Assembly (NCBI GenBank): GCA_902606115.1
Contig: CACLFM010000007.1
Coordinates: forward strand, 1 to 63,261
Length of the DNA: 63,261 nucleotides
DNA from: an uncultured Pelagibacteraceae bacterium
Lineage (GTDB): Bacteria > Pseudomonadota > Alphaproteobacteria > Pelagibacterales > Pelagibacteraceae
Direction: 5' to 3'
A model generated the notes under the pieces. It ran no database searches. It was not told the origin of the DNA and was given only the letters and a program-made list of their open reading frames with translations. Positions within the stretch are counted from its first letter, which is position 1. Each line of letters begins with the position of its first letter. This document shows, in pieces, positions 1-63,261 of the stretch. Position numbers and translations under genes: made by a program.

Positions 1-315
1 ACAGATAGTTATCCAGTATCTAAACTACATTCCCTAGTCGTACCTAAGCGGTGTATAAAAAATTTTTTTGAATTAAATGATCAAGAAATTATAGCCTGCA
101 ATGATTTAATTAAAAAACTTCAAAAAAAAATTCTTTCAGAAGACAATACTGTTAAAGGTTTTAATATAGGAACAAACTCAGGAAAAGCTGCAGGTCAATC
201 TATTTTTCACTGCCATATCCATGTGATTCCTAGAAGAGAAGGGGATGTGAAAAATCCTCAAGGGGGCGTAAGAAGCGTTATACCTTCTAAACAGCATTAT
301 ATAAGAAAAAAATAA
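1..315 (+). CDS. HIT family protein, C-terminal part
   Basis: The reading frame is open from the first base and stops at 313-315, giving 104 residues. The C-terminal half carries HCHIHVIPRR at about residues 71-80, the HxHxH histidine-triad signature of nucleotide hydrolases and transferases of the HIT superfamily (Hint/AP4A hydrolase branch). The middle His is the usual nucleophile of the family. Length and motif position fit the last three quarters of a protein of about 135-140 residues, so only the N terminus lies outside the window. It precedes the apr genes by 93 bases and shows no functional link to them. The substrate cannot be told from sequence. Confidence 0.9.
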   Translation, partial: TDSYPVSKLHSLVVPKRCIKNFFELNDQEIIACNDLIKKLQKKILSEDNTVKGFNIGTNSGKAAGQSIFHCHIHVIPRREGDVKNPQGGVRSVIPSKQHYIRKK

Positions 316-408
316 AGTATTTACTTACTTTAATCTTCATAATGGGTCTTTATCGCAGTTGAAGTATTTTTTTAAGTGTACTACTAATATAACATCTTTA
401 TAAAAATT

Positions 409-1197
409 ATGTTTACAACAAATCCTTTTTCAATCCTTTCTCAAAGCATACCATTAATAGCTATACAATCATTTGTATTAATTATGGTTGGCTTGGTTAT
501 CTTGGGCACGGTATTAGATATGATACATAAAAAAAATGTAAAATATTTTTTTAACAACGCCAAGAAAGCAAAAAAAAATGCGAAAAGAGAAATAGGTGGT
601 GGCGAAAGAATAGCTGTTATAGCTAAAACAATCGTTCATGATATAGGAACAACCGCAGAATTAGGACTCGGTAAAAGAAGACTAGCACACGTCCTTGGAA
701 TGTATGGAACAATATTATTTTGGATTGGCTCAGGAGCGATGATTTTTTTTTATACAGGATCTGAAACACCTTCAATCTGGCCGATACTATGGCATGTTGG
801 AGCAATAATGACTTGTTTAGGTGGTTACTGGTTTTGGTTATTTTTAAGAGTAGATGTTGCTGCAGAGGCTAATTCAGTATTTAGAATCATTACAGCGGAT
901 CTTTTTGTATTAGCTTTACTAGCTTCCTCAACAACTGGATTGATATGGTCTTATTTACAATTTAACGATGTTTCTATATGGGACAATTTATTTCTAGTCC
1001 TATTCGCGGTATCAAATATAGTTTTGTTTGGAGGAGTATATTGGTCTAAATTTGCTCATATGTTTTATAAACCTGGTGCTGCTATTCAAAAAAATTTAGC
1101 AGAAGCTGATGGTTCGAGGGATAACTTACCTCCACCAGCAGACGCTCCAGAACAATTTGGACTTGGTATAAAAAGAGAAGAGCCAAAACACTATTAA
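409..1197 (+). CDS. aprM: AprM, membrane partner of APS reductase
   Basis: This 262-residue protein has about five hydrophobic segments (roughly residues 14-36, 93-115, 122-147, 160-183 and 191-211). A basic stretch around residues 41-60 and a Pro-rich soluble tail flank them. It sits directly before aprB and aprA. That arrangement matches the AprM protein of sulfur-oxidising and SAR11 bacteria, proposed to anchor adenylylsulfate reductase to the membrane and pass electrons to the quinone pool. The assignment rests on context and topology because AprM has no simple catalytic motif. The ATG at 409 is preceded by an AT-rich leader without a clear Shine-Dalgarno sequence. The gap to aprB is 30 bases, so one transcript is expected. 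Confidence 0.8.
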   Translation: MFTTNPFSILSQSIPLIAIQSFVLIMVGLVILGTVLDMIHKKNVKYFFNNAKKAKKNAKREIGGGERIAVIAKTIVHDIGTTAELGLGKRRLAHVLGMYGTILFWIGSGAMIFFYTGSETPSIWPILWHVGAIMTCLGGYWFWLFLRVDVAAEANSVFRIITADLFVLALLASSTTGLIWSYLQFNDVSIWDNLFLVLFAVSNIVLFGGVYWSKFAHMFYKPGAAIQKNLAEADGSRDNLPPPADAPEQFGLGIKREEPKHY

Positions 1198-1227
1198 TAT
1201 GATAAGAATTAAAAAGGAGATAAAATA

Positions 1228-1698
1228 ATGTCGACATTTGTATATATGACAAGGTGCGATGGATGCGGACACTGCGTAGATATATGTCCTTCTGATATCA
1301 TGCACATAGATAAAAATATTAGAAGAGCTAAAAATATTGAACCAAATTTTTGTTGGGAGTGTTACTCTTGCGTTAAAGCATGTCCTAACCACGCAATAGA
1401 TGTTAGAGGATATGCTGACTTTGCTCCCATGGGACATAGTGTAAGAGTTAGAAGAGAAGAAGAGAAGGGAACGATCTCTTGGAAAATAAAATTTAGAAAT
1501 GGAACTGAAAAAGATTTTGTTTCACCTATAACAACAAAACCATGGGGAAAACATATTCCCAAACTTGCAGAAGGCGACAAACCCAACCAAGGAGAAATTA
1601 ATTCTCAAATTTTATATAATGAACCTCACGGTTTAAACACTGATAAAGACTTACCTACTCTTGATAAAAATTCTTTTAAAAAAGGAGTTTATTATTAA
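1228..1698 (+). CDS. aprB: Adenylylsulfate reductase beta subunit, ferredoxin-type
   Basis: AprB carries the two [4Fe-4S] clusters that move electrons from the FAD of AprA. Both cluster motifs are visible: Cys10, 13, 16 and 20, and Cys42, 45, 48 and 52 with CWEC spacing. The protein has 156 residues, the usual AprB size, with a C-terminal tail that in known structures wraps around AprA. A strong Shine-Dalgarno sequence (AGGAG at about 1216) stands before the ATG, which is uncommon in this window and suggests high expression. The stop overlaps the aprA start by one base. In a sulfite-releasing setting the enzyme probably runs in the oxidative direction, sulfite plus AMP to APS. Confidence 0.95.
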   Translation: MSTFVYMTRCDGCGHCVDICPSDIMHIDKNIRRAKNIEPNFCWECYSCVKACPNHAIDVRGYADFAPMGHSVRVRREEEKGTISWKIKFRNGTEKDFVSPITTKPWGKHIPKLAEGDKPNQGEINSQILYNEPHGLNTDKDLPTLDKNSFKKGVYY

Positions 1699-3557
1699 TG
1701 CCAAAAAATAAAACTATCTTTGAAGATTGTGATGTATTAGTTGTCGGGGGAGGGATGGCTGGAACTGGAGCTACCTTTGAAGCTAGACATTGGGGAAGAA
1801 ATCTTAAAATAATATGTGTAGAAAAAGCAAACATAGATAGAAGTGGAGCTGTTGCACAGGGTCTATATGCAATTAATTGTTATATGGGAATGCAATGGGG
1901 TGAAAATCAACCCGAAGATCACGTTCGATATGCTAGAAATGATTTAATGGGACTTGTTAGAGAGGACCTAGGGTATGATATGGCAAGACATGTAGACTCA
2001 ACAGTGCACATGTTTGATGAGTGGGGATTGCCAATGATGAAAAATAAAGAAACAGGCAGATATCAAAGAGAAGGAAAATGGCAAATAATGATTCATGGCG
2101 AAAGTTACAAACCAATTGTAGCAGAAGCTGCCAAGAAATCAGCTGACAAAATTTATAACAGAATAATGATTACCCATCTTTTAAAAGATGAGGAGGATGA
2201 AAATAGAGTAGCGGGTGCAGTAGGATTTAATATGAGAACTGGTGATTATCATGTTTTCAAAGCCAAGGCAGTAATTATTGCAGCTGGTGGTGCGTCGCAT
2301 ATTTTTAAACCAAGGGCAGTTGGAGAAGGAATGGGAAGAACGTGGTATGCTCCTTGGAGTAATGGGTCTGCGTATGCTTTACCAATTGCTGCTGGAGCAA
2401 AAATGACTCAAATGGAAAATAGAATTGTCTTATGCAGATTTAAAGATGGGTATGGTCCAGTTGGTGCTTATTTTTTACATTTGAAAACATATACTCAAAA
2501 TGCAAACGGTGAGAATTACGAAAAAAAATGGTACGATTCTACAAAAAAACTAGTTGGTGAATATATTGATCATCATCCAACCCCAACTTGTTTAAGAAAT
2601 CATGCATTTATCCAGGAAGTAGCAGCAGGCGGTGGTCCAATCCATATGGTTACTAAGGAAGCTTTTCAAGATCCACACTTAGAAACAGTTGGATGGGAAA
2701 ATTTTTTAGGTATGACGGTTGGTCAAGCTGTAGTTTGGGCGTCACAAAATATTGACCCCAAGTACACCAACCCAGAATTAACAACATCTGAGCCTTATGT
2801 TATGGGATCCCATGCAACTTGTTCTGGAGCATGGGTGAGTGGTCCAGAAGACATTGCACCAGATGATTATTTTTGGGGCTATAACAGAATGATGTCTGTA
2901 GAGGGTTTATTTGGAGCTGGGGATACTGTAGGTGGAAGTGCTCATAAATTTTCATCAGGGTCTTTTACAGAGGGAAGATTAGCTGCAAAAGCTGCTGTCA
3001 AATATATTGAGGATAAAAAAGCAAACAATATCAAACTTAGTGAAAAACAATATAACGATTTAAAAGAGGTTATATACAAACCTCTTGAAAACTATACAAT
3101 TGGAAGAAATGAAATAACTGGAGGAACCGTTTCTCCAAGTTATATATCACCCATTCAAGGTTTACAGAGACTTCAAAAAATTATGGACGAATACTGCGGA
3201 GGCATAACAAATAATTACATGACAAATGACAACCTTCTTAAAAAGGCATTAGAGTTACTTGATTGGCTTCAGGAAGATTTGGAAAATGTGGGAGCAGAAG
3301 ATTACCATCAATTAATGAGAGCCTGGGAATTAAAACACCGAACCCTAACCTCTCAATGTGTAACAGAACATACTCTATATAGAGAAGAAACTCGTTGGCC
3401 TGGTTATTATTATAGAGGTGATCATATGAAGCTCGATGATGAGAATTGGCATTGTTTGACTGTTTCAAGACGTGATCCTGAAACTGGCAAGTTTACCATG
3501 GAAAAGAAACCTGTTTACCATATTGTTGACGATAAAGAGAAGAAAAAAGCCTCTTAA
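1698..3557 (+). CDS. aprA: Adenylylsulfate reductase alpha subunit, FAD-binding
   Basis: The catalytic FAD subunit of APS reductase, 619 residues, which is full length. The N terminus has the Rossmann dinucleotide motif GGGMAGTG at residues 17-24 within a fumarate reductase/succinate dehydrogenase-like flavoprotein fold. A second FAD-contact region (GLFGAGDTVGG) lies near residues 403-413. AGGAG at 1686-1690, inside the aprB end, serves as ribosome binding site. With aprB and aprM it should convert sulfite and AMP to APS and give electrons to the respiratory chain. No ATP sulfurylase gene (sat), which would finish oxidation to sulfate with ATP gain, is present in this window. Confidence 0.95.
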   Translation: MPKNKTIFEDCDVLVVGGGMAGTGATFEARHWGRNLKIICVEKANIDRSGAVAQGLYAINCYMGMQWGENQPEDHVRYARNDLMGLVREDLGYDMARHVDSTVHMFDEWGLPMMKNKETGRYQREGKWQIMIHGESYKPIVAEAAKKSADKIYNRIMITHLLKDEEDENRVAGAVGFNMRTGDYHVFKAKAVIIAAGGASHIFKPRAVGEGMGRTWYAPWSNGSAYALPIAAGAKMTQMENRIVLCRFKDGYGPVGAYFLHLKTYTQNANGENYEKKWYDSTKKLVGEYIDHHPTPTCLRNHAFIQEVAAGGGPIHMVTKEAFQDPHLETVGWENFLGMTVGQAVVWASQNIDPKYTNPELTTSEPYVMGSHATCSGAWVSGPEDIAPDDYFWGYNRMMSVEGLFGAGDTVGGSAHKFSSGSFTEGRLAAKAAVKYIEDKKANNIKLSEKQYNDLKEVIYKPLENYTIGRNEITGGTVSPSYISPIQGLQRLQKIMDEYCGGITNNYMTNDNLLKKALELLDWLQEDLENVGAEDYHQLMRAWELKHRTLTSQCVTEHTLYREETRWPGYYYRGDHMKLDDENWHCLTVSRRDPETGKFTMEKKPVYHIVDDKEKKKAS

Positions 3558-3575
3558 TTTTTTGGTATATCGATA

Positions 3576-3926
3576 ATGAGTTTCACATCAAAAACAGATG
3601 AAGAAATAATAAAAATTGCTGATCCAATTTGGCAGAATTTAATAAAATCCTCAAATATGAAGGATTATGGAGGATTTACAAAAGATTTTTCATCTCAAAT
3701 GCTTTACGGAGCTAATGAAGTTGAACTAGGCAAGCAATGGGCAAGTAACAAATTAATATGCAGCTTATCTGAGGATTATAAGGCATTTGGATGCCTTAGA
3801 AGAGGTTTACATGTTACAGTTCTTTTTAAACAAAAAAGTACTGCCGAAGACGGCGACTTCCTGGGAAGGTTGGTACTTGGAGAGGAAGGAGAAACGATTA
3901 AAGTCTTTGGTGCAACGATTTTCTAA
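3576..3926 (+). CDS. Unrecognised 116-aa protein next to aprA
   Basis: I do not recognise a family. The protein is soluble, has no signal peptide or membrane segment, and contains only two cysteines (in ICSL and FGCLRRG). Its N-terminal half looks helical (DEEIIKIADPIWQNLIKSSN) and its C-terminal half strand-rich, ending in ETIKVFGATIF. That layout resembles small NTF2-like or cone-shaped alpha+beta folds, but this is only an impression. It starts 18 bases after the aprA stop on the same strand and is therefore likely co-transcribed with aprMBA. Position suggests a role in sulfite or APS handling or in AprBA assembly. Base and codon use match its neighbours. Confidence 0.75.
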   Translation: MSFTSKTDEEIIKIADPIWQNLIKSSNMKDYGGFTKDFSSQMLYGANEVELGKQWASNKLICSLSEDYKAFGCLRRGLHVTVLFKQKSTAEDGDFLGRLVLGEEGETIKVFGATIF

Positions 3927-3932
3927 ATAAGA

Positions 3933-4150
3933 CTTGAAAAATATTAACTCTAGGTGTACTTGGTAAGTATGCTTGAAAATTTTAATAAAAACCTAAATGT
4001 TTTCAAGTTAATAAAAATTCCTAAAATATTCTATAATATTAGTGTTAAATTTATACTTTACATAGGCTTAGCTGCGTATTGGGTTGTAATTCTTTCGAGT
4101 ACATTTTTTGGAATTTAAAAATCAAATAGTTGACTTCAAATATTTTCAAG
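3933..4150. repeat. Octamer CTTGAAAA, two direct and two inverted copies
   Basis: CTTGAAAA occurs at 3933-3940 and 3972-3979, and its complement TTTTCAAG at 4000-4007 and 4143-4150. The order forward, forward, reverse, reverse means the outer pair and the inner pair could form nested stems. The outer pair extends with ATATT on one side and AATAT on the other, with one bulged A. The repeats surround a possible 49-aa ORF in the gap before the sulfite exporter gene. Function is unknown. They could be regulator half-sites or an RNA structure. Confidence 0.45.
3969..4118 (+). CDS. Possible 49-aa single-helix membrane protein
   Basis: This short ATG-to-TAA frame encodes a basic N-terminal part (about residues 1-27, with several Lys) followed by a hydrophobic helix (about residues 28-47, FILYIGLAAYWVVILSSTFF). 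The layout is that of an N-in single-pass membrane protein. It lies between the unrecognised 116-aa gene and the TauE-type exporter on the same strand, a plausible place for a transporter accessory peptide. No Shine-Dalgarno sequence is seen. It could be chance in AT-rich DNA, but the positive-inside layout and the otherwise gene-free 238-base gap favour a real gene. Confidence 0.45.
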   Translation: MLENFNKNLNVFKLIKIPKIFYNISVKFILYIGLAAYWVVILSSTFFGI

Positions 4151-4164
4151 AATAATAAATAATT

Positions 4165-5259
4165 ATGGAATTTTTCCTTCCTATAGCAGAAGTATACGTA
4201 AGTCTTCCATTTATATTTATTCTAAGCTTAGCAGTCGGTATTTTATCAGGACTTTTTGGTGTTGGTGGAGGGTTTTTAATGACGCCTTTTTTGATTTTTT
4301 TAGGCATTCCACCAGCTTATGCAGTTCCTAATGAAGCAAATAATATTTTAGGTACTTCAATTTCTGGATCAACGACACATTATTTAAAAGGAACATTAGA
4401 TTATAAAATGGGCTTAATGATTGTAATTGGAGGAGTAGTTGGGACTGCCTTAGGAATTTATACTTTTAGCTATTTTCAAAATATTGGAAAAATTAATATC
4501 GTTATATCACTTGCATATATGTATATTCTCGCAATTATCGGAACAATGATGCTTGTTCAGGGTGTTACGGAGATAGACAGGGCAAGAAAAAAAATAGTAA
4601 TTAAAAAAAAATTGCATGACCATTATTGGTTTCATGGTTTACCACTGAGAATGAGATTTAAAAAATCAAAACTTTATGAAAGTGTATTTACTCCAATCGT
4701 TATTGGTTTTTTAGTAGGTTTTATAGCAGCTATCTTAGGGGTTGGTGGAGCGTTTATTCTTGTACCTGCTATGATCTATATAATTGGAATGCCTACAAAA
4801 TTAATTCCAGGCACATCTTTATTCGTAACTATATTTGTCAGCGCTATAGTCACAGTTTTACACGCATTTAATTATGGAACTATTGATCTTATATTAGTAA
4901 CAGTTTTAATCTTAGGCTCTATATTAGGAGTTCAAGTTGGACAAAAACTTGGAGAGAAAGTTGATAGCTCACAATTTAAAACTATTTTAGCAGTCTTGTT
5001 ACTTTTGGTTGGTGTAGCAATCGCTTATGATACTTTTTTCGCACCAGAAAATACATCAGCTATCTCCCAATATTCTAAACCATCACTTGGTCCAGTTTCA
5101 GAATTTGTAAGAGATTTATCTAAAAATGTACCTTTCCTTTACGGCATGGCATCAATTGTTCTAGCTTTAGGATTGGGTGTTGGAGCGGCAGTTTTAAGAA
5201 AAGTATTGTCTAAATTAAAAGATAAGTATATTCCAAAACCAACTATATCAACTAAGTAG
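4165..5259 (+). CDS. tauE: TauE/SafE family exporter, probably of sulfite
   Basis: A 364-residue polytopic protein with about eight to nine membrane helices in two homologous halves. Each half has the family glycine motif: GLFGVGGGFLMTPF near residues 29-42 and AILGVGGAFILVPA near residues 189-202. TauE/SafE proteins export sulfite, sulfoacetate or related anions. Members next to xsc and apr genes are usually taken as sulfite exporters that prevent sulfite poisoning during sulfonate breakdown. It lies between the apr genes and suyB, and the convergent suyB stop is only 2 bases from its end. The charged loop around residues 130-170 between the halves is longer than in minimal family members. 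Confidence 0.88.
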   Translation: MEFFLPIAEVYVSLPFIFILSLAVGILSGLFGVGGGFLMTPFLIFLGIPPAYAVPNEANNILGTSISGSTTHYLKGTLDYKMGLMIVIGGVVGTALGIYTFSYFQNIGKINIVISLAYMYILAIIGTMMLVQGVTEIDRARKKIVIKKKLHDHYWFHGLPLRMRFKKSKLYESVFTPIVIGFLVGFIAAILGVGGAFILVPAMIYIIGMPTKLIPGTSLFVTIFVSAIVTVLHAFNYGTIDLILVTVLILGSILGVQVGQKLGEKVDSSQFKTILAVLLLLVGVAIAYDTFFAPENTSAISQYSKPSLGPVSEFVRDLSKNVPFLYGMASIVLALGLGVGAAVLRKVLSKLKDKYIPKPTISTK

Positions 5260-5261
5260 AT

Positions 5262-6437
5262 TTAAGCACTTCTATATAATTTGGTCATTACAAACTCTTT
5301 ATGACCAAGTGACTCTGCGCAAGTTAACCTACCATTAGCAACTTTAAGAGTTGCTTTAATTAATTCATCTCCTGCTTGATCCAAATTCATTTCTCTTGAC
5401 AAAATTTTTGATACATCAAGATCAATGTGTTCACTCATAGTTTTGGCAGTCAATGGATTTGCAGTTAATTTTATAACTGGCTCTATTGGATTTCCAATTA
5501 TATTTCCCTGTCCAGTTGGAAATAAATGAATATTAAATCCACCTGCAGCTTGAAGAGTTACACACTCAGCAGCTGCTGAAGATGTATCCATAAAATATAA
5601 CCCTTTTCCTTTACTTGGCTCCTCTGCAGGCTCGAGAACATCAATAAATTCTCTAGATCCAATTTTCTGAAAATTACCAAACGCTTTTTCTTCAATCGTT
5701 GTTAATCCGCCCGCAATGTTACCTGCGGTTGGTTGGCTTTCTGACAAATCATTTGTCGCCTCTTTTAAAATAAAATCGTTGTATGAGTTCCAGGTTTTCA
5801 TAAATTTTTCTTGAGCTTCTCTAGTTTTACCTCTTTTAGCGCAAACATTTTCAGCACCTGTTAACTCAGATGTTTCCCCAAAACAAAGATGAACCCCCAA
5901 AGGTTCGAGTTTATCCATTAAATTTCCTACTGTAGGATTTGATGCTAACCCTGATGTTGTATCAGACTCTCCACACTTAACAGAAATCCATAAGTCACTT
6001 ATAGGACACTCTTCTCTTTGTTTTTCAGAGGCCCACATTGAGAATTCTTGAGCTTTTTTAGAAACTTTTGCAATTGTGTCAATATCTCCGACACCCTCGA
6101 TACTAAATCCTTCTACAGGTTTTCCAGTTTTTGCAATTGCTTCCACAATTCTTTTAGTCCATTTAGGCTCTATACCTATAACAATGACAGCTGCAACGTT
6201 AGGATTTTTACCTGTTCCAATCATTGTTCTAAAATGTAATTCAAGGTCAGCACCAAATTGTAATCTTCCGTAAGAATGAGGTAAAGCAATAGTCCCTTTA
6301 ATATTATTGGATACAGCTTCAGCACATGCATTTGAAATATCATCAACAGGAAGAATAATTACGTGATTTCTTGTACCCGCTCTTCCATTTTCTCTTTTGT
6401 AACCTAAAAAACTTTTTGGAATATCCATATTTACCAT
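5262..6437 (-). CDS. suyB: (2R)-sulfolactate sulfo-lyase, large subunit
   Basis: SuyB is the catalytic large subunit of sulfolactate sulfo-lyase, which splits (2R)-3-sulfolactate into pyruvate and sulfite. It belongs to the UxaA (altronate/galactarate dehydratase) superfamily. The N terminus ([20 protein letters not shown]), the [19 protein letters not shown] segment and the [15 protein letters not shown] segment follow the SuyB pattern. At 391 residues it is the expected length. The ATG at 6437 overlaps the suyA stop by 7 bases; an in-frame ATG at 6428 would avoid the overlap. The sulfite product fits the adjacent exporter and APS reductase. A plain sugar-acid dehydratase is less likely because the partner and neighbours are all sulfonate genes. 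Confidence 0.88.
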
Positions 6438-6718
6438 TTCTTTGTTTTTACATTATGCACATGTACATGATCACCCTTTTTTATTGACTTCACTACCTTA
6501 CCAATATCGTGTCCGTATTTTATAATTGTGTCACCCTCTTTAAAATCTTGTAAAGCAATTTTGTGTCCAAGGGGAATTTCTGCCTCGGATTTAATGTTAT
6601 TTGAGGTGTCATTTTCCATGATCCAACAATCGCAATCTTGGCCTTTTATTACTTTTTCAACAACTATTACCCCAACATTGTCTTTTTTATCGTGAATTAT
6701 TATGTCTGTTTTAGCCAT
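6431..6718 (-). CDS. suyA: (2R)-sulfolactate sulfo-lyase, small SAF-domain subunit
   Basis: A 95-residue SAF-domain protein that matches SuyA across its whole length: an N-terminal strand pair ([15 protein letters not shown]), a central [22 protein letters not shown] block and a C-terminal [10 protein letters not shown]. In UxaA-type enzymes this domain is separate or fused and completes the active site. It is first in a two-gene minus-strand operon with suyB and is divergent from xsc, with about 80 bases between the two start codons. The ATG at 6718 lacks an obvious Shine-Dalgarno sequence. Confidence 0.9.
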
Positions 6719-6761
6719 TGTGACGATTTCTTAGTAGAAACTTCGAAAGAATTTATATATT

Positions 6762-6773
6762 AATCGATCGATT
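6762..6773. promoter_or_regulatory. 12-bp perfect palindrome between suyA and xsc
   Basis: AATCGATCGATT is its own reverse complement and lies in the short divergent spacer between suyA (start 6718) and xsc (start 6800). AT-rich TATATATTAA lies just to its left. Its place, where both promoters must be, makes it a candidate operator for joint control of sulfolactate and sulfoacetaldehyde breakdown. No regulator gene is nearby. The assignment is inference. Confidence 0.4.
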
Positions 6774-6799
6774 GCAAACAAAATTTATTGAGTTTTTTT

Positions 6800-8584
6800 A
6801 TGACTAAAATGACAACAGAAGAAGCGTTTATAAAAGTTCTTCAGATGCATGGCATTGAGCATGCTTTTGGAATTATTGGATCAGCTTTTATGCCGATATC
6901 AGATTTGTTTCCTAAGGCAGGTATTACATTTTGGGATGTAGCTCATGAGACAAACGGCGGCTTAATTGCTGATGGTTACACTAGAGCGACTGGAAAAATG
7001 TCGATGGTGATAGCACAGAATGGTCCTGGTATAACTGGATTAGTGACTCCAATAAAAACTGCGTATTGGAATCATACTCCTTTACTAGTGGTGACCCCAC
7101 AAGCAGCAAATAAAACGATGGGTCAAGGAGGCTTCCAAGAAGTAGAACAAATGAATTTATTTAAAGATATGGTTTGTTATCAAGAGGAGGTAAGAGATCC
7201 ATCAAGGATGGCAGAAGTTCTCAATAGAGTTATAGAAAAAGCATTTAGAGGTTCCGCACCTGCACAGATTAATATTCCAAGAGACTATTGGACACAAGTT
7301 GTAGATATTGAATTACCTCCAATAGTTAGATTTGAAAGACAAGGTGGTGGTAAAGAAGCAATTGAAAACGCAGCTAAAATTTTATCTAAAGCAAAATTTC
7401 CGGTAATTTTGTCTGGTGCAGGAGTAGTTTTAGGTGGAGCAATTGAAGAATGTAAAAAATTAGCCGAAAAATTAGATGCACCTGTATGCAATGGTTATCA
7501 ACATAACGATAGCTTTCCAGGGAGCCATCCTCTAGCTGTCGGACCACTGGGGTATAACGGTTCTAAAGCCGCAATGGAATTGATATCTAAAGCTGATGTA
7601 GTTTTAGCTCTTGGCACTAGACTGAATCCTTTTTCAACACTCCCAGGTTATGGAATTGATTATTGGCCAAAAAACGCAGCAATCATCCAAGTAGATATGA
7701 ATCCTGATAGAATTGGTCTTACAAAAAAAGTTTCTGTAGGTATTTGTGGGGACTCTAAACAGGTGGCTCAACAAATATTAGACAAATTATCAGCAGATGC
7801 CGGCAATATCGCTAGAGAAGAAAGAAAAAATTTAATTCATAAATCTAAATCTGCATGGTTGCAAACTCTATCCGGTTTAGATCATGAAGAAGATGATCCA
7901 GGCACAGTTTGGAATAAAGAAGCCAGAGAAAGAGACAAAGATAGGATGTCCCCTAGACAAGCATGGAGAGCTATTCAAGATGCTTTACCACAAGAGGCGA
8001 TTATTTCCAGCGATATAGGAAACAATTGTGCAATAGGAAATGCCTATCCAACTTTTGAAAAACCAAGAAAATATTTAGCACCAGGTTTATTCGGTCCATG
8101 CGGATACGGTTTTCCAGCAATACTTGGAGCGAAAATTGGTTGCCCTGAAACGCCAGTTGTTGGATTTGCTGGCGATGGAGCATTTGGAATTAGTATGAAT
8201 GAGATGAGTTCGTGTGCTCGAGATGAATGGCCGGCAATTACGATGGTAATTTTTAGAAATTATCAATGGGGCGCAGAAAAAAGAAACTCAATACTTTGGT
8301 TTGATGATAATTTTGTTGGCACAGAGCTCGACCCTGAATTAAGTTATGCGAAAGTCGCTAATGCATGTGGATTAAAAGGGATAACCTGCAAAACAATGGA
8401 AGAGACAACTAATGCAATAAAACAGTCTTGTGAAGATCAAGAAAAAGGCATTACAACTTTTATTGAAATAATTTTGAACCAAGAGCTTGGTGAACCTTTT
8501 AGAAGAGACGCAATGAAAAAACCCGTTAAAGTTGCAGGAATAAAAAGAGAAGATATGAAGAAACAATCTTCATTAAATTCTTAA
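6800..8584 (+). CDS. xsc: Sulfoacetaldehyde acetyltransferase (ThDP enzyme)
   Basis: Xsc converts sulfoacetaldehyde and phosphate to acetyl phosphate and sulfite, the last step of taurine, isethionate and related C2-sulfonate breakdown. The N terminus MTKMTTEEAFIKVLQMHGIE and the IIGSAFMPISDLFPKAG block are characteristic of Xsc rather than acetolactate synthase. The ThDP/Mg motif GDGAFG begins near residue 456, and the Asn-containing end of the motif (FRNYQWGAEKR) follows, again Xsc-like. I chose the ATG at 6800, giving 594 residues and the family-typical start; an in-frame TTG at 6788 would add four residues. No upstream supplier of sulfoacetaldehyde (taurine aminotransferase, isethionate dehydrogenase) and no phosphotransacetylase gene is in the window. 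Confidence 0.95.
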   Translation: MTKMTTEEAFIKVLQMHGIEHAFGIIGSAFMPISDLFPKAGITFWDVAHETNGGLIADGYTRATGKMSMVIAQNGPGITGLVTPIKTAYWNHTPLLVVTPQAANKTMGQGGFQEVEQMNLFKDMVCYQEEVRDPSRMAEVLNRVIEKAFRGSAPAQINIPRDYWTQVVDIELPPIVRFERQGGGKEAIENAAKILSKAKFPVILSGAGVVLGGAIEECKKLAEKLDAPVCNGYQHNDSFPGSHPLAVGPLGYNGSKAAMELISKADVVLALGTRLNPFSTLPGYGIDYWPKNAAIIQVDMNPDRIGLTKKVSVGICGDSKQVAQQILDKLSADAGNIAREERKNLIHKSKSAWLQTLSGLDHEEDDPGTVWNKEARERDKDRMSPRQAWRAIQDALPQEAIISSDIGNNCAIGNAYPTFEKPRKYLAPGLFGPCGYGFPAILGAKIGCPETPVVGFAGDGAFGISMNEMSSCARDEWPAITMVIFRNYQWGAEKRNSILWFDDNFVGTELDPELSYAKVANACGLKGITCKTMEETTNAIKQSCEDQEKGITTFIEIILNQELGEPFRRDAMKKPVKVAGIKREDMKKQSSLNS

Positions 8585-8623
8585 ACACTTTCAAAAAATC
8601 ATTAATTATCATAATCTTTAAGC

Positions 8624-9802
8624 ATGCAAAGGATAATTTTATACTCAGTGCCCTTTATATTTTCTTCAACACTAATAATTTTATCAAATGATATTGAGCT
8701 ATGGATGAAATTTTGGAGTTTTTTAAGAATCCCAGCACAAACAATTCCTTTTGGAGATTTAGATTTTATCGCAAAGGCTACAGATTTAAAGGAGGCTGGA
8801 TTTAATCCTTATTTAGAAAATCCATTAAACATCAGATACGTATATCCATCAATATGGTTAGGTTTTTTTCAACTTTTTAATTTAAATGATTTAACAAATT
8901 TCAGGATATTTAATTTTATAATTATTTATATTTATATTTTTATTTATTTAGATTTAATTTTTAAATTTAAAAATAAATATTTTACACTAATTCTTATTCT
9001 TTTATTTTTTTCATCAGCAAATTTGTTAGCAATAGAAAGGTTTAATACTGATATAATTATTTTTATTTTGATTTATTTAATTGTATTATTAAATAACAAT
9101 TATTTTAGAATTCCTATTTTTATATTAGCAATTTATTTTAAGATTTATCCTCTATTTGCAATATTTATTTTTTCGCGTAATAAAAAAATTTTATTTACTA
9201 TGATAGTTGTTTCTTCACTTATTTTATTCCACATGAAAAACGAAATTATGTATTTAATGAAATATGGAAATGAGGTTGCGCTAAATATTGCATATGGCTT
9301 ACCAACACTGATTAAAGGAATGTGGTATTATTCTACTAAATTAGGTTATTTAATTAATGATGATAATTATAGATATTTTAAGTATTCATTCATCTTTTTA
9401 GCATCTTTATATGCCTCTATATTAGTTTTGATAAATTTTAAATTTGGAGAAAAGATAATATTAAAAAATTTTAATTTATATGAAAAGCTTTTTATATGTG
9501 GCGCAGGAATTTTTATAGCTAGATTTATTTTTTTTTCCAACTTTGACTATTCATTAATATTTATTGTATTCACAGTTCCTTATCTTTTCCAAATAAAATC
9601 TAAAAAATTAAAATTTGTAATACTATCAAGTTTAATTTTAATTTTTTATAGTCTTATATTTGAGGGGGGAAATCGATATACCTTTGAATATTTTTCAAAA
9701 GGTATTTTCATTCATTCAATTAAGATTTTCGTGTTTACAATTATGTGTTATTATTTTGGTAAAGTTTTAAATAATAATTTAAAATTTAAGTTTGTTAAAT
9801 GA
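8624..9802 (+). CDS. Polytopic membrane protein, GT-C/DUF2029-like glycosyltransferase
   Basis: This 392-residue protein is almost entirely hydrophobic, with about ten membrane helices. After the first helix a loop contains FGDLDFIAKATDL and the segment AGFNPYL followed by YPSIWLG, the type of loop seen in GT87/DUF2029 polyprenyl-phosphate-sugar-dependent glycosyltransferases. A later acidic segment (ERFNTDIIIF) resembles the second conserved loop of that family. It would add a sugar on the periplasmic side. It opens the surface-sugar block and is even more AT-rich than the flanking metabolic genes, with runs of Phe, Ile and Tyr codons. Its end overlaps the convergent aminotransferase end by 24 bases. 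Family assignment is moderate; substrate is unknown. Confidence 0.6.
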   Translation: MQRIILYSVPFIFSSTLIILSNDIELWMKFWSFLRIPAQTIPFGDLDFIAKATDLKEAGFNPYLENPLNIRYVYPSIWLGFFQLFNLNDLTNFRIFNFIIIYIYIFIYLDLIFKFKNKYFTLILILLFFSSANLLAIERFNTDIIIFILIYLIVLLNNNYFRIPIFILAIYFKIYPLFAIFIFSRNKKILFTMIVVSSLILFHMKNEIMYLMKYGNEVALNIAYGLPTLIKGMWYYSTKLGYLINDDNYRYFKYSFIFLASLYASILVLINFKFGEKIILKNFNLYEKLFICGAGIFIARFIFFSNFDYSLIFIVFTVPYLFQIKSKKLKFVILSSLILIFYSLIFEGGNRYTFEYFSKGIFIHSIKIFVFTIMCYYFGKVLNNNLKFKFVK

Positions 9803-10891
9803 ATTAACAATCTTAATTAACTCTTTTTTCTTTAAATTTTCGTGACTAGGCAAACAAACAAGTTGCTGTAAGCATTTTTTTGCATTATCAAGATTAGTTT
9901 TTACAACAGGTTTCAACAATTTATTAGCTGGAAGCATTTTGGTATAAAACATTTTACACTCAATACCTTTTCTTTTCATACTATTCAAAAATTTTGATCT
10001 ATAATTTTTTTTTATTAATAATGGATAGATATAATTGTTACTTTTAACATTTTTATGAAAACTTATAGGTTTACTTATAAATTTACTTTTAGATAATAAC
10101 TTTTTATAAAAATTAAATATTTTCTGTTTTATTAAAATTGTTTTTTTTAACTGACTTATTTCTTTTAGAAGCACAAATGCTTGCAAACTATCAAGTCTTG
10201 AATTCATACCAATTTTAAGACAAGATGATTTGTCCTTTAAATCATGACCATTATTTTTTAATAAAAGAGCTTTTTTGTAATTTCCTTTAAAAAAAACGGC
10301 TCCACCATCTCCGTAACAAGAAAGTATTTTTGTTGGATAAAAACTAGTAGTAGCATAATCATAATATGAAATTGAAGATTTATTTTTAAACTTTGTGCCT
10401 AAACTTTGAGCACAATCACCAATTAATGTAAGATTATATTTTTTTGATATTTTTTTTAATTTATCCAAATCACAAGTTTGACCAAATAACTCAACATTTA
10501 TAATTCCATTAATTTTATTTTTAATTATTCTAGGACAAGTTTTTAGAAATTCTTCTAGTTTATCAAGACACATAAGAAAATTATTTTTTTTAACATCTAT
10601 GTAAATTAATTGAAGATTTAAAAATCTTGGAATACTTGCACTAGCAATATAAGAAATTGGTGTAGTTAAATATATATTCTTTCCAGGTTTATTATTTAAC
10701 ATCATAGAAATTAAAAGAGCGTCTGACCCACTATTACAAGAAATGACATTATGACTTATATTAAGAAATTCTCTTAATTTTTTTTCAAATTTAAAAGTAA
10801 CATCTCCATTTACCCAAATATCTTTTTCAAAATAATTATTAATATCTTGTAATATTTTTACATCTTTTTTTTGTTGAAAAAATTTTATCAT
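9779..10891 (-). CDS. DegT/DnrJ/EryC1 sugar aminotransferase, WbpE-like
   Basis: A PLP-dependent nucleotide-sugar aminotransferase of 370 residues. The PLP lysine is Lys188 in SFYPTKILSCYGDGGA, and the ring-stacking region GDCAQS has Asp159 and Gln162. CNSGSDAL near residues 52-59 and MNSRLDSLQA are further family marks. The pattern FGQTCDLDKL and CYGDGGAVF is close to the WbpE/WlbC branch, which makes 3-amino sugars, but PseC/PglE-type 4-amino chemistry cannot be excluded. The stop of its upstream neighbour overlaps its ATG by 4 bases, so it is co-transcribed with the epimerase-like gene. Confidence 0.85.
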   Translation of the reverse strand: MIKFFQQKKDVKILQDINNYFEKDIWVNGDVTFKFEKKLREFLNISHNVISCNSGSDALLISMMLNNKPGKNIYLTTPISYIASASIPRFLNLQLIYIDVKKNNFLMCLDKLEEFLKTCPRIIKNKINGIINVELFGQTCDLDKLKKISKKYNLTLIGDCAQSLGTKFKNKSSISYYDYATTSFYPTKILSCYGDGGAVFFKGNYKKALLLKNNGHDLKDKSSCLKIGMNSRLDSLQAFVLLKEISQLKKTILIKQKIFNFYKKLLSKSKFISKPISFHKNVKSNNYIYPLLIKKNYRSKFLNSMKRKGIECKMFYTKMLPANKLLKPVVKTNLDNAKKCLQQLVCLPSHENLKKKELIKIVNSFNKLKF

Positions 10892-11970
10892 ATTAATTTT
10901 TTTAATATTTTTATTACCTCATTAGATGTATTTTTTTTATGCGAAAAACTTTTTATTTTATTTGTTAAAGTACTTCTTTTAAATTTTTCTACATCTGACA
11001 TGTAATTTTGTTTTTCTAATTGAATTAGATGGTTAGCAAATTTATGTAAATAAAAGTTATGCGGTGTTTTATTAGATGGTATTATACACCTCTTTTTGAG
11101 TATTACAGACTCTTCCTGAAGTCCACCTGAGTCAGTAAAACAAAATATAGATTTAGATAATAAATAGATAGTCTCAGAGTAGCTTATTGGGTTTTTTATA
11201 ATAATATTTGAGCTTAAATTTGATTTTAGAGACTTAATTTTCTTTCTCGTTCTTGGATGTACTGGAAAAAATACTAAATTATTTTCTGCTAATTTATTAA
11301 TTATATTTAAAATTTTTTTTAATCTTATCTTATTGTCTGCATTTTCTGCCCTATGAATTGTAGCTAATATAAATTTTTTTTGATTATTTAAACTGTTAAA
11401 TTTTTTGTCTATTTTTTTTTTATCAGAAATTTTTAAAATTTGTTGCACCGACTCATAAATTGAATTGCCAACAACATAAACGTTTTTTTTAATATTTTCC
11501 TTGTAAAGATTTTTTTTTTCTTCATTTCTTGTAACAAAAATTGCATCTGATAATTGGTCACTCGTTGTTCTTGCTCTTTCTTCTATTTGACTTTTGTCTC
11601 CCGATCTATAACCACCTTCAATATGTATTTTAAAAATATTTGGATAAAAAAAATTAGTTATTAAGCTAGTTGCTAATGTTGTAAATGTATCACCATGATA
11701 GATAATTGCTCTTGGTTTAAATTTATCTATGACTTTAGTTAATTTTTCTTGTATTTGAATGAAATTATTTTTTCTCTTATTTATTTTAATTTTAATATCC
11801 GGAGATCTTAATTTTACATCAATAAAATTTTGTTTAACTAAATCATAATCATAATGTTGACCAGACCAAATTAATTTATGATCATAAATTTTGTCTAATT
11901 TTTTAATTAGAGGAAACATTTTAATTAATTCTGGTCTAGTGCCTAAGATTGTGAGAATTCTTTTTTTCAT
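10888..11970 (-). CDS. UDP-N-acetylglucosamine 2-epimerase-like protein
   Basis: A GT-B-fold protein of 360 residues in the WecB/WbpI/NeuC family. Visible marks are ILGTRPELIK (residues 8-17), SGQHYD, HGDT (92-95), HRAEN (206-210) and TDSGGLQEES (279-288). The usual EAGLRT and PEExNR blocks are altered here to EGGYRSG and IEERAR. Family members invert C2 of UDP-GlcNAc or UDP-diacetamido-glucuronate, or hydrolyse UDP while doing so. With the WbpE-like aminotransferase and the acetyltransferase next door, a WbpI-type role (diacetamido-mannuronate formation) is plausible. It is the first gene of a two-gene minus-strand unit and diverges from the acetyltransferase, with 41 bases between the starts. 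Confidence 0.8.
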   Translation of the reverse strand: MKKRILTILGTRPELIKMFPLIKKLDKIYDHKLIWSGQHYDYDLVKQNFIDVKLRSPDIKIKINKRKNNFIQIQEKLTKVIDKFKPRAIIYHGDTFTTLATSLITNFFYPNIFKIHIEGGYRSGDKSQIEERARTTSDQLSDAIFVTRNEEKKNLYKENIKKNVYVVGNSIYESVQQILKISDKKKIDKKFNSLNNQKKFILATIHRAENADNKIRLKKILNIINKLAENNLVFFPVHPRTRKKIKSLKSNLSSNIIIKNPISYSETIYLLSKSIFCFTDSGGLQEESVILKKRCIIPSNKTPHNFYLHKFANHLIQLEKQNYMSDVEKFKRSTLTNKIKSFSHKKNTSNEVIKILKKLI

Positions 11971-12011
11971 TTACAACTAAATTTATATTATATAAGCTTA
12001 ATTCCAATCAA

Positions 12012-12476
12012 ATGAAAAATAATTTTACTGTTTTAAAAAGCAATATAAGAGATATCAAGTCTGGTAAAAATTGTACAATCATTGAACCATCTAACCTTTA
12101 TGAGTGTGAATTAGGTGATAATGTTTTTGTGGGGCCTTTTGTTGAAATCACAAAAGGAGCAAAGATAGGTGATAATACCAGAGTATCAAGCCATAGTTTT
12201 ATATGCAGTTTAGTAACAATAGGAAAAAATTGTTTTATAGGTCACGGTGTAATGTTTACAAACGATTTGTTCAAAAACGGTGAGATAATTAACGACATAA
12301 ATAATTTCTTCCCAACTATAATTGAAAATGATGTAATTATTGGATCAAATAGTACAATTTTGCCAGTTAATATTTGTTCCGGAGCTGTTATTGGAGCAGG
12401 TAGTGTTGTAACTAAAGATATTAAAATAAAAGGAACTTACGCAGGGAATCCAGCAAAACTTTTGAGAAAGCTTTAA
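12012..12476 (+). CDS. Left-handed beta-helix acetyltransferase, WbpD/WlbB-like
   Basis: This 154-residue protein is built of hexapeptide repeats such as LGDNVF, IGDNTR, IGKNCF, IGHGVM and IGAGSV, typical of trimeric left-handed parallel beta-helix acyltransferases that use acetyl-CoA. The segment FTNDLF followed by a loop and VIIGSNSTILP corresponds to the FTN..NP loop of WbpD/WlbB enzymes, which acetylate the 3-amino group of UDP-GlcNAc3NA. It ends AGNPAKLLRKL, a common family terminus. It lies between sugar genes on the other strand and overlaps the convergent GT2 end by 4 bases. WbpD-like substrate use is inference. Confidence 0.82.
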   Translation: MKNNFTVLKSNIRDIKSGKNCTIIEPSNLYECELGDNVFVGPFVEITKGAKIGDNTRVSSHSFICSLVTIGKNCFIGHGVMFTNDLFKNGEIINDINNFFPTIIENDVIIGSNSTILPVNICSGAVIGAGSVVTKDIKIKGTYAGNPAKLLRKL

Positions 12477-13195
12477 TTAATTTTAATCAAAATAATTGTC
12501 TTAAGAGTGTTAAAGATATTTTTTAAAATTTTCATTTTACTATAGCCAAATTTTCGACCTAAATTTTCTCCTGCTATTTCAGAAATTCTTAGATTTTTTT
12601 TCATAGATTTAATTAATAATTCTGCACAACAATTAAAGTCATTTGATTTTAACTCAATTTCTTTAATTTTTGATAAATTATATATTCTAAAACTGCACGT
12701 CATTACTGAAATATTATATTTTCTAATTTCTGGAAAAATAAATCTGTAAATTAAAGAACTTCCCCACGAAAGAAATTTCCTAAAATAAGAAGCTTCCATT
12801 ATATTTTGTGATAATTTGTATGATACATTAACTATATCATTATTATAATTTTCCACATTATTAATTAAGCTAACTATAAGATTGTAATCATATGTACAAT
12901 CAGAGTCATATGTGATCAAATAATCGGTATTGGATAATAAGATACTGTTTTTTAATGTTTTTCCATAACCCATATTTTCAGAATGACTGAAAATTTTAAT
13001 ATCATAATTTGGATTTTGATCTTTAAATTCGATTAACTTTATTTTTGTATTATCTTTACTTCCATCATCAATAAATAAAAACTTTAAAATTATTCTTTTG
13101 TTAATTAAATTACTGATTTTTTTTACGGTTTCAAAATAATTGTCTAAACCTTCCTCTTCATTATAAAAAGGTGTAGCAATTGTTAGAGTATTCAA
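12473..13195 (-). CDS. GT2 family glycosyltransferase (DPM1-like)
   Basis: A GT-A fold glycosyltransferase of the dolichyl/undecaprenyl-phosphate-sugar type. It has an N-terminal TIATPFYNEEEGL, the nucleotide-binding FIDDGSKDNT near residues 41-50 and the metal-binding YDSDCTYD near residue 95. No C-terminal membrane helices are evident beyond a short hydrophobic end. No ATG is available. A TTG at 13195, with GGGGA about 7 bases upstream and lying 2 bases after the preceding stop, gives 240 residues. TTGs at 13219 or 13216 would overlap the upstream gene. It is co-directional with the CapD-like gene. Donor and acceptor sugars are unknown. Confidence 0.82.
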   Translation of the reverse strand: MNTLTIATPFYNEEEGLDNYFETVKKISNLINKRIILKFLFIDDGSKDNTKIKLIEFKDQNPNYDIKIFSHSENMGYGKTLKNSILLSNTDYLITYDSDCTYDYNLIVSLINNVENYNNDIVNVSYKLSQNIMEASYFRKFLSWGSSLIYRFIFPEIRKYNISVMTCSFRIYNLSKIKEIELKSNDFNCCAELLIKSMKKNLRISEIAGENLGRKFGYSKMKILKNIFNTLKTIILIKIN

Positions 13196-13196
13196 A

Positions 13197-14021
13197 TTAT
13201 TTTCCCCAGCAATCAACAATTTTTATAATCTGCTTATTAATATTCACTACTTTTTCAGTTTTTCCAATTAAAGTCTCCACAGGTCTATCTCCAAATCGAA
13301 GTTTCATTCCTGTTATTTTTCTCTTAGGATATATTCTTTTTGCAACTTCTTTCATATGAATTTTTTTTAAATTTCTAAAAGAATATCTTCCTGTTGACAT
13401 AGTTGCAGTAAACAAAAGTAAGTCAACAGCTTCATCTAAAGTTATGAAATATCTTTTACAAGGTGTAACTGGAATCTTTTTCTTTTTATTTATTCTACCC
13501 CAAATCTTAGTTACTGAAGAACTAGTATCGAATACGTTAACAAACCTTGCGACGTTACCACCATTGTTTAAAATAACTCTTTCACAAATTAATTTGGAGG
13601 CCCCATATGAAGTTATTGGATTTGCTGCTTTACATGTGGATCCTAAAATAATTTTTTTTATATTTAATTTGGTAATATTAGAGGTGCTTAATATGTTTAA
13701 CATTGAAACTGAGTCCGGATTTACTTCAGCAAAATCTGCTCTTTTATCTGCAGCCAAGTGAAACGCAAAGTCAAATTTTTTTTTTTTGAATTTTGAAATA
13801 CTGGACTTTTTTGTCATATCTACATTTCCAGCAAAACCAGAGCCACTTATGTCTGCACCCGTTATATTTTTAGTGTATTTTTTTAGTTTTTTTATTATTT
13901 TGGTTCCTATTGAACCAGAAGATCCAGTTACCAAAATACTCTTATTGGAAAATAATTTGAAATTAATATGAGGCTTTATAAAATCTCTTTTAAATATATG
14001 TTTAAAATTATGTTTATTCAT
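13197..14021 (-). CDS. CapD/FlaA1-like NAD-dependent sugar epimerase/dehydratase
   Basis: An extended short-chain dehydrogenase of 274 residues. The NAD motif GSSGSIG is at 33-39, HLAADKR near 88-94, and the catalytic Tyr139 and Lys143 are in SYGASK. The segments GSTCKAANPITSYGASK and RYFITLDEAVDLLL are those of the CapD/PseB/FlaA1 group that makes 4-keto-6-deoxy or epimerised UDP-HexNAc. It is shorter than full family members (about 330 residues), and the usual STDKA is STCKA, so exact chemistry is uncertain. As first gene of the minus-strand sugar unit it is preceded by a roughly 90-base AT-rich gap that holds nothing else I can identify. Confidence 0.78.
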   Translation of the reverse strand: MNKHNFKHIFKRDFIKPHINFKLFSNKSILVTGSSGSIGTKIIKKLKKYTKNITGADISGSGFAGNVDMTKKSSISKFKKKKFDFAFHLAADKRADFAEVNPDSVSMLNILSTSNITKLNIKKIILGSTCKAANPITSYGASKLICERVILNNGGNVARFVNVFDTSSSVTKIWGRINKKKKIPVTPCKRYFITLDEAVDLLLFTATMSTGRYSFRNLKKIHMKEVAKRIYPKRKITGMKLRFGDRPVETLIGKTEKVVNINKQIIKIVDCWGK

Positions 14022-14113
14022 TTTTTTAACTTGTTTATCAATAAATTATTTTATTCCAACAATTTTATTCTACTTTATTAGATATGATATGAAAAATTTT
14101 TGAGAATTAGACT

Positions 14114-14890
14114 TTATGATATAATTACTTTGACAGATCCTAACTTTTCAACTTTACCAATATAAAGCCCTTTTCCCATAATGGGTACCACCCCAACCGA
14201 TGAGCCGGTAAAAACCCAAAAATCTTTATTTAAATTTATTCTGTCTTTTTTAACCTTATTTAAAACAAATCTTAATGAGTTCATTGGATTTATATAAACG
14301 GTGTTTGTATTACCACTTACGCTCTGATTAATTTTTTTGTTAGAAATATTAGTTTTCAAATTTCCAATATTTATTTTTTTATATTTCTTTTTTGCACCTA
14401 TTAAAAATTTTACATTAGCCCCAAAATCACTGCAGAGGTCACCAAATGAACTAATTCCTTTTTTTCTTTGTCTGTAACCAACTATTTCAATACAGGGAGC
14501 CATATGCGAAATGTATTTAGATATATTTTTCATGGAAATTACACCTTTGGATGAAAAAAAAGATTTTTTAACTTTATAACAAACCTCAAGTTCAATTCCT
14601 AATGTCGCTTTATTTATTTTAACTATTTTACCACTATTTAAAAAATTTCTTTTATAAACTGTGGCATAAAAAGGTTCTTTTTCTTTTAATTTTTTTATTA
14701 AAGGAATACCTGTGCCAGCTGCTTTAAAACCAATTACCGGTAATTTAATTTTATTTTCACAAAGTTTTCTTAATTTTTGGGCATCTTTTAATTTTTTTGT
14801 ATATTTAACTGGTATTGATGCGATTAGCTTATTTTTTAAAAAAGCATTTACTAGTTTATCTGAAACTTTTTCTAAATTTGTCTTTTTCAT
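14114..14890 (-). CDS. FAH/MhpD-family 2-keto-4-pentenoate hydratase-like protein
   Basis: This 258-residue protein fits the hydratase/decarboxylase branch (MhpD) of the fumarylacetoacetate hydrolase superfamily. It has an N-terminal helical part, GFKAAGTG, then LGIELEVCYK with the paired acidic metal ligands, and a C-terminal WVFTGSSVGVVP and GLYIGKVEKLG that end the barrel-like fold. Family members hydrate or decarboxylate unsaturated 2-keto acids. I chose the ATG at 14890 because it overlaps the upstream stop in an ATGA; a TTG-type extension to 14938 would run into the M23 gene. It is the last gene of a five-gene minus-strand operon starting with a GMC oxidoreductase. Confidence 0.75.
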   Translation of the reverse strand: MKKTNLEKVSDKLVNAFLKNKLIASIPVKYTKKLKDAQKLRKLCENKIKLPVIGFKAAGTGIPLIKKLKEKEPFYATVYKRNFLNSGKIVKINKATLGIELEVCYKVKKSFFSSKGVISMKNISKYISHMAPCIEIVGYRQRKKGISSFGDLCSDFGANVKFLIGAKKKYKKINIGNLKTNISNKKINQSVSGNTNTVYINPMNSLRFVLNKVKKDRINLNKDFWVFTGSSVGVVPIMGKGLYIGKVEKLGSVKVIIS

Positions 14891-15699
14891 AATTTTATAT
14901 TTAAAACTGTTGAAGGATCTAATTTTATGCCGAACCAATTTAACCTTATATCTAAATGTGGACCAGTTGACCTGCCGCTAGAACCTACAGTTCCAATTAT
15001 ATCACCTTGTTTTATAATATCACCCTCTTCTACAAATATTTTATCCATATGCATATATAGCGTAGAAATTCCATGTCCGTGATCAAAAATAAGTGTTGCT
15101 CCTGTATAATATAAATCGATTTCTGCAAGCGTAACTATTCCACTAGCCATTGCCTTTATTGGTGTCCCAAGTTTTCCCGCAAAATCAATTCCATAATGAG
15201 GTGATCTTGGTTTACCATTTAGAATTCTTTGACTACCGTATATTCCAGTGATTATCGCATCATCTAAAGGATTAATAAATTTATTTTTAAAAAAATTTAA
15301 ATTTGAATTTATCTCTCTGGCTTTAATTATTAATTTATTCTCTTTTTTTATTCTATCGTATACTTCTTTAGGAGGTGTAACTTTCTTAGGCTCAAGACCA
15401 TCTATTCTCTGAATTTTATATTTTCTTTTAAGTACTTTTTTTACTATCTTTTTTTTATTTCCTTTATAAATTTTGGTAATTACTATATCGTTTTTTCGAT
15501 CTCTATCTAACCCAAAAACAAAGTCACCATCCTTTGTGACCTTTATTTTTTTATTATCAATTTCAATTTCAGATCCAGGATCTGTCTTCCCCAAAATAAA
15601 ATGACCCTGGATGAATTTACCATTAAACTCTACAGATTTTGATTCGAATGAAAAAATGAAAACAAATAAAATAATATATTTAATTATTTTGCTGTCCAT
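14887..15699 (-). CDS. M23/LytM-fold protein with altered HxH motif
   Basis: A 270-residue exported protein with an N-terminal hydrophobic signal-like segment (residues 5-18), a beta-rich middle part and a C-terminal LytM/peptidase M23 domain (about 150-265). The first zinc motif is intact: His168 and Asp172 in HYGIDFAG. The last metal-site motif, normally HxH, reads GPHLD (His248, Asp250). M23 enzymes cut peptidoglycan cross-links; proteins with altered metal sites often act as activators of amidases. The change to Asp may keep or lose zinc, so activity is uncertain. The ATG at 15699 overlaps the SDR gene end by 16 bases, which puts a cell-wall protein inside a metabolic operon. Confidence 0.85.
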   Translation of the reverse strand: MDSKIIKYIILFVFIFSFESKSVEFNGKFIQGHFILGKTDPGSEIEIDNKKIKVTKDGDFVFGLDRDRKNDIVITKIYKGNKKKIVKKVLKRKYKIQRIDGLEPKKVTPPKEVYDRIKKENKLIIKAREINSNLNFFKNKFINPLDDAIITGIYGSQRILNGKPRSPHYGIDFAGKLGTPIKAMASGIVTLAEIDLYYTGATLIFDHGHGISTLYMHMDKIFVEEGDIIKQGDIIGTVGSSGRSTGPHLDIRLNWFGIKLDPSTVLNIKL

Positions 15700-16451
15700 C
15701 CACCGTCTACCAACAAAGAAGTTCCCGTAATCATTGACGCTTGATCTGAAGCTAAAAAAACCACAGCACTTGCTATATCCGATAATTCAGCAAACTTCCC
15801 TAAAGGAATATTACCAACTACTTCTCTCATGAATTTTTTATCTTTTAAAAATTTTTTTGTCATTGGAGTTACTACAAAAGTTGGGCAAACTGTATTAACT
15901 CTTATGTTATATTTTGCTAAATCTATAGACATACCTTTAGTTAAACCCTCTAAACCAAATTTATTCATATTATATACACTTCTAATTGGTCCACCCACGT
16001 GACCCATTTGCGAAGACATATTGATTATAGCTCCTCCAGTCTTTTTTCTATTTTTTAATTCAATCATCTTTAAAGCACTCAGTTGAGCTATATTAAATGA
16101 AGCTATGGTATTAACTTTTACTAAATACTCCATGTTACTTTTTTTAACTTTTGTAAAGTGTTCTGGAATATTAGTTCCAGCATTATTAACCACAACGTCT
16201 ATTTTCTTTTGAGAATTAATAACTTTTTTAATTTGCTCATAATTTGTAACATCACACACAAAATATTTACATTTTACTTTAAATTTTTTAATGATTTTAG
16301 AGACCTCTTTTAAGTCTCTTTCAGTCCTACTGAGTATTATCAAGTTTGTGCCAGCTTCAGCCAAAGCAATTGCACAGGCTCTTCCCAAACCTTTACCAGC
16401 TCCTGTAACAAGAGCAGTTTTATTTTTTAAGTTATATTTTTTTAAGTACAT
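15684..16451 (-). CDS. SDR family oxidoreductase
   Basis: A classical short-chain dehydrogenase of 255 residues. The cofactor motif TGAGKGLG is near residues 16-23, NNAGTN near 90, the catalytic Ser in INMSSQ, and the Tyr/Lys pair in VYNMNK. A glucose/gluconate dehydrogenase-type C terminus (ITGTSLLVDGGWTAK) follows. I set the start at the ATG at 16451, which overlaps the TerC stop by one base (TGATG); a TTG one codon earlier is less likely. It lies between TerC and the M23 gene in the minus-strand operon headed by a GMC oxidoreductase, so it may carry out a further oxidation of the same substrate. Substrate is unknown. Confidence 0.88.
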   Translation of the reverse strand: MYLKKYNLKNKTALVTGAGKGLGRACAIALAEAGTNLIILSRTERDLKEVSKIIKKFKVKCKYFVCDVTNYEQIKKVINSQKKIDVVVNNAGTNIPEHFTKVKKSNMEYLVKVNTIASFNIAQLSALKMIELKNRKKTGGAIINMSSQMGHVGGPIRSVYNMNKFGLEGLTKGMSIDLAKYNIRVNTVCPTFVVTPMTKKFLKDKKFMREVVGNIPLGKFAELSDIASAVVFLASDQASMITGTSLLVDGGWTAK

Positions 16452-17032
16452 CAAATAATCAAAATTTTTAAATCAGTATAAATCAAATCTATTGCTACTA
16501 CCAGTATTGCCAATAAACCAACCCATCCAATCCATTTGTATTTTTTTATCCATCCAGATATTAGAGTAGCAGCAGTTGCCATCAAAATAATTGATAAAAT
16601 TAAACCAAAAACTAAAAGGCCGTAATGATCCTTTGCCGCCCCAGCTACGCCAAGCACATTGTCCAAACTCATTGTGAAATCTGCAATTAATACAGTTGAT
16701 ATCGCTTTTATAAAACTAGACTTATCTATTTTGATATTACTATTTGTCTCCTCATTTGGTTTTTTTAGAATATCTTTATAAAGTTTGTAACAAATATATA
16801 ATAATGCGAGACCACCGATTAATCTTAGACCAGTTATTTGTAATAAATATGCAGTTAAAAGAGTAAGTACAATTCTTAATAAAACAGCTCCACTAATTCC
16901 CCAAAAAATTATTTTTTTTCTTTCTGCAGCTGGAAATTTAGATGCAACCATGCCTATAATTATAGCGTTATCGCCCGCTAAAACTAAATCGATAAAAACT
17001 ATTTGTGCAAAAATTATGATCTCTTCGTTCAT
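16451..17032 (-). CDS. TerC family integral membrane protein (YjbE-type)
   Basis: A 193-residue polytopic protein with about six to seven helices. The two signature acidic motifs of the TerC family are present: DLVLAGDNAIIIGM near residues 15-28 and DFTMSLDNVLGVAGAA near residues 118-133. Family members have been tied to tellurium resistance and, more recently, to metal-ion (for example manganese) efflux that supports exported metalloproteins. The gene follows the GMC oxidoreductase with a one-base TAATG overlap and precedes the SDR. Its role in this operon is not evident from sequence. Confidence 0.85.
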   Translation of the reverse strand: MNEEIIIFAQIVFIDLVLAGDNAIIIGMVASKFPAAERKKIIFWGISGAVLLRIVLTLLTAYLLQITGLRLIGGLALLYICYKLYKDILKKPNEETNSNIKIDKSSFIKAISTVLIADFTMSLDNVLGVAGAAKDHYGLLVFGLILSIILMATAATLISGWIKKYKWIGWVGLLAILVVAIDLIYTDLKILII

Positions 17033-18648
17033 TAAAGGTTGTCTTCTAATATCATGTCAGATGCTTTCTCTGCAATCATTATAGTTGGAGCGTTTGTATT
17101 TCCTGACGTAATATTTGGCATCACTGATGCATCAACTACTCTCAAGTTTTCTATACCATTAACTTTAAGTCGTTCATTTACGACCGAGTTTTCATCCTGA
17201 CCCATTTTACAAGTTCCTACTGGATGAAATATTGTTTGTGTATAGTCACTTCCAGCTTTGACTAACCCTTCATCATCTTTAATGTGAATACCGGGACGAT
17301 ATTCTTCTGGTTGATATTTTTTAAACGTATCAGTATCAAGCATAATCTTCCTAATAAGCTTAAGACCTTTAGCAGCCACATATCTATCATCTTCAGTTGA
17401 TAAATAGTTCATTTTAATTTTTGGTTTATCTTTTATATTACTACTAACAATATTTATTTCTCCTCTACTTGTTGGTCTTATATTGGCTACTGTTGGCGTA
17501 ATCCCTTCAAAATCATGAAGTTTAGTTGCCCCCAAAACATCCGTACTAATCGGCTGAACATGAAATTGTAGATTTGGTGTTTCTCTAGAATTATCACTCT
17601 TAGCAAAACCACAGACCTGACTTGCCCCCATGGTCATTGGTCCACTTTGATTAAAAACATACTCTAATCCAATTAAAAATCTTCCAAAAAGACTGTTTAT
17701 TTTTTTATTCAGTGACTTTAAATTTTTAACTTTATAAACTGGTCGAAACATTAAGTGATCTTGTAAATTTTTACCAACCCCTTTCAAATTTTTGATTGAT
17801 TTTATGCCTATTTTATTTAACTTATCAGCATCTCCTATTCCAGAAACTTGCAAAACCTGGGGAGACCCAATTGAACCTGCAGATAAAATAATTTCTTTGT
17901 TAGCAGAAATTTTATTTAAATTTCCTCCTGACATATATTCAACACCAGAGGCTTTTTTTCCCTCAAAATTTATTCTTTGAACCTGAACATTAGTCAATAT
18001 TTTTAAATTAGATCTATTTTTTACTGGATTTAAATATCCTTTCGCAGCGCTATATCTTAATTTTAATCCAAATTTCCCATGAGTAGTTGTAAATTGAAAA
18101 AAACCAACACCAAAATTATTACCTGTATTAAAGTCATTTACTTTAGGAATGCCTGTTTCTTCTGCCGCATTAATGAATTCGTCTAACATTTTTAATTTAA
18201 TTTTTTTATTTGCAACCATTATAGGACCTTCGTTGCTGTGAAATTTATCTTTACCTAACTCGTTATTTTCAGACCTAATAAAATACGGCAACACATCATC
18301 CCACCCCCAACCTTTGTTACCTTGTTGTCTCCAGTTATCATAATCATTACTTTGACCTCTGATCCACAAAAGTCCATTTATTGATGAACTACCCCCTAAA
18401 GTTTTACCTCTAGGGTACCTAATAGATCGATTATTCATTGTTTCATCTTTTTCAGTGTGGAAGCACCAGTCCACTTTTGGATTATGCATTGTTTTATAAT
18501 AGCCTACTGGAATATGTATCCATGGATAGTTATCTTTTCCTCCCGCCTCTAAAAGAAGAACTTTATTCTTTGAATTTTTTGACAATCTGTTAGCTAATAC
18601 ACATCCAGCAGAGCCTGCACCGATAATAATGTAATCAAATTTTTCCAT
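17032..18648 (-). CDS. GMC family FAD-dependent alcohol dehydrogenase
   Basis: A full-length GMC oxidoreductase of 538 residues. FAD binding is shown by [17 protein letters not shown] at residues 5-21 and by [16 protein letters not shown] near residues 78-93. The GMC signature [15 protein letters not shown] lies near 257-271. The catalytic His region is [10 protein letters not shown] near 466-475, and the C-terminal FAD contact is [13 protein letters not shown]. It resembles choline dehydrogenase and polyethylene-glycol dehydrogenase, but these names are often over-assigned, so I call it only an alcohol dehydrogenase. It heads the minus-strand operon and is divergent from the TRAP binding-protein gene across a 131-base spacer, which suggests a shared substrate route. 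Confidence 0.9.
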
Positions 18649-18715
18649 AATCGATTTGAGTTTATTTTTATACTGAATTTCTCAATTTTACTAGGTTTAT
18701 TGCGGTATTTGGCTC

Positions 18716-18744
18716 TTGTAACAGTGAGGGATATTTGTCAGAAT
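18716..18744 (+). promoter_or_regulatory. Candidate sigma-70 promoter before the TRAP genes
   Basis: TTGTAA at 18716-18721 and CAGAAT at 18739-18744 are 17 bases apart in the spacer between the GMC gene and dctP. Transcription would begin about 30 bases before the ATG, leaving room for the purine-rich GAGAGGG ribosome binding site before 18780. The -10 box is weak, so this is only a candidate. Confidence 0.3.
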
Positions 18745-18779
18745 TAGTTTTTTAAAAAATAACTTAAGAGAGGGAAAAT

Positions 18780-19871
18780 ATGAAAAAAATTATTTCAATC
18801 TTGTTTACCGCTTTTTTAGTTTTTGGTTTTGTATCAAATGCTAGCGCTAAAACATTGAAATGTCAGACCGTTCTTAACACTAAGGCAGATGAAGTAAAAA
18901 TGCTTAAAGACTTCACTGATACTGTAACAACTTTAACTGATGGATCTTTAAAATTTGAAATTTTACCAGCAGGTGCGGTTGTTGGAGTTAAAGAAACTTT
19001 GGATGCGGTTGACAAAGGTTTAATTGACTGTGGATTTGCCTGGACGCACTATTGGTCAGGTGATCACCCAGCAGCTATGTTATTTGGTTCACCTGTAGCA
19101 GGAGGTGGAGTAGGTATAGATAATTTAGCATTTCTATCATGGTTCCAATACGGTGGTGGTAAAGAACTTTATGACCAATTATGGAAAGAAATGGGAAGAG
19201 ACATAAAAGGATTTATGCTTCAACCAGTTGGACCAGAAGCTTTAGGTTGGTTTCCAAAACCGATTAAAGATATGGCTGATTTTAGAAAATATAAATTCAG
19301 AACTCCTCCAGGAATTCCAGGACAAACATATAAAGACATAGGTATAGCATCTGTTGCTATGGGTGGTGGTGATATTTTGCCAGCACTTGAAGCAGGTACT
19401 ATTGATGCAGCAGAGTGGTGTTGTCCAAAACCAGATTTAACATTTGGTTTCCAAAAAGTTTTAAAACATTACTATTTACAAGGATTACACCAAGTAGTAG
19501 TTAATGCTGACTTTTACATAACTGGAAAAACTTATGAGGCAATGACAGCTCACGAGAAAAAGTCTCTTGAGGTAGCTGCTAATGCGTCACTAGCAAAATC
19601 TTTAAGCTACAGGATTTACGAAAATGGTAAAGCTTTACAGGAGCTAACTACTAAACACGGTGTAAAACTTGAAGATACACCATCTGATTATTTCGTAGAA
19701 TATATGGCTGCAGCAAAAGCTACTTTAAATAAAAATGCTGAGAAAAATGCATTTTTTAAAGAAGTATATGACTCTATGAAAGAGTTTGCTGATGTTGCTG
19801 TTCCTTTCTGGAGCGGTGCTCAAATGTCAAATGCTAAGCTAGGAATGGCTCACGCAGCGACTTTGAAGTAA
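18780..19871 (+). CDS. dctP: TRAP transporter solute-binding protein, TakP-like
   Basis: The periplasmic receptor of a TRAP transporter, 363 residues, with a clean signal peptide (residues 1-23, cut after SNASA). The carboxylate-clamp Arg is probably Arg174 in KFRTPPGIPGQ, followed by GGGDILPALEAGTIDAAEW. This DctP subgroup includes TakP and related 2-oxoacid or lactate receptors. After Trp213 the usual VGPYxD is replaced by CCPKPD (Cys214-Cys215), so the ligand site may differ. A good ribosome binding site (GAGAGGG) precedes the ATG. A strong terminator follows the gene, as expected when the binding protein is needed in excess over its permease. Confidence 0.92.
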   Translation: MKKIISILFTAFLVFGFVSNASAKTLKCQTVLNTKADEVKMLKDFTDTVTTLTDGSLKFEILPAGAVVGVKETLDAVDKGLIDCGFAWTHYWSGDHPAAMLFGSPVAGGGVGIDNLAFLSWFQYGGGKELYDQLWKEMGRDIKGFMLQPVGPEALGWFPKPIKDMADFRKYKFRTPPGIPGQTYKDIGIASVAMGGGDILPALEAGTIDAAEWCCPKPDLTFGFQKVLKHYYLQGLHQVVVNADFYITGKTYEAMTAHEKKSLEVAANASLAKSLSYRIYENGKALQELTTKHGVKLEDTPSDYFVEYMAAAKATLNKNAEKNAFFKEVYDSMKEFADVAVPFWSGAQMSNAKLGMAHAATLK

Positions 19872-19893
19872 AAGTAAAAATAGTAAATTTGTT

Positions 19894-19923
19894 AAGAGCG
19901 GACTTTACAGTCCGCTCTTTTTG
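19894..19923 (+). terminator. Intrinsic terminator between dctP and dctQ
   Basis: Perfect 11-bp stem AAGAGCGGACT (19894-19904) and AGTCCGCTCTT (19909-19919) with a TTAC loop, followed by a T tract. It lies 23 bases after the dctP stop and 16 before the chosen dctQ ATG. It probably stops most transcripts after dctP and lets a minority through, setting a high ratio of binding protein to permease. It is the clearest intrinsic terminator I found in the window. Confidence 0.85.
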
Positions 19924-19938
19924 TTTAATTTTCAATTT

Positions 19939-20553
19939 ATGATAGACCGACCACCAAAAAATAATTTTTCAGATGAAATGATCGCTGAAAGGCGCGGTGG
20001 GTTAGGCAAGATGCCTAGTGACATGCCGTTATGGATGGCTGTCACTATAATAAAAATTGATAAATTTAGCAAAATTATAGGAAATATTGTTTGCTGGATA
20101 TTAATACCTTTGATTTTTGCTATGACTTATGAAGTTCTTGCAAGAAAATTATTCTTAGCCCCTACTATTTGGGCTTACGATATAAGTAGATTTTTATATG
20201 GAGCATTATTTATGCTTGGAGCAGGCTATGCACTTTCGAAAGGAGTTCATATAAGAGCTGATTTTTTATATCGAAATTTTAAAATTAAAACACAAGGCAC
20301 AATTGATTTTTGGTTATATTTATTATTTTATTTTCCAGGTTTGATTGTCTTTCTTTATATGACTATTGGGTTTGTAGGTGAGTCTATTCAAAGAGGTGAG
20401 AGGGGCATGGATACTACATGGATGCCTTATATGTGGCCTATAAAAACTTGCTTATTAATTGGAATTATATTTTTACTAGTCCAAGGTATTTCAGAATTAT
20501 TCAAAAGCTATTGGGCGGCAAGAAAAGGTGAATGGCCAGGAGAGACTAAGTGA
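19939..20553 (+). CDS. dctQ: TRAP transporter small permease
   Basis: The small membrane subunit of the TRAP transporter, 204 residues from the ATG at 19939. A TTG at 19921 would add six residues but lies in the T tract of the terminator, so I reject it. About four helices follow a soluble N terminus (roughly residues 44-65, 81-101, 124-145 and 165-186), with the family pattern around YEVLARKLFLAPTIWAYDIS and the amphipathic KGVHIRADFLY. DctQ helps assemble DctM and supports binding-protein docking. Its stop overlaps the GTG start of dctM (GTGA). Confidence 0.9.
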   Translation: MIDRPPKNNFSDEMIAERRGGLGKMPSDMPLWMAVTIIKIDKFSKIIGNIVCWILIPLIFAMTYEVLARKLFLAPTIWAYDISRFLYGALFMLGAGYALSKGVHIRADFLYRNFKIKTQGTIDFWLYLLFYFPGLIVFLYMTIGFVGESIQRGERGMDTTWMPYMWPIKTCLLIGIIFLLVQGISELFKSYWAARKGEWPGETK

Positions 20554-21884
20554 TAGCTGAATTTATAGATCCTGCAGTATTAGGGTTTATTTTAGTTGGA
20601 GTAATGTTGTTTGCCATATTCGTTGGTTTCCCAATCTCTTTCACTTTAATTTTTTTAGGTTTCGTATTTGGTTATTTAGGTTTTGGTAAGTTAGTCTTTT
20701 ATTTAATGACTCTCCAATTTTCCATGGTTATGACCGAACAAACACTTGCTGCTGTTCCGCTCTTTGTCTTTATGGGAATTATGATGGAACAAGCTGGTTT
20801 AATGGAAAGATTATTTTCGGCTTTTCAATTAATGTTAGCAAAAGTTAAAGGTTCTTTATATTACGCTGTATTATTTGTATCTGTAATATTTGCAGCTGCA
20901 ACGGGGATTGTTGGTGCATCTGTAACCATTCTGGGAATTATGGCTGCTAAATCTATGAATAGATCTGGATATGATGTTAAACTTGCAGCTGGAACAATTA
21001 CTGCAGGAGGTACTTTAGGTATTTTAATTCCTCCAAGCATTATGCTTGTTGTGATGGGTCCGATAATGGAAATTCCGGTAATTGATTTATTTGCGGCAGC
21101 AATTTTACCAGGAATATTACTTGCCTCTTTGTATGCAGCATATACTACAATTAGATGTATGATTAATCCTAAGTTAGGACCAGTATTACCCCAAGACATG
21201 AGAGCTGCCAGTATGAAAGAAGTGTGGATTGAATTCTTTCTTGGACTTGTTCCACCTGCGGCATTAGTCTTTGCTGCACTTGGAAGTATTTTATTTGGCT
21301 TTGCTACTCCTACCGAAGCCGCAGGCTGTGGTGCAATGGGCGCACTTCTTCTTTCTCTTGCATACAAAAAATTAACCTTACCAAAATTACAAGAAGCACT
21401 TGTAAAAACTTTAGAAATAACTGCTTTAATAATGGTTTTAGTTGCTGCTTCAAACTTCTTCGGAGCAGTCTTTGCAAGATTAGGTACCCCAACTTTACTT
21501 ACAGAGTTTTTATTAGGCTTAGAGATGAATAAGTACTTAATATTAGGAATGATAATGGTAATGATTTTTTTATTAGGTTGGCCTCTAGAATGGGTACCAA
21601 TAGTCATGATTATAATTCCTATCATTTTACCTTTAGTTGAGGCATTAGGATTTAATTTGACTTGGTTTGCAATTTTAGTTGCTGTAAATTTACAAACCGC
21701 CTGGCTTTCTCCACCAGTAGCGTTATCAGCCTATTTTTTAAAAGGTGTTGTCCCAGAGTGGGATTTAAAAGATATTTATCTTGGTATGATGCAATTTATG
21801 GTGCTACAGATAATTGGTCTTATTATCATCATAATATTTCCAGAAATTGTGCTATGGTTACCATCTGTCTTGTATGGACAGTAA
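20550..21884 (+). CDS. dctM: TRAP transporter large permease
   Basis: The 12-13 helix translocation subunit of the TRAP transporter, 444 residues, full length for the family. It starts with GTG at 20550, which overlaps the dctQ stop. Family marks include FVFMGIMMEQAGL near residues 73-85, GTLGILIPPSIMLV near 153-166 and FGFATPTEAAGCGAMGA near 247-263; these form the sodium and substrate sites in characterised members. Transport is sodium-driven. The NCS1 permease starts 24 bases later, so the operon seems to continue. Confidence 0.93.
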   Translation: MIAEFIDPAVLGFILVGVMLFAIFVGFPISFTLIFLGFVFGYLGFGKLVFYLMTLQFSMVMTEQTLAAVPLFVFMGIMMEQAGLMERLFSAFQLMLAKVKGSLYYAVLFVSVIFAAATGIVGASVTILGIMAAKSMNRSGYDVKLAAGTITAGGTLGILIPPSIMLVVMGPIMEIPVIDLFAAAILPGILLASLYAAYTTIRCMINPKLGPVLPQDMRAASMKEVWIEFFLGLVPPAALVFAALGSILFGFATPTEAAGCGAMGALLLSLAYKKLTLPKLQEALVKTLEITALIMVLVAASNFFGAVFARLGTPTLLTEFLLGLEMNKYLILGMIMVMIFLLGWPLEWVPIVMIIIPIILPLVEALGFNLTWFAILVAVNLQTAWLSPPVALSAYFLKGVVPEWDLKDIYLGMMQFMVLQIIGLIIIIIFPEIVLWLPSVLYGQ

Positions 21885-21908
21885 TCTATATATGATTATT
21901 ATGGAATA

Positions 21909-23369
21909 GTGAATCCTAATAAAGAAAATATTCATTTAACAAACTGGGAAATAGTTTCGGTAAATCCGACAAATAAAAATTGGACCTGGAAAGATTTATT
22001 TTGTTTTTGGACCGTCGGTACTCAAAGTATTATATCCTTTGCTTTATTAGGTTCGTTGTATTTACTTTACGATCTTAATTTTTATGAGGTATTTTTAGGG
22101 TCAATATTAGCATCAATCTTGGTTTATTTTTTTTCAAATTTGGCTGGCACACCTTCATTAAAACACGGAATACCTTTTCCAGTTTTTTTAAGAATATCAA
22201 CTGGTTATTTAGGAGCAAAATATATAAGTCTTCTTAGAGGGTTTGTTGGCTTATTTTTTTTCGGAATACAAACTTTTTTTATTTCTAAGTCAATAAGTTA
22301 TTTAATAAGAATTACATTATTCAATATAGACAGCAATATTTTAGATAATGAAATTTTTTTAATTTTTTTTATGTCAATGAATTTGATTGACTGGCTGTCT
22401 TTTGTTTTAACTTTAATAATACAGTTTTTAATATTTAGTAATGGACAAAAAGCAATAAAAAATTTTGTTAATTTTTCAGCTATGTTTGTTTATTTTGGAT
22501 TAATTTTTTTTTTCTTAATTTTAATTTCAGATAACAATTTGTATGTTCTAGATACATTAATAGATAAACTAAATATATCTGAAGGATTTAGTCAATTTAA
22601 AATAAATAATCTAATTGGTATCTCGGGTACATTATTTGCCTACTATTCAATTTTGATATTAAACTTTGGCGATTATTCGAGGTACGTTAAAAATACCAAA
22701 GAATTAAATAAAGGAAATATATCTTTAACTTTTTCTTTAATATTATTTTCTTTTTTAGTTTTGACTATCATTATTGGTTCAGATATTTATTTTAGAAGTA
22801 ATAATATAAGCATTTCATCAATACTTACAAACCCCACTGATATTATAGGAAAATTGGACAATACTATTTTAACTGTATTTGTTTTAATTTTTGTATTATT
22901 TGCATCGTCTTCAACAAATTTAATTGCAAATTATATACCAGCTCAAAATGTAATTATTAACTTTTTACCAAAAAGCATGACTTTAAAAAAATCTGGATTA
23001 ACTATATTGATCATTGGTTTTTTCATTGGAATACTTTGGACACCTCTTTTAAGTCAAAACGGATCATTATCAATTTTAGATACTATAGCTGGTTTTTTTG
23101 GCCCTATTTTTGGAACAATGGTTGTTGATTACTACTTGATAAAAAAAAGAATTCTAATTAACAAAGACATTTTTTTTGCAAATGAAAAAAGTGTGTATAT
23201 GTATTCTAAAGGGTGGCATCTTAAAGCATTATATTCTATTTTAATTGGTACAATTTTTGCATTTGCATCTATTTGGAATCCTAACTTTTATATTTTTCAA
23301 TCTTTTTCTTGGATTATTGGTTTTGTTGTTTCCGGTACTATTTATTATCTACTAGCTAGCGAACAATGA
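21909..23369 (+). CDS. NCS1 family permease (cytosine/purine/hydantoin type)
   Basis: A 486-residue membrane protein with about twelve helices of the nucleobase:cation symporter-1 family. The N-terminal NWTWKDLFCFWTVGTQS and the following GTPSLKHGIPFPVFLRISTG are the conserved helix-1 to helix-3 regions. ILNFGDYSRYVK near residues 249-260 and SSSTNLIANYIPAQN near 333-347 are the conserved middle regions. Known substrates are cytosine, allantoin, hydantoin, uracil or vitamin B6. Only a GTG at 21909 is available as a start. It lies between a TRAP permease and an SDR, an unusual combination. Substrate cannot be assigned. Confidence 0.85.
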   Translation: MNPNKENIHLTNWEIVSVNPTNKNWTWKDLFCFWTVGTQSIISFALLGSLYLLYDLNFYEVFLGSILASILVYFFSNLAGTPSLKHGIPFPVFLRISTGYLGAKYISLLRGFVGLFFFGIQTFFISKSISYLIRITLFNIDSNILDNEIFLIFFMSMNLIDWLSFVLTLIIQFLIFSNGQKAIKNFVNFSAMFVYFGLIFFFLILISDNNLYVLDTLIDKLNISEGFSQFKINNLIGISGTLFAYYSILILNFGDYSRYVKNTKELNKGNISLTFSLILFSFLVLTIIIGSDIYFRSNNISISSILTNPTDIIGKLDNTILTVFVLIFVLFASSSTNLIANYIPAQNVIINFLPKSMTLKKSGLTILIIGFFIGILWTPLLSQNGSLSILDTIAGFFGPIFGTMVVDYYLIKKRILINKDIFFANEKSVYMYSKGWHLKALYSILIGTIFAFASIWNPNFYIFQSFSWIIGFVVSGTIYYLLASEQ

Positions 23370-24112
23370 ATAAATTTGATTTAAAAAAAAAAGTTGCGGT
23401 AGTAACAGGTGGTGCCCAAGGTTTTGGCTTAGATATTGCAAAAAATTTTCTTAAATCTGGAGCAAAAGTAATTATTTGGGACAATGATGAAAGAGAGCTT
23501 GAAAAGGTTATCAAAAAAATAAAAAATAAAAATTTGTCAAAACAAATCGTTGATATTACCGATCCTGAAAGCATAAAAATGACAGTTAAGAAGATAACTA
23601 AAAATATGAAAATAGATATATTGATTAATAATGCAGGTGTAACTGGTTCAACCACAGAACTATGGAAATATGACTATGCTGAATGGAAAAGAATTATTGA
23701 TATAAATTTACACGGAACTTTTAATTGTTGTAAGGCTATTGTTCCACATATGATTAAAAACAATTATGGAAGAATTGTTAATATTGCCTCAGTTTCTGGA
23801 AAAGATGGTAATGCAAAAGCCAGCGCATACAGCTCTTCAAAAGCTGGTGTTATTGCACTTACAAAATCACTTGGTAAAGAATTAGCCAATAAGAATATAG
23901 CTGTTAACGCAGTTACCCCGGCTGGTGCTAAAACAAGAATACTAAATCAAATGTCTAAAGAGCATGTAAAAAGAATGCTTTCAAAAGTACCCAGAGCAAG
24001 ATTTCTCAAATTAAATGAACTCTCTTCAATGGTATGTTGGCTTTCATCTCATGAAAATTCATTTTCTACCGCCGCAGTATTTGATATTAGCGGCGGCAGG
24101 TCTACTTATTAG
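23366..24112 (+). CDS. SDR family oxidoreductase (FabG-like)
   Basis: A classical short-chain dehydrogenase of 248 residues. TGGAQGFG is near residues 15-22, INNAGVTG near 88-95, the catalytic Ser in IASVSGKDG, and Tyr/Lys in AYSSSKAG near 153-160. The C terminus, AAVFDISGGRSTY, closes the fold. The ATG overlaps the NCS1 stop by 4 bases, so it ends the TRAP/NCS1 transcript. It probably oxidises or reduces the imported compound or its product. Its last codons contain a GC-rich inverted repeat, and its stop overlaps the end of a convergent small ORF. Confidence 0.88.
   Translation: MNKFDLKKKVAVVTGGAQGFGLDIAKNFLKSGAKVIIWDNDERELEKVIKKIKNKNLSKQIVDITDPESIKMTVKKITKNMKIDILINNAGVTGSTTELWKYDYAEWKRIIDINLHGTFNCCKAIVPHMIKNNYGRIVNIASVSGKDGNAKASAYSSSKAGVIALTKSLGKELANKNIAVNAVTPAGAKTRILNQMSKEHVKRMLSKVPRARFLKLNELSSMVCWLSSHENSFSTAAVFDISGGRSTY
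24069..24096. other. GC-rich inverted repeat at the SDR gene end
   Basis: CCGCCGC (24069-24075) and GCGGCGG (24090-24096) pair perfectly around a 14-base AT-rich loop. Such GC density is exceptional in this window. It lies in the last codons of the SDR gene, next to the convergent small gene, so it may mark transcript ends or protect the mRNA 3' end. No long T tract follows directly, and coding for SGGR partly explains the bases. Confidence 0.35.
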
Positions 24113-24243
24113 TTTATTTTTGGCTTTTCTAAAGGCAACAAAGTGTTTTCAAGTTTATAAAGACTATCTTCATTTGCGATAACAGGTGCCAAAATGATTA
24201 TTGACCAATAAATTAAAAGTATAAATATAGATACTAACCTCAA
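24109..24243 (-). CDS. Possible 44-aa exported peptide
   Basis: A short frame begins with TTG at 24243, overlaps the upstream lipoprotein stop (TTGA), and ends at 24109-24111. The product starts MRLVSIFILLIYWSII and continues LAPVIANEDSLYKLENT: a hydrophobic core followed by a plausible signal-peptidase site (VIANE). The remaining mature part would be about 22 residues. The translational overlap with the lipoprotein gene and the signal-like start support it. The TTG start and small size weaken it. It may belong with the lipoprotein as an envelope pair. Confidence 0.45.
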   Translation of the reverse strand: MRLVSIFILLIYWSIIILAPVIANEDSLYKLENTLLPLEKPKIN

Positions 24244-24446
24244 AGATTTTCTCCGTTAGCAACACAATTTTTCTTGTTAATTTTTTGATCGAAGTTTTCT
24301 AAATTTTCATTGTTGATAATCCATACAAAAGATTTTTCGTAAGTATTATCTCCAGCTATTTTAGTACATTTTTTGCCAAGTTTTACTGAATGGCTTGAGC
24401 AACCAGTAAGCACAATTAGCAACACAAGGGGGATAAAAAGTTTCAT
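24240..24446 (-). CDS. Small lipoprotein
   Basis: A 68-residue protein with a classic lipoprotein signal: MKLFIPLVLLIVLTGC, with the lipobox LTGC and Cys16 as the lipid-attachment residue. The mature part is small and charged (KLGKKCTKIAGDNTYEKS and further), with two more Cys that could form a disulfide. I start at the ATG at 24446; a TTG three codons upstream is less likely. I do not recognise a family. The small peptide frame downstream overlaps its stop. Confidence 0.7.
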   Translation of the reverse strand: MKLFIPLVLLIVLTGCSSHSVKLGKKCTKIAGDNTYEKSFVWIINNENLENFDQKINKKNCVANGENL

Positions 24447-24554
24447 AAGTAACAAATAACTTTAAATAATGATTTTCGAATGTCTGAAAAATGTCAAAAG
24501 TAAGATTTTTTAAAATATTTGAAATTTTTTATTTTTAGTTTATATCTTCCTCAC

Positions 24555-25202
24555 ATGAAATATTTTCTAATATTTTTTATATCAACTTTATTTTTTACTA
24601 GTTTATATGCAGATAATTTAGAGATATTTCAGTTTGATGATAAGGAATTGGAAAATTTAAAAGTGAGAAAAATAAGAGGAGCCAAAAGTCTCACTACTTA
24701 TAGTTTAGGAAAAAATGACAAAGGTAATTATTTAAAAGCTGAAGTTGAAAATGGAGGGTCAGGTTTAGGAAAAGAGTTTTTAGTGGATCTTAATAAAACA
24801 CCAATTCTTAATATTACATGGAAAGTTGAAAAAGACCTGAGTGGACTTGATGAAAAATCAAAAAAAGGACATGATTTCGCTGCGAGATTTTTCGTGGTAA
24901 AGAAAACAGGGTTAACACCTTTGTCAAATAAAGCAATAAATTATGTTTTTTCAAGTAATGAAGAAACCGGAGTTTCTTGGGCAAGCCCGTACACTAAAAG
25001 CTCAGTAGATTATGTATTATCTTCTACAAAAGCTAATTTAAATGAATGGGTAACAGTGAAAACAGATGTTAAAAAAGACTATAAAAAATTACACAATTTA
25101 GATGTAGATATCTTAGATGGGGTCGCAATTATGGCCGACACTGACCAATCAAAAAAAAAGTCAATTTCTTATTTTCAGAATATATATTTTTCAGCTAATT
25201 AA
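24555..25202 (+). CDS. DUF3047 domain protein, exported
   Basis: A 215-residue protein with a signal peptide (MKYFLIFFISTLFFTSLYA, residues 1-19) and a mature domain that fits DUF3047. The marks are LNITWKVEKDLSG, the DFAARFFVV strand, NYVFSSNEETG with an alternating SWASPYT, and a C-terminal DGVAIMADTDQSKK. The fold is expected to be a beta-sandwich resembling carbohydrate-binding modules; function is not established. I use the ATG at 24555 because the TTG at 24519 would put 12 residues before the signal peptide. The gene is 11 bases before ybgC. Confidence 0.78.
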   Translation: MKYFLIFFISTLFFTSLYADNLEIFQFDDKELENLKVRKIRGAKSLTTYSLGKNDKGNYLKAEVENGGSGLGKEFLVDLNKTPILNITWKVEKDLSGLDEKSKKGHDFAARFFVVKKTGLTPLSNKAINYVFSSNEETGVSWASPYTKSSVDYVLSSTKANLNEWVTVKTDVKKDYKKLHNLDVDILDGVAIMADTDQSKKKSISYFQNIYFSAN

Positions 25203-25213
25203 AAATTTTTGAG

Positions 25214-25612
25214 ATGGAAGAATTTAAATATAAAATAAAAGTTTTTTATGAAGATACCGATGCAGGCGGTGTAGTGTATTACGCAAATTACTTAAAATTT
25301 TTTGAAAGAGCCAGAACAGAGGCAATTACAGAAATTGGCTTAAGTAATAGAAAATTGCTAGATAAGTTTGGGGTTTTAATAATAGTTAAATCTTGCAATA
25401 TAGATTACAAAAAACCAGCTAAACTCGAGGATCAACTTGAGATAAAGTCAATCATCAGCTCTATTTCTAACTCATCATTTAAGATGAAGCAAAATGTATT
25501 TAGAGATGATGAGCTACTTACCTCAAGTGAAATTCATCTGGTTGTAGTTGATAAAAACGGTAAACCCACAAGAATCCCAGATGAATTAAAACAGAAAATA
25601 ATAATTAATTAA
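25214..25612 (+). CDS. ybgC: YbgC/FadM-type acyl-CoA thioesterase
   Basis: A 132-residue hotdog-fold thioesterase. The catalytic signature YEDTDAGGVVYYANYLKFFE (residues 11-30) holds the conserved Asp and the Tyr-Ala-Asn-Tyr helix of the 4-hydroxybenzoyl-CoA thioesterase/YbgC family. YbgC is often linked to the Tol-Pal system and acts on short- to medium-chain acyl-CoA. No tol genes are in this window, so the link is not shown here. Its 3' end overlaps the convergent uracil-DNA glycosylase gene by 8 bases. Confidence 0.9.
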   Translation: MEEFKYKIKVFYEDTDAGGVVYYANYLKFFERARTEAITEIGLSNRKLLDKFGVLIIVKSCNIDYKKPAKLEDQLEIKSIISSISNSSFKMKQNVFRDDELLTSSEIHLVVVDKNGKPTRIPDELKQKIIIN

Positions 25613-26279
25613 AATTTTTAATCTTATTAAATAATTTTAACATTTTTTTTTCATCAATTCTTCCAGTATTAACATTTCTAGGGCTAGGGTGATAACAACC
25701 AACTAACTTTATACCGTTATTTAAATTATAAATCCTTCCATGTCCAAACTGAAAATTCTCAGTAAGGCTAAATTTTTTTTTATAAAAATATTTACAAGCA
25801 TCAAATGCTATTTTTCCAAGGCAAACAATAACTTTTAAATTTTCTAGTAATTCAATCTCTTTATTAAAAAATCTCGAACATTTCTCTAGTTCGATTTTTA
25901 ATGGTTTGTCTTCTGGCGGAACACATTTTAGAGCTGTAGTTATGTAGGCATTTTTTAATTTTAAACCATCTTTAATATGATCCGAATTTCTTTGATTAGA
26001 AATATTTGCCTTAAATAAACATTTGTATAAAAAATCTGATGATTTATCTCCTGTAAACACTCTTCCAGTTCTAGTGCCTCCATGAGCTGCAGGTGCCAAA
26101 CCAACAAATAATATTTTACCATTAATATCACCAAATCCAGTAATGGGCTTACCCCAATATTTTTCTTTTATATATTGTTTTCTTTTATTTTTAATTATCT
26201 TTTTTCTAAAATTGATTAAACGGATGCAAGATCTACATTTTATTATTTTATTATTTAATTGTGATATATTATTTATCAT
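25605..26279 (-). CDS. Uracil-DNA glycosylase, family 5 (UdgB) type
   Basis: A 224-residue protein of the uracil-DNA glycosylase superfamily. It has the N-terminal Cys pair CRSC of the iron-sulfur site, motif A GLAPAAHGGTRTGRVF near residues 76-91, ALKCVPPEDKPL with further Cys, and a C-terminal motif GCYHPSPRNVNTGR. GLAPA with Ala after the first residues is typical of family 5 (UDGb), which removes uracil and other deaminated bases. An iron-sulfur cluster is expected. Its ATG (26279) is only 3 bases from the divergent start of the histidine phosphatase gene, so its promoter must lie inside that gene. Confidence 0.88.
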   Translation of the reverse strand: MINNISQLNNKIIKCRSCIRLINFRKKIIKNKRKQYIKEKYWGKPITGFGDINGKILFVGLAPAAHGGTRTGRVFTGDKSSDFLYKCLFKANISNQRNSDHIKDGLKLKNAYITTALKCVPPEDKPLKIELEKCSRFFNKEIELLENLKVIVCLGKIAFDACKYFYKKKFSLTENFQFGHGRIYNLNNGIKLVGCYHPSPRNVNTGRIDEKKMLKLFNKIKNFN

Positions 26280-26282
26280 CAG

Positions 26283-26837
26283 ATGAAATACATTAATTTA
26301 ATTATATTTGTTTTTCTATCAATTTTTTATATCGATCAAGCATATGCTAGTGAAAAAATTATAAATAAAATTAAAGAGGGAAATAAAATTATTTTTATAA
26401 GACATGCTCTTGCACCAGGAACGGGAGACCCAGACAACATAAACTTAAATGATTGTAAAACACAAAGAAATTTAAATTTTGCAGGAATTAACCAATCCAA
26501 AAGAATTGGAATTTTTTTTAAAGAAAACAGTATTGAAGTTGGAAACGTTCTTTCAAGTGATTGGTGCAGATGTAAAGACACCGCGTTTCATGCATTTTCC
26601 AATTACAAGACATTTAATGGGCTTAATTCTTTCTACAGTCAAAAATTTAATACAAATAAAAACAAACAAATAAAGAAATTAAAAAAATTTATCAAGAATT
26701 GGGATAAAGATACAAATTTAGTCCTGGTAACTCATTATGTTGTAATATTGGAATTATTAGGAGTTGGAGCTACCTCGGGAGAAATTATAATATCAAATAA
26801 AAATTACGAAATAATAGACAGGATTGTAATAAATTAA
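26283..26837 (+). CDS. Histidine phosphatase family protein, exported
   Basis: A 184-residue protein with a signal peptide (about residues 1-22, cut near AYASE) and a histidine phosphatase core. IFIRHALAPG near residues 38-47 provides the catalytic His, LSSDWCRCKDTA near 93-104 the second Arg region, and VTHYVVILELLG near 149-160 the second catalytic His. The domain is small, like the SixA/periplasmic branch; the substrate is unknown. It starts 3 bases from the divergent glycosylase gene and ends one base before the convergent GT2 gene. Confidence 0.85.
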   Translation: MKYINLIIFVFLSIFYIDQAYASEKIINKIKEGNKIIFIRHALAPGTGDPDNINLNDCKTQRNLNFAGINQSKRIGIFFKENSIEVGNVLSSDWCRCKDTAFHAFSNYKTFNGLNSFYSQKFNTNKNKQIKKLKKFIKNWDKDTNLVLVTHYVVILELLGVGATSGEIIISNKNYEIIDRIVIN

Positions 26838-27518
26838 TTATTTAAAATATAAATAGAAAAAGCTCTTAATTATTTCATAAGATATTAATAACCCATCTTT
26901 TATTACGTTAACTTTTTTTTTACCATCATATCTTTTTCTTTCAAACATCTCAAAATCTACATAAGGAAAATTATTTTTTTTTACTTTTACTGGTAACTCG
27001 ATACATAATTTAAAATCATTATTTTTTAAATTTAAACTATTAAATCTCTCTACATTGCAAAGCACATATGTAAACAATATGTCAGATAACTTAATTCTAA
27101 GTATACAATTTGTTATAAAAGTAAAAATTTTATTTCCAATAAAAGTTATTGCATCATCATCGTCACTCCCACCAAGTCCTTTGTATCTACTGCCAAAAAC
27201 AAAATCATTATTTTTTGATAATTTTATTAAATCTTCAAAATATTTTGGATCAAACGAGTAGTCTGCATTAAAAATACAGCCAAAATTATTTTTAGCTATG
27301 CTAAAACCTTCTACTATTGCTGACCCGTAACCTTTTTTGGATTGTATAATTAATTTGCAGTTAAATTTTTTAATAACTGGTATCGAATTATCTTCCTCAT
27401 TATCAACAACTACAATTATTTCATCAATAAATTTATTGTCTTTAACTTCATTGAGAACAGCGCCTAGAGACTCAACCTCATTTTTGCAAGGTATTATTAA
27501 GGATATTTTTTCTGACAT
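26838..27518 (-). CDS. GT2 family glycosyltransferase
   Basis: A 226-residue GT-A glycosyltransferase of the DPM1/polyprenyl-phosphate type. MSEKISLIIPCKNEVESLG opens the fold, IVVVDNEEDNS carries the nucleotide-binding Asp region, and FNADYSFDPKY with a DxD-like acidic pair follows. The C terminus ends in a hydrophobic IIKSFFYLYFK segment. I use the ATG at 27518. A TTG at 27569 would run 29 bases into the 58-aa membrane-protein gene and give an atypical basic extension. Linked upstream genes are the 58-aa membrane protein and DUF1289. It likely transfers a sugar to a lipid carrier. Confidence 0.8.
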   Translation of the reverse strand: MSEKISLIIPCKNEVESLGAVLNEVKDNKFIDEIIVVVDNEEDNSIPVIKKFNCKLIIQSKKGYGSAIVEGFSIAKNNFGCIFNADYSFDPKYFEDLIKLSKNNDFVFGSRYKGLGGSDDDDAITFIGNKIFTFITNCILRIKLSDILFTYVLCNVERFNSLNLKNNDFKLCIELPVKVKKNNFPYVDFEMFERKRYDGKKKVNVIKDGLLISYEIIKSFFYLYFK

Positions 27519-27540
27519 TAAATTAAATTGATAATATTTA

Positions 27541-27717
27541 TTAATTTTCTTCTTTATTTTTTTCAACAAAAATTAGGGAAATTAAAAATAACGCCGTCCA
27601 GATCATTGCAATTAAGCCTTTTTTTATATTGGTTTCAGCTCCCCATAAATCTAAAAAAAAAGCTCCAAATAATATTCCTATAATATACAAAATTACGACG
27701 TGCTTTATTTTAATCAT
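27541..27717 (-). CDS. 58-aa membrane protein with two helices
   Basis: An ATG-to-TAA frame of 58 residues in the otherwise empty gap between the DUF1289 gene and the GT2 gene. The product begins MIKIKHVVILYIIGILFGAFFLDLWGAE (first helix), has a short polar link TNIKKG, and continues LIAMIWTALFLISLIFV (second helix) with an acidic-basic tail. This is a well-formed two-helix hairpin. The ATG overlaps the DUF1289 stop by 8 bases, and the GT2 ATG follows 22 bases after its stop. It is probably a real small gene, function unknown. Confidence 0.65.
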   Translation of the reverse strand: MIKIKHVVILYIIGILFGAFFLDLWGAETNIKKGLIAMIWTALFLISLIFVEKNKEEN

Positions 27718-27967
27718 TTAAATCAATTTTCCTTTTTTTTTCTAGAGAAATTCCATTTTCACATTTATAAATGTAAGATTTCTTAAAACTTTCTAGTTGC
27801 CAACCCCTCATTCTAGATTTTATCACTAACAAATTTTGTGATTTCCATTCATTCGTTGTATTTTTATCTTTCCAATTAAGTTTTTCCTTAGAATTTCTAG
27901 CACAACCATAACAAAATCCAGTCACCGGATCAGATTTGCAAATACTTATACAAGGAGAAACTATCAT
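27710..27967 (-). CDS. DUF1289 family protein
   Basis: An 85-residue protein with the DUF1289 signature: SPCISICKSDPVTGFCYGCARNSKE (residues 4-28), which holds four conserved Cys likely to bind a metal, followed by the Trp of LNWKD. The family is common in Proteobacteria and has no settled function. The C-terminal part is basic and not conserved to my eye. It heads a short minus-strand set with the 58-aa protein and the GT2 gene. Confidence 0.85.
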   Translation of the reverse strand: MIVSPCISICKSDPVTGFCYGCARNSKEKLNWKDKNTTNEWKSQNLLVIKSRMRGWQLESFKKSYIYKCENGISLEKKRKIDLND

Positions 27968-28003
27968 AAATTTATTGAATTATTTATTGCACAAATATTC
28001 TAA

Positions 28004-28032
28004 TTGGACAATTTTAATCTATCATATATAAG
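28004..28032 (+). promoter_or_regulatory. Sigma-70 promoter of tRNA-Leu and tig
   Basis: TTGGAC at 28004-28009 and TATAAG at 28027-28032 are 17 bases apart, close to the sigma-70 consensus. The predicted start near 28039 is about 10 bases before the tRNA. As there is no space for a promoter between the tRNA and tig, this promoter should serve both. Confidence 0.55.
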
Positions 28033-28048
28033 TCTTTTTAAAATAATT

Positions 28049-28133
28049 GGGCGAGTGGCGGAATTGGTAGACGCGTTGGTCTTAGGAACCAATATGGCAA
28101 CATGTGAAGGTTCGAGTCCTTTCTCGCCTACCA
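28049..28133 (+). tRNA. tRNA-Leu (anticodon UAG)
   Basis: An 85-nt class II tRNA with CCA encoded. The acceptor stem is GGGCGAG with CTCGCCT, the last pair being G-U. The anticodon stem-loop GGTCTTAGGAACC gives UAG, the short variable arm follows, and the T arm has GGTTCGAGTCC. The trigger factor ATG is at 28140, six bases after the CCA. Confidence 0.97.
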
Positions 28134-28139
28134 TATATT

Positions 28140-29555
28140 ATGAAAGTAACAGTAGAAAATAAAAAAAATTTAGAAAAGAATTTAAAAGTTTTAATTGATA
28201 AAACGACTATTAATAAAGAGCTTGAGCAAAGATATGAACAAATCAAAAAAGATGTAGTTCTTAAAGGCTTTAGACCTGGAAAAGTACCCACAGATATTAT
28301 TAAAAAACAATTTGGTAAAGCTGTATATGGGGAGGTTATTGACAAAATATTAAAGGAGAGCTCGGCAAAAGCTCTTGATGAAAAAAAAATTAAACCAGCA
28401 TTACAACCAAAAATTGATCTTAAAAGTTTTGGAGAGGGAAAAGATTTAGAATACACAATAAGTATCACAGAATTTCCTAAAGTAAAATTAGACACTTTAG
28501 ATAAAATTAAGTTTGATGAATATGAAATCAAAATTGAAGACTCAGAAACAAATAAAAGAATTAAGGAAATAGCCAAAAATCAAAAAAATTTTATTGATGT
28601 TGATGCTGCCAAAGTAGCAAATGATGGAGATCTAATATCATTTGATTATAAGGCTACAGTTGATGGGAATGAATTCGAAGGCAATGAAGGAAAAAATACA
28701 CAAATTGAAATTGGCAAAGATTTATTTATTAGCGGGTTTGATAAACAATTGCTGAAAGCAAAAAAAGGTGATGAGATCAATGTTGAAGTAACATTGCCAG
28801 AAAATTTTCCTAAAAAAGAACTTGTAGGAAAAAAAAGTATTTTTAAATGTAAAATTAATTACGTTAAAAAACCTAAAGAAGTAGAAATTAACGATGAATT
28901 TGCAAAAACTTTAGGTGCTAAAGATTTAAATGATTTGAAAAAAATTATGTCAAAACAAATTAATGAAGAGTTCAAAAATTCTCTTAATATAATTTCAAAA
29001 AATCAGATATTAAAAGGATTAGAGCAAATTAAAGTTGAAGATCTGCCACAAGCACTCATAGACGAAGAAATAAAAGTATTAGGTCAAGGTCAAACAGAAG
29101 AAGATTTAAAAAAAAATAAAATAAGTTTAGAAAAAAATGCATCCAAAAGAATAAAACTTGGATTAATTTTAAATGAAATAGGTGAAAAAAATAAAATCAA
29201 GGTTGACCCAAATGAAATACAAGCTGAGATCCAGAAACAATTAAGCATGATGCCTGGTCAAGAAAAAATAATCATGGATTATTATAAAAAAAATCCCTCA
29301 GCTTCAGCTAGTCTAAGGGGAACACTCTATGAAGAAAAAATAATTGATTTTATAAAATCAAAAGCTAAATCAAATAAAAAAGTTTTAAATAAGATTGAGG
29401 CTGAAAAAATCATAAAAGCAGAAAATGAAAAAAATTTAGAAGAGCAAAACAAAACAATAAAGGCTTCAACATCGTTTAAAGATAAAAATAAAACAAAAAA
29501 AAAAGAAAATAAAGCCCCTCTTACAAAAAAAACAAAAAAAGTTAGCAAAAAGTAA
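28140..29555 (+). CDS. tig: Trigger factor, ribosome-bound chaperone
   Basis: Trigger factor binds the ribosome exit and helps nascent chains fold. The protein has 471 residues. The N-terminal ribosome-binding domain has GFRPGKVP near residues 42-49 (signature GFRxGKxP), the middle FKBP-like prolyl isomerase domain begins around residue 160 (GDLISFDYKATVDG), and a long helical C-terminal domain ends in a Lys-rich tail. The ATG at 28140 gives the family-typical start; an extended frame would run back into tRNA-Leu. Co-transcription with the tRNA is forced by the 6-base gap. clpP and clpX follow, a common alphaproteobacterial order. Confidence 0.95.
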   Translation: MKVTVENKKNLEKNLKVLIDKTTINKELEQRYEQIKKDVVLKGFRPGKVPTDIIKKQFGKAVYGEVIDKILKESSAKALDEKKIKPALQPKIDLKSFGEGKDLEYTISITEFPKVKLDTLDKIKFDEYEIKIEDSETNKRIKEIAKNQKNFIDVDAAKVANDGDLISFDYKATVDGNEFEGNEGKNTQIEIGKDLFISGFDKQLLKAKKGDEINVEVTLPENFPKKELVGKKSIFKCKINYVKKPKEVEINDEFAKTLGAKDLNDLKKIMSKQINEEFKNSLNIISKNQILKGLEQIKVEDLPQALIDEEIKVLGQGQTEEDLKKNKISLEKNASKRIKLGLILNEIGEKNKIKVDPNEIQAEIQKQLSMMPGQEKIIMDYYKKNPSASASLRGTLYEEKIIDFIKSKAKSNKKVLNKIEAEKIIKAENEKNLEEQNKTIKASTSFKDKNKTKKKENKAPLTKKTKKVSKK

Positions 29556-29587
29556 TTACAAGTTGTATAACTAGATGATTCGCAAAT

Positions 29588-30199
29588 ATGAGTATTAAAA
29601 TATCAGAGCATATGAACACATTAATTCCAATGGTTGTCGAACAATCATCGAGAGGTGAACGAGCATACGATATATTTTCAAGACTTTTAAAAGAGAGAAT
29701 TATTTTTTTAGTAGGTGCTATAAATGACAGTGTAGCATCGTTAATTACAGCTCAATTGTTATTTTTAGAATCAGAGAATCCAAAAAAAGAGATTTTTTTG
29801 TATATTAACAGTCCAGGTGGGTTAGTCACAGCTGGATTAGGAATTTATGATACAATGCAATATATAAAACCAGATGTATCAACACTTTGTATCGGTCAAG
29901 CTGCCTCAATGGGTTCTTTTTTACTAGCTGCTGGAAAAAAAGGAAAAAGATTTTCTCTGCCTAACTCAAGAATAATGGTCCATCAACCATCAGCAGGATT
30001 TCAAGGGCAAGTTACTGATATAGAAATTCATGCTAATGAAGTTTTGTCATTAAAGAAAAGGTTAAATGAAATATACTCTAAACACACTGGTAAAAATGTT
30101 GACCAAATAAAAGACGCCTTAGAAAGAGATAATTTTATGACACCAGATAACGCTAAAGATTTCGGTTTAATTGATCAAGTAGTAGAGAAAAGAATTTAG
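29588..30199 (+). CDS. clpP: ATP-dependent Clp protease proteolytic subunit
   Basis: The serine protease that forms the tetradecameric chamber of ClpXP. It has 203 residues, as expected. The catalytic Ser107 is in GQAASMGSF and His132 in MVHQPSAG; the Asp follows near residue 181. The N-terminal short propeptide region precedes the conserved IFLVGAI strand. It starts 32 bases after tig and is followed by clpX after a 93-base gap that contains a TATAAT box. Confidence 0.97.
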
Positions 30200-30254
30200 T
30201 TTTCCACTACATCTAGTTTTAACATTATACTAAACTTGAAATAAGCATACTACT

Positions 30255-30260
30255 TATAAT
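30255..30260 (+). promoter_or_regulatory. Possible -10 box before clpX
   Basis: A perfect TATAAT stands 32 bases before the clpX ATG in the clpP-clpX gap. No good -35 box lies 16-18 bases upstream (AAACTT at 30232), so if active it would be weak or activator-dependent. Confidence 0.3.
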
Positions 30261-30292
30261 AGAGTATTATTATTGATTCGTTTTAAAATTCT

Positions 30293-31558
30293 ATGAGTAA
30301 TAATAAAAATATTTTGTACTGTTCTTTCTGTGGTAAAAGCCAACACGAGGTAAGAAAATTAATTGCTGGTCCTACAGTTTTTATTTGTGATGAGTGTGTG
30401 GAATTGTGTATGGACATAATTAAAGAAGAGAACAAAGATACTTTTGTAAAACATCAGGATGGATTACCTTCGCCAAAACAAATTTGCTCGGTATTAGATG
30501 ATTATGTTATAGGTCAAGATTTAGCAAAAAAAGTTTTATCTGTTGCTGTTCATAATCATTACAAAAGATTGAACTATGAAAATAAAACATCTAAAAATGT
30601 TGAACTTGCTAAATCAAATATCCTTTTAATTGGTCCGACTGGATGTGGAAAAACTTTATTGGCTCAAACTTTGGCAAGAATTTTGGATGTTCCTTTTACT
30701 ATGGCTGACGCAACTACTCTTACCGAAGCTGGATACGTTGGAGAAGATGTAGAAAATATTATATTAAAGTTATTACAAGCTGCAGATTATAACGTTGAAA
30801 AAGCTCAAAGAGGAATAGTTTATATAGATGAAGTAGACAAAATTAGCAGGAAATCTGAAAATCCTTCTATAACTAGAGATGTTTCCGGAGAAGGGGTGCA
30901 ACAAGCATTACTTAAAATAATGGAAGGAACTGTCGCGAGTGTGCCACCACAAGGTGGAAGAAAACATCCTCAACAAGAATTTTTACAAGTAGACACAACA
31001 AATATTTTATTTATTTGTGGAGGAGCCTTTGCTGGATTAGATCGAATAATATCACAAAGAGACAAAGGATCTTCTATTGGTTTTGGGGCTAAAGTAAAAT
31101 CTATGGAAGATAAAAAAACTGGAGAGTGGATTAAAAGTTTAGAACCTGAGGACTTATTAAAATATGGCCTTATTCCAGAATTTATTGGAAGACTTCCAAT
31201 AACAGCAACATTAGATGATTTAGATGAAAAATCTTTAATCAAAATTCTACAAGAACCTAAAAATTCTTTAATAAAACAATATCAGGAATTATTCAAACTA
31301 GAGGGTGTAAAGCTCAATTTTAAAGAAAATGCAATTAAAGAAGTAGCTATAAAGGCTATAAAAAAAAAAACGGGTGCGAGAGGATTGAGATCAATACTTG
31401 AAAATGTTTTATTAAAAAGCATGTTTGAAATACCAAGTCTAGAAAATGTGAGTGAGGTTATAGTAGATGTAAGCTCTGTGAGGGGAGAATCCCAACCAAT
31501 TATTGTTCATTCAAAGAACAAGCAAGATAAAGACAAGTCAAAAACCTCAGCTGCGTAA
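30293..31558 (+). CDS. clpX: Clp protease ATP-binding subunit ClpX
   Basis: The AAA+ unfoldase of ClpXP, 421 residues. The N-terminal zinc-binding domain has the four Cys (CSFCGKS and CDECVELC). The ATPase core has Walker A GPTGCGKT near residues 114-121, Walker [10 protein letters not shown] near 177-185, and sensor-2 GARGLRS near 361-367. The region GYVGEDVE near 144-151 belongs to the ClpX-specific pore and substrate set. It follows clpP on the same strand, and lon starts 66 bases later from its own promoter. Confidence 0.97.
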
Positions 31559-31587
31559 TATTGCACTTAATAAAAGACAAAAAACTA

Positions 31588-31617
31588 TTGCATTATTTAC
31601 TTTAATATCCATATAAT
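31588..31617 (+). promoter_or_regulatory. Strong sigma-70 promoter abutting lon
   Basis: TTGCAT (31588-31593) and a perfect TATAAT (31612-31617) are 18 bases apart. TATAAT ends only 6 bases before the lon ATG (31624), so the expected transcription start falls on or next to the A of the start codon. This predicts a leaderless lon mRNA. Confidence 0.55.
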
Positions 31618-31623
31618 TAACTT

Positions 31624-34011
31624 ATGGATATTAAATTTAATTCTGCGCTATTACCTTTAAGAGATATAGTTGTATTTCCACACATGGTAATTCCTTTATT
31701 TGTTGGAAGAGATAAGTCAATTACAGCTCTAAATGAATGTATGAAAAAAGATAAAAAGATCATTCTAGTGACTCAAAAAAATTCAGAAGTCGATGATCCA
31801 AAGAAGAACGATATTTTCAATTATGGATGTGAAAGCAATATATTACAATTACTTAAATTACCTGATGGAACTGTTAAGGTTTTAGTAGAAGGAATTTTGA
31901 GAGTTAAAATTAATGATTTTCAAGACAATAATGATTTTTTGTCGTGTTCTTATGAGAAACTTGCTGAAATCATTAACAAAGACGAAGATTTATTAACACT
32001 TGCTTTAAATTCTATTAAGAAATTAGAAAGACTTACATCGGTTAACAAAAAAATTTCAAATGAAACAATTAACAATATTAAACTTTTAAAAGATCCATCA
32101 AAAATTTCAGATAATATTGCATCTCATTTAAATGCAACAATTTCTGAAAAACAACAAGTGTTTGAAACACTAGATCTAAAAAAAAGACTTAATTTAATTA
32201 ATAAAATTATGGATAATGAAACCAGTATAATTGGTGTTGAAAAAAGAATCCGTGGAAGAGTTAAAACCCAAATGGAAAAAACACAAAGAGAATATTATTT
32301 GAATGAACAACTCAAAGCTATTCAAAAAGAGTTAGGTGAAATTGAGGACGGAAAAGATGAAACATCAAGTTTGAATAAAGCCATTTTAAGATCAAAAATG
32401 CCAAAAGAAGTTGAAAAAAAATGTATGTCTGAGTTAAAAAAACTCAAAAACATGAGCCCAATGTCGGCTGAGGCTACAGTTGTTAGAAATTATTTAGATT
32501 GGATGGTTGACTTACCATGGTTCAAAAAAGATAAAGTAGATATTGACCTTAATAAAGCACTTAAAATTTTAGACGAAGATCATTTTGGTTTGGATAAAGT
32601 CAAAGAAAGGATCGTAGAATTTTTAGCAGTACAAAAGAGAATGAATAAAATCAGAGGACCAATTTTATGTTTAGTTGGTCCACCAGGTGTAGGTAAAACA
32701 TCACTGGGTAAATCAATTGCAAAGGCAACTAACAGACAATTTGTACGGATGTCTTTAGGTGGTGTGAGAGACGAAGCTGAAATAAGAGGTCATAGAAGAA
32801 CTTATATAGGTTCACTCCCAGGAAAAATTATTCAAATGATGAAAAAAGCTGGAACAAAAAATCCTTTATTTTTACTTGATGAGATTGATAAGGTTGGCAA
32901 TGACTATAGAGGAGACCCTTCCTCTGCATTGTTAGAAGCTTTAGACCCAGAGCAAAATACTACATTTAATGATCATTATCTTGAGGTAGATTATGATCTT
33001 TCAGATGTGTTGTTTGTTACTACAGCAAACACATTAAATATACTTCCTCCTCTTCTTGATAGAATGGAAGTGATAAGAATACCCGGATATACTGAGGATG
33101 AAAAAATTAATATTGCTAATAAATATTTATTACCTAAGCAAATTAAAGACAACGGTGTTAAAGAGGGAGAAATGAATTTTGATGATGGAACTATTAAAGA
33201 TGTAATTAGATATTACACTAAAGAGTCAGGTGTGAGAAATTTAGAAAGAGAAATATCTAAAATATCAAGGAAAGTTGTAAAAAAGGTAGTTAATAAAGAG
33301 ACAGAAAAAGTAAAAATTGACAATGATAATTTATCTGAATTTTTAGGTGTTAGAAAATATAAATTTGGTGAAATTGAAGATACAAACAAAATAGGAATTG
33401 TGACAGGTTTAGCTTGGACTGAATTTGGAGGTGAAATTTTAAAAATTGAAACAGTCAACATGCCTGGTAAAGGAAGAATGCAAATTACTGGAAAACTTGG
33501 AGATGTAATGCAGGAATCTGTTAAAGCAGCCAAATCTTACGTAAGATCAAAATGCTTAGATTTTGGTATAATACCACCAACTTTTGAAAAAAAAGATTTT
33601 CATATTCATGTTCCAGAGGGGGCAACACCCAAGGATGGACCATCTGCTGGTATAGCTATGGTAACTTCAATAGTTTCTTCTATAAGTAAAATTCCAGTTA
33701 ACAAAGACGTAGCCATGACCGGAGAAGTAACCATTACTGGTCAGGTTTTACCAATTGGGGGTTTAAAGGAAAAACTTCTTGCTGCTCATAGAGCTGGTAT
33801 TAAAGAAGTTTTAATACCAAAAGATAATAAAAAGGATCTAGCTGATGTACCTAAGAAAGTTAAAGAGGATATAAAAATTACTACTGTTGAGACAGCTGAC
33901 GAGGTTCTTAAAATAGCATTAACAAAAGATTTAAAACCAGCTGAGTGGGTTGAGGTTGATACTATATCTGATAATAAGAAAACGGAAAAAACTCCGGCAA
34001 GTATTCAATAA
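31624..34011 (+). CDS. lon: ATP-dependent protease Lon
   Basis: Lon degrades misfolded and regulatory proteins in the cytosol. The 795-residue protein has the LAN substrate domain (about 1-195), a coiled helical part, an AAA+ domain with Walker A GPPGVGKTS near residue 353 and Walker B FLLDEIDK near 418, and the C-terminal protease domain. The catalytic Ser lies in PKDGPSAGIAM near residue 675 and the Lys in GGLKEKLLAAHRAG near 717, the Ser-Lys dyad of LonA. The start codon follows a perfect -10 box directly, and no ribosome binding site is present. Confidence 0.97.
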   Translation: MDIKFNSALLPLRDIVVFPHMVIPLFVGRDKSITALNECMKKDKKIILVTQKNSEVDDPKKNDIFNYGCESNILQLLKLPDGTVKVLVEGILRVKINDFQDNNDFLSCSYEKLAEIINKDEDLLTLALNSIKKLERLTSVNKKISNETINNIKLLKDPSKISDNIASHLNATISEKQQVFETLDLKKRLNLINKIMDNETSIIGVEKRIRGRVKTQMEKTQREYYLNEQLKAIQKELGEIEDGKDETSSLNKAILRSKMPKEVEKKCMSELKKLKNMSPMSAEATVVRNYLDWMVDLPWFKKDKVDIDLNKALKILDEDHFGLDKVKERIVEFLAVQKRMNKIRGPILCLVGPPGVGKTSLGKSIAKATNRQFVRMSLGGVRDEAEIRGHRRTYIGSLPGKIIQMMKKAGTKNPLFLLDEIDKVGNDYRGDPSSALLEALDPEQNTTFNDHYLEVDYDLSDVLFVTTANTLNILPPLLDRMEVIRIPGYTEDEKINIANKYLLPKQIKDNGVKEGEMNFDDGTIKDVIRYYTKESGVRNLEREISKISRKVVKKVVNKETEKVKIDNDNLSEFLGVRKYKFGEIEDTNKIGIVTGLAWTEFGGEILKIETVNMPGKGRMQITGKLGDVMQESVKAAKSYVRSKCLDFGIIPPTFEKKDFHIHVPEGATPKDGPSAGIAMVTSIVSSISKIPVNKDVAMTGEVTITGQVLPIGGLKEKLLAAHRAGIKEVLIPKDNKKDLADVPKKVKEDIKITTVETADEVLKIALTKDLKPAEWVEVDTISDNKKTEKTPASIQ

Positions 34012-34062
34012 ATTATAATTTACATTGAACCAACACTGATGTAAAAGTACATCTCTTTAGGG

Positions 34063-34138
34063 GGGCGGTTAGCTCAGTTGGTAGAGCATCTCGTTTACAC
34101 CGAGGGGGTCAAAGGTTCGAGTCCTTTACTGCCCACCA
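34063..34138 (+). tRNA. tRNA-Val (anticodon UAC)
   Basis: A 76-nt tRNA with encoded CCA. The acceptor stem is GGGCGGT with ACTGCCC, the D arm is AGCTCAGTTGGTAGAGC, the anticodon stem-loop CTCGTTTACACCGAG gives UAC, and the T arm contains GGTTCGAGTCC. It is followed 16 bases later by tRNA-Asp, so the pair is likely co-transcribed. Confidence 0.97.
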
Positions 34139-34154
34139 AAGATAATTTATTAAG

Positions 34155-34231
34155 GGGGGTGTAGCTCAGTTGGTTAGAGCGATCGCCTGTCACGCGATAG
34201 GTCGCGGGTTCGAGTCCCGTCACTCCCGCCA
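34155..34231 (+). tRNA. tRNA-Asp (anticodon GUC)
   Basis: A 77-nt tRNA with encoded CCA. The acceptor stem is GGGGGTG with CACTCCC, the D arm is AGCTCAGTTGGTTAGAGC, the anticodon loop CTGTCAC gives GUC, and the T arm is GCGGGTTCGAGTCCCGT. About 104 AT-rich bases separate it from nuoA; I see no further gene there. Confidence 0.97.
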
Positions 34232-34335
34232 TAATGATAACTATTATCAATTAACGAAATCTTATAGTAAATAAGCCAATAAAAACGTGACGTAACTGCA
34301 CTTTAATTTAATATTAAACATTATATAAAAACATT

Positions 34336-34704
34336 ATGTCTTTAGTATTTTTAAATGATTATTTAACTATAATAATTTTTTTGGCTATTGCTTTATTATT
34401 TAGCTTAGGTTTTGTGATATTAAATTTTGCTTTCTCACCAAAAAATCCTGACCCAGAAAAATTATCTGCTTATGAGTGTGGTTTTGAACCATTTAACGAC
34501 TCTAGAATGGAATTTGATATAAGATTTTATTTAGTTGCGATATTATTTATTATCTTTGATCTAGAAATTGCATTTTTATTCCCTTGGGCAATTACCCTAG
34601 GTAATACAGGTCTATTTGGTTTTTTTTCTATGATGTTGTTTTTGTTTATTTTGACTATTGGTTTTATTTATGAATGGAAGAAAGGTGCTTTGGATTGGCA
34701 ATAA
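34336..34704 (+). CDS. nuoA: NADH-quinone oxidoreductase subunit A
   Basis: A 122-residue membrane subunit of complex I with three helices. The conserved loop after helix 1 reads [21 protein letters not shown], including the Cys that reports the active/deactive state in this family, and [11 protein letters not shown] follows in helix 2. It is the first gene of the nuo run. The stop is one base before nuoB. No strong terminator or second gene lies between the tRNA pair and this gene. Confidence 0.96.
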
Positions 34705-34705
34705 A

Positions 34706-35227
34706 ATGAATTTAACAGACAGAGAAAGAAAAATCCCTGAAGAATTTAAAAATCTTGCAAAAGAATTTGCTGACAAAGGTTTTATAACTACATCGATGGA
34801 CAATTTAATTAATTGGGCACGTTCAGGATCTTTACATTGGATGACATTTGGTCTTGCTTGTTGTGCTGTCGAGATGATGCAAACCTCTATGCCAAGGTAT
34901 GATCTTGAAAGATTTGGAGCAGCTCCAAGAGCATCACCTAGACAATCAGATGTTATGATTGTTGCTGGAACTTTAACAAATAAAATGGCACCTGCATTAA
35001 GAAAAGTTTATGATCAAATGCCAGAACCTAGATATGTAATTTCCATGGGAAGCTGTGCTAATGGAGGAGGATATTATCACTACTCTTATTCAGTTGTTAG
35101 AGGTTGTGATAGAATAGTTCCTGTTGATATATATGTCCCTGGATGTCCACCGTCAGCCGAAGCTTTACTTTATGGAATAATGCAACTCCAGAAAAAAATA
35201 AGAAATCGTGGGTCTCTAGAAAGATAA
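34706..35227 (+). CDS. nuoB: NADH-quinone oxidoreductase subunit B
   Basis: The 173-residue PSST-type subunit that carries cluster N2, the last iron-sulfur centre before quinone. The ligands are visible: the tandem Cys pair in [10 protein letters not shown] near residues 51-60, GSCANGGG near 114-121 and [14 protein letters not shown] near 145-158. I use the ATG at 34706. A longer frame from 34658 would overlap nuoA by 47 bases and add an unrelated extension. Confidence 0.97.
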
Positions 35228-35228
35228 A

Positions 35229-35822
35229 ATGTCTTTAATTAGCTTAGAAAAAAAAATAAATTCTGAATTAACCACTAAAATTAATTCGTCCAGAATAAAT
35301 CATGATCAACTTGAAATTCAAATTAGTAAAGAGTCGCTATTAGATGTTGTTATTTTTTTAAAAAAAAATGAATTTACTAAATTTAGACAATTAATAGATA
35401 TAACAGCAGTAGACTATATAGGTAGTGAAAATAGGTTTAAAATGATTTATTTATTTTTAAGCCATGAATTTAATTTAAGGATAAACTTAACTTTTAATAT
35501 TAATGAAAATGAGGTTGTTAACTCTCTCACAAAAATTTTTCCCTCTGCTAATTGGATGGAACGTGAGGTTTTTGATATGTATGGTATTAAGTTCAATGAT
35601 CATCCAGACCTAAGACGAATACTCACAGATTATGGTTTTTTAGGACACCCTTTAAGGAAAGATTTTCCTATCACTGGTCATACAGAAGTTAGATATAGTG
35701 AAGAAAAGAAAAAAGTTATATACGAGCCTGTAAAACTTGAACAAAATTATAGGAATTTTGACTATGCAAGTCCTTGGGTAGGAACAGAATATATCAAAGA
35801 GGTGCAAAAAAAAAATGACTAA
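35229..35822 (+). CDS. nuoC: NADH-quinone oxidoreductase subunit C
   Basis: The 30-kDa peripheral-arm subunit, 197 residues. DITAVDYIG near residues 57-65 and the conserved block [20 protein letters not shown] near 111-130 followed by GHPLRKDFP are diagnostic. C and D are separate genes here, unlike the fused nuoCD of enterobacteria, as usual in alphaproteobacteria. It overlaps nuoD by 8 bases. Confidence 0.96.
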
Positions 35823-36990
35823 ACAAAAAAAAACACTAAATTTAAATTTCGGACCTCAGCACCCTGCTGCACACGGTGTTTTAAGATTAATACTAGAATT
35901 AGATGGTGAAATAGTTGAAAAAGCTGATCCTCACATAGGCTTATTACACAGGGGTACTGAAAAATTAATTGAAAACAAAACTTACTCCCAAGCTATACCT
36001 TATTTTGATAGACTTGATTATGTAGCACCTATGAACCAAGAACATGCATTTGCTTTGGCTATTGAAAAAATAATGGGTATTGAAGTTCCAATCAGAGGTC
36101 AATATATCAGAGTAATATTTTGTGAGATTGGAAGAATATTAAGTCATATTTTAAATATTACTACACAAGCTTTAGATGTTGGTGCTTTAACCCCTTCACT
36201 TTGGGGGTTCGAAGAAAGAGAAAAGTTAATGGGTTTTTATGAAAGAGTTTCTGGTTCAAGACTGCATGCCAACTATTTTAGACCAGGTGGAGTTCATAAA
36301 GATTTACCAAGAGGTTTAGAAAAAGATATACTTGATTTTTGTAAAACATTTCCAAAGATAATTGATGATTTAGAAACATTACTGACTGATAACAGAATAT
36401 TTAAACAAAGAAACGTTGATATTGGTATTGTATCCAAAGAGGATGCGTTAAATTACTCATTTTCTGGCGTAATGCTCAGGGGCTCAGGAATTCCTTGGGA
36501 CTTAAGAAAATCACAACCATATGATTGTTACGAACAAATTAATTTTAGAATACCTGTTGGAAAAAACGGAGATTGTTACGACAGATATTTATGCAGAATT
36601 GAAGAAATGAGGGAAAGTGTGAAAATCATTGAACAATGTTTGCAACACTTACCTAAAGGACCAGTAAAATCACTTGATAATAAGATAACTCCACCATCTA
36701 AAAAAGATATTAAAGAGTCTATGGAAGCTCTCATACATCATTTTAAATTATTTACTGAGGGTTATAGGGTTAAAAAAGATGAAATTTATACAGCTGTAGA
36801 AGCACCCAAGGGTGAATTTGGTGTATATTTAATTTCAGATGGCACTAATAGACCATATAAATGCAAAATAAGAGCACCTGGTTTTTCCCATCTTCAAGCC
36901 ATGGATTATTTGATCAAAGGCCATATGTTAGCAGATGTGCCTGCTGTCTTAGGTTCTTTAGATATAGTTTTTGGGGAGATAGATCGATGA
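35815..36990 (+). CDS. nuoD: NADH-quinone oxidoreductase subunit D
   Basis: The 49-kDa subunit that forms the quinone pocket with NuoB, 391 residues. [14 protein letters not shown] near residues 12-25 contains the conserved His that contacts quinone. [12 protein letters not shown] near 41-52 and a C-terminal segment ending in [13 protein letters not shown], the usual family terminus, complete the match. The stop overlaps the nuoE start as ATGA. Confidence 0.97.
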
Positions 36991-37595
36991 GTATAAAAAA
37001 AGTTTCTAAGGAGCAACCTGATAAATTTGAATTCAATCAAGACAATTTAAATTTAGCTAACAAAATAGTTTTAAATTATCCATCAGGAAAAAAAAAAAGC
37101 GCTGTTATGGCACTTCTTTATATTGCTCAAAAACAAAATGATAATTGGATACCGCTTGCAGCAATGAAGTATATAGCAAAATTTTTAGATATCTCCTATA
37201 TAAATGTATATGAAGTAGCAACTTTCTATTCGATGTATAATCTTCAACCCGTTGGAAAATATTTTATTCAAATTTGTACAACAACACCTTGCATGATAAG
37301 AGGCGCATATAAACTTGTTGATGTTTGCAAAAAAAATATTTCTGAAAAAGAAAATGAACTTTCAACTAATAAAAATTGCTCTTGGACGGAGGTTGAGTGC
37401 TTAGGTGCTTGCATCAGTGCTCCAATGTCCCAAATTAATGATGATTATTATGAGGATCTAAATGTAAAGCAGTTTGAAAATATAATTAAAGATATTTTAA
37501 AAGATAAGAAACCAAAACCAGGTTCATATCGTGGAAGATTAAACTCTGAGCCTGAAAAAAATAGAAAAACATTATTAGAGAATAAAAATGCTTGA
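36987..37595 (+). CDS. nuoE: NADH-quinone oxidoreductase subunit E
   Basis: The 24-kDa thioredoxin-like subunit with the [2Fe-2S] cluster N1a, 202 residues. The ligands are in [10 protein letters not shown] near residues 95-104 and [10 protein letters not shown] near 134-143. The N-terminal helical bundle includes [15 protein letters not shown]. The ATG at 36987 overlaps the nuoD stop; a longer frame from 36861 would lie inside nuoD and is rejected. It overlaps nuoF by 8 bases. Confidence 0.96.
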
Positions 37596-38931
37596 GGACA
37601 AAGATAGAATTTTTAAAAATTTATATAACGATCTAGGTTCAGACTTAGATTCTGCAAAAAAAAGAGGTGATTGGATTAACACTAAAGAAATATGCAACAA
37701 AGGAAGAGACTGGATTATAGAAGAAGTTAAAAAATCGGAGTTAAGAGGTAGAGGTGGTGCAGGTTTTCCAACTGGTTTAAAATGGTCTTTTGCTCCAAAA
37801 AAAGTTGGAGCTAAACCTCATTACTTAGTAATAAATGCAGATGAGTCTGAGCCTGGCACATGTAAAGATAGAGATATTTTACGATTTGAACCACACAAAC
37901 TGATTGAAGGATGTTTAATAGCATCTTACGCAGTTAATGCTCATAAATGCTACATATATCTGAGAGGTGAATATTACAACGAAGGCATTAAATTGCAGAA
38001 TGCAATTGATGAAGCTTATAAAAGCAACCTAATTGGTAAAAATTCATCAGGAACTGGATGGGAGCTTGATATTTATATGCATTATGGAGCGGGTGCATAT
38101 ATTTGTGGCGAAGAAACAGCTCTTTTAGAAAGTATTGAAGGGAATAAGGGGCAGCCAAGATTAAAACCACCTTTTCCTGCATTAGTTGGATTATACGGAT
38201 GTCCTACAATTATAAATAACGTTGAGACAATAGCAGTTATACCAACAATTTTAAAAAAAGGATCAAAATGGTTTTCATCTTTGGGCAAACCAAAAAATAC
38301 TGGAACGAAAATATTTTGTATTTCAGGAAATGTTAATAGCCCATGTAATGTTGAAGAAGAAATGGGTATTAAATTAAAAGACTTAATCGAAAAACATGCC
38401 GGTGGAGTTGTTGGAGGATGGGATAATTTACAAGCAGTTATTCCAGGTGGTTCATCAATGCCGATGCTAAGTAAAGAAATAAGTGAAAATATAACCATGG
38501 ACTTTGACTCTTTAGTTGAGAACAATAGTGGTTTAGGGACTGCGGGAATAATTGTCATAAATAAAGACCAAGATATTATTAAATGTATGGCGAGAATAGC
38601 AAGGTTTTATAAACATGAAAGCTGCGGACAATGTACACCATGTAGAGAAGGCTCTGGTTGGATGTGGAGAATTTTAGAGAGAATGGCAAAAGGAGAAGCT
38701 TCAAAAGATGAGGTGAATATGCTCGCTGATGTAACTAAACAAATAGAGGGACACACTATTTGTGCGTTTGGAGAAGGTTCAGCTTGGCCAGTCCAAGGTT
38801 TATTGAGACACTTTAAAAAAGAGATTATTGAGAGAAATAATTTTAACCCACTAGTAAAAAATAGCAAAAATATTCCATATTTAATAGACCAACACATTTT
38901 AGAGGAAGATATTAAAAATGTTAAAAGTTAA
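37588..38931 (+). CDS. nuoF: NADH-quinone oxidoreductase subunit F
   Basis: The 51-kDa NADH- and FMN-binding subunit, 447 residues. The nucleotide loop [13 protein letters not shown] is near residues 54-66, the FMN site region [14 protein letters not shown] near 84-97, [16 protein letters not shown] near 170-185, and the N3 [4Fe-4S] cluster ligands are in [12 protein letters not shown] near 347-358 with a further Cys in TICAFGEG. It is the electron entry point of complex I. It overlaps nuoG by 14 bases. Confidence 0.97.
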
Positions 38932-40939
38932 AGTTAATGACATTGATATAGAAGTTGAAGAAGGTTTTACTATTTTACAAGCTTGCGAGTTAGCAGGCTT
39001 TGAAATACCAAGATTTTGTTATCATGAAAAACTTTCAATTGCTGGAAATTGTAGAATGTGTTTAGTAGAAATTGAAAAATCAAAAAAACCAGTTGCCTCG
39101 TGTGCAATGCCAGTTGCAGAAGGGATGAATATAAAAACAAATACAAATTTTGTAGAAAAAGCGAGAAAGGGTGTCATGGAATTTCTTTTAGCAAACCATC
39201 CTCTTGATTGCCCGGTATGTGACCAAGGTGGTGAATGCGATCTACAGGATCAGTCAATGTTTTATGGAATTGATAAATCTCGATACAAGGAAAATAAAAG
39301 ATTTGTTCCTGAAAAATACATGGGTCCATTAATAAAAACCCAAATGACAAGATGCATACATTGTACTCGTTGTGTAAGATTCGCAACAGAAGTTGCCGGT
39401 GTACCAGAAATAGGAGCTATTGGTAGAGGTGAAGATATGCAAATTACAACTTATTTAGAGAAAGCAATGGAGTCTGAATTGTCAGCAAATGTAATTGACT
39501 TGTGTCCTGTTGGAGCCCTCACTTCGAAACCATATGTATTCGAAGCTAGACCATGGGAGTTAAAAAAAACTGAGACAATTGATGTAATGGACTCGGTTGG
39601 TTCTAACATACGTGTTGACACTTATGGATGGGAAGTAAAAAGAATATTGCCAAAAATTAACGAGGATATTAATGAAGAATGGATTTCAGATAAAACTAGA
39701 TATTCATGTGATGGTTTAAAATATCAAAGACTTGATACGCCTTACATTAAAAAAGAAAATAATTTTAAAAAAGTTAGCTGGTTTGAGGCTTTTCAGATTC
39801 TAAAAGATAAGATAAATTTAACAAGTCCAGAAAAAATAGCCGGCTTAACAGGTGATCTTACAAATATGGAAACATTATTTGCATGTAAAGAATTATTTAA
39901 TAAAGTTTTAAAGTCTAAAGATTTAGAGTCCAGAGAAAAAAATATATATATTAATTTAAGTAACAGAAATAACTATCTTTTTAATTCTGAAATAAAAGGC
40001 ATAGAAAAAAGTGATCTAATTTTATTAATCGGTACCAATCCAAGGTTCGAAGCGACAATGTTGAATGCTAGAATTAGAAAATCTTTTTTAAAAAATAATA
40101 CAGAAATTTTCTCTTTAGAAGACTTAGGCGACCTTACCTATCCTTATAAAATACTTACAAATACGACAGAAGAGGTAAAAAAAATAATTGAAAATAATAG
40201 TGAAATCTCAAAAAAGATTACAAAAGCAAAATATCCTATAATAATATTTGGTGAAGGAGCTCTTGATTTGAATTCATCAAAATATATATTCGAGGGTCTT
40301 AAAAAATTTTTAATTGAAAATAATAAGATTAATGAAGACTGGAATGCAATCAATATTCTTCCTTTTAATGCTTCAGCCGTCGGTTCATATGATTTAAATA
40401 TTGTTTCTAAAACTAATGACACCATAGAAAAAATAAAAAATAATTTTTTCGAATTAATTTTTTTATTTGGACAAGATAATTTCTCTTTTAATAAAAAAAA
40501 TGAATTTATAGTGTATATAGGTAGCCATGGAGACAAAGGTGCTGAAATGGCAGATCTTGTACTTCCAGGCGCTGCATTTACTGAACAAGATGGATATTTT
40601 ACAAATTTAGAGGGCAAATTACAGATGGCCTTTAAAGCATCTTACCCACCTGGAGAGGCAAAAGAAGATTGGGTTATAATAAATGAAATATCTAATTTAG
40701 TTGGTAGAGAAAGTTTGTTTAAAAACAAAAATGAACTTTTAAATGCAATGAATAGTTATATTAATTCAAATAAAAAAGATGATATCTCTAATTTATTTAA
40801 AGAAGAATTTGTTAAAGAAAAGATTTCAACTTTGCCTAATGATTATTATCATTCAAATGTGATTGCCAGAGCTTCAAAAACAATGAACGAATGTAGAAGC
40901 ATTAGGACAAAATTAAAAAAAACTGGAACAGAAGGATAA
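38918..40939 (+). CDS. nuoG: NADH-quinone oxidoreductase subunit G
   Basis: The 75-kDa subunit, 673 residues, which carries several iron-sulfur clusters. The ferredoxin-like N terminus has the [2Fe-2S] ligands in [15 protein letters not shown], then [17 protein letters not shown] with the His-Cys3 cluster, then [10 protein letters not shown] and the later Cys of DLCPVGAL. A molybdopterin-oxidoreductase-like C-terminal domain without cofactor motifs follows. Its later part (about residues 280-480) is low in complexity and Lys/Asn/Ile rich. nuoH starts 2 bases after the stop. Confidence 0.96.
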
Positions 40940-40940
40940 A

Positions 40941-41939
40941 GTGGATTATTTAAATATTTTATTTTTAGAAACTTATAAAATTTTGTTTCTCTTATTACCA
41001 GTTTTAGTTTCAGTTGCTATGGTTGTATGGTTGGACAGACGTATTTGGGCTTTTGTTCAAAAAAGAAAAGGTCCGAATGTGGTTGGCCCATTTGGATTAC
41101 TCCAATCTTTAGCGGATGCTCTAAAATATATTTTTAAGGAAATTATAATTCCTGCAAGCTCAAATAAAGTCATATTTATTTTAGCTCCCATTGTCACAAT
41201 GACACTTGCACTAGTAGCTTGGGCAGTTATTCCATTTAGTGAAGATTTTGTATTAGCTAATATTAATGTTGGCATATTATATATTTTTGCAATTTCATCT
41301 TTAGGGGTTTACGGAATTATAATGGGAGGTTGGGCATCCAATTCAAAATATCCTTTTTTAGGTTCAATCAGATCTGCTGCACAAATGGTTTCTTATGAAG
41401 TATCAATAGGGGTTATAATTATCAATGTTTTACTATGTGTGGGTTCTCTAAATTTAGCTGACATTGTTTTAGCTCAAGAAAAAATATGGTTTATTGTTCC
41501 TTTGTTTCCAATGTTTGTGATATTTTTTATTTCTGCGCTTGCTGAAACAAATCGTCCACCATTTGATTTACCAGAGGCAGAAGCGGAGCTGGTATCTGGT
41601 TATCAAACAGAGTACTCAGGAATGATGTATGCAATGTTTTGGTTAGGCGAATATGCAAATATTTTGTTAATGTGTGCATTAGGTTCAATATTGTTTTTAG
41701 GTGGGTGGCTTTCTCCAATAAATATTTACCCTTTTTCGATGGTCCCAGATCCATTGTGGTTTATTATAAAGATACTTTTTTTATTTGTTTTATTTGCCCT
41801 AGTTAAAGCTATTGTACCAAGATATAGATATGATCAGCTAATGAGACTAGGATGGAAAGTTTTTTTACCAATCTCATTAGTTTGGGTCGTTTTAACCTCA
41901 AGTTATTTGATGTACTTTGATTTGTTACCAAAAAGCTAA
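40941..41939 (+). CDS. nuoH: NADH-quinone oxidoreductase subunit H
   Basis: The 332-residue membrane subunit next to the quinone chamber, with eight helices. [27 protein letters not shown] near residues 29-55 and [18 protein letters not shown] near 202-219 are diagnostic; I quote them as short blocks of the quinone-site loops. It starts with GTG at 40941; no nearby in-frame ATG fits. nuoI follows after 2 bases. Confidence 0.96.
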
Positions 41940-41941
41940 TT

Positions 41942-42427
41942 ATGAAAATATCAAGATTTATAAAAACTGTATTTATGGTGGATTTTATGAGTGGTTTAGT
42001 GATTGCAGTAAAAGAAATGTTTAAACCAAAAAAAACTATAAATTACCCATTTGAAAAAGGTAAAATAAGTCCAAGATTTAGAGGAGAACATGCATTAAGA
42101 AGATATCCTAATGGAGAAGAAAGATGTATAGCATGTAAATTATGTGAAGCAGTTTGCCCAGCTCAAGCAATTACAATAGAATCTAGTGAAAGAGAAGATG
42201 GTAGTAGAAAAACTACAAGATATGATATTGACATGTTAAAATGTATATATTGTGGATTATGTGAGGAATCTTGCCCAGTTGATGCAATTGTGCAAGGTCC
42301 TAATTTTGAGTTTGCAACAGAGACAAGAGAAGAATTGTACTACACAAAAGAAAAACTTCTTGAAAATGGAGATAGATGGGAAAGTGTTTTAGCTGCAAAT
42401 ATTAAAGCTGACAATCCACATAGATAA
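41942..42427 (+). CDS. nuoI: NADH-quinone oxidoreductase subunit I
   Basis: The 161-residue subunit with clusters N6a and N6b. The two ligand sets are [12 protein letters not shown] near residues 62-73 and [12 protein letters not shown] near 101-112. The N terminus has an amphipathic membrane-associated helix and [17 protein letters not shown] before the first motif. The stop at 42425-42427 is 8 bases before the ATG (42436) of the expected full-length nuoJ frame. Confidence 0.97.
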
Positions 42428-42494
42428 TTATTTACATGCCAGCTCATGCATTTTTTTTTATATATTTTCATTAATTGCAATTGTATCAGCAATA

Positions 42495-43067
42495 ATGGTA
42501 ACAGCTTCAAAAAATACAGTACACTCAGTTTTTTTTTTAATTTTAGATTTTATTAGTATTTCTTGCTTATTTATTTTGATAGGTGCAGAATTTCTTGGAA
42601 TGATAATGTTAATTGTCTACGTAGGTGCGGTAGCTGTTTTATTTTTATTTGTAGTCATGATGTTAAATGTTGCACAACAAAAAAATCAATGGTTTGGTGC
42701 AACTTCGGGAAGCAAGCACATTCCAGTAGGCATGATTGTAAGTGTGATAATTTTTTTTGAATTAATGATTGTAATAGGAGGATGGAAATTAAAACCTGAT
42801 TTAAAAAATGAATTCATTAATATTGGTACCAATAGTGTGACAAATACTCATTCTATAGGCAATGTTTTATATACAGATTATATACATTTATTTCAATTAT
42901 CTGGAATGATTTTATTAGTTGCTATGATTGGAGCGATAGTTTTGACATTTAGACAGCGCTCTGGTCTTAAAAGACAAAGTTATATTCGACAAATTTCAAG
43001 AGAAAAATATGAAGGAGTGGAATTAGTAGATGTAAATAATAAAGAAGGGGTAAAAATAGATGTTTGA
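42495..43067 (+). CDS. nuoJ: NADH-quinone oxidoreductase subunit J, N terminus out of frame
   Basis: The open frame from the ATG at 42495 encodes 190 residues with four to five helices and the NuoJ mark [26 protein letters not shown] near residues 30-55. Its start, [14 protein letters not shown], is in the middle of the first helix of normal NuoJ. The missing part (MPAHAFFFYIFSLIAIVSAI) is encoded just upstream from an ATG at 42436, but in another frame: the T tract at 42451-42459 has 9 T, and 10 would join the frames. So either the subunit is shortened, or the tract holds a sequencing error, a mutation, or a slippage site. It overlaps nuoK by 8 bases. Confidence 0.9.
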
Positions 43068-43371
43068 TATTGGAATAGGACATTATTTAACACTTGGTGC
43101 AATAATTTTTACTATTGGAGTTGTTGGAATTTTTCTTAATAGAAAAAATGTAATAGTAATACTAATGAGTATCGAATTAATATTATTGGCAGTAAATATA
43201 AATTTAGTATCCTTCTCAATTTTTTTAAATGATTTAAGTGGTCAAATTTTCACTTTATTTATATTAACTGTTGCTGCTGCAGAAGCTGCAATAGGTTTAG
43301 CTATAATAGTAGTATATTACAGAAATTCAGGCACCATTAGAGTTGAGGAAATAGATAATCTTAAAGGATAA
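43060..43371 (+). CDS. nuoK: NADH-quinone oxidoreductase subunit K
   Basis: A 103-residue MrpC-like membrane subunit with three helices. Helix 1 starts at [20 protein letters not shown]; the conserved Glu of helix 2 is in [14 protein letters not shown] near residues 34-47; helix 3 contains [17 protein letters not shown] with the second conserved Glu. These Glu residues are part of the proton path. nuoL starts 2 bases after the stop. Confidence 0.96.
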
Positions 43372-43373
43372 AA

Positions 43374-45287
43374 ATGGAAATATTAATTGTTTTTCTTCCA
43401 CTGTTAGCAGCAATTATTTCTGGTTTTTTTGGAAATAGAATAGGTAACAAATTTTCAGAAATATTAACCAGTTTATTTGTCTCGATTTCTGCAATTCTTT
43501 CAATCTACATATTTTATGATGTTATAATCAACAATTATAATTCCAACATAATTATTTCATCATGGATAAGTTCTGGAACATTAGATGTTAATTGGTCGAT
43601 TAAAATTGATCCACTGTCATCTGTAATGTTAGTTGTGGTAACTTTTGTATCTTCACTTGTTCATATTTATTCGATCGGATACATGCATCACGATCCTCAC
43701 AAACCAAGATTTATGTCATATTTGTCATTATTTACTTTTTCAATGTTGGTTTTGGTTACTTCAGATAATTTTTTGCAGCTTTTCTTTGGTTGGGAAGGAG
43801 TTGGTGTTTGTTCTTATTTTTTAATTGGATTTTGGTTTAAAAAACAAAGTGCAAATAATGCAGCAATAAAAGCTTTTATTGTTAATAGAGTTGGAGACTT
43901 TGGATTAGCATTGGGCGTTTTTCTAATATTTTATTATTTTGGCACAATAAATTATAATGAAGTCTTTAATTTAATTCCAAATCTGGTCTCAGAACAAATA
44001 AACTTCCTTGGGTTTGATGTCTTAGCTGTAGATTTAATTTGTATTCTTTTATTTATAGGTGCAATGGGTAAATCTGCACAAATTTTTCTTCATACATGGT
44101 TACCAGATGCAATGGAAGGTCCAACACCTGTTTCTGCCTTAATACATGCAGCAACTATGGTAACTGCCGGTGTTTTTTTAGTCGTAAGGTGCTCTCCAAT
44201 TTATGAATTATCGGTGCTTGGTTTAGAAATTGTAACTTTTATAGGGATGTCAACAGCATTTTTTGCAGCCACTGTTGCGCTAGTCCAAAATGATATAAAA
44301 AAAATAATTGCTTATTCAACTTGTAGCCAGCTCGGTTATATGTTTTTTGCTGCAGGAGTTGGCGCATATAATGTTGCAATGTTTCATTTATTCACGCATG
44401 CTTTTTTTAAAGCTTTATTATTTCTAGGAGCAGGTTCTGTAATTCATTCATTTAAAGACGAGCAGGATATTAAAAATATGGGTGGTGTTTGGAAAAAATT
44501 ACCATTTACTTATATAATGATGATTATTGGAACGCTAGCGTTAACAGGTTTCCCCTTTTTATCTGGCTTTTACTCTAAAGATGCAATCATTGAATTTGCA
44601 TATCTCGAAAAAGGTAGTTTAAGTAATTACGCAGCTACTATAGGTATAATTACCGCAATACTTACATCAATTTATTCATGGAGACTAATATTTTTAACTT
44701 TTCACGGTAATTTCAATAATAAAAAATTAAATATAAATGATCTACATGACTCATCTTTAGTTATGTTAATACCACTAATTTTATTGTCTTTAGGAGCAAT
44801 ATTTTCTGGAATACTCTTTAAAGAATTATTTATAGGCAGTGAAAGCAGTAAATTATTTTGGAAAGACTCAATATCATTTCTTGAGCCACTAAGCACTAAT
44901 CATCCACCTATATGGTTTCTAATATTAACACCTTCTCTAGTAACAATCGCTATTCCATTTTCATATTTCTTATTTTTAAAAAAACGTTATATAATTGATC
45001 AAATTGTTAAAACTAATTATCCAATATATTTTTTTTTAAAAAAAAAATGGTATTTTGACGAACTATACGATTTCATATTTGTAAAATCTATTAAAAACTT
45101 AGGTAATTTTCTTTGGAGAAAAATAGATAATTTAATTATCGATAGATTTGGTCCAGATGGCATATCGAATATGGTAAAAAAATGTTCTTTATACGCAGTC
45201 AAATTCCAAAGTGGATTTATTTATCAGTATGCTTTTATAATGCTTTTAGGTTTTTCTCTTTTATTAACTTTTTTAATTATTAAATAA
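43374..45287 (+). CDS. nuoL: NADH-quinone oxidoreductase subunit L
   Basis: The distal antiporter-like proton-pumping subunit, 637 residues. FGWEGVGVCSYFLIGFW near residues 138-154 contains the key Glu, and the discontinuous-helix Lys regions appear in GAMGKSAQIFLHTWLPDAMEGPTPVSALIHAATMV. A long C-terminal lateral helix and anchor end the protein. The last third is rich in Lys/Phe/Ile. nuoM starts one base after the stop. Confidence 0.96.
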   Translation: MEILIVFLPLLAAIISGFFGNRIGNKFSEILTSLFVSISAILSIYIFYDVIINNYNSNIIISSWISSGTLDVNWSIKIDPLSSVMLVVVTFVSSLVHIYSIGYMHHDPHKPRFMSYLSLFTFSMLVLVTSDNFLQLFFGWEGVGVCSYFLIGFWFKKQSANNAAIKAFIVNRVGDFGLALGVFLIFYYFGTINYNEVFNLIPNLVSEQINFLGFDVLAVDLICILLFIGAMGKSAQIFLHTWLPDAMEGPTPVSALIHAATMVTAGVFLVVRCSPIYELSVLGLEIVTFIGMSTAFFAATVALVQNDIKKIIAYSTCSQLGYMFFAAGVGAYNVAMFHLFTHAFFKALLFLGAGSVIHSFKDEQDIKNMGGVWKKLPFTYIMMIIGTLALTGFPFLSGFYSKDAIIEFAYLEKGSLSNYAATIGIITAILTSIYSWRLIFLTFHGNFNNKKLNINDLHDSSLVMLIPLILLSLGAIFSGILFKELFIGSESSKLFWKDSISFLEPLSTNHPPIWFLILTPSLVTIAIPFSYFLFLKKRYIIDQIVKTNYPIYFFLKKKWYFDELYDFIFVKSIKNLGNFLWRKIDNLIIDRFGPDGISNMVKKCSLYAVKFQSGFIYQYAFIMLLGFSLLLTFLIIK

Positions 45288-45288
45288 A

Positions 45289-46785
45289 ATGTTTCCAATT
45301 CTTTCATCTTTAATAATTTTACCATTTATAGGAGCTTTATTTTTAATTTTTATTAAATCTACAGAGAGAAATACAGGTATCAAATATGTTTCATTGTTTA
45401 TAACTTTCGCAAATTTTTTTATATCTTTATATCTTTGGAGAATATTTGATCCTTCAATATCAGCATTTCAATTTGTAGAAAATAGAATATGGATTGAGGG
45501 TTTTATTAATTATAAAGTTGGGATAGATGGTATTTCTATTTTATTCATAATTCTCACAACATTTATTACTCCGCTTTGTGTAATCTCAGTAAATTCAACG
45601 ACTAAATATAGATTAAAAGAGTTTTTAATTGCAATTTTAGTCATGGAAACTTTGATGATTGGAGTATTTTGTTCATTAGACTTAGTAATCTTTTATCTTT
45701 TTTTTGAAGGTGGATTAATTCCTATGTTTTTAATAATTGGTATTTGGGGTGGTAACAGAAGAGTTTATTCTGCCTTTAAATTTTTTCTTTTTACTTTAGT
45801 CGGATCTGTTTTAATGTTAGTTGCGATAATCGCAATTTATTGGATATCTGGAACAACAGATGTTGAAAAACTTTATGAGTTAGGGATTCAGGAAAATTAC
45901 CAAAAATTATTATGGTTAGCTTTTTTTTCATCATTTGCCGTCAAAACCCCAATGTGGCCTGTACATACATGGTTACCTGATGCACATGTAGAGGCACCTA
46001 CCGCAGGCTCAGTTTTGCTTGCTGCTGTTCTTTTAAAAATGGCTGGCTACGGATTTATTAGATTTTCAGTTGGTTTATTTCCAATTGCATCAATATATTT
46101 TGTTCCCCTAGTTTATACATTAAGTTTAATCGCGATAATTTACACTTCATTAGTTGCTTTAATGCAGGAGGATATGAAAAAGCTTATTGCCTACTCATCT
46201 GTTGCTCACATGGGCTTTGTCACTCTTGGCATTTTTACATTTACTCATCAGGGAATTGAAGGAAGCATTTTTCAAATGATAAGTCATGGTTTAATTTCAG
46301 CAGCATTATTTTTATCTGTAGGTGTAGTTTATGACAGGTTAAAAACAAGACAAATTAAAGATTTTTCTGGACTTGTAAACATAATGCCTAAATACGCAAT
46401 AATGTTAATGATATTTACATTGGGAGCTTTAGGTTTACCTGGAACAAGTGGATTTATTGGAGAGTTCCTTGTTCTAATGGGCACTTTTAAAAAAAGTATT
46501 TTAACAGCTACTATAGCAAGCATTGGAGTAATACTTGGTGCCGCTTATATGTTGTGGCTTTACAAAAGAGTTGCTTTTGGAGATGTATTAAAAACAATTG
46601 ATGTTAATAAAATGGTAGATTTAAATAAGTATGAAACAATAGTATTATCTTCACTAGCAATTTTAGTAATATTTTTTGGATTTTTTCCAGAACCTTTAAT
46701 TAAGACGTATACAGTATCAATAGATAATTTAATAAATGTTTTTAATTCATCAACCGGTCTAAATTTAGCAGAAAATACCAGATGA
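45289..46785 (+). CDS. nuoM: NADH-quinone oxidoreductase subunit M
   Basis: Antiporter-like proton-pumping subunit, 498 residues with about 14 helices. YLFFEGGLIPMFLIIG near residues 138-153 contains the essential Glu, and AFFSSFAVKTPMWPVHTWLPDAHVEAPTAGS near 208-238 holds the conserved Lys and the loop shared with NuoL and NuoN. The stop overlaps the nuoN start by 4 bases. Confidence 0.96.
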   Translation: MFPILSSLIILPFIGALFLIFIKSTERNTGIKYVSLFITFANFFISLYLWRIFDPSISAFQFVENRIWIEGFINYKVGIDGISILFIILTTFITPLCVISVNSTTKYRLKEFLIAILVMETLMIGVFCSLDLVIFYLFFEGGLIPMFLIIGIWGGNRRVYSAFKFFLFTLVGSVLMLVAIIAIYWISGTTDVEKLYELGIQENYQKLLWLAFFSSFAVKTPMWPVHTWLPDAHVEAPTAGSVLLAAVLLKMAGYGFIRFSVGLFPIASIYFVPLVYTLSLIAIIYTSLVALMQEDMKKLIAYSSVAHMGFVTLGIFTFTHQGIEGSIFQMISHGLISAALFLSVGVVYDRLKTRQIKDFSGLVNIMPKYAIMLMIFTLGALGLPGTSGFIGEFLVLMGTFKKSILTATIASIGVILGAAYMLWLYKRVAFGDVLKTIDVNKMVDLNKYETIVLSSLAILVIFFGFFPEPLIKTYTVSIDNLINVFNSSTGLNLAENTR

Positions 46786-48194
46786 ATAATCTATATTTTA
46801 TAATACCTGAGCTTTTTATTTCTTTATGCGTGATGTTTTTTTTAGTCTTAGGAGTTTTTAAAAATAATAGTTCCAAAATAATTTTTTATTTTTCATGTTT
46901 AATTATATTAGTTTCTCTTGCTATTAACCTAAATATCAAACTGCAAGGAAAAATTTTTTTATTTAATAACAGTTATGTGGTAGACGATCTATCATTGTTT
47001 ATTAAGTCAATAATTTTAATCTCTGCTTTTTTCGTAATGTTTAGCTCATATAATTATGTGAAAGTTAATAATATACTTAAAATTGAATACCCAATACTTA
47101 TCTTATGCTCGTTACTTGGTATGCTTGTAATGATAAGTTCAAACGATTTAATTGTTTTTTATATAGGTTTAGAACTTCAATCTCTTGCTCTATATGTATT
47201 AGCTTGTTTTAATAGAGATAACCTTTTATCTTCCGAATCTGGATTAAAATATTTTGTTTTGAGCGCATTATCATCGGGTTTACTTTTATATGGCTGTTCA
47301 TTAATTTATGGTTTTTCAAATTCAACTAATTTTAACGAGATATCTCAAAATTTTGATTTTGAATACGGAGTTGTTTTTGGTATGGTTTTTGTAATAGTGG
47401 GATTAGCATTTAAAATTTCTGCTGTTCCCTTTCATATGTGGGCTCCTGATGTATATCAAGGCTCACCAACATCTGTTACCGTATTGTTTGCAATTTTGCC
47501 TAAGATAGCAGCTTTAACTGTTTTTATTAAGTTTTTATATGGTCCATTTTTAAATCTTTTTGATGAGTGGCAAGTTATTATTATATTTCTATCTATTGCA
47601 TCAATGATATTAGGGGCGGTTGCTGCTATTGGTCAAAAAAATCTTAAAAGACTGATTGCTTATAGTTCAATAAGTCATATGGGTTATGCTTTAGCAGGAC
47701 TTACAACTGGAACCAATGAAGGTATTCAAAGTTCTTTAATTTATCTTATTATATACCTTATAATGAATCTGGCGTTTTTTAGTTGCCTTTTTATGTTAAA
47801 AAGAAAAGACAAGTTCTTTGAAAATATTGATGATCTATCGGGCCTTTCAAAAAAACATCCAATATTATCATTAAGTTTTTTAATAATTTTGTTTTCGCTT
47901 GCAGGAATACCTCCTCTTGCTGGTTTTTTTGCAAAATTTTATGTTTTTATGGCAGTGATACAGAAAGAAATGTATTTTTTAGCTGTTGTAGGATTGTTAG
48001 CCACAGTAATAGCAGCTTTTTATTATCTTAGAATTATAAAAATAATCTATTTTGATCCAGAGCAAGAAAAATTTGATACTTCTATAAATTTTGGTTTGAA
48101 ATTCACTTTAATATTTTCAACATTAATAATATTAATTTATTTTTTAAATCCAAATTTCATTAATAAATATGTAGTAAATATTTTAGTTATTTAA
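46782..48194 (+). CDS. nuoN: NADH-quinone oxidoreductase subunit N
   Basis: The third antiporter-like subunit, 470 residues. GLELQSLALYVLACF near residues 129-143 has the conserved acidic residue, AFKISAVPFHMWAPDVYQGSPTSVT near 210-234 the Lys and loop, and LIAYSSISHMGYALAGL near 297-313 a further conserved helix. It ends the complete 14-gene nuoA-N set. The stop shares one base with the birA start (TAATG). Confidence 0.95.
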   Translation: MNNLYFIIPELFISLCVMFFLVLGVFKNNSSKIIFYFSCLIILVSLAINLNIKLQGKIFLFNNSYVVDDLSLFIKSIILISAFFVMFSSYNYVKVNNILKIEYPILILCSLLGMLVMISSNDLIVFYIGLELQSLALYVLACFNRDNLLSSESGLKYFVLSALSSGLLLYGCSLIYGFSNSTNFNEISQNFDFEYGVVFGMVFVIVGLAFKISAVPFHMWAPDVYQGSPTSVTVLFAILPKIAALTVFIKFLYGPFLNLFDEWQVIIIFLSIASMILGAVAAIGQKNLKRLIAYSSISHMGYALAGLTTGTNEGIQSSLIYLIIYLIMNLAFFSCLFMLKRKDKFFENIDDLSGLSKKHPILSLSFLIILFSLAGIPPLAGFFAKFYVFMAVIQKEMYFLAVVGLLATVIAAFYYLRIIKIIYFDPEQEKFDTSINFGLKFTLIFSTLIILIYFLNPNFINKYVVNILVI

Positions 48195-48706
48195 TGGGTT
48201 TAAAAATTTTTAAATATAAAAAAGTTGTAAGTACAAATAATGTTGCAATAACAAAAATAAAACAAGGATATAAATCAGGTATTATAATTTCTGAAACTCA
48301 AACCAATGGAAGGGGTCAATACGGTAAAAAATGGATTTCTAATAAGGGAAATTTGTTTTTAAGTATGTTTTTTACAATTAACAAAAAAACTAAAATATCA
48401 AATTTGGTAAAAAGTAACTTAAAATCAATAAAAAAAATACTTTCAAAATATGTAAAATTAAAAATAAGTATTAAAATTCCAAATGATATTATGATAAATA
48501 AAAAAAAAATATGTGGAATTTTAAATGAAACTTTATTTTATGATAATTTAAAATTTATAATTGTTGGTATAGGTATAAATATATCTAATTCACCGAATTT
48601 TAAGGATTATCCAACTACAAATTTAAATGAAATAACAAATAAAAAAATTAATAAAATTGAATTATTAAAAAGAATTATTAAAATTTTTGAAAAAGAAATA
48701 AAATGA
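48194..48706 (+). CDS. birA: Short biotin-protein ligase
   Basis: Biotin-protein ligase joins biotin to acetyl-CoA carboxylase carrier protein by way of biotinyl-AMP. The catalytic core is present: TQTNGRGQYGKKWIS near residues 34-48 (the GRGRxGR loop that binds biotinyl-AMP), then IKIPNDIMINKKKICGIL near 95-112 with the active-site Lys, and VGIGINIS near 125-132. At 170 residues it lacks both the DNA-binding N-terminal domain and most of the SH3-like C-terminal domain (usual alphaproteobacterial length about 240-260). It must be a non-repressor, reduced enzyme. It overlaps coaX by 4 bases. Confidence 0.85.
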   Translation: MGLKIFKYKKVVSTNNVAITKIKQGYKSGIIISETQTNGRGQYGKKWISNKGNLFLSMFFTINKKTKISNLVKSNLKSIKKILSKYVKLKISIKIPNDIMINKKKICGILNETLFYDNLKFIIVGIGINISNSPNFKDYPTTNLNEITNKKINKIELLKRIIKIFEKEIK

Positions 48707-49449
48707 TTATTGTAGGAGATATAGGAAATACCGATGTTAAAATATGTTTTTTTTATAATGGAATTAAAAAAAAATATTTACTAAAAACTAATTCAATAAA
48801 TCGTCAGACTCTTAAAAAAAAATTTAATTTTTTAAGTAAAAAAATATACCATAAAAATGCTGTCTTTTGTAGTGTTGTTCCAAAAACCTTCATTGAAATT
48901 AAAAAAATTCTTTTTAACTTATATAAAATAAATTGTATTGAATTAAAAAAAATTAATTTATCCAAATTAATAAATATTAAAGTAAACAAAAAACAAATTG
49001 GATCTGACAGACTTGCTAATGCAATAAGTGTAATTAATAAAAACAAAAATTTTATTGTTGTTGATTTTGGTACCGCTACAACTTTTGATGTAATTACAAA
49101 ACATAATTATATAGGTGGAGTTATTGCTCCAGGGGTAGCTCTCTCATTAGACAATTTAATTAAGAAAGCAAGCTTAATACCAAATATTAAATTATATAAA
49201 TCTAATACTATAATTGGCAAAAATACAAAGCAGGCTGTAGTATCTGGTTTTTTTTGGGGTTATACAGGATTAATTAACAGTATAATTTTAAAAATAAAAA
49301 ATAAAACCAAACTAAAATATAGTATAATTTTCACAGGTGGCCTTGCACACCTATTTAATAAAGATATAAAAGATAAAATAACTATTGATAAAAATCTTAC
49401 TATTAAAGGTTTAATTAAAGTCTCGAAAACTTTAAATTATGAAAGATGA
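48703..49449 (+). CDS. coaX: Type III pantothenate kinase
   Basis: CoaX phosphorylates pantothenate in the first step of coenzyme A synthesis. It is the ASKHA-fold form that is not inhibited by CoA. The 248-residue protein has the phosphate-1 loop VGDIGNTDVK near residues 3-12, the substrate block GSDRLANA near 99-106, FVVDFGTATTFDVI near 113-126 with the catalytic Asp region, GGVIAPG near 133-139 and the adenosine motif IFTGGLAH. The birA-coaX-rnj order is typical for alphaproteobacteria. It overlaps rnj by 11 bases. Confidence 0.93.
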   Translation: MIIVGDIGNTDVKICFFYNGIKKKYLLKTNSINRQTLKKKFNFLSKKIYHKNAVFCSVVPKTFIEIKKILFNLYKINCIELKKINLSKLINIKVNKKQIGSDRLANAISVINKNKNFIVVDFGTATTFDVITKHNYIGGVIAPGVALSLDNLIKKASLIPNIKLYKSNTIIGKNTKQAVVSGFFWGYTGLINSIILKIKNKTKLKYSIIFTGGLAHLFNKDIKDKITIDKNLTIKGLIKVSKTLNYER

Positions 49450-51097
49450 ATTAATTTTTTGTCCGCTTGGCGGATCAGGTGAAATAGGCATGAATATGAA
49501 TCTTTTTGGTTTTGGTAAACCGGGGGATCATAAATGGATTATCGTAGATATTGGTGTTACTTTCGCTGATGAAAGTATTCCAGGTATTGATTTAATATAT
49601 CCAGATCCTGGATTTATAATAGATAAAAAAGAATCTTTGTTAGCTATAATTCTTACACACGCTCATGAAGATCACGTAGGTGCAATAACACAGATATGGC
49701 CGAAGTTAAATTGTGAGATTTATGCCACTCCTTTTACAGCGGCTCTTGTAGTAGAAAAATTTAGGGAAAAAAATATTGATATATCATCATATTTAAAAAT
49801 TGTTGAGTTAAATGGGAAAATTAATTTAGGTGAATTCGAAATCGATTTTATTGCTTTAACGCATTCAATCCTTGAGCCTAATGGATTAAAAATAAAAACT
49901 CCTTTAGGCAATATTTTGCATACAGGTGATTGGAAGTGCGATCCAGATCCATTAATAGGAAAAAAAATAGACTCTGATAAATTAATATCAATTGGTAACG
50001 AAGGAGTGCTTACAATGATTTGCGACTCTACGAATGTATTTAGCTTGGGTAGATCAGGCTCTGAGCTTAGTGTGAGAAAAAGTTTGTTGAAAATAATTGA
50101 AAGATTAAAAAAAAGAGTGATTATTACTTCATTTGCTTCAAATGTCGCAAGAATGGAAACAGTATTTTTCTGTGCAGAAAAAACTGGTAGACAAATTTCA
50201 TTAGTTGGAAGATCTATGCATAAAATATATAAGGCCGCAAGACAGTGTGGATATTTAAAAAATGTGATTGATCCTATTGATCCAAGAGACGCAAAAAAAA
50301 TATCCAGAGAAAAAATTATATACTTATGTACAGGAAGCCAAGGTGAACCAATGGGTGCTATGACCAGAATATCTAATTATACACATCCTGACGTACACAT
50401 CGAGAAAGATGACACTGTAATTTTTTCTTCCAAGATAATACCAGGCAATGAAAAAAAACTTTCTAAGTTACATAATAATTTAGTTTTAGAGGGTATAGAA
50501 GTTATTAATGAGGAAAATGAATTTGTTCATGTGTCTGGGCATCCGAATAGAGAAGATCTTAAGGATATGTACAAATGGATTAAACCAAAATCTGTTATTC
50601 CAGTTCATGGTGAACACAGACATATTCTTGAACATCTAGCTTTTGCAAAAGAGATGAAAGTGCCTCATCCAATTAAGGTAAAGAACGGAGATATTATCAA
50701 AATCGCACCTTGTGAAAAACCAGAGTTATACGATAAAGCACCATCAGGTAAACTCTATGTAGATGGTGACATTAGTGTTTTTGAAGATTCAAAATCAATT
50801 AAAGAAAGACGAAATCTCTCTACTAATGGAAGTTTAGAAGTCACAATTTTAGTTAACAATAATGGAAATATTTACAACTTTCCCATTATATCAGCTAAAG
50901 GATTGCCAATTGAAAATCTTGAGGAATTTAAATTTGGACTAGAAAAAGAAATTACCAAAACAGCTAGATCATTTGCATTGAATAACATAAAACAAGAAGA
51001 AAATGCAATTAGTGCTTTAAAAAAAGTTTGTAGGAAATTTACTAAGGAACAAATAGGCAAAAGACCTTTCACTAATATAAATTTAGTAAATATTTAA
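49439..51097 (+). CDS. rnj: Ribonuclease J
   Basis: A metallo-beta-lactamase/beta-CASP ribonuclease of 552 residues with 5'-3' exonuclease and endonuclease activity in mRNA decay and rRNA maturation. The metal motif THAHEDHVGAI is near residues 74-84, HTGDWKCDPDP near 160-170, the beta-CASP region has TGSQGEPMGAM near 301-311, SGHPNREDL near 362-370 and VHGEHRHI near 383-390. A C-terminal domain follows. It sits in the birA-coaX-rnj cluster. Confidence 0.94.
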   Translation: MKDELIFCPLGGSGEIGMNMNLFGFGKPGDHKWIIVDIGVTFADESIPGIDLIYPDPGFIIDKKESLLAIILTHAHEDHVGAITQIWPKLNCEIYATPFTAALVVEKFREKNIDISSYLKIVELNGKINLGEFEIDFIALTHSILEPNGLKIKTPLGNILHTGDWKCDPDPLIGKKIDSDKLISIGNEGVLTMICDSTNVFSLGRSGSELSVRKSLLKIIERLKKRVIITSFASNVARMETVFFCAEKTGRQISLVGRSMHKIYKAARQCGYLKNVIDPIDPRDAKKISREKIIYLCTGSQGEPMGAMTRISNYTHPDVHIEKDDTVIFSSKIIPGNEKKLSKLHNNLVLEGIEVINEENEFVHVSGHPNREDLKDMYKWIKPKSVIPVHGEHRHILEHLAFAKEMKVPHPIKVKNGDIIKIAPCEKPELYDKAPSGKLYVDGDISVFEDSKSIKERRNLSTNGSLEVTILVNNNGNIYNFPIISAKGLPIENLEEFKFGLEKEITKTARSFALNNIKQEENAISALKKVCRKFTKEQIGKRPFTNINLVNI

Positions 51098-51098
51098 T

Positions 51099-51344
51099 AT
51101 GAGTATTACAGGGTCACTGATAATATTTGTTCTAATTTGGTGGATTATTTTCTTTTCAATATTACCAATTGATGTAGACAGGAAACATAAGGAGATGATT
51201 GAAGGTGTTGATAAAGGATCACCTGAAAATCCCAGAATTTTCAAAAAATTAATTTATACAACTATATTATCTTCAATTATTTTTATAGGTATATTAATGC
51301 TAGTGAAGTATGATTACTTTAATTTAAGAAAGCTTATCTCGTAA
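51099..51344 (+). CDS. DUF1467 family membrane protein
   Basis: An 81-residue protein with two helices (about residues 5-24 and 52-72) flanking a conserved polar loop containing LPIDVDRKHKEMIEGVDKGSPENPRI. The match to DUF1467, a family found mainly in alphaproteobacteria and usually located between rnj and proS, is clear. Its function is unknown. It lies one base after rnj and shares one base with the proS start. Confidence 0.85.
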   Translation: MSITGSLIIFVLIWWIIFFSILPIDVDRKHKEMIEGVDKGSPENPRIFKKLIYTTILSSIIFIGILMLVKYDYFNLRKLIS

Positions 51345-52672
51345 TGTTTTTTTCGAATTTATTAATACCTATTTTAAAAAACAATCCTTCTGAGGCAAAA
51401 ATTAAGTCTCATAAATTAATGTTGAGAACAGGGATGATAAAACAATCTTCCGCAGGGATATATTCTTGGTTACCATTAGGTTTTAAAGTGATGAAGAAAA
51501 TTGAAAATATTGTGAGAGAGGAGCAAAACAATATATTTGCACAAGAGATGCTGATGCCCACAATTCAATCAAGTGACATATGGAAAGAAAGTGGAAGATA
51601 TGAGGATTATGGTGAAGAAATGCTTAGAATAACAGATAGACAAAAAAGAGAAATGTTGTTTGGACCCACTAATGAGGAATTAATAACAGATATATTTAGA
51701 AATAGCATAAAATCTTATAAATCATTACCTCAGCTTTTATACCATATACAATGGAAATTTAGAGACGAATTACGACCAAGATTTGGAATAATGCGATGTA
51801 GAGAATTTTATATGAAAGATGCATATTCATTTGATTTAAATGATGATCAGGGCGAATATTCTTACAACAAATTCTTTCTATCATATCTAAAAACTTTTAA
51901 AAGACTTGAGTTAAAAGCAATTCCTATGGCAGCTGATACAGGCCCTATAGGAGGAAATTTGTCTCATGAGTTTATTATACTTGCCGAGACAGGGGAAAGT
52001 AAAATTTATACAGATAAAAATATATTTGATGTTGACCACTCAGATTGTAACTTAGAAAAATACTCTTTGGAAAATATAAGAAAAAAATTTGATAATTATT
52101 ATGCTGTGACTGATGAAAAATTCGATAAAAAGGAATTTGATAAATTAGTTTTAAAAAAAAATCAAATTGAGACAAAAGGCATAGAAGTTGGCCATATTTT
52201 TTATTTTGGTGATAAATATTCTAAACCTATGAATGCATCCGTAGATCATAATGGAAAAAAAGTTTTTGTAAAAATGGGTTCATATGGTGTTGGTGTATCT
52301 AGATTAGTTGGTGCCATAATTGAGGCCAAATTTGATGAAAAAAAAGAAAATATGAATTGGCCTGTAAATATAGCCCCCTATGAATGTGCAATTTTGCCAT
52401 TAATTTCCAAAAGTGACAAAACAAATTTAGAAAAATCAATCAATATATTGAATAAACTTAAAGAAAATAAAATAGACACAATTATTGATGATACGGAGGA
52501 AAATTTTTCATCTAAAATGAAAAAGTTTAATCTTATTGGTGTTCCTTATCAAATACTTTTAGGTAAAAAATCTGATGATGAAATGCTCGAATTTAAAAAA
52601 GTTGGAGAAGAGTCAACTAAGTTAAAAATAGATGAGATAATCAAAATAATAAATTCAGAAAAAAAACATTGA
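51344..52672 (+). CDS. proS: Proline-tRNA ligase, short alphaproteobacterial type
   Basis: A class II aminoacyl-tRNA synthetase of 442 residues, the length of the alphaproteobacterial ProS that lacks the editing (INS) domain. Motif 1 is near SSAGIYSWLPLGFKV, motif 2 is FRDELRPRFGIMRCREFYMKDAYSF near residues 134-158, and motif 3 is GSYGVGVSRLVGAI near 311-324. The anticodon-binding domain fills the C terminus. Without INS, mischarged Ala-tRNA-Pro must be cleared by a separate factor such as ProXp-ala, not seen here. The stop overlaps the lolC TTG start by 3 bases of TTGA. Confidence 0.95.
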   Translation: MFFSNLLIPILKNNPSEAKIKSHKLMLRTGMIKQSSAGIYSWLPLGFKVMKKIENIVREEQNNIFAQEMLMPTIQSSDIWKESGRYEDYGEEMLRITDRQKREMLFGPTNEELITDIFRNSIKSYKSLPQLLYHIQWKFRDELRPRFGIMRCREFYMKDAYSFDLNDDQGEYSYNKFFLSYLKTFKRLELKAIPMAADTGPIGGNLSHEFIILAETGESKIYTDKNIFDVDHSDCNLEKYSLENIRKKFDNYYAVTDEKFDKKEFDKLVLKKNQIETKGIEVGHIFYFGDKYSKPMNASVDHNGKKVFVKMGSYGVGVSRLVGAIIEAKFDEKKENMNWPVNIAPYECAILPLISKSDKTNLEKSINILNKLKENKIDTIIDDTEENFSSKMKKFNLIGVPYQILLGKKSDDEMLEFKKVGEESTKLKIDEIIKIINSEKKH

Positions 52673-53898
52673 TTTCAAATTTAGAAAAAGAAATAACATT
52701 TAGATATTTAAAAACTAGGAAAAAAGACGGTTTTTTAAATGTTATAACAATATTCTCATTTATTGGTATTAGTCTAGGTGTTGCAGTCTTAATTATAGTT
52801 ATGTCAGTAATGAATGGATTTAGATCCGACTTAATTAAAAAAATAAATGGTTTTAATTCACACGCAACAATTCAAAGTTATGAAGAAAAATTAAATTTAA
52901 AAAAAATTAAAAGTTCCAATATTAATAACCAAATTGATGAGGCTATCTTTAGTAACAATGGAGAAGGCATTTTAATCAATAGAAATATAAGCAAAGGAGT
53001 TTTGATTAGAGGATATAAAAAAGATGATTTTAATAAACTCCGTATAGTTCAAAATAAAGATTTTTTAGGTAATAAATTATTGGATAAAGGTGAAATATCA
53101 ATTAGTAGAGAAATGGGATATGATCTAAATTTAAAAATTAACGATAAACTAAGTTTAATTTTTCCTTCCTCGGAAGATACACTTGTAGGTTCATTTCCTA
53201 AACAAAAAACTTTTCAAATAAAATCATTTTATAACAGCGGTTTTAACGATTTTGATAAATACATTGTTTTTATAAATATTAGCGATTTAGAGAATCAATT
53301 AGATTTAAAATTTGAGAATAGATTCTTAGAAATTTATTTCAAAGACCCAACCGATATTGATAAATTAAAATATGAATTAGCTAGGGTTTACCCTGAAGAA
53401 TTAATTTACACCTGGTCAGATTTAAACAAACCTCTTTTTTTAGCTTTAAAGGTTGAACGAAATGTAATGTTTATAATTTTATCATTAATAATAATTGTCG
53501 CAGCATTTAATATAGTATCAGGATTGACAATTTTAGTTAAAAATAAAACTAGAGAAATTGCAATTTTAAAATCAATCGGTGTTAAAAATCACTCTATACG
53601 AAAAATCTTTTTCTTAGTTGGATTTATCATTGGAACAAGTGCAACAATTTTTGGAGTCATATTAGGAATAATGTTTTCTATTTATATAGAAAACATAAGA
53701 CAATTTATTAGTAATCTATTCAATATTACTTTATTTCCAGAGGAGATTTATTTTTTAAGTAAGATGCCTTATGAATTAGACATTAAATCAATATTTCTAA
53801 TTTCCATTTGTTCAATTATTTCAACTTGTTTAGTATCTTTGTTTCCAGCTATTAAGGCCTCAAATTTAGATACGATAAAGTCCCTTAAATACGAATAA
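52669..53898 (+). CDS. lolC: Lipoprotein-releasing ABC transporter permease
   Basis: A MacB/LolC-LolE-type permease of 409 residues. One N-terminal helix (about 22-50, preceded by TFRYLKTRKKDGFLNVITIFS), a periplasmic domain (about 50-260) and three C-terminal helices are visible. With LolD it extracts lipoproteins from the inner membrane and hands them to LolA. A single LolC/E gene is present, so it would form a homodimer (LolF-type). The start is TTG at 52669, overlapping the proS stop; no ATG upstream of the conserved start is available. lolD follows after one base. Confidence 0.92.
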   Translation: MISNLEKEITFRYLKTRKKDGFLNVITIFSFIGISLGVAVLIIVMSVMNGFRSDLIKKINGFNSHATIQSYEEKLNLKKIKSSNINNQIDEAIFSNNGEGILINRNISKGVLIRGYKKDDFNKLRIVQNKDFLGNKLLDKGEISISREMGYDLNLKINDKLSLIFPSSEDTLVGSFPKQKTFQIKSFYNSGFNDFDKYIVFINISDLENQLDLKFENRFLEIYFKDPTDIDKLKYELARVYPEELIYTWSDLNKPLFLALKVERNVMFIILSLIIIVAAFNIVSGLTILVKNKTREIAILKSIGVKNHSIRKIFFLVGFIIGTSATIFGVILGIMFSIYIENIRQFISNLFNITLFPEEIYFLSKMPYELDIKSIFLISICSIISTCLVSLFPAIKASNLDTIKSLKYE

Positions 53899-53899
53899 T

Positions 53900-54574
53900 A
53901 TGATTGAATTTAATAATATATCGAAAAGTTATTTTACATCTAAAAAAATTGAAGTTTTGAAAAATATAAATTTTATTTTCAAACCTGGAAAAATATATTC
54001 CTTAATTGGTCCATCTGGGTCTGGAAAATCAACATTGCTAAATTTAATTTCTTTAATAGATAAGCCATCGAATGGTTTTATCAAACTAAACAATATTAAA
54101 ATAGACGATAACGATATTGATCAAAGAGACACTATTAGGTCCAAAAAGATTGGAATAATCTATCAAGATAAAAATTTATTATCTGATTTTACATCATTAG
54201 AAAATGTTTATATGGCAAGACTATCTATAGACGATAATAAAAAGAAAGCAGTTTTAGATGCTAAAAGTATAATTAAAAAGGTTGGATTGGATAAAAGATT
54301 AAGTCATCTACCAAGTGAATTATCTGGTGGAGAATCACAACGAATAGCAATATCCAGAGCATTAATAAATTCACCTGATATAATTTTAGCTGACGAGCCA
54401 ACAGGAAATTTGGACCATAAAAATGCTTCTGATATATTTAAATTACTATTAAGTCTGAAAAATAAAAAAAGAATAATTATATTTGCAACTCATAATAGAT
54501 ATTTTGCAGATATGTCTGATTGTAAATTAAGTTTAATTAATGGTAAAATAACTTCCATTAATGTTAGAAACTAA
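53900..54574 (+). CDS. lolD: Lipoprotein-releasing ABC transporter ATPase
   Basis: A 224-residue ABC ATPase. Walker A GPSGSGKST is near residues 36-44, the Q-loop IYQDKNLL near 89-96, the signature LSGGESQRIAISRAL near 143-157, and Walker B IILADEPTGNL near 162-172, followed by the switch His in ATHNR. The gene order lolC-lolD confirms the role as the energiser of lipoprotein release. It overlaps dnaE by 14 bases. Confidence 0.94.
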   Translation: MIEFNNISKSYFTSKKIEVLKNINFIFKPGKIYSLIGPSGSGKSTLLNLISLIDKPSNGFIKLNNIKIDDNDIDQRDTIRSKKIGIIYQDKNLLSDFTSLENVYMARLSIDDNKKKAVLDAKSIIKKVGLDKRLSHLPSELSGGESQRIAISRALINSPDIILADEPTGNLDHKNASDIFKLLLSLKNKKRIIIFATHNRYFADMSDCKLSLINGKITSINVRN

Positions 54575-57500
54575 AAAATATTTTAATCATTTTAAATTAC
54601 ATACCCAGTATTCAATTTGCGAAGGAGCTATAAAAATTGAGGATTTAGAAAAATATTGCAAAAATAACAAAATTAAATCGATAGGTATCTCAGATACATC
54701 TAATTTATGTGGTGCATTACAATTTTCAGAAACGGTATCAAAGTCAAAAACACAACCAATTATTGGATCTCAAATTAAATTTAAACACAAAGATTTGATC
54801 GGTTTAATACCAATTATAGCAAGAAATTATATAGGATATAAAAATATAGTTAAATTATCTTCTAATTCTTATCTAAGTCACAAAAATTTTAATGAACCTT
54901 TTTGTGAATTTAATGACTTAAATAAATATAAAGATGGTCTTATAATTACATTAGGTAGTTTAAATAGTTTGGTAGGTGATTTATTTAAAAAAGACAGATT
55001 AGGTGAGATAAAAGAAATTTATATTTTTTTAAAAGATTTATTAAAAAATAATTTTTATATAGAAATACAAAGACATAATGATATAAATGAAAAAAATTTA
55101 GAAATATATAATTTAAATTTATCTCATCAATTGAATATTCCTATAATAGCGTCGCATGAAGTATATTATTTAGAAAAAAATTTACATGAAGCACATGATG
55201 CATTAATGTGTATTGGTTCAAAAAATTATATTAATGACAAAAATAGATTAAAACTTTCAGATAATCATTATTTAAAAAATGATGATGAAATGTACAAATT
55301 ATTTTCTGATCTCCCTGAAGCATTAGAAAATAATTTTAATTTACCTTTAAGATGCAATTATAGACCCACTACTTCAAAACCTTTACTACCCAATATTGGA
55401 TCGAAAGAAACTTTTACTGCAGATGACATTATTAAAAAAGAAGCCGAAAAAGGCTTAAAGGAAAGAATCTCAAAAAATTTTAATGGAAATTCTGAGACTA
55501 AATTAAATGAGTATCATACTAGGCTTAATCATGAAATTAATATTATTTGCAAAATGAATTATGCCAGTTATTTTTTAATAGTTTCTGATTATATAAAATG
55601 GGCAAAAGAAAATAATATTCCCGTAGGCCCTGGAAGAGGATCTGGAGCTGGATCGCTTGTTGCTTGGTGTTTATCTATCACAGATGTTGACCCAATAAAA
55701 TTTGATCTAATTTTTGAGAGATTTCTTAATCCTGATAGAATTTCAATGCCAGATTTTGATATTGATTTTTGTGAGGATAAACGAGATTTAGTTTTTGAAT
55801 ATCTAAATAATAAATATCCAGGATCTGTTGCACATATAATTACATTTGGGAAACTTAAAGCACGGATGGTAATTAGAGATGTGGGACGAGTAATGGGTTT
55901 ACCTTATGGATTTGTTGATAGTATTTGCAAGATAATACCTTTCGACCCATCTAGACCAATGAATTTGAGTCAATGTATAAACTCAGAGCCCAAACTTCAA
56001 AAATTAATTAAAGAAGATAAAAGAGTAGAACGACTTATTAATTTATCTTTAAAATTAGAGGGATTAAATAGAAATTTTGCAACTCATGCGGCAGGTGTTG
56101 TAATCGCAGATAAAAATCTTTCTGAAACAGTGCCACTTTACAAAGATCCATCTTCTAACTTATTATTACCATCAACACAATTTGATATGTACTCAGCAGA
56201 AAATGCAGGGCTCATTAAATTTGATTTTTTAGGTTTAAAAACTCTTACAGTTATTAATAAGACACAAGATTTGATAAAAGAAAAGTTCAAAGAATTTGAT
56301 ATTAAAAATATTAAATATAATGATGAAAAAGTATACGACCTACTATCATCTGGTAAAACTATTGGTCTATTTCAACTTGAAAGTTCTGGAATGAGGGAAG
56401 CATTAATGCAGATGAAACCAAACCAGCTAGAAGATATCATAGCACTTGTTGCATTATATAGACCAGGTCCAATGAGCAATATTTCAATTTATAATGATTG
56501 CAAACATGGAAAAAAGGAACCAGATTATTTACATCCAAAATTGAAAAAAATATTAAAACCAACATATGGTGTAATAATTTACCAAGAACAAGTAATGCAA
56601 ATAGCCCAAGCGTTATCTGGTTTTTCTCCTGGTGAGGCTGACTTACTTAGACGAGCTATGGGAAAAAAAAAAAGAGCTGAACTAGAAAGACAAAAAAGTA
56701 GATTTGTTGAGGGTGCATTTAAAAACGGTATAAGCAAAGATATTGCTGCTGGTATATTTTTAAAAATTGAACCATTTGCTGAATATGGGTTTAATAAAAG
56801 TCACGCTGCAGCCTATGCCATAATTGCTTACCAAACTGCATATCTTAAGACCCATTTTCCAAATGAATTTTTTGCAGCATCTATGTCTATGGAACTATCT
56901 AATCAAAAAAAATTAAGTGAATTTTGTGAGGAAATTAAAAGATTAGATATTGAAATTATTAGGCCAGATATAAACAAATGTTTCGCAGATTTTTATTCTG
57001 AAAACAATAATTTTTATTATGCCTTAGGAGCCATTAAAAATGTAGGTTATGAATCTATCTCAAATATAGTAAGTGAGAGAGAAAAAAATGGAAAATTTAA
57101 ATCGATTTCAGATTTTCTGAACAGAGTAAACCCAAAAGACATAAATAAATTACAACTAGAGGGACTCGCTAAAGCAGGTGCTTTTGATAGTATTTTTAAT
57201 AATAGAAGTGCTTTTTATAACTCCATACCTAATATAATTCTCAAATCTAAAAACATATTTGAAAATAAATCACAAAATCAAATTGAATTATTTTCCTCTA
57301 AAGAAAATTTTGACAATCAACAGATTTTTAAAGATGAACCAGAATGGAAATTTCAAGACAAAATGTCAAAAGAGTTTGAAACTATCGGATTCTATTTGTC
57401 AGATCATCCCTTAAATCAATACAAGGATATATTTAATGAATATAACATTACAAAATATTCTGATTTTATTAATGACAGAAACCAGTCAGAAAGTATGGTC

Positions 57501-57959
57501 GCATCAACAATCTTGAAAATTCAAGAAAAAAAAACGCAAAAAGGAACTTCTTATGCAATAATTAAATTTTCTGACTTAGGTGGCGTTTTCGAGTTATTTG
57601 TTTTTTCTGACATTCTTGAGGTTAATAGAGAAAATATTAAAGAAAGTAAATCTGTTATAATTACATTATCAAAAACATTTAATGAAAGTGATCAAAAGAT
57701 AAGGATAAATGTTAAAAAAATTATTCCATTAGACGACATTCTTAATAAACCTATAAACAATTTAAAAATTAAGATTAACAATTTTGAAAATTTTCATTTA
57801 TTATCAAAAATATTGGATACCAAAGGCAATGTTAAGGTTATTTTTGAAGTATTGAAAAATAACAAGAAATTTACCCTTAAATTAAAGAATAAACGATTTG
57901 TAGATAAAAACATTTTAAATTCTATTAAAAATCAAGGTATTTTAGCATCTATTTTTTAA
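54561..57959 (+). CDS. dnaE: DNA polymerase III alpha subunit
   Basis: The replicative polymerase, a DnaE1-type C-family enzyme of 1132 residues. The N-terminal PHP domain begins with FKLHTQYSICEGA. The palm has GPGRGSGAGSLVAW near residues 357-370 and the catalytic PDFDIDFCEDKRD near 399-411, with the third Asp later (LIKFDFLGLKTL near 552-563). FNKSHAAAYAIIAYQTAYLK near 744-763 belongs to the fingers. The OB domain and tail are Lys/Asn-rich. It closes the run that began at nuoA; a promoter for rpsB follows within 10 bases. Confidence 0.96.
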   Translation: MLETKKYFNHFKLHTQYSICEGAIKIEDLEKYCKNNKIKSIGISDTSNLCGALQFSETVSKSKTQPIIGSQIKFKHKDLIGLIPIIARNYIGYKNIVKLSSNSYLSHKNFNEPFCEFNDLNKYKDGLIITLGSLNSLVGDLFKKDRLGEIKEIYIFLKDLLKNNFYIEIQRHNDINEKNLEIYNLNLSHQLNIPIIASHEVYYLEKNLHEAHDALMCIGSKNYINDKNRLKLSDNHYLKNDDEMYKLFSDLPEALENNFNLPLRCNYRPTTSKPLLPNIGSKETFTADDIIKKEAEKGLKERISKNFNGNSETKLNEYHTRLNHEINIICKMNYASYFLIVSDYIKWAKENNIPVGPGRGSGAGSLVAWCLSITDVDPIKFDLIFERFLNPDRISMPDFDIDFCEDKRDLVFEYLNNKYPGSVAHIITFGKLKARMVIRDVGRVMGLPYGFVDSICKIIPFDPSRPMNLSQCINSEPKLQKLIKEDKRVERLINLSLKLEGLNRNFATHAAGVVIADKNLSETVPLYKDPSSNLLLPSTQFDMYSAENAGLIKFDFLGLKTLTVINKTQDLIKEKFKEFDIKNIKYNDEKVYDLLSSGKTIGLFQLESSGMREALMQMKPNQLEDIIALVALYRPGPMSNISIYNDCKHGKKEPDYLHPKLKKILKPTYGVIIYQEQVMQIAQALSGFSPGEADLLRRAMGKKKRAELERQKSRFVEGAFKNGISKDIAAGIFLKIEPFAEYGFNKSHAAAYAIIAYQTAYLKTHFPNEFFAASMSMELSNQKKLSEFCEEIKRLDIEIIRPDINKCFADFYSENNNFYYALGAIKNVGYESISNIVSEREKNGKFKSISDFLNRVNPKDINKLQLEGLAKAGAFDSIFNNRSAFYNSIPNIILKSKNIFENKSQNQIELFSSKENFDNQQIFKDEPEWKFQDKMSKEFETIGFYLSDHPLNQYKDIFNEYNITKYSDFINDRNQSESMVASTILKIQEKKTQKGTSYAIIKFSDLGGVFELFVFSDILEVNRENIKESKSVIITLSKTFNESDQKIRINVKKIIPLDDILNKPINNLKIKINNFENFHLLSKILDTKGNVKVIFEVLKNNKKFTLKLKNKRFVDKNILNSIKNQGILASIF

Positions 57960-57967
57960 TAAAATAC

Positions 57968-57996
57968 TTGCCTTTAAGCTATAAAGTAATTATTAA
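57968..57996 (+). promoter_or_regulatory. Sigma-70 promoter of the rpsB operon
   Basis: TTGCCT (57968-57973) and TATTAA (57991-57996) are 17 bases apart, directly after the dnaE stop. Transcription would start near 58003, just before the structured leader. This is a good match to the sigma-70 consensus and fits a growth-related ribosomal operon. Confidence 0.55.
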
Positions 57997-58004
57997 ACTT
58001 AAAA

Positions 58005-58078
58005 ACTCACACAGTTAGTGGTTTAATACCTCCGGTCCTTAAGTGGAAATAACTGTGGCGGAATAACCGGGAAAAAAT
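58005..58078 (+). ncRNA. rpsB leader RNA with predicted pseudoknot
   Basis: Stem 1 pairs CACAGTTA (58010-58017) with TAACTGTG (58050-58057), an exact 8-bp match. The loop contains CCGGT (58032-58036), which can pair with ACCGG (58066-58070) downstream of the stem, forming an H-type pseudoknot. The second strand lies 8-12 bases before the rpsB ATG, over the place of the ribosome binding site. Ribosomal protein S2 is known to repress its own mRNA through a leader structure in other bacteria, and a structured rpsB leader has been proposed for Pelagibacter. Autoregulation here is inference. Confidence 0.65.
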
Positions 58079-58843
58079 ATGAAAATACCAAACTTATCAA
58101 TCGAACAATTATTAGAAGCAGGAGTACATCTGGGTCATAAAACTCTTAGATGGAATCCTAAAATGAAAAAATACATTTTTGGAAAAAGAGATGCAGTACA
58201 CATTATAGATCTTACACAAACTTTAGAATTAACAAATAAAGCTCTAGAAAAAATATATGAAGTAATTTCTAATAATGGAAAAGTATTATTTATCTCTACA
58301 AAAAAACAAGCATCAGAATCTATAGCAGAATTAGCCAAGTCCACAGGTCAATACTTTGTTAATTATAGATGGCTTGGTGGGATGCTCACTAATTGGGGCA
58401 CCATATCTAATTCAATTAAAAAATTACAAAGAATAGAAATAGATCTAAAAGCAGAAAACCGTGGCTTTACCAAGAAAGAACTTCTTAAAATGGGTATACA
58501 AAGAGATAAACTTCAAAGGTCTTTAGGTGGTATTTCGGAAATGAAAAAAATACCTGATTTAGTTTTTATTATTGACACTAATTATGAGTCTTTAGCAATT
58601 AAAGAGTCTATTAAGCTTAACATTCCTATAATTGCAATTTTAGATACAAATTCAAACCCAGATGGCATTGATTTTCCAATTCCTGGTAACGATGATGCAA
58701 GGAGATCAATTGACTTATATTGTAGCTTGATAAAAGAAACAATAAATAATGCTAACAAAGAATCTCCAAAAGTAGAAGAAAAAAAAATAGTCGATAAACT
58801 CAAAAAAGAAGATAATGCTCTTCCAAACAAAAAGTTAAATTAA
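58079..58843 (+). CDS. rpsB: 30S ribosomal protein S2
   Basis: A 254-residue S2 protein. [19 protein letters not shown] near residues 11-29, [13 protein letters not shown] near 33-45, [10 protein letters not shown] near 97-106 and the C-terminal [29 protein letters not shown] are diagnostic. A Lys/Glu-rich tail follows. It is the first gene of the translation/envelope operon and probably feeds back on its own leader. tsf starts 10 bases later. Confidence 0.97.
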
Positions 58844-58853
58844 ACTTTTTAAA

Positions 58854-59705
58854 ATGGCTGATATCGAAAAAATAAAAAAACTGAGATCTTTAAGTGGAGC
58901 TGGTTTTAAAGATTGTAGCTCGGCTTTAGATGATTCTAATGAGGATATTGAAAAAGCAATTGAGATTTTGAGAGTTAGGGGTATTTCTAAAGCTTCAAAA
59001 AAAATGTCAAGATCTGCAAACGAAGGGTTAATTTCAATTTCTGAAAATACTCAACAATCAACTATCTTAGAAATTAATTGTGAAACAGATTTTGTAGCAA
59101 AAAATAATGATTTCATTAATTTTGTCAAAGAGTTAAGTGATATTAACAACGAAGTTAAGTCTGATCGAGAAAAGTTATTATCTTCTAATATGAAAAATAA
59201 CAAAAATGTAAGAGATAATTTATTAGCATTAATAACAAAAATAGGTGAAAAAATTACAATTGGTAGATCTAAAACATTGAACTCCTCAAACTCCAAAATT
59301 TTTAAATACCATCATACTGTTGTTAAAGATAACTTATCAAAATTGGGTGTTTTAGTATCAATCGATACTAATGAAGAATCAGAAAAATTAAAAATTTTTG
59401 GCAAACAACTTAGCATGCATATTGCAGCGTCAAATCCTTTATCAATTGATGTTGAAGGTATAGATCAAGAAGTTTTAAAAAAAGAGGAAGAATTAATTGC
59501 TGAAGAACTTAAGATTTCAGGTAAATCAGATGATATAATAAAAAAAATTAGTTTAGGTAAAATAAATAAATTTAAGGAAGAAAGTTCATTACTAAATCAA
59601 CAATGGGTAATGGAGCCAAAAAAAAAAGTAAAAGATATATTAAAAGAATTAAACATAGAAAAATTAAATATACTTGAATTTTCAAGAATTAAAATTGGTG
59701 AATAA
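58854..59705 (+). CDS. tsf: Elongation factor Ts
   Basis: EF-Ts recharges EF-Tu with GTP. The 283-residue protein has the N-terminal UBA-like part [21 protein letters not shown], the core motif [14 protein letters not shown] near residues 75-88 that displaces Mg from EF-Tu, and the [10 protein letters not shown] segment near 184-193. The stop shares one base with the start of frr (TAATG). In most alphaproteobacteria pyrH lies between tsf and frr; here it does not. Confidence 0.96.
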
Positions 59706-60256
59706 TGTTTGATATAGAAAACTATAATGAGAAGATGAACAAAACTTTGGAAGTTTTTTATAAAGAATTAGGATCTTTACGTACAGGAAGGGCTAATGCA
59801 AATATGCTAGATTTAGTTAAAGTCGATGTGTATGGTCAAAAGATGCCAATTAATCAATTAGCTACAATAACAACACCTGAACCAAGAATGATAAATATAC
59901 AAGTATGGGATTTGAACAATGTTAATTTAATAGACTCTTCAATTAAAAAATCAGAATTAGGATTAAACCCGCAAATAGATGGACAATTAATTAGACTTCC
60001 AATTCCTGACTTAAGTGAGGAGAGAAGAAGTGAGATGAAAAAAATTGTTAAGACTATGGGTGAGAAATGCAAGGTATCGATTAGAAATATAAGACGAGAG
60101 GCAAATGATAACTTAAAAAATTTACTAAAAAGTAAAGACATTTCAGAAGATGATGAAAAAAAAAATGAAAAAGAAATTCAAGTTTTAACTAATAAGCATA
60201 TAGATTTAATAGATGAAAAGGTTTTATCTAAAGAGAAAGAAATAATGACTATATGA
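59705..60256 (+). CDS. frr: Ribosome recycling factor
   Basis: RRF splits post-termination ribosomes with EF-G. The 183-residue protein has the family pattern LGSLRTGRANANMLDLVKVD near residues 22-41, LATITTPEPRMINIQ near 52-66, LNPQIDGQLIRLPIPDLSEERR near 88-109 and the long helical arms at both ends. It overlaps tsf by one base and uppS by four. Confidence 0.97.
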   Translation: MFDIENYNEKMNKTLEVFYKELGSLRTGRANANMLDLVKVDVYGQKMPINQLATITTPEPRMINIQVWDLNNVNLIDSSIKKSELGLNPQIDGQLIRLPIPDLSEERRSEMKKIVKTMGEKCKVSIRNIRREANDNLKNLLKSKDISEDDEKKNEKEIQVLTNKHIDLIDEKVLSKEKEIMTI

Positions 60257-60927
60257 ACCCAATTAGACATGTAGCTATTATCATGGATGGTAATGGTCGT
60301 TGGGGTATAAATAAGGGAAAATCTAGAAACTTCGGACATAAGCAGGGTCTTAAGACTGTTGAAAAAATTATCAAAGAAAGTTTAAAAAAAAGAATAAGGT
60401 ATTTGACATTATACGCCTTCTCCACTGAAAATTGGAAAAGACCCAAACGTGAAATTAAATATCTATTTTCTCTGCTAAACAATTTTCTTTCAAATAAAAT
60501 TAAAGAACTTGATAAAGAAAAAATTAAATTTATCGTGATAGGAAAAAAAAAATTTGATAAAAAGCTGAACAAATTACTAGATTATTCTGAAAAGTTAACG
60601 TCAAATAATAAAAGACTTCAGATTAATCTAGCATTAAATTATGGCTCAAAAAGCGAAATAATGAGTGCAATTAAACTTATTAAAAAAAAGAAATTACTAT
60701 TAAATGAAAAGAATATTACAAATAATCTGTATACAAAAAATATACCTGATCCAGACATTTTAATACGAACAGGAAATAGAAAAAGATTAAGTAATTTTTT
60801 ACTTTGGCAATTAGCGTATTCTGAAATTTTTTTTGAAAAAAAATTATGGCCAGATTTTAATGAGAACGATTATTATAAAATATTAATGTCATTTAAAAAA
60901 ACCAAACGTAACTTTGGAAAAATCTAA
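60253..60927 (+). CDS. uppS: Undecaprenyl diphosphate synthase
   Basis: A cis-prenyltransferase of 224 residues that makes the C55 lipid carrier for peptidoglycan and surface polysaccharides. The catalytic block HVAIIMDGNGRWGINKGK near residues 6-23 holds the essential Asp. LTLYAFSTENWKRP near 49-62 and PDPDILIRTGNRKRLSNFLLWQ near 163-184 are the other substrate sites, and the C-terminal YSEIFF with LWPDF is typical. At 224 residues it is slightly short. It overlaps frr and cdsA. Confidence 0.95.
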   Translation: MNPIRHVAIIMDGNGRWGINKGKSRNFGHKQGLKTVEKIIKESLKKRIRYLTLYAFSTENWKRPKREIKYLFSLLNNFLSNKIKELDKEKIKFIVIGKKKFDKKLNKLLDYSEKLTSNNKRLQINLALNYGSKSEIMSAIKLIKKKKLLLNEKNITNNLYTKNIPDPDILIRTGNRKRLSNFLLWQLAYSEIFFEKKLWPDFNENDYYKILMSFKKTKRNFGKI

Positions 60928-61586
60928 TGAAAAATGAATTAAATAAAAGATTAATAAGTTCAATAATAATTATACCATTAACTTTTTTTTTCATAATTAA
61001 AGGTTCTTACCCATTTAATATTTTTTTATTTGTTTGTCTTTTTATCTCTTTTTATGAGTGGTATTTGATGAGTAAAAGACTGAAATACCATTTATTTGGT
61101 TATATTTTATTATTTATTTCCTTCTATTCTGTTTTTAGTTTAAGAAATGATTTCGGAGATGAGAGTTTAGCTCTTTTTTTATTTGTTCTTTTAATTTGTA
61201 TTTTTACAGACCTTGGAGGATATGTATTTGGTAATATGTTTAAAGGTCCTAAAATCACCAGTATCAGTCCAAATAAAACATATTCAGGAATGATAGGAGG
61301 GTATTTTTGCTCATTTACTATAATTTTATTTGTCCTTATGTACTCGAAATTATTATTTGATGTAAGTTTTAAATGGTCCATTGAAACATTTATATATATA
61401 TTTCTTATATCGACTGTAAGTCAAGTAGGTGATTTAATTATATCATACTTTAAACGTCTATCTAAGATCAAAGATACTGGAAAAATTATTCCAGGACATG
61501 GTGGAATTTTGGACAGAATTGATGGAATGATTTTCGCTTTTCCTTTTTCGTATATAGTTTTTAATTTTAGTAATTTAACTTATTAA
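60927..61586 (+). CDS. cdsA: Phosphatidate cytidylyltransferase
   Basis: CdsA makes CDP-diacylglycerol for phospholipid synthesis. The 219-residue membrane protein has about seven helices and the C-terminal signature VGDLIISYFKRLSKIKDTGKIIPGHGGILDRIDG near residues 167-200, which contains the metal-binding Asp residues. FTDLGGYVFGN near 93-103 is the other conserved block. It shares single bases with uppS and dxr (TAATG on both sides). Confidence 0.95.
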   Translation: MKNELNKRLISSIIIIPLTFFFIIKGSYPFNIFLFVCLFISFYEWYLMSKRLKYHLFGYILLFISFYSVFSLRNDFGDESLALFLFVLLICIFTDLGGYVFGNMFKGPKITSISPNKTYSGMIGGYFCSFTIILFVLMYSKLLFDVSFKWSIETFIYIFLISTVSQVGDLIISYFKRLSKIKDTGKIIPGHGGILDRIDGMIFAFPFSYIVFNFSNLTY

Positions 61587-62755
61587 TGAAAAAAAAAATT
61601 GCAATTTTAGGTTCAACAGGATCTGTAGGAAGACAAACATTAGATGTAATAAGAAAAGATAAAAAAAATTTTGAAATATTACTTCTTACTGCAAATAAAA
61701 ATCATAGGTTACTTCTTAAACAAATAAAAGAATTTAAAGTGAAAAATGTAATCATAACAAATAACAAAAGTTACTTAATTCTTAAAAAAAGATTAAAAAA
61801 AGTTAATATTTTTAACAATTTAGAAAAAATAGATAATATTATTAAATCAAAATTAGATTACACAATGAGCTCAATTTCTGGTTTTGATGGATTAAAGCCC
61901 ACAATTAAGATAATTAAAAAAACTAAAACAATTGCAATAGCAAATAAAGAATCTATTATTTGTGGATGGAGCTTAATCAAAAAACAAATTAATAAACATA
62001 AAACAAAATTTATACCAGTAGACTCAGAACATTTTTCTATTTGGTCAGTTATTAAAGATGCTAATCCCAAAATAATCGACAAAATCATAATTACAGCTTC
62101 GGGTGGACCATTTCTAAATTTAAACAATAAAAATATAAAAAAAACACCTAAACTTGCAACAAATCATCCTAATTGGAAAATGGGTAAAAAAATTTCTACT
62201 GACTCTGCAACTTTAATGAATAAAGTTTTTGAAGTTATAGAAGCAAAAAAAATTTTTAATATAGATTTAGATAAATTTGATATACTGATACATCCTAAAT
62301 CTTATATTCATGCTATTGTAAAATTCAAAAACGGTTTGATTAAATTAGTAGCCCACGACACAGATATGAGAATACCTATATTTAATTCGATATATTGTGA
62401 TTATTACAATCATTTTAAATCTAACAAAGTTAACATTAATCTATTAAATAATCTTAATTTAAATAAAGTTGATAAAAAAAAATACCCACTGATTAATATT
62501 TTAAAAATAGTACCAAAAAAAGATACTTTATTTGAGACCTTATTAGTATCTATCAATGATGAGTTAGTGAGTTTGTTTCTTAATAATAAAATAGGATTTG
62601 ATGATATTTCTATTAAACTTAAGCAAATAATTAACTACAAATTATTCATAAAATACAGGCGTAAAAAGCTACAAAATTTAACACAAATTGAAAAATTAAA
62701 TGAGTTTGTAAGATTGAAAACAAAATCTTTAAGTGTAATATCCAAAACTAAATGA
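61586..62755 (+). CDS. dxr: 1-deoxy-D-xylulose 5-phosphate reductoisomerase
   Basis: Dxr carries out the first committed step of the MEP isoprenoid pathway, which feeds UppS. The 389-residue protein has the NADPH motif GSTGSVGRQTLDV near residues 8-20, AIANKESIICGW near 118-129, the metal-binding PVDSEHFSIW near 144-153, TASGGPFLN near 170-178 and HPNWKMGKKISTDSATLMNK near 193-212. It overlaps bamA by 4 bases. The rseP protease gene usually found between dxr and bamA is absent here. Confidence 0.95.
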   Translation: MKKKIAILGSTGSVGRQTLDVIRKDKKNFEILLLTANKNHRLLLKQIKEFKVKNVIITNNKSYLILKKRLKKVNIFNNLEKIDNIIKSKLDYTMSSISGFDGLKPTIKIIKKTKTIAIANKESIICGWSLIKKQINKHKTKFIPVDSEHFSIWSVIKDANPKIIDKIIITASGGPFLNLNNKNIKKTPKLATNHPNWKMGKKISTDSATLMNKVFEVIEAKKIFNIDLDKFDILIHPKSYIHAIVKFKNGLIKLVAHDTDMRIPIFNSIYCDYYNHFKSNKVNINLLNNLNLNKVDKKKYPLINILKIVPKKDTLFETLLVSINDELVSLFLNNKIGFDDISIKLKQIINYKLFIKYRRKKLQNLTQIEKLNEFVRLKTKSLSVISKTK

Positions 62756-63261
62756 AAAGAATTCTTTTATCGCTGCTATTTTTAACCTTTTTTATATCAG
62801 TTAAAGCTGAAATAATTAATGATGTCAAATTAGAAAACAATATAAGAGTAAGTAAGGAAAGTATTATTTCTTTTGGTAATATAAAACTCGGAATAGATTA
62901 CACCGAAGCTGATATAAATCAAATTTTAGTTGACCTGTACGAGACAAATTTTTTTACAGACGTAAAATTGAAAATTAAAGATAATATCTTAATAATAAAT
63001 GTTAAAGAAAAAAAAATTATTCAAACAGTTTTAATAGAGGGAATTAAGTCTAAAGAAAATACTAAAAAAATTTTAAAAAATTTAAGCTTAAAAGATAAAA
63101 GCCCATTTGACAAATTTAACGCTAAACAAGATCTCATTAAAATAAAAGACTCTTTAAGCAGATCTGGTTATTATTTTGCTAGAGTTGATGTTACAATTAA
63201 AGAAAATAGCAACGATACATTAGATCTTATTTATAATATTGATACTGGTGAAAAAGCATTA
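62752..63261 (+). CDS. bamA: Outer membrane assembly factor BamA, N-terminal part
   Basis: The frame runs from the ATG at 62752 off the window end, giving 170 residues. It has a signal peptide (MKRILLSLLFLTFFISVKA, residues 1-19) and then POTRA-like repeats: the first has the turn YTEADINQILVDLYETNFF followed by DVKLKIKDNILIINVKE, and the second includes SGYYFARVDVTIKE. Its place after dxr matches bamA, the insertase for outer-membrane beta-barrels. The beta-barrel lies beyond the window. POTRA-containing TamA is a less likely alternative. Confidence 0.9.
   Translation, partial: MKRILLSLLFLTFFISVKAEIINDVKLENNIRVSKESIISFGNIKLGIDYTEADINQILVDLYETNFFTDVKLKIKDNILIINVKEKKIIQTVLIEGIKSKENTKKILKNLSLKDKSPFDKFNAKQDLIKIKDSLSRSGYYFARVDVTIKENSNDTLDLIYNIDTGEKAL

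Follow-up and report, generated by a model that had tools for sequence, protein, structure and literature searches.

The rpsB motif was described from "Candidatus Pelagibacter ubique", where it lies between dnaE and rpsB and is treated as a cis-regulatory element of the 5′ UTR (Meyer et al., 2009; PMC2704228). The P. ubique structure given there consists of a stem, P1, a 3-bp P2, a 2-bp P3, and a pseudoknot formed between junction J2-3 and the 3′ extension. A functional counterpart is known in E. coli, where, according to the relevant passages of a review (PMC10931766), S2 represses rpsB-tsf in vivo through the leader, S1 helps, and tsf is lowered as well. The same passages state that the E. 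coli S2 operator excludes the Shine-Dalgarno (SD) sequence and the start codon and that pseudoknots are a high-affinity target of S1.

We analyzed a stretch of 63,261 nucleotides (the window) whose S2 has as its closest named relative, at 92% identity, that of an uncultured Pelagibacteraceae bacterium. The Rfam model RF01815 ("rpsB") matched positions 58006-58087 over its whole length (model positions 1-132), with 37.1 bits and E=3.7e-6. Since this score is under the gathering cutoff of 40, a default Rfam scan misses the leader; at Rfam gathering thresholds, the window yielded three tRNAs only. The leader adjoins rpsB and has a long covarying P1, a junction with P2 and P3, and the J2-3 pseudoknot, as RF01815 does. 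What it does not reach is the gathering cutoff, which is a database threshold outside the published definition; P. ubique, the genome from which the motif was defined, belongs to SAR11. The window leader agrees with the motif as described in its dnaE-rpsB location, its P1, the lengths of P2 (3 bp) and P3 (2 bp), and a pseudoknot that joins J2-3 to the 3′ extension; it differs in its score, and structurally nothing about it is new. Another case for comparison is the SAR11 strain HIMB5, whose rpsB RNA is reported as known yet missing from the genome annotation (PMC6429828, 2019), a description that resembles the situation here. Given the RF01815 match, the motif of Meyer et al. (2009), the HIMB5 report, and the relative of S2, the bacteria to which the window belongs are already known to carry the element. 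Comparison with known rpsB leader families, which the earlier note on this DNA had proposed, thus identifies the leader by match, position, and structure as a SAR11 representative of the rpsB leader motif, already published from the same group in 2009.

The leader core occupies 78 nt between dnaE and rpsB (58004-58081, + strand, as are all features of the leader). The 5′ strand of P1, CACAGTTA (58010-58017), pairs with the 3′ strand, TAACTGTG (58050-58057), and 8/8 pairs are Watson-Crick in the window. The pseudoknot joins CCGGT in J2-3 (58032-58036) to ACCGG (58066-58070), near where an SD sequence would lie, and the rpsB AUG follows at 58079, 8 nt past this 3′ strand. The exact 8-bp stem and the 5-bp pairing just upstream of the S2 start were therefore where the earlier note had placed them. 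Its description of a tidy H-type pseudoknot is right about the pseudoknot; a bare H-type fold is too simple, because P2 and the 2-bp P3 make the element a three-stem junction. P2 is the hairpin GGT(TTAAT)ACC (58020-58030), in which GGT (58020-58022) pairs with ACC (58028-58030), and it is supported by covariation in SAR11. P3, CC(TTAAGT)GG (58037-58046; CC at 58037-58038 with GG at 58045-58046), is a reading by eye that was left unaligned in the SAR11 alignment and stands outside the covariation counts. Below P1 is an internal loop with a C-N-C-A segment on its 5′ side (58006-58009), aligned to RF01815 positions 1-4, and G-N-G-G on its 3′ side (58058-58061). The C-N-C-A segment reads CTCA in the window and CGCA in most SAR11 leaders.

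To compare relatives, we collected leaders via the S2 gene, using no RNA model. A family of 197 genomes, labeled SAR11 here from its named relatives, gave 150 leaders from 149 of the 156 genomes that carry S2 (one genome gave two; those of G023, G033, G072, G081, G129, G136, and G187 were left out). Removal of near-duplicates at a similarity ratio of 0.88 left 40 of these leaders, which make up alignment A1; a second alignment, A2, covers other alphaproteobacteria. When P1 and the pseudoknot were located by an automatic parser, 3 of 217 leaders could not be parsed (L052, L061, and L243), the wrong P1 register was chosen in L045, L216, L220, and L246 and in L158, L172, and L181, whose P1 is shifted by one, and CTGGT was picked in four SAR11 leaders despite CCGGT in the string. 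Counts were therefore taken from A1 and A2.

Both CCGGT and ACCGG were found upstream of the start in 149 of the 150 SAR11-family leaders. In the remaining one, L183, CCGGT faces ACCGA, so that one pseudoknot pair is lost. Among the 40 leaders of A1, both sides changed at 7 of the 8 P1 pairs and at all three P2 pairs, and 91.7% of the cells of the whole structure were paired, compared to 83.6% in shuffles. None of 500 shuffles reached the covariation score, and one of 500 reached the number of further pair types. The innermost two P1 pairs were broken in 15 and 20 of the 40 leaders, respectively; in P2, the third pair was broken in 11. In the internal loop, all three G columns of G-N-G-G were invariant, as were C58006-G58060 and C58008-G58058 (40/40). 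The pseudoknot was nearly invariant in A1, with no standard alternative pair; three cells at two of its pairs were scored unpaired, which we read as rows L109, L187, and L196 having slipped by one column, since their strings are canonical. As the pseudoknot hardly varies in SAR11, its covariation support comes from other alphaproteobacteria.

A search for S2 in other alphaproteobacteria gave a match in 280 of 289 genomes. A2 consists of 68 leaders, namely the window and 67 from this search: 27 from the best-listed S2 loci and 40 chosen for variety among the matches listed, so that the sample leans toward well-conserved S2. P1 showed double changes at all seven pairs counted, with 94.7% of cells paired; its pairing is poor as aligned in rows L219, L243, and L246. 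For the pseudoknot, 100% of cells were paired, with all five pairs present in 68/68 leaders when G-U is counted, and double changes occurred at three of the five pairs. The variants were CTGGT/ACCAG in three leaders, CCAGT/ACTGG in three, and ACGGT/ACCGT in one; three more carried one change that leaves a G-U, and 58 were canonical. None of 500 shuffles reached any of five measures, and versions slid out of register paired in 31-45% of cells. Thus, of the covariation that the earlier note had looked to SAR11 for, P1 and P2 supply it within the group and the pseudoknot does not, and compensatory changes in both of the helices it described are found once alphaproteobacteria beyond SAR11 are included. 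The pseudoknot covariants of these other bacteria also suggest clean compensatory mutants for tests of S2 feedback outside the gammaproteobacteria.

We also examined how far the element extends and how it fares in annotation. At E≤0.001, a search whose filters lose some weak matches, RF01815 matched 119 of the 197 SAR11-family genomes. None of the 197 had a match over the gathering cutoff, and annotation by Rfam defaults would therefore lack the leader. Among 14 control genomes, Caulobacter alone gave a match, likewise under the cutoff. Eleven leaders were scanned at the gathering level: of the three from other alphaproteobacteria, L217 passed and L223 and L228 failed, and all eight from SAR11 failed. 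The low score is thus not peculiar to SAR11, and the cutoff is strict outside SAR11 too. A covariance model built from the 40 SAR11 leaders matched 156 of the 197 family genomes and 74 of the 77 good ones, tallies identical to those of S2 itself (156/197 and 74/77); G157 and G187 have two S2 pieces but one leader each. In the window, this model found one strong site, at 88.9 bits, a score that is high by construction because the window is in the model; the next match scored 16.1 bits. That weaker match (36519-36580, E=0.029) is probably due to chance.

The leaders differ in how the structure is spaced from the start codon. The gap from pseudoknot to AUG is shorter in SAR11, with a median of 8 nt over the 150 leaders vs 17 nt in 66 other alphaproteobacteria (the pseudoknot strand was obtained for 66 of 67). 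Start codons are approximate in a few rows: L110, L113, and L115 deviate by 3-6 nt, and those of alphaproteobacterial leaders with a late start of the S2 match, such as L037, L041, and L055, may be off. A 4-nt SD core lies inside the gap in 6 of 150 SAR11 leaders vs 57 of 66 others, the latter count being slightly low because row L042 is wrong (a later ACCGA was taken); counting the last two bases of the pseudoknot, the figures are 13/150 and 62/66. Of the 54 ORFs in the window that reach 150 aa, 6 have a 4-nt SD core at -20 to -4, a rough share drawn from first-ATG ORFs of the window only. This suggests that initiation in the window mostly proceeds without SD sequences, and with SD cores scarce in the window generally, their loss before SAR11 rpsB probably reflects genome-wide streamlining. 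By position, the ACCGG strand occupies the place that the ribosome would take. Meyer et al. (2009; PMC2704228) do not use the term Shine-Dalgarno in their main text. Possibly, although we consider it doubtful, the SD has been lost in SAR11 and the gap has shrunk until ACCGG came to lie at the SD position, and S2 feedback there directly occludes an initiation site that has no SD, in contrast to E. coli, whose operator excludes the ribosome binding site.

Likeness to the E. coli leader is visible in the window itself, where the "t44" model RF00127 matched 57988-58067 with 25.6 bits (E=0.0013), under its gathering cutoff of 44. The two share the CACAC...GUGG frame of P1, the conserved GNGG and UAACC, and, in the corresponding region of the E. 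coli K-12 leader, a GGGGU/ACCCC complementarity. GGGGT occurs twice in the K-12 leader; the first copy, which the t44 model leaves mostly unpaired and which is followed by G as in alphaproteobacteria, appears the likelier partner of ACCCC. The E. coli leader differs in its longer interior, in a GAGG downstream, and in the distance from ACCCC to the AUG, which is 24 nt in E. coli and 8 in the window.

Could a chance stem and a chance complementarity in AT-rich DNA account for the element? The nested minimum-energy fold is unremarkable (-15.4 kcal/mol, z -0.48, with 58 of 200 shuffles equally good), and a motif scan of the window found two such places on the + strand, the other at 15542, and none on the - strand; 30 shuffled windows averaged 0.33 such places. 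Nested folding thus does not set the leader apart, and the argument for it is comparative, with strong covariation: no column shuffle of 500 reached the covariation score in either alignment, and both pseudoknot strands are exact in all SAR11 leaders except the one that breaks a single pair. Moreover, an exact 8-bp stem with a GC-rich 5-bp loop-to-downstream pairing arose in only 6 of 20,000 dinucleotide shuffles of the 78-nt core. We regard a chance origin as having next to no probability and as already refuted by covariation across the aligned leaders. The second motif of the window (15542-15600), in which an 8-bp stem is joined by a loop-to-downstream pairing of CCAGG, is itself near the chance frequency for the window.

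We therefore weighed what a real structure might do. Very probably, the leader, a copy of RF01815 and related to the E. coli t44 leader (RF00127), acts in cis from the 5′ UTR of rpsB-tsf as an S2 feedback switch. Observed here are the fold, the covariation in it, and its consistent occurrence with rpsB; that S2 binds the leader and represses through it, and that tsf is affected, is argued by analogy. S2 in its free form, perhaps joined by S1 as happens in E. coli, would bind the junction and the pseudoknot and stabilize the fold over the initiation region, and the stabilized fold would block rpsB translation and thereby lower tsf. In the portions of the literature consulted, we found no data on S2 binding or repression for an alphaproteobacterium. 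Feedback by S2 and joint control of S2 and EF-Ts, which the earlier note had suggested, are thus the best-supported reading through membership in the motif and analogy with E. coli, and for SAR11 they are a matter of inference. Overall, that note's observation was right, the structure is somewhat richer than it held, the mechanism is plausible, and the leader is not new.

Another role for a real structure would be mainly to aid initiation or mRNA stability in the SD-poor mRNAs of SAR11, for instance by providing a landing platform for S1 or the 30S subunit, with no feedback switch involved. The lack of a 4-nt SD core in the pseudoknot-AUG gap of 144 of 150 SAR11 leaders fits such a role, as do the rough count of SD cores upstream of just 6 of 54 long ORFs and the affinity of S1 for pseudoknots stated in the review passages (PMC10931766). 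However, the structure is also kept where an SD core is present (57 of 66 other alphaproteobacteria), and the E. coli counterpart is, in the same passages, an S2 operator; we judge this role unlikely. It is more improbable still that the element is an independent small RNA, although Rfam files RF01815 under "Gene; sRNA" and the E. coli annotation lists tff/t44 as a putative small RNA. Against this, only 8 nt separate the end of the pseudoknot strand from the AUG, the element accompanies rpsB across SAR11, and Meyer et al. (2009; PMC2704228) treat the motif as a cis-regulatory element of the 5′ UTR.

Upstream of the leader lies dnaE, encoding the DNA polymerase III alpha subunit (54561-57959). 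The + strand gene rpsB (58079-58843; TIGR01011, 310.4 bits, cutoff 76.3) encodes S2, the presumed ligand, and is the presumed first target; tsf, encoding EF-Ts, is the next gene of the unit (58854-59705, + strand; TIGR00116, 239.2 bits, cutoff 104). It is followed by frr, uppS, a cdsA-like gene, and dxr; the profile matches of cdsA and dxr score under their curated cutoffs. A 10-nt gap lies behind rpsB, and the genes then overlap by 1-4 nt, overlaps from which translational coupling past tsf, up to the lipid genes that the earlier note had named, is possible. A simple scan of 57850-58150 found no sigma-70 promoter or terminator.

Two features of the gene order stand apart from the leader. The usual place of pyrH, encoding UMP kinase, is between tsf and frr, and this gene is absent from the operon (58843-60256). 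Its profile, TIGR02075, gave weak matches only, at most 46.5 bits against a cutoff of 243.9, in 26/26 genomes of the genus, a set that includes one single contig rated 100% complete. The weakly matching frames (333-423 aa) are likely other proteins of the amino-acid-kinase type; adenylate-kinase-family matches were found once each in six of seven genomes. At the other end of the unit, the start of an ORF at 62752-63261 overlaps the end of dxr, and the frame runs off the window. Elsewhere, rseP lies between dxr and the outer-membrane assembly gene; here the ORF comes directly after dxr, without rseP between them, and by eye its product looks like an outer-membrane assembly (POTRA) protein.
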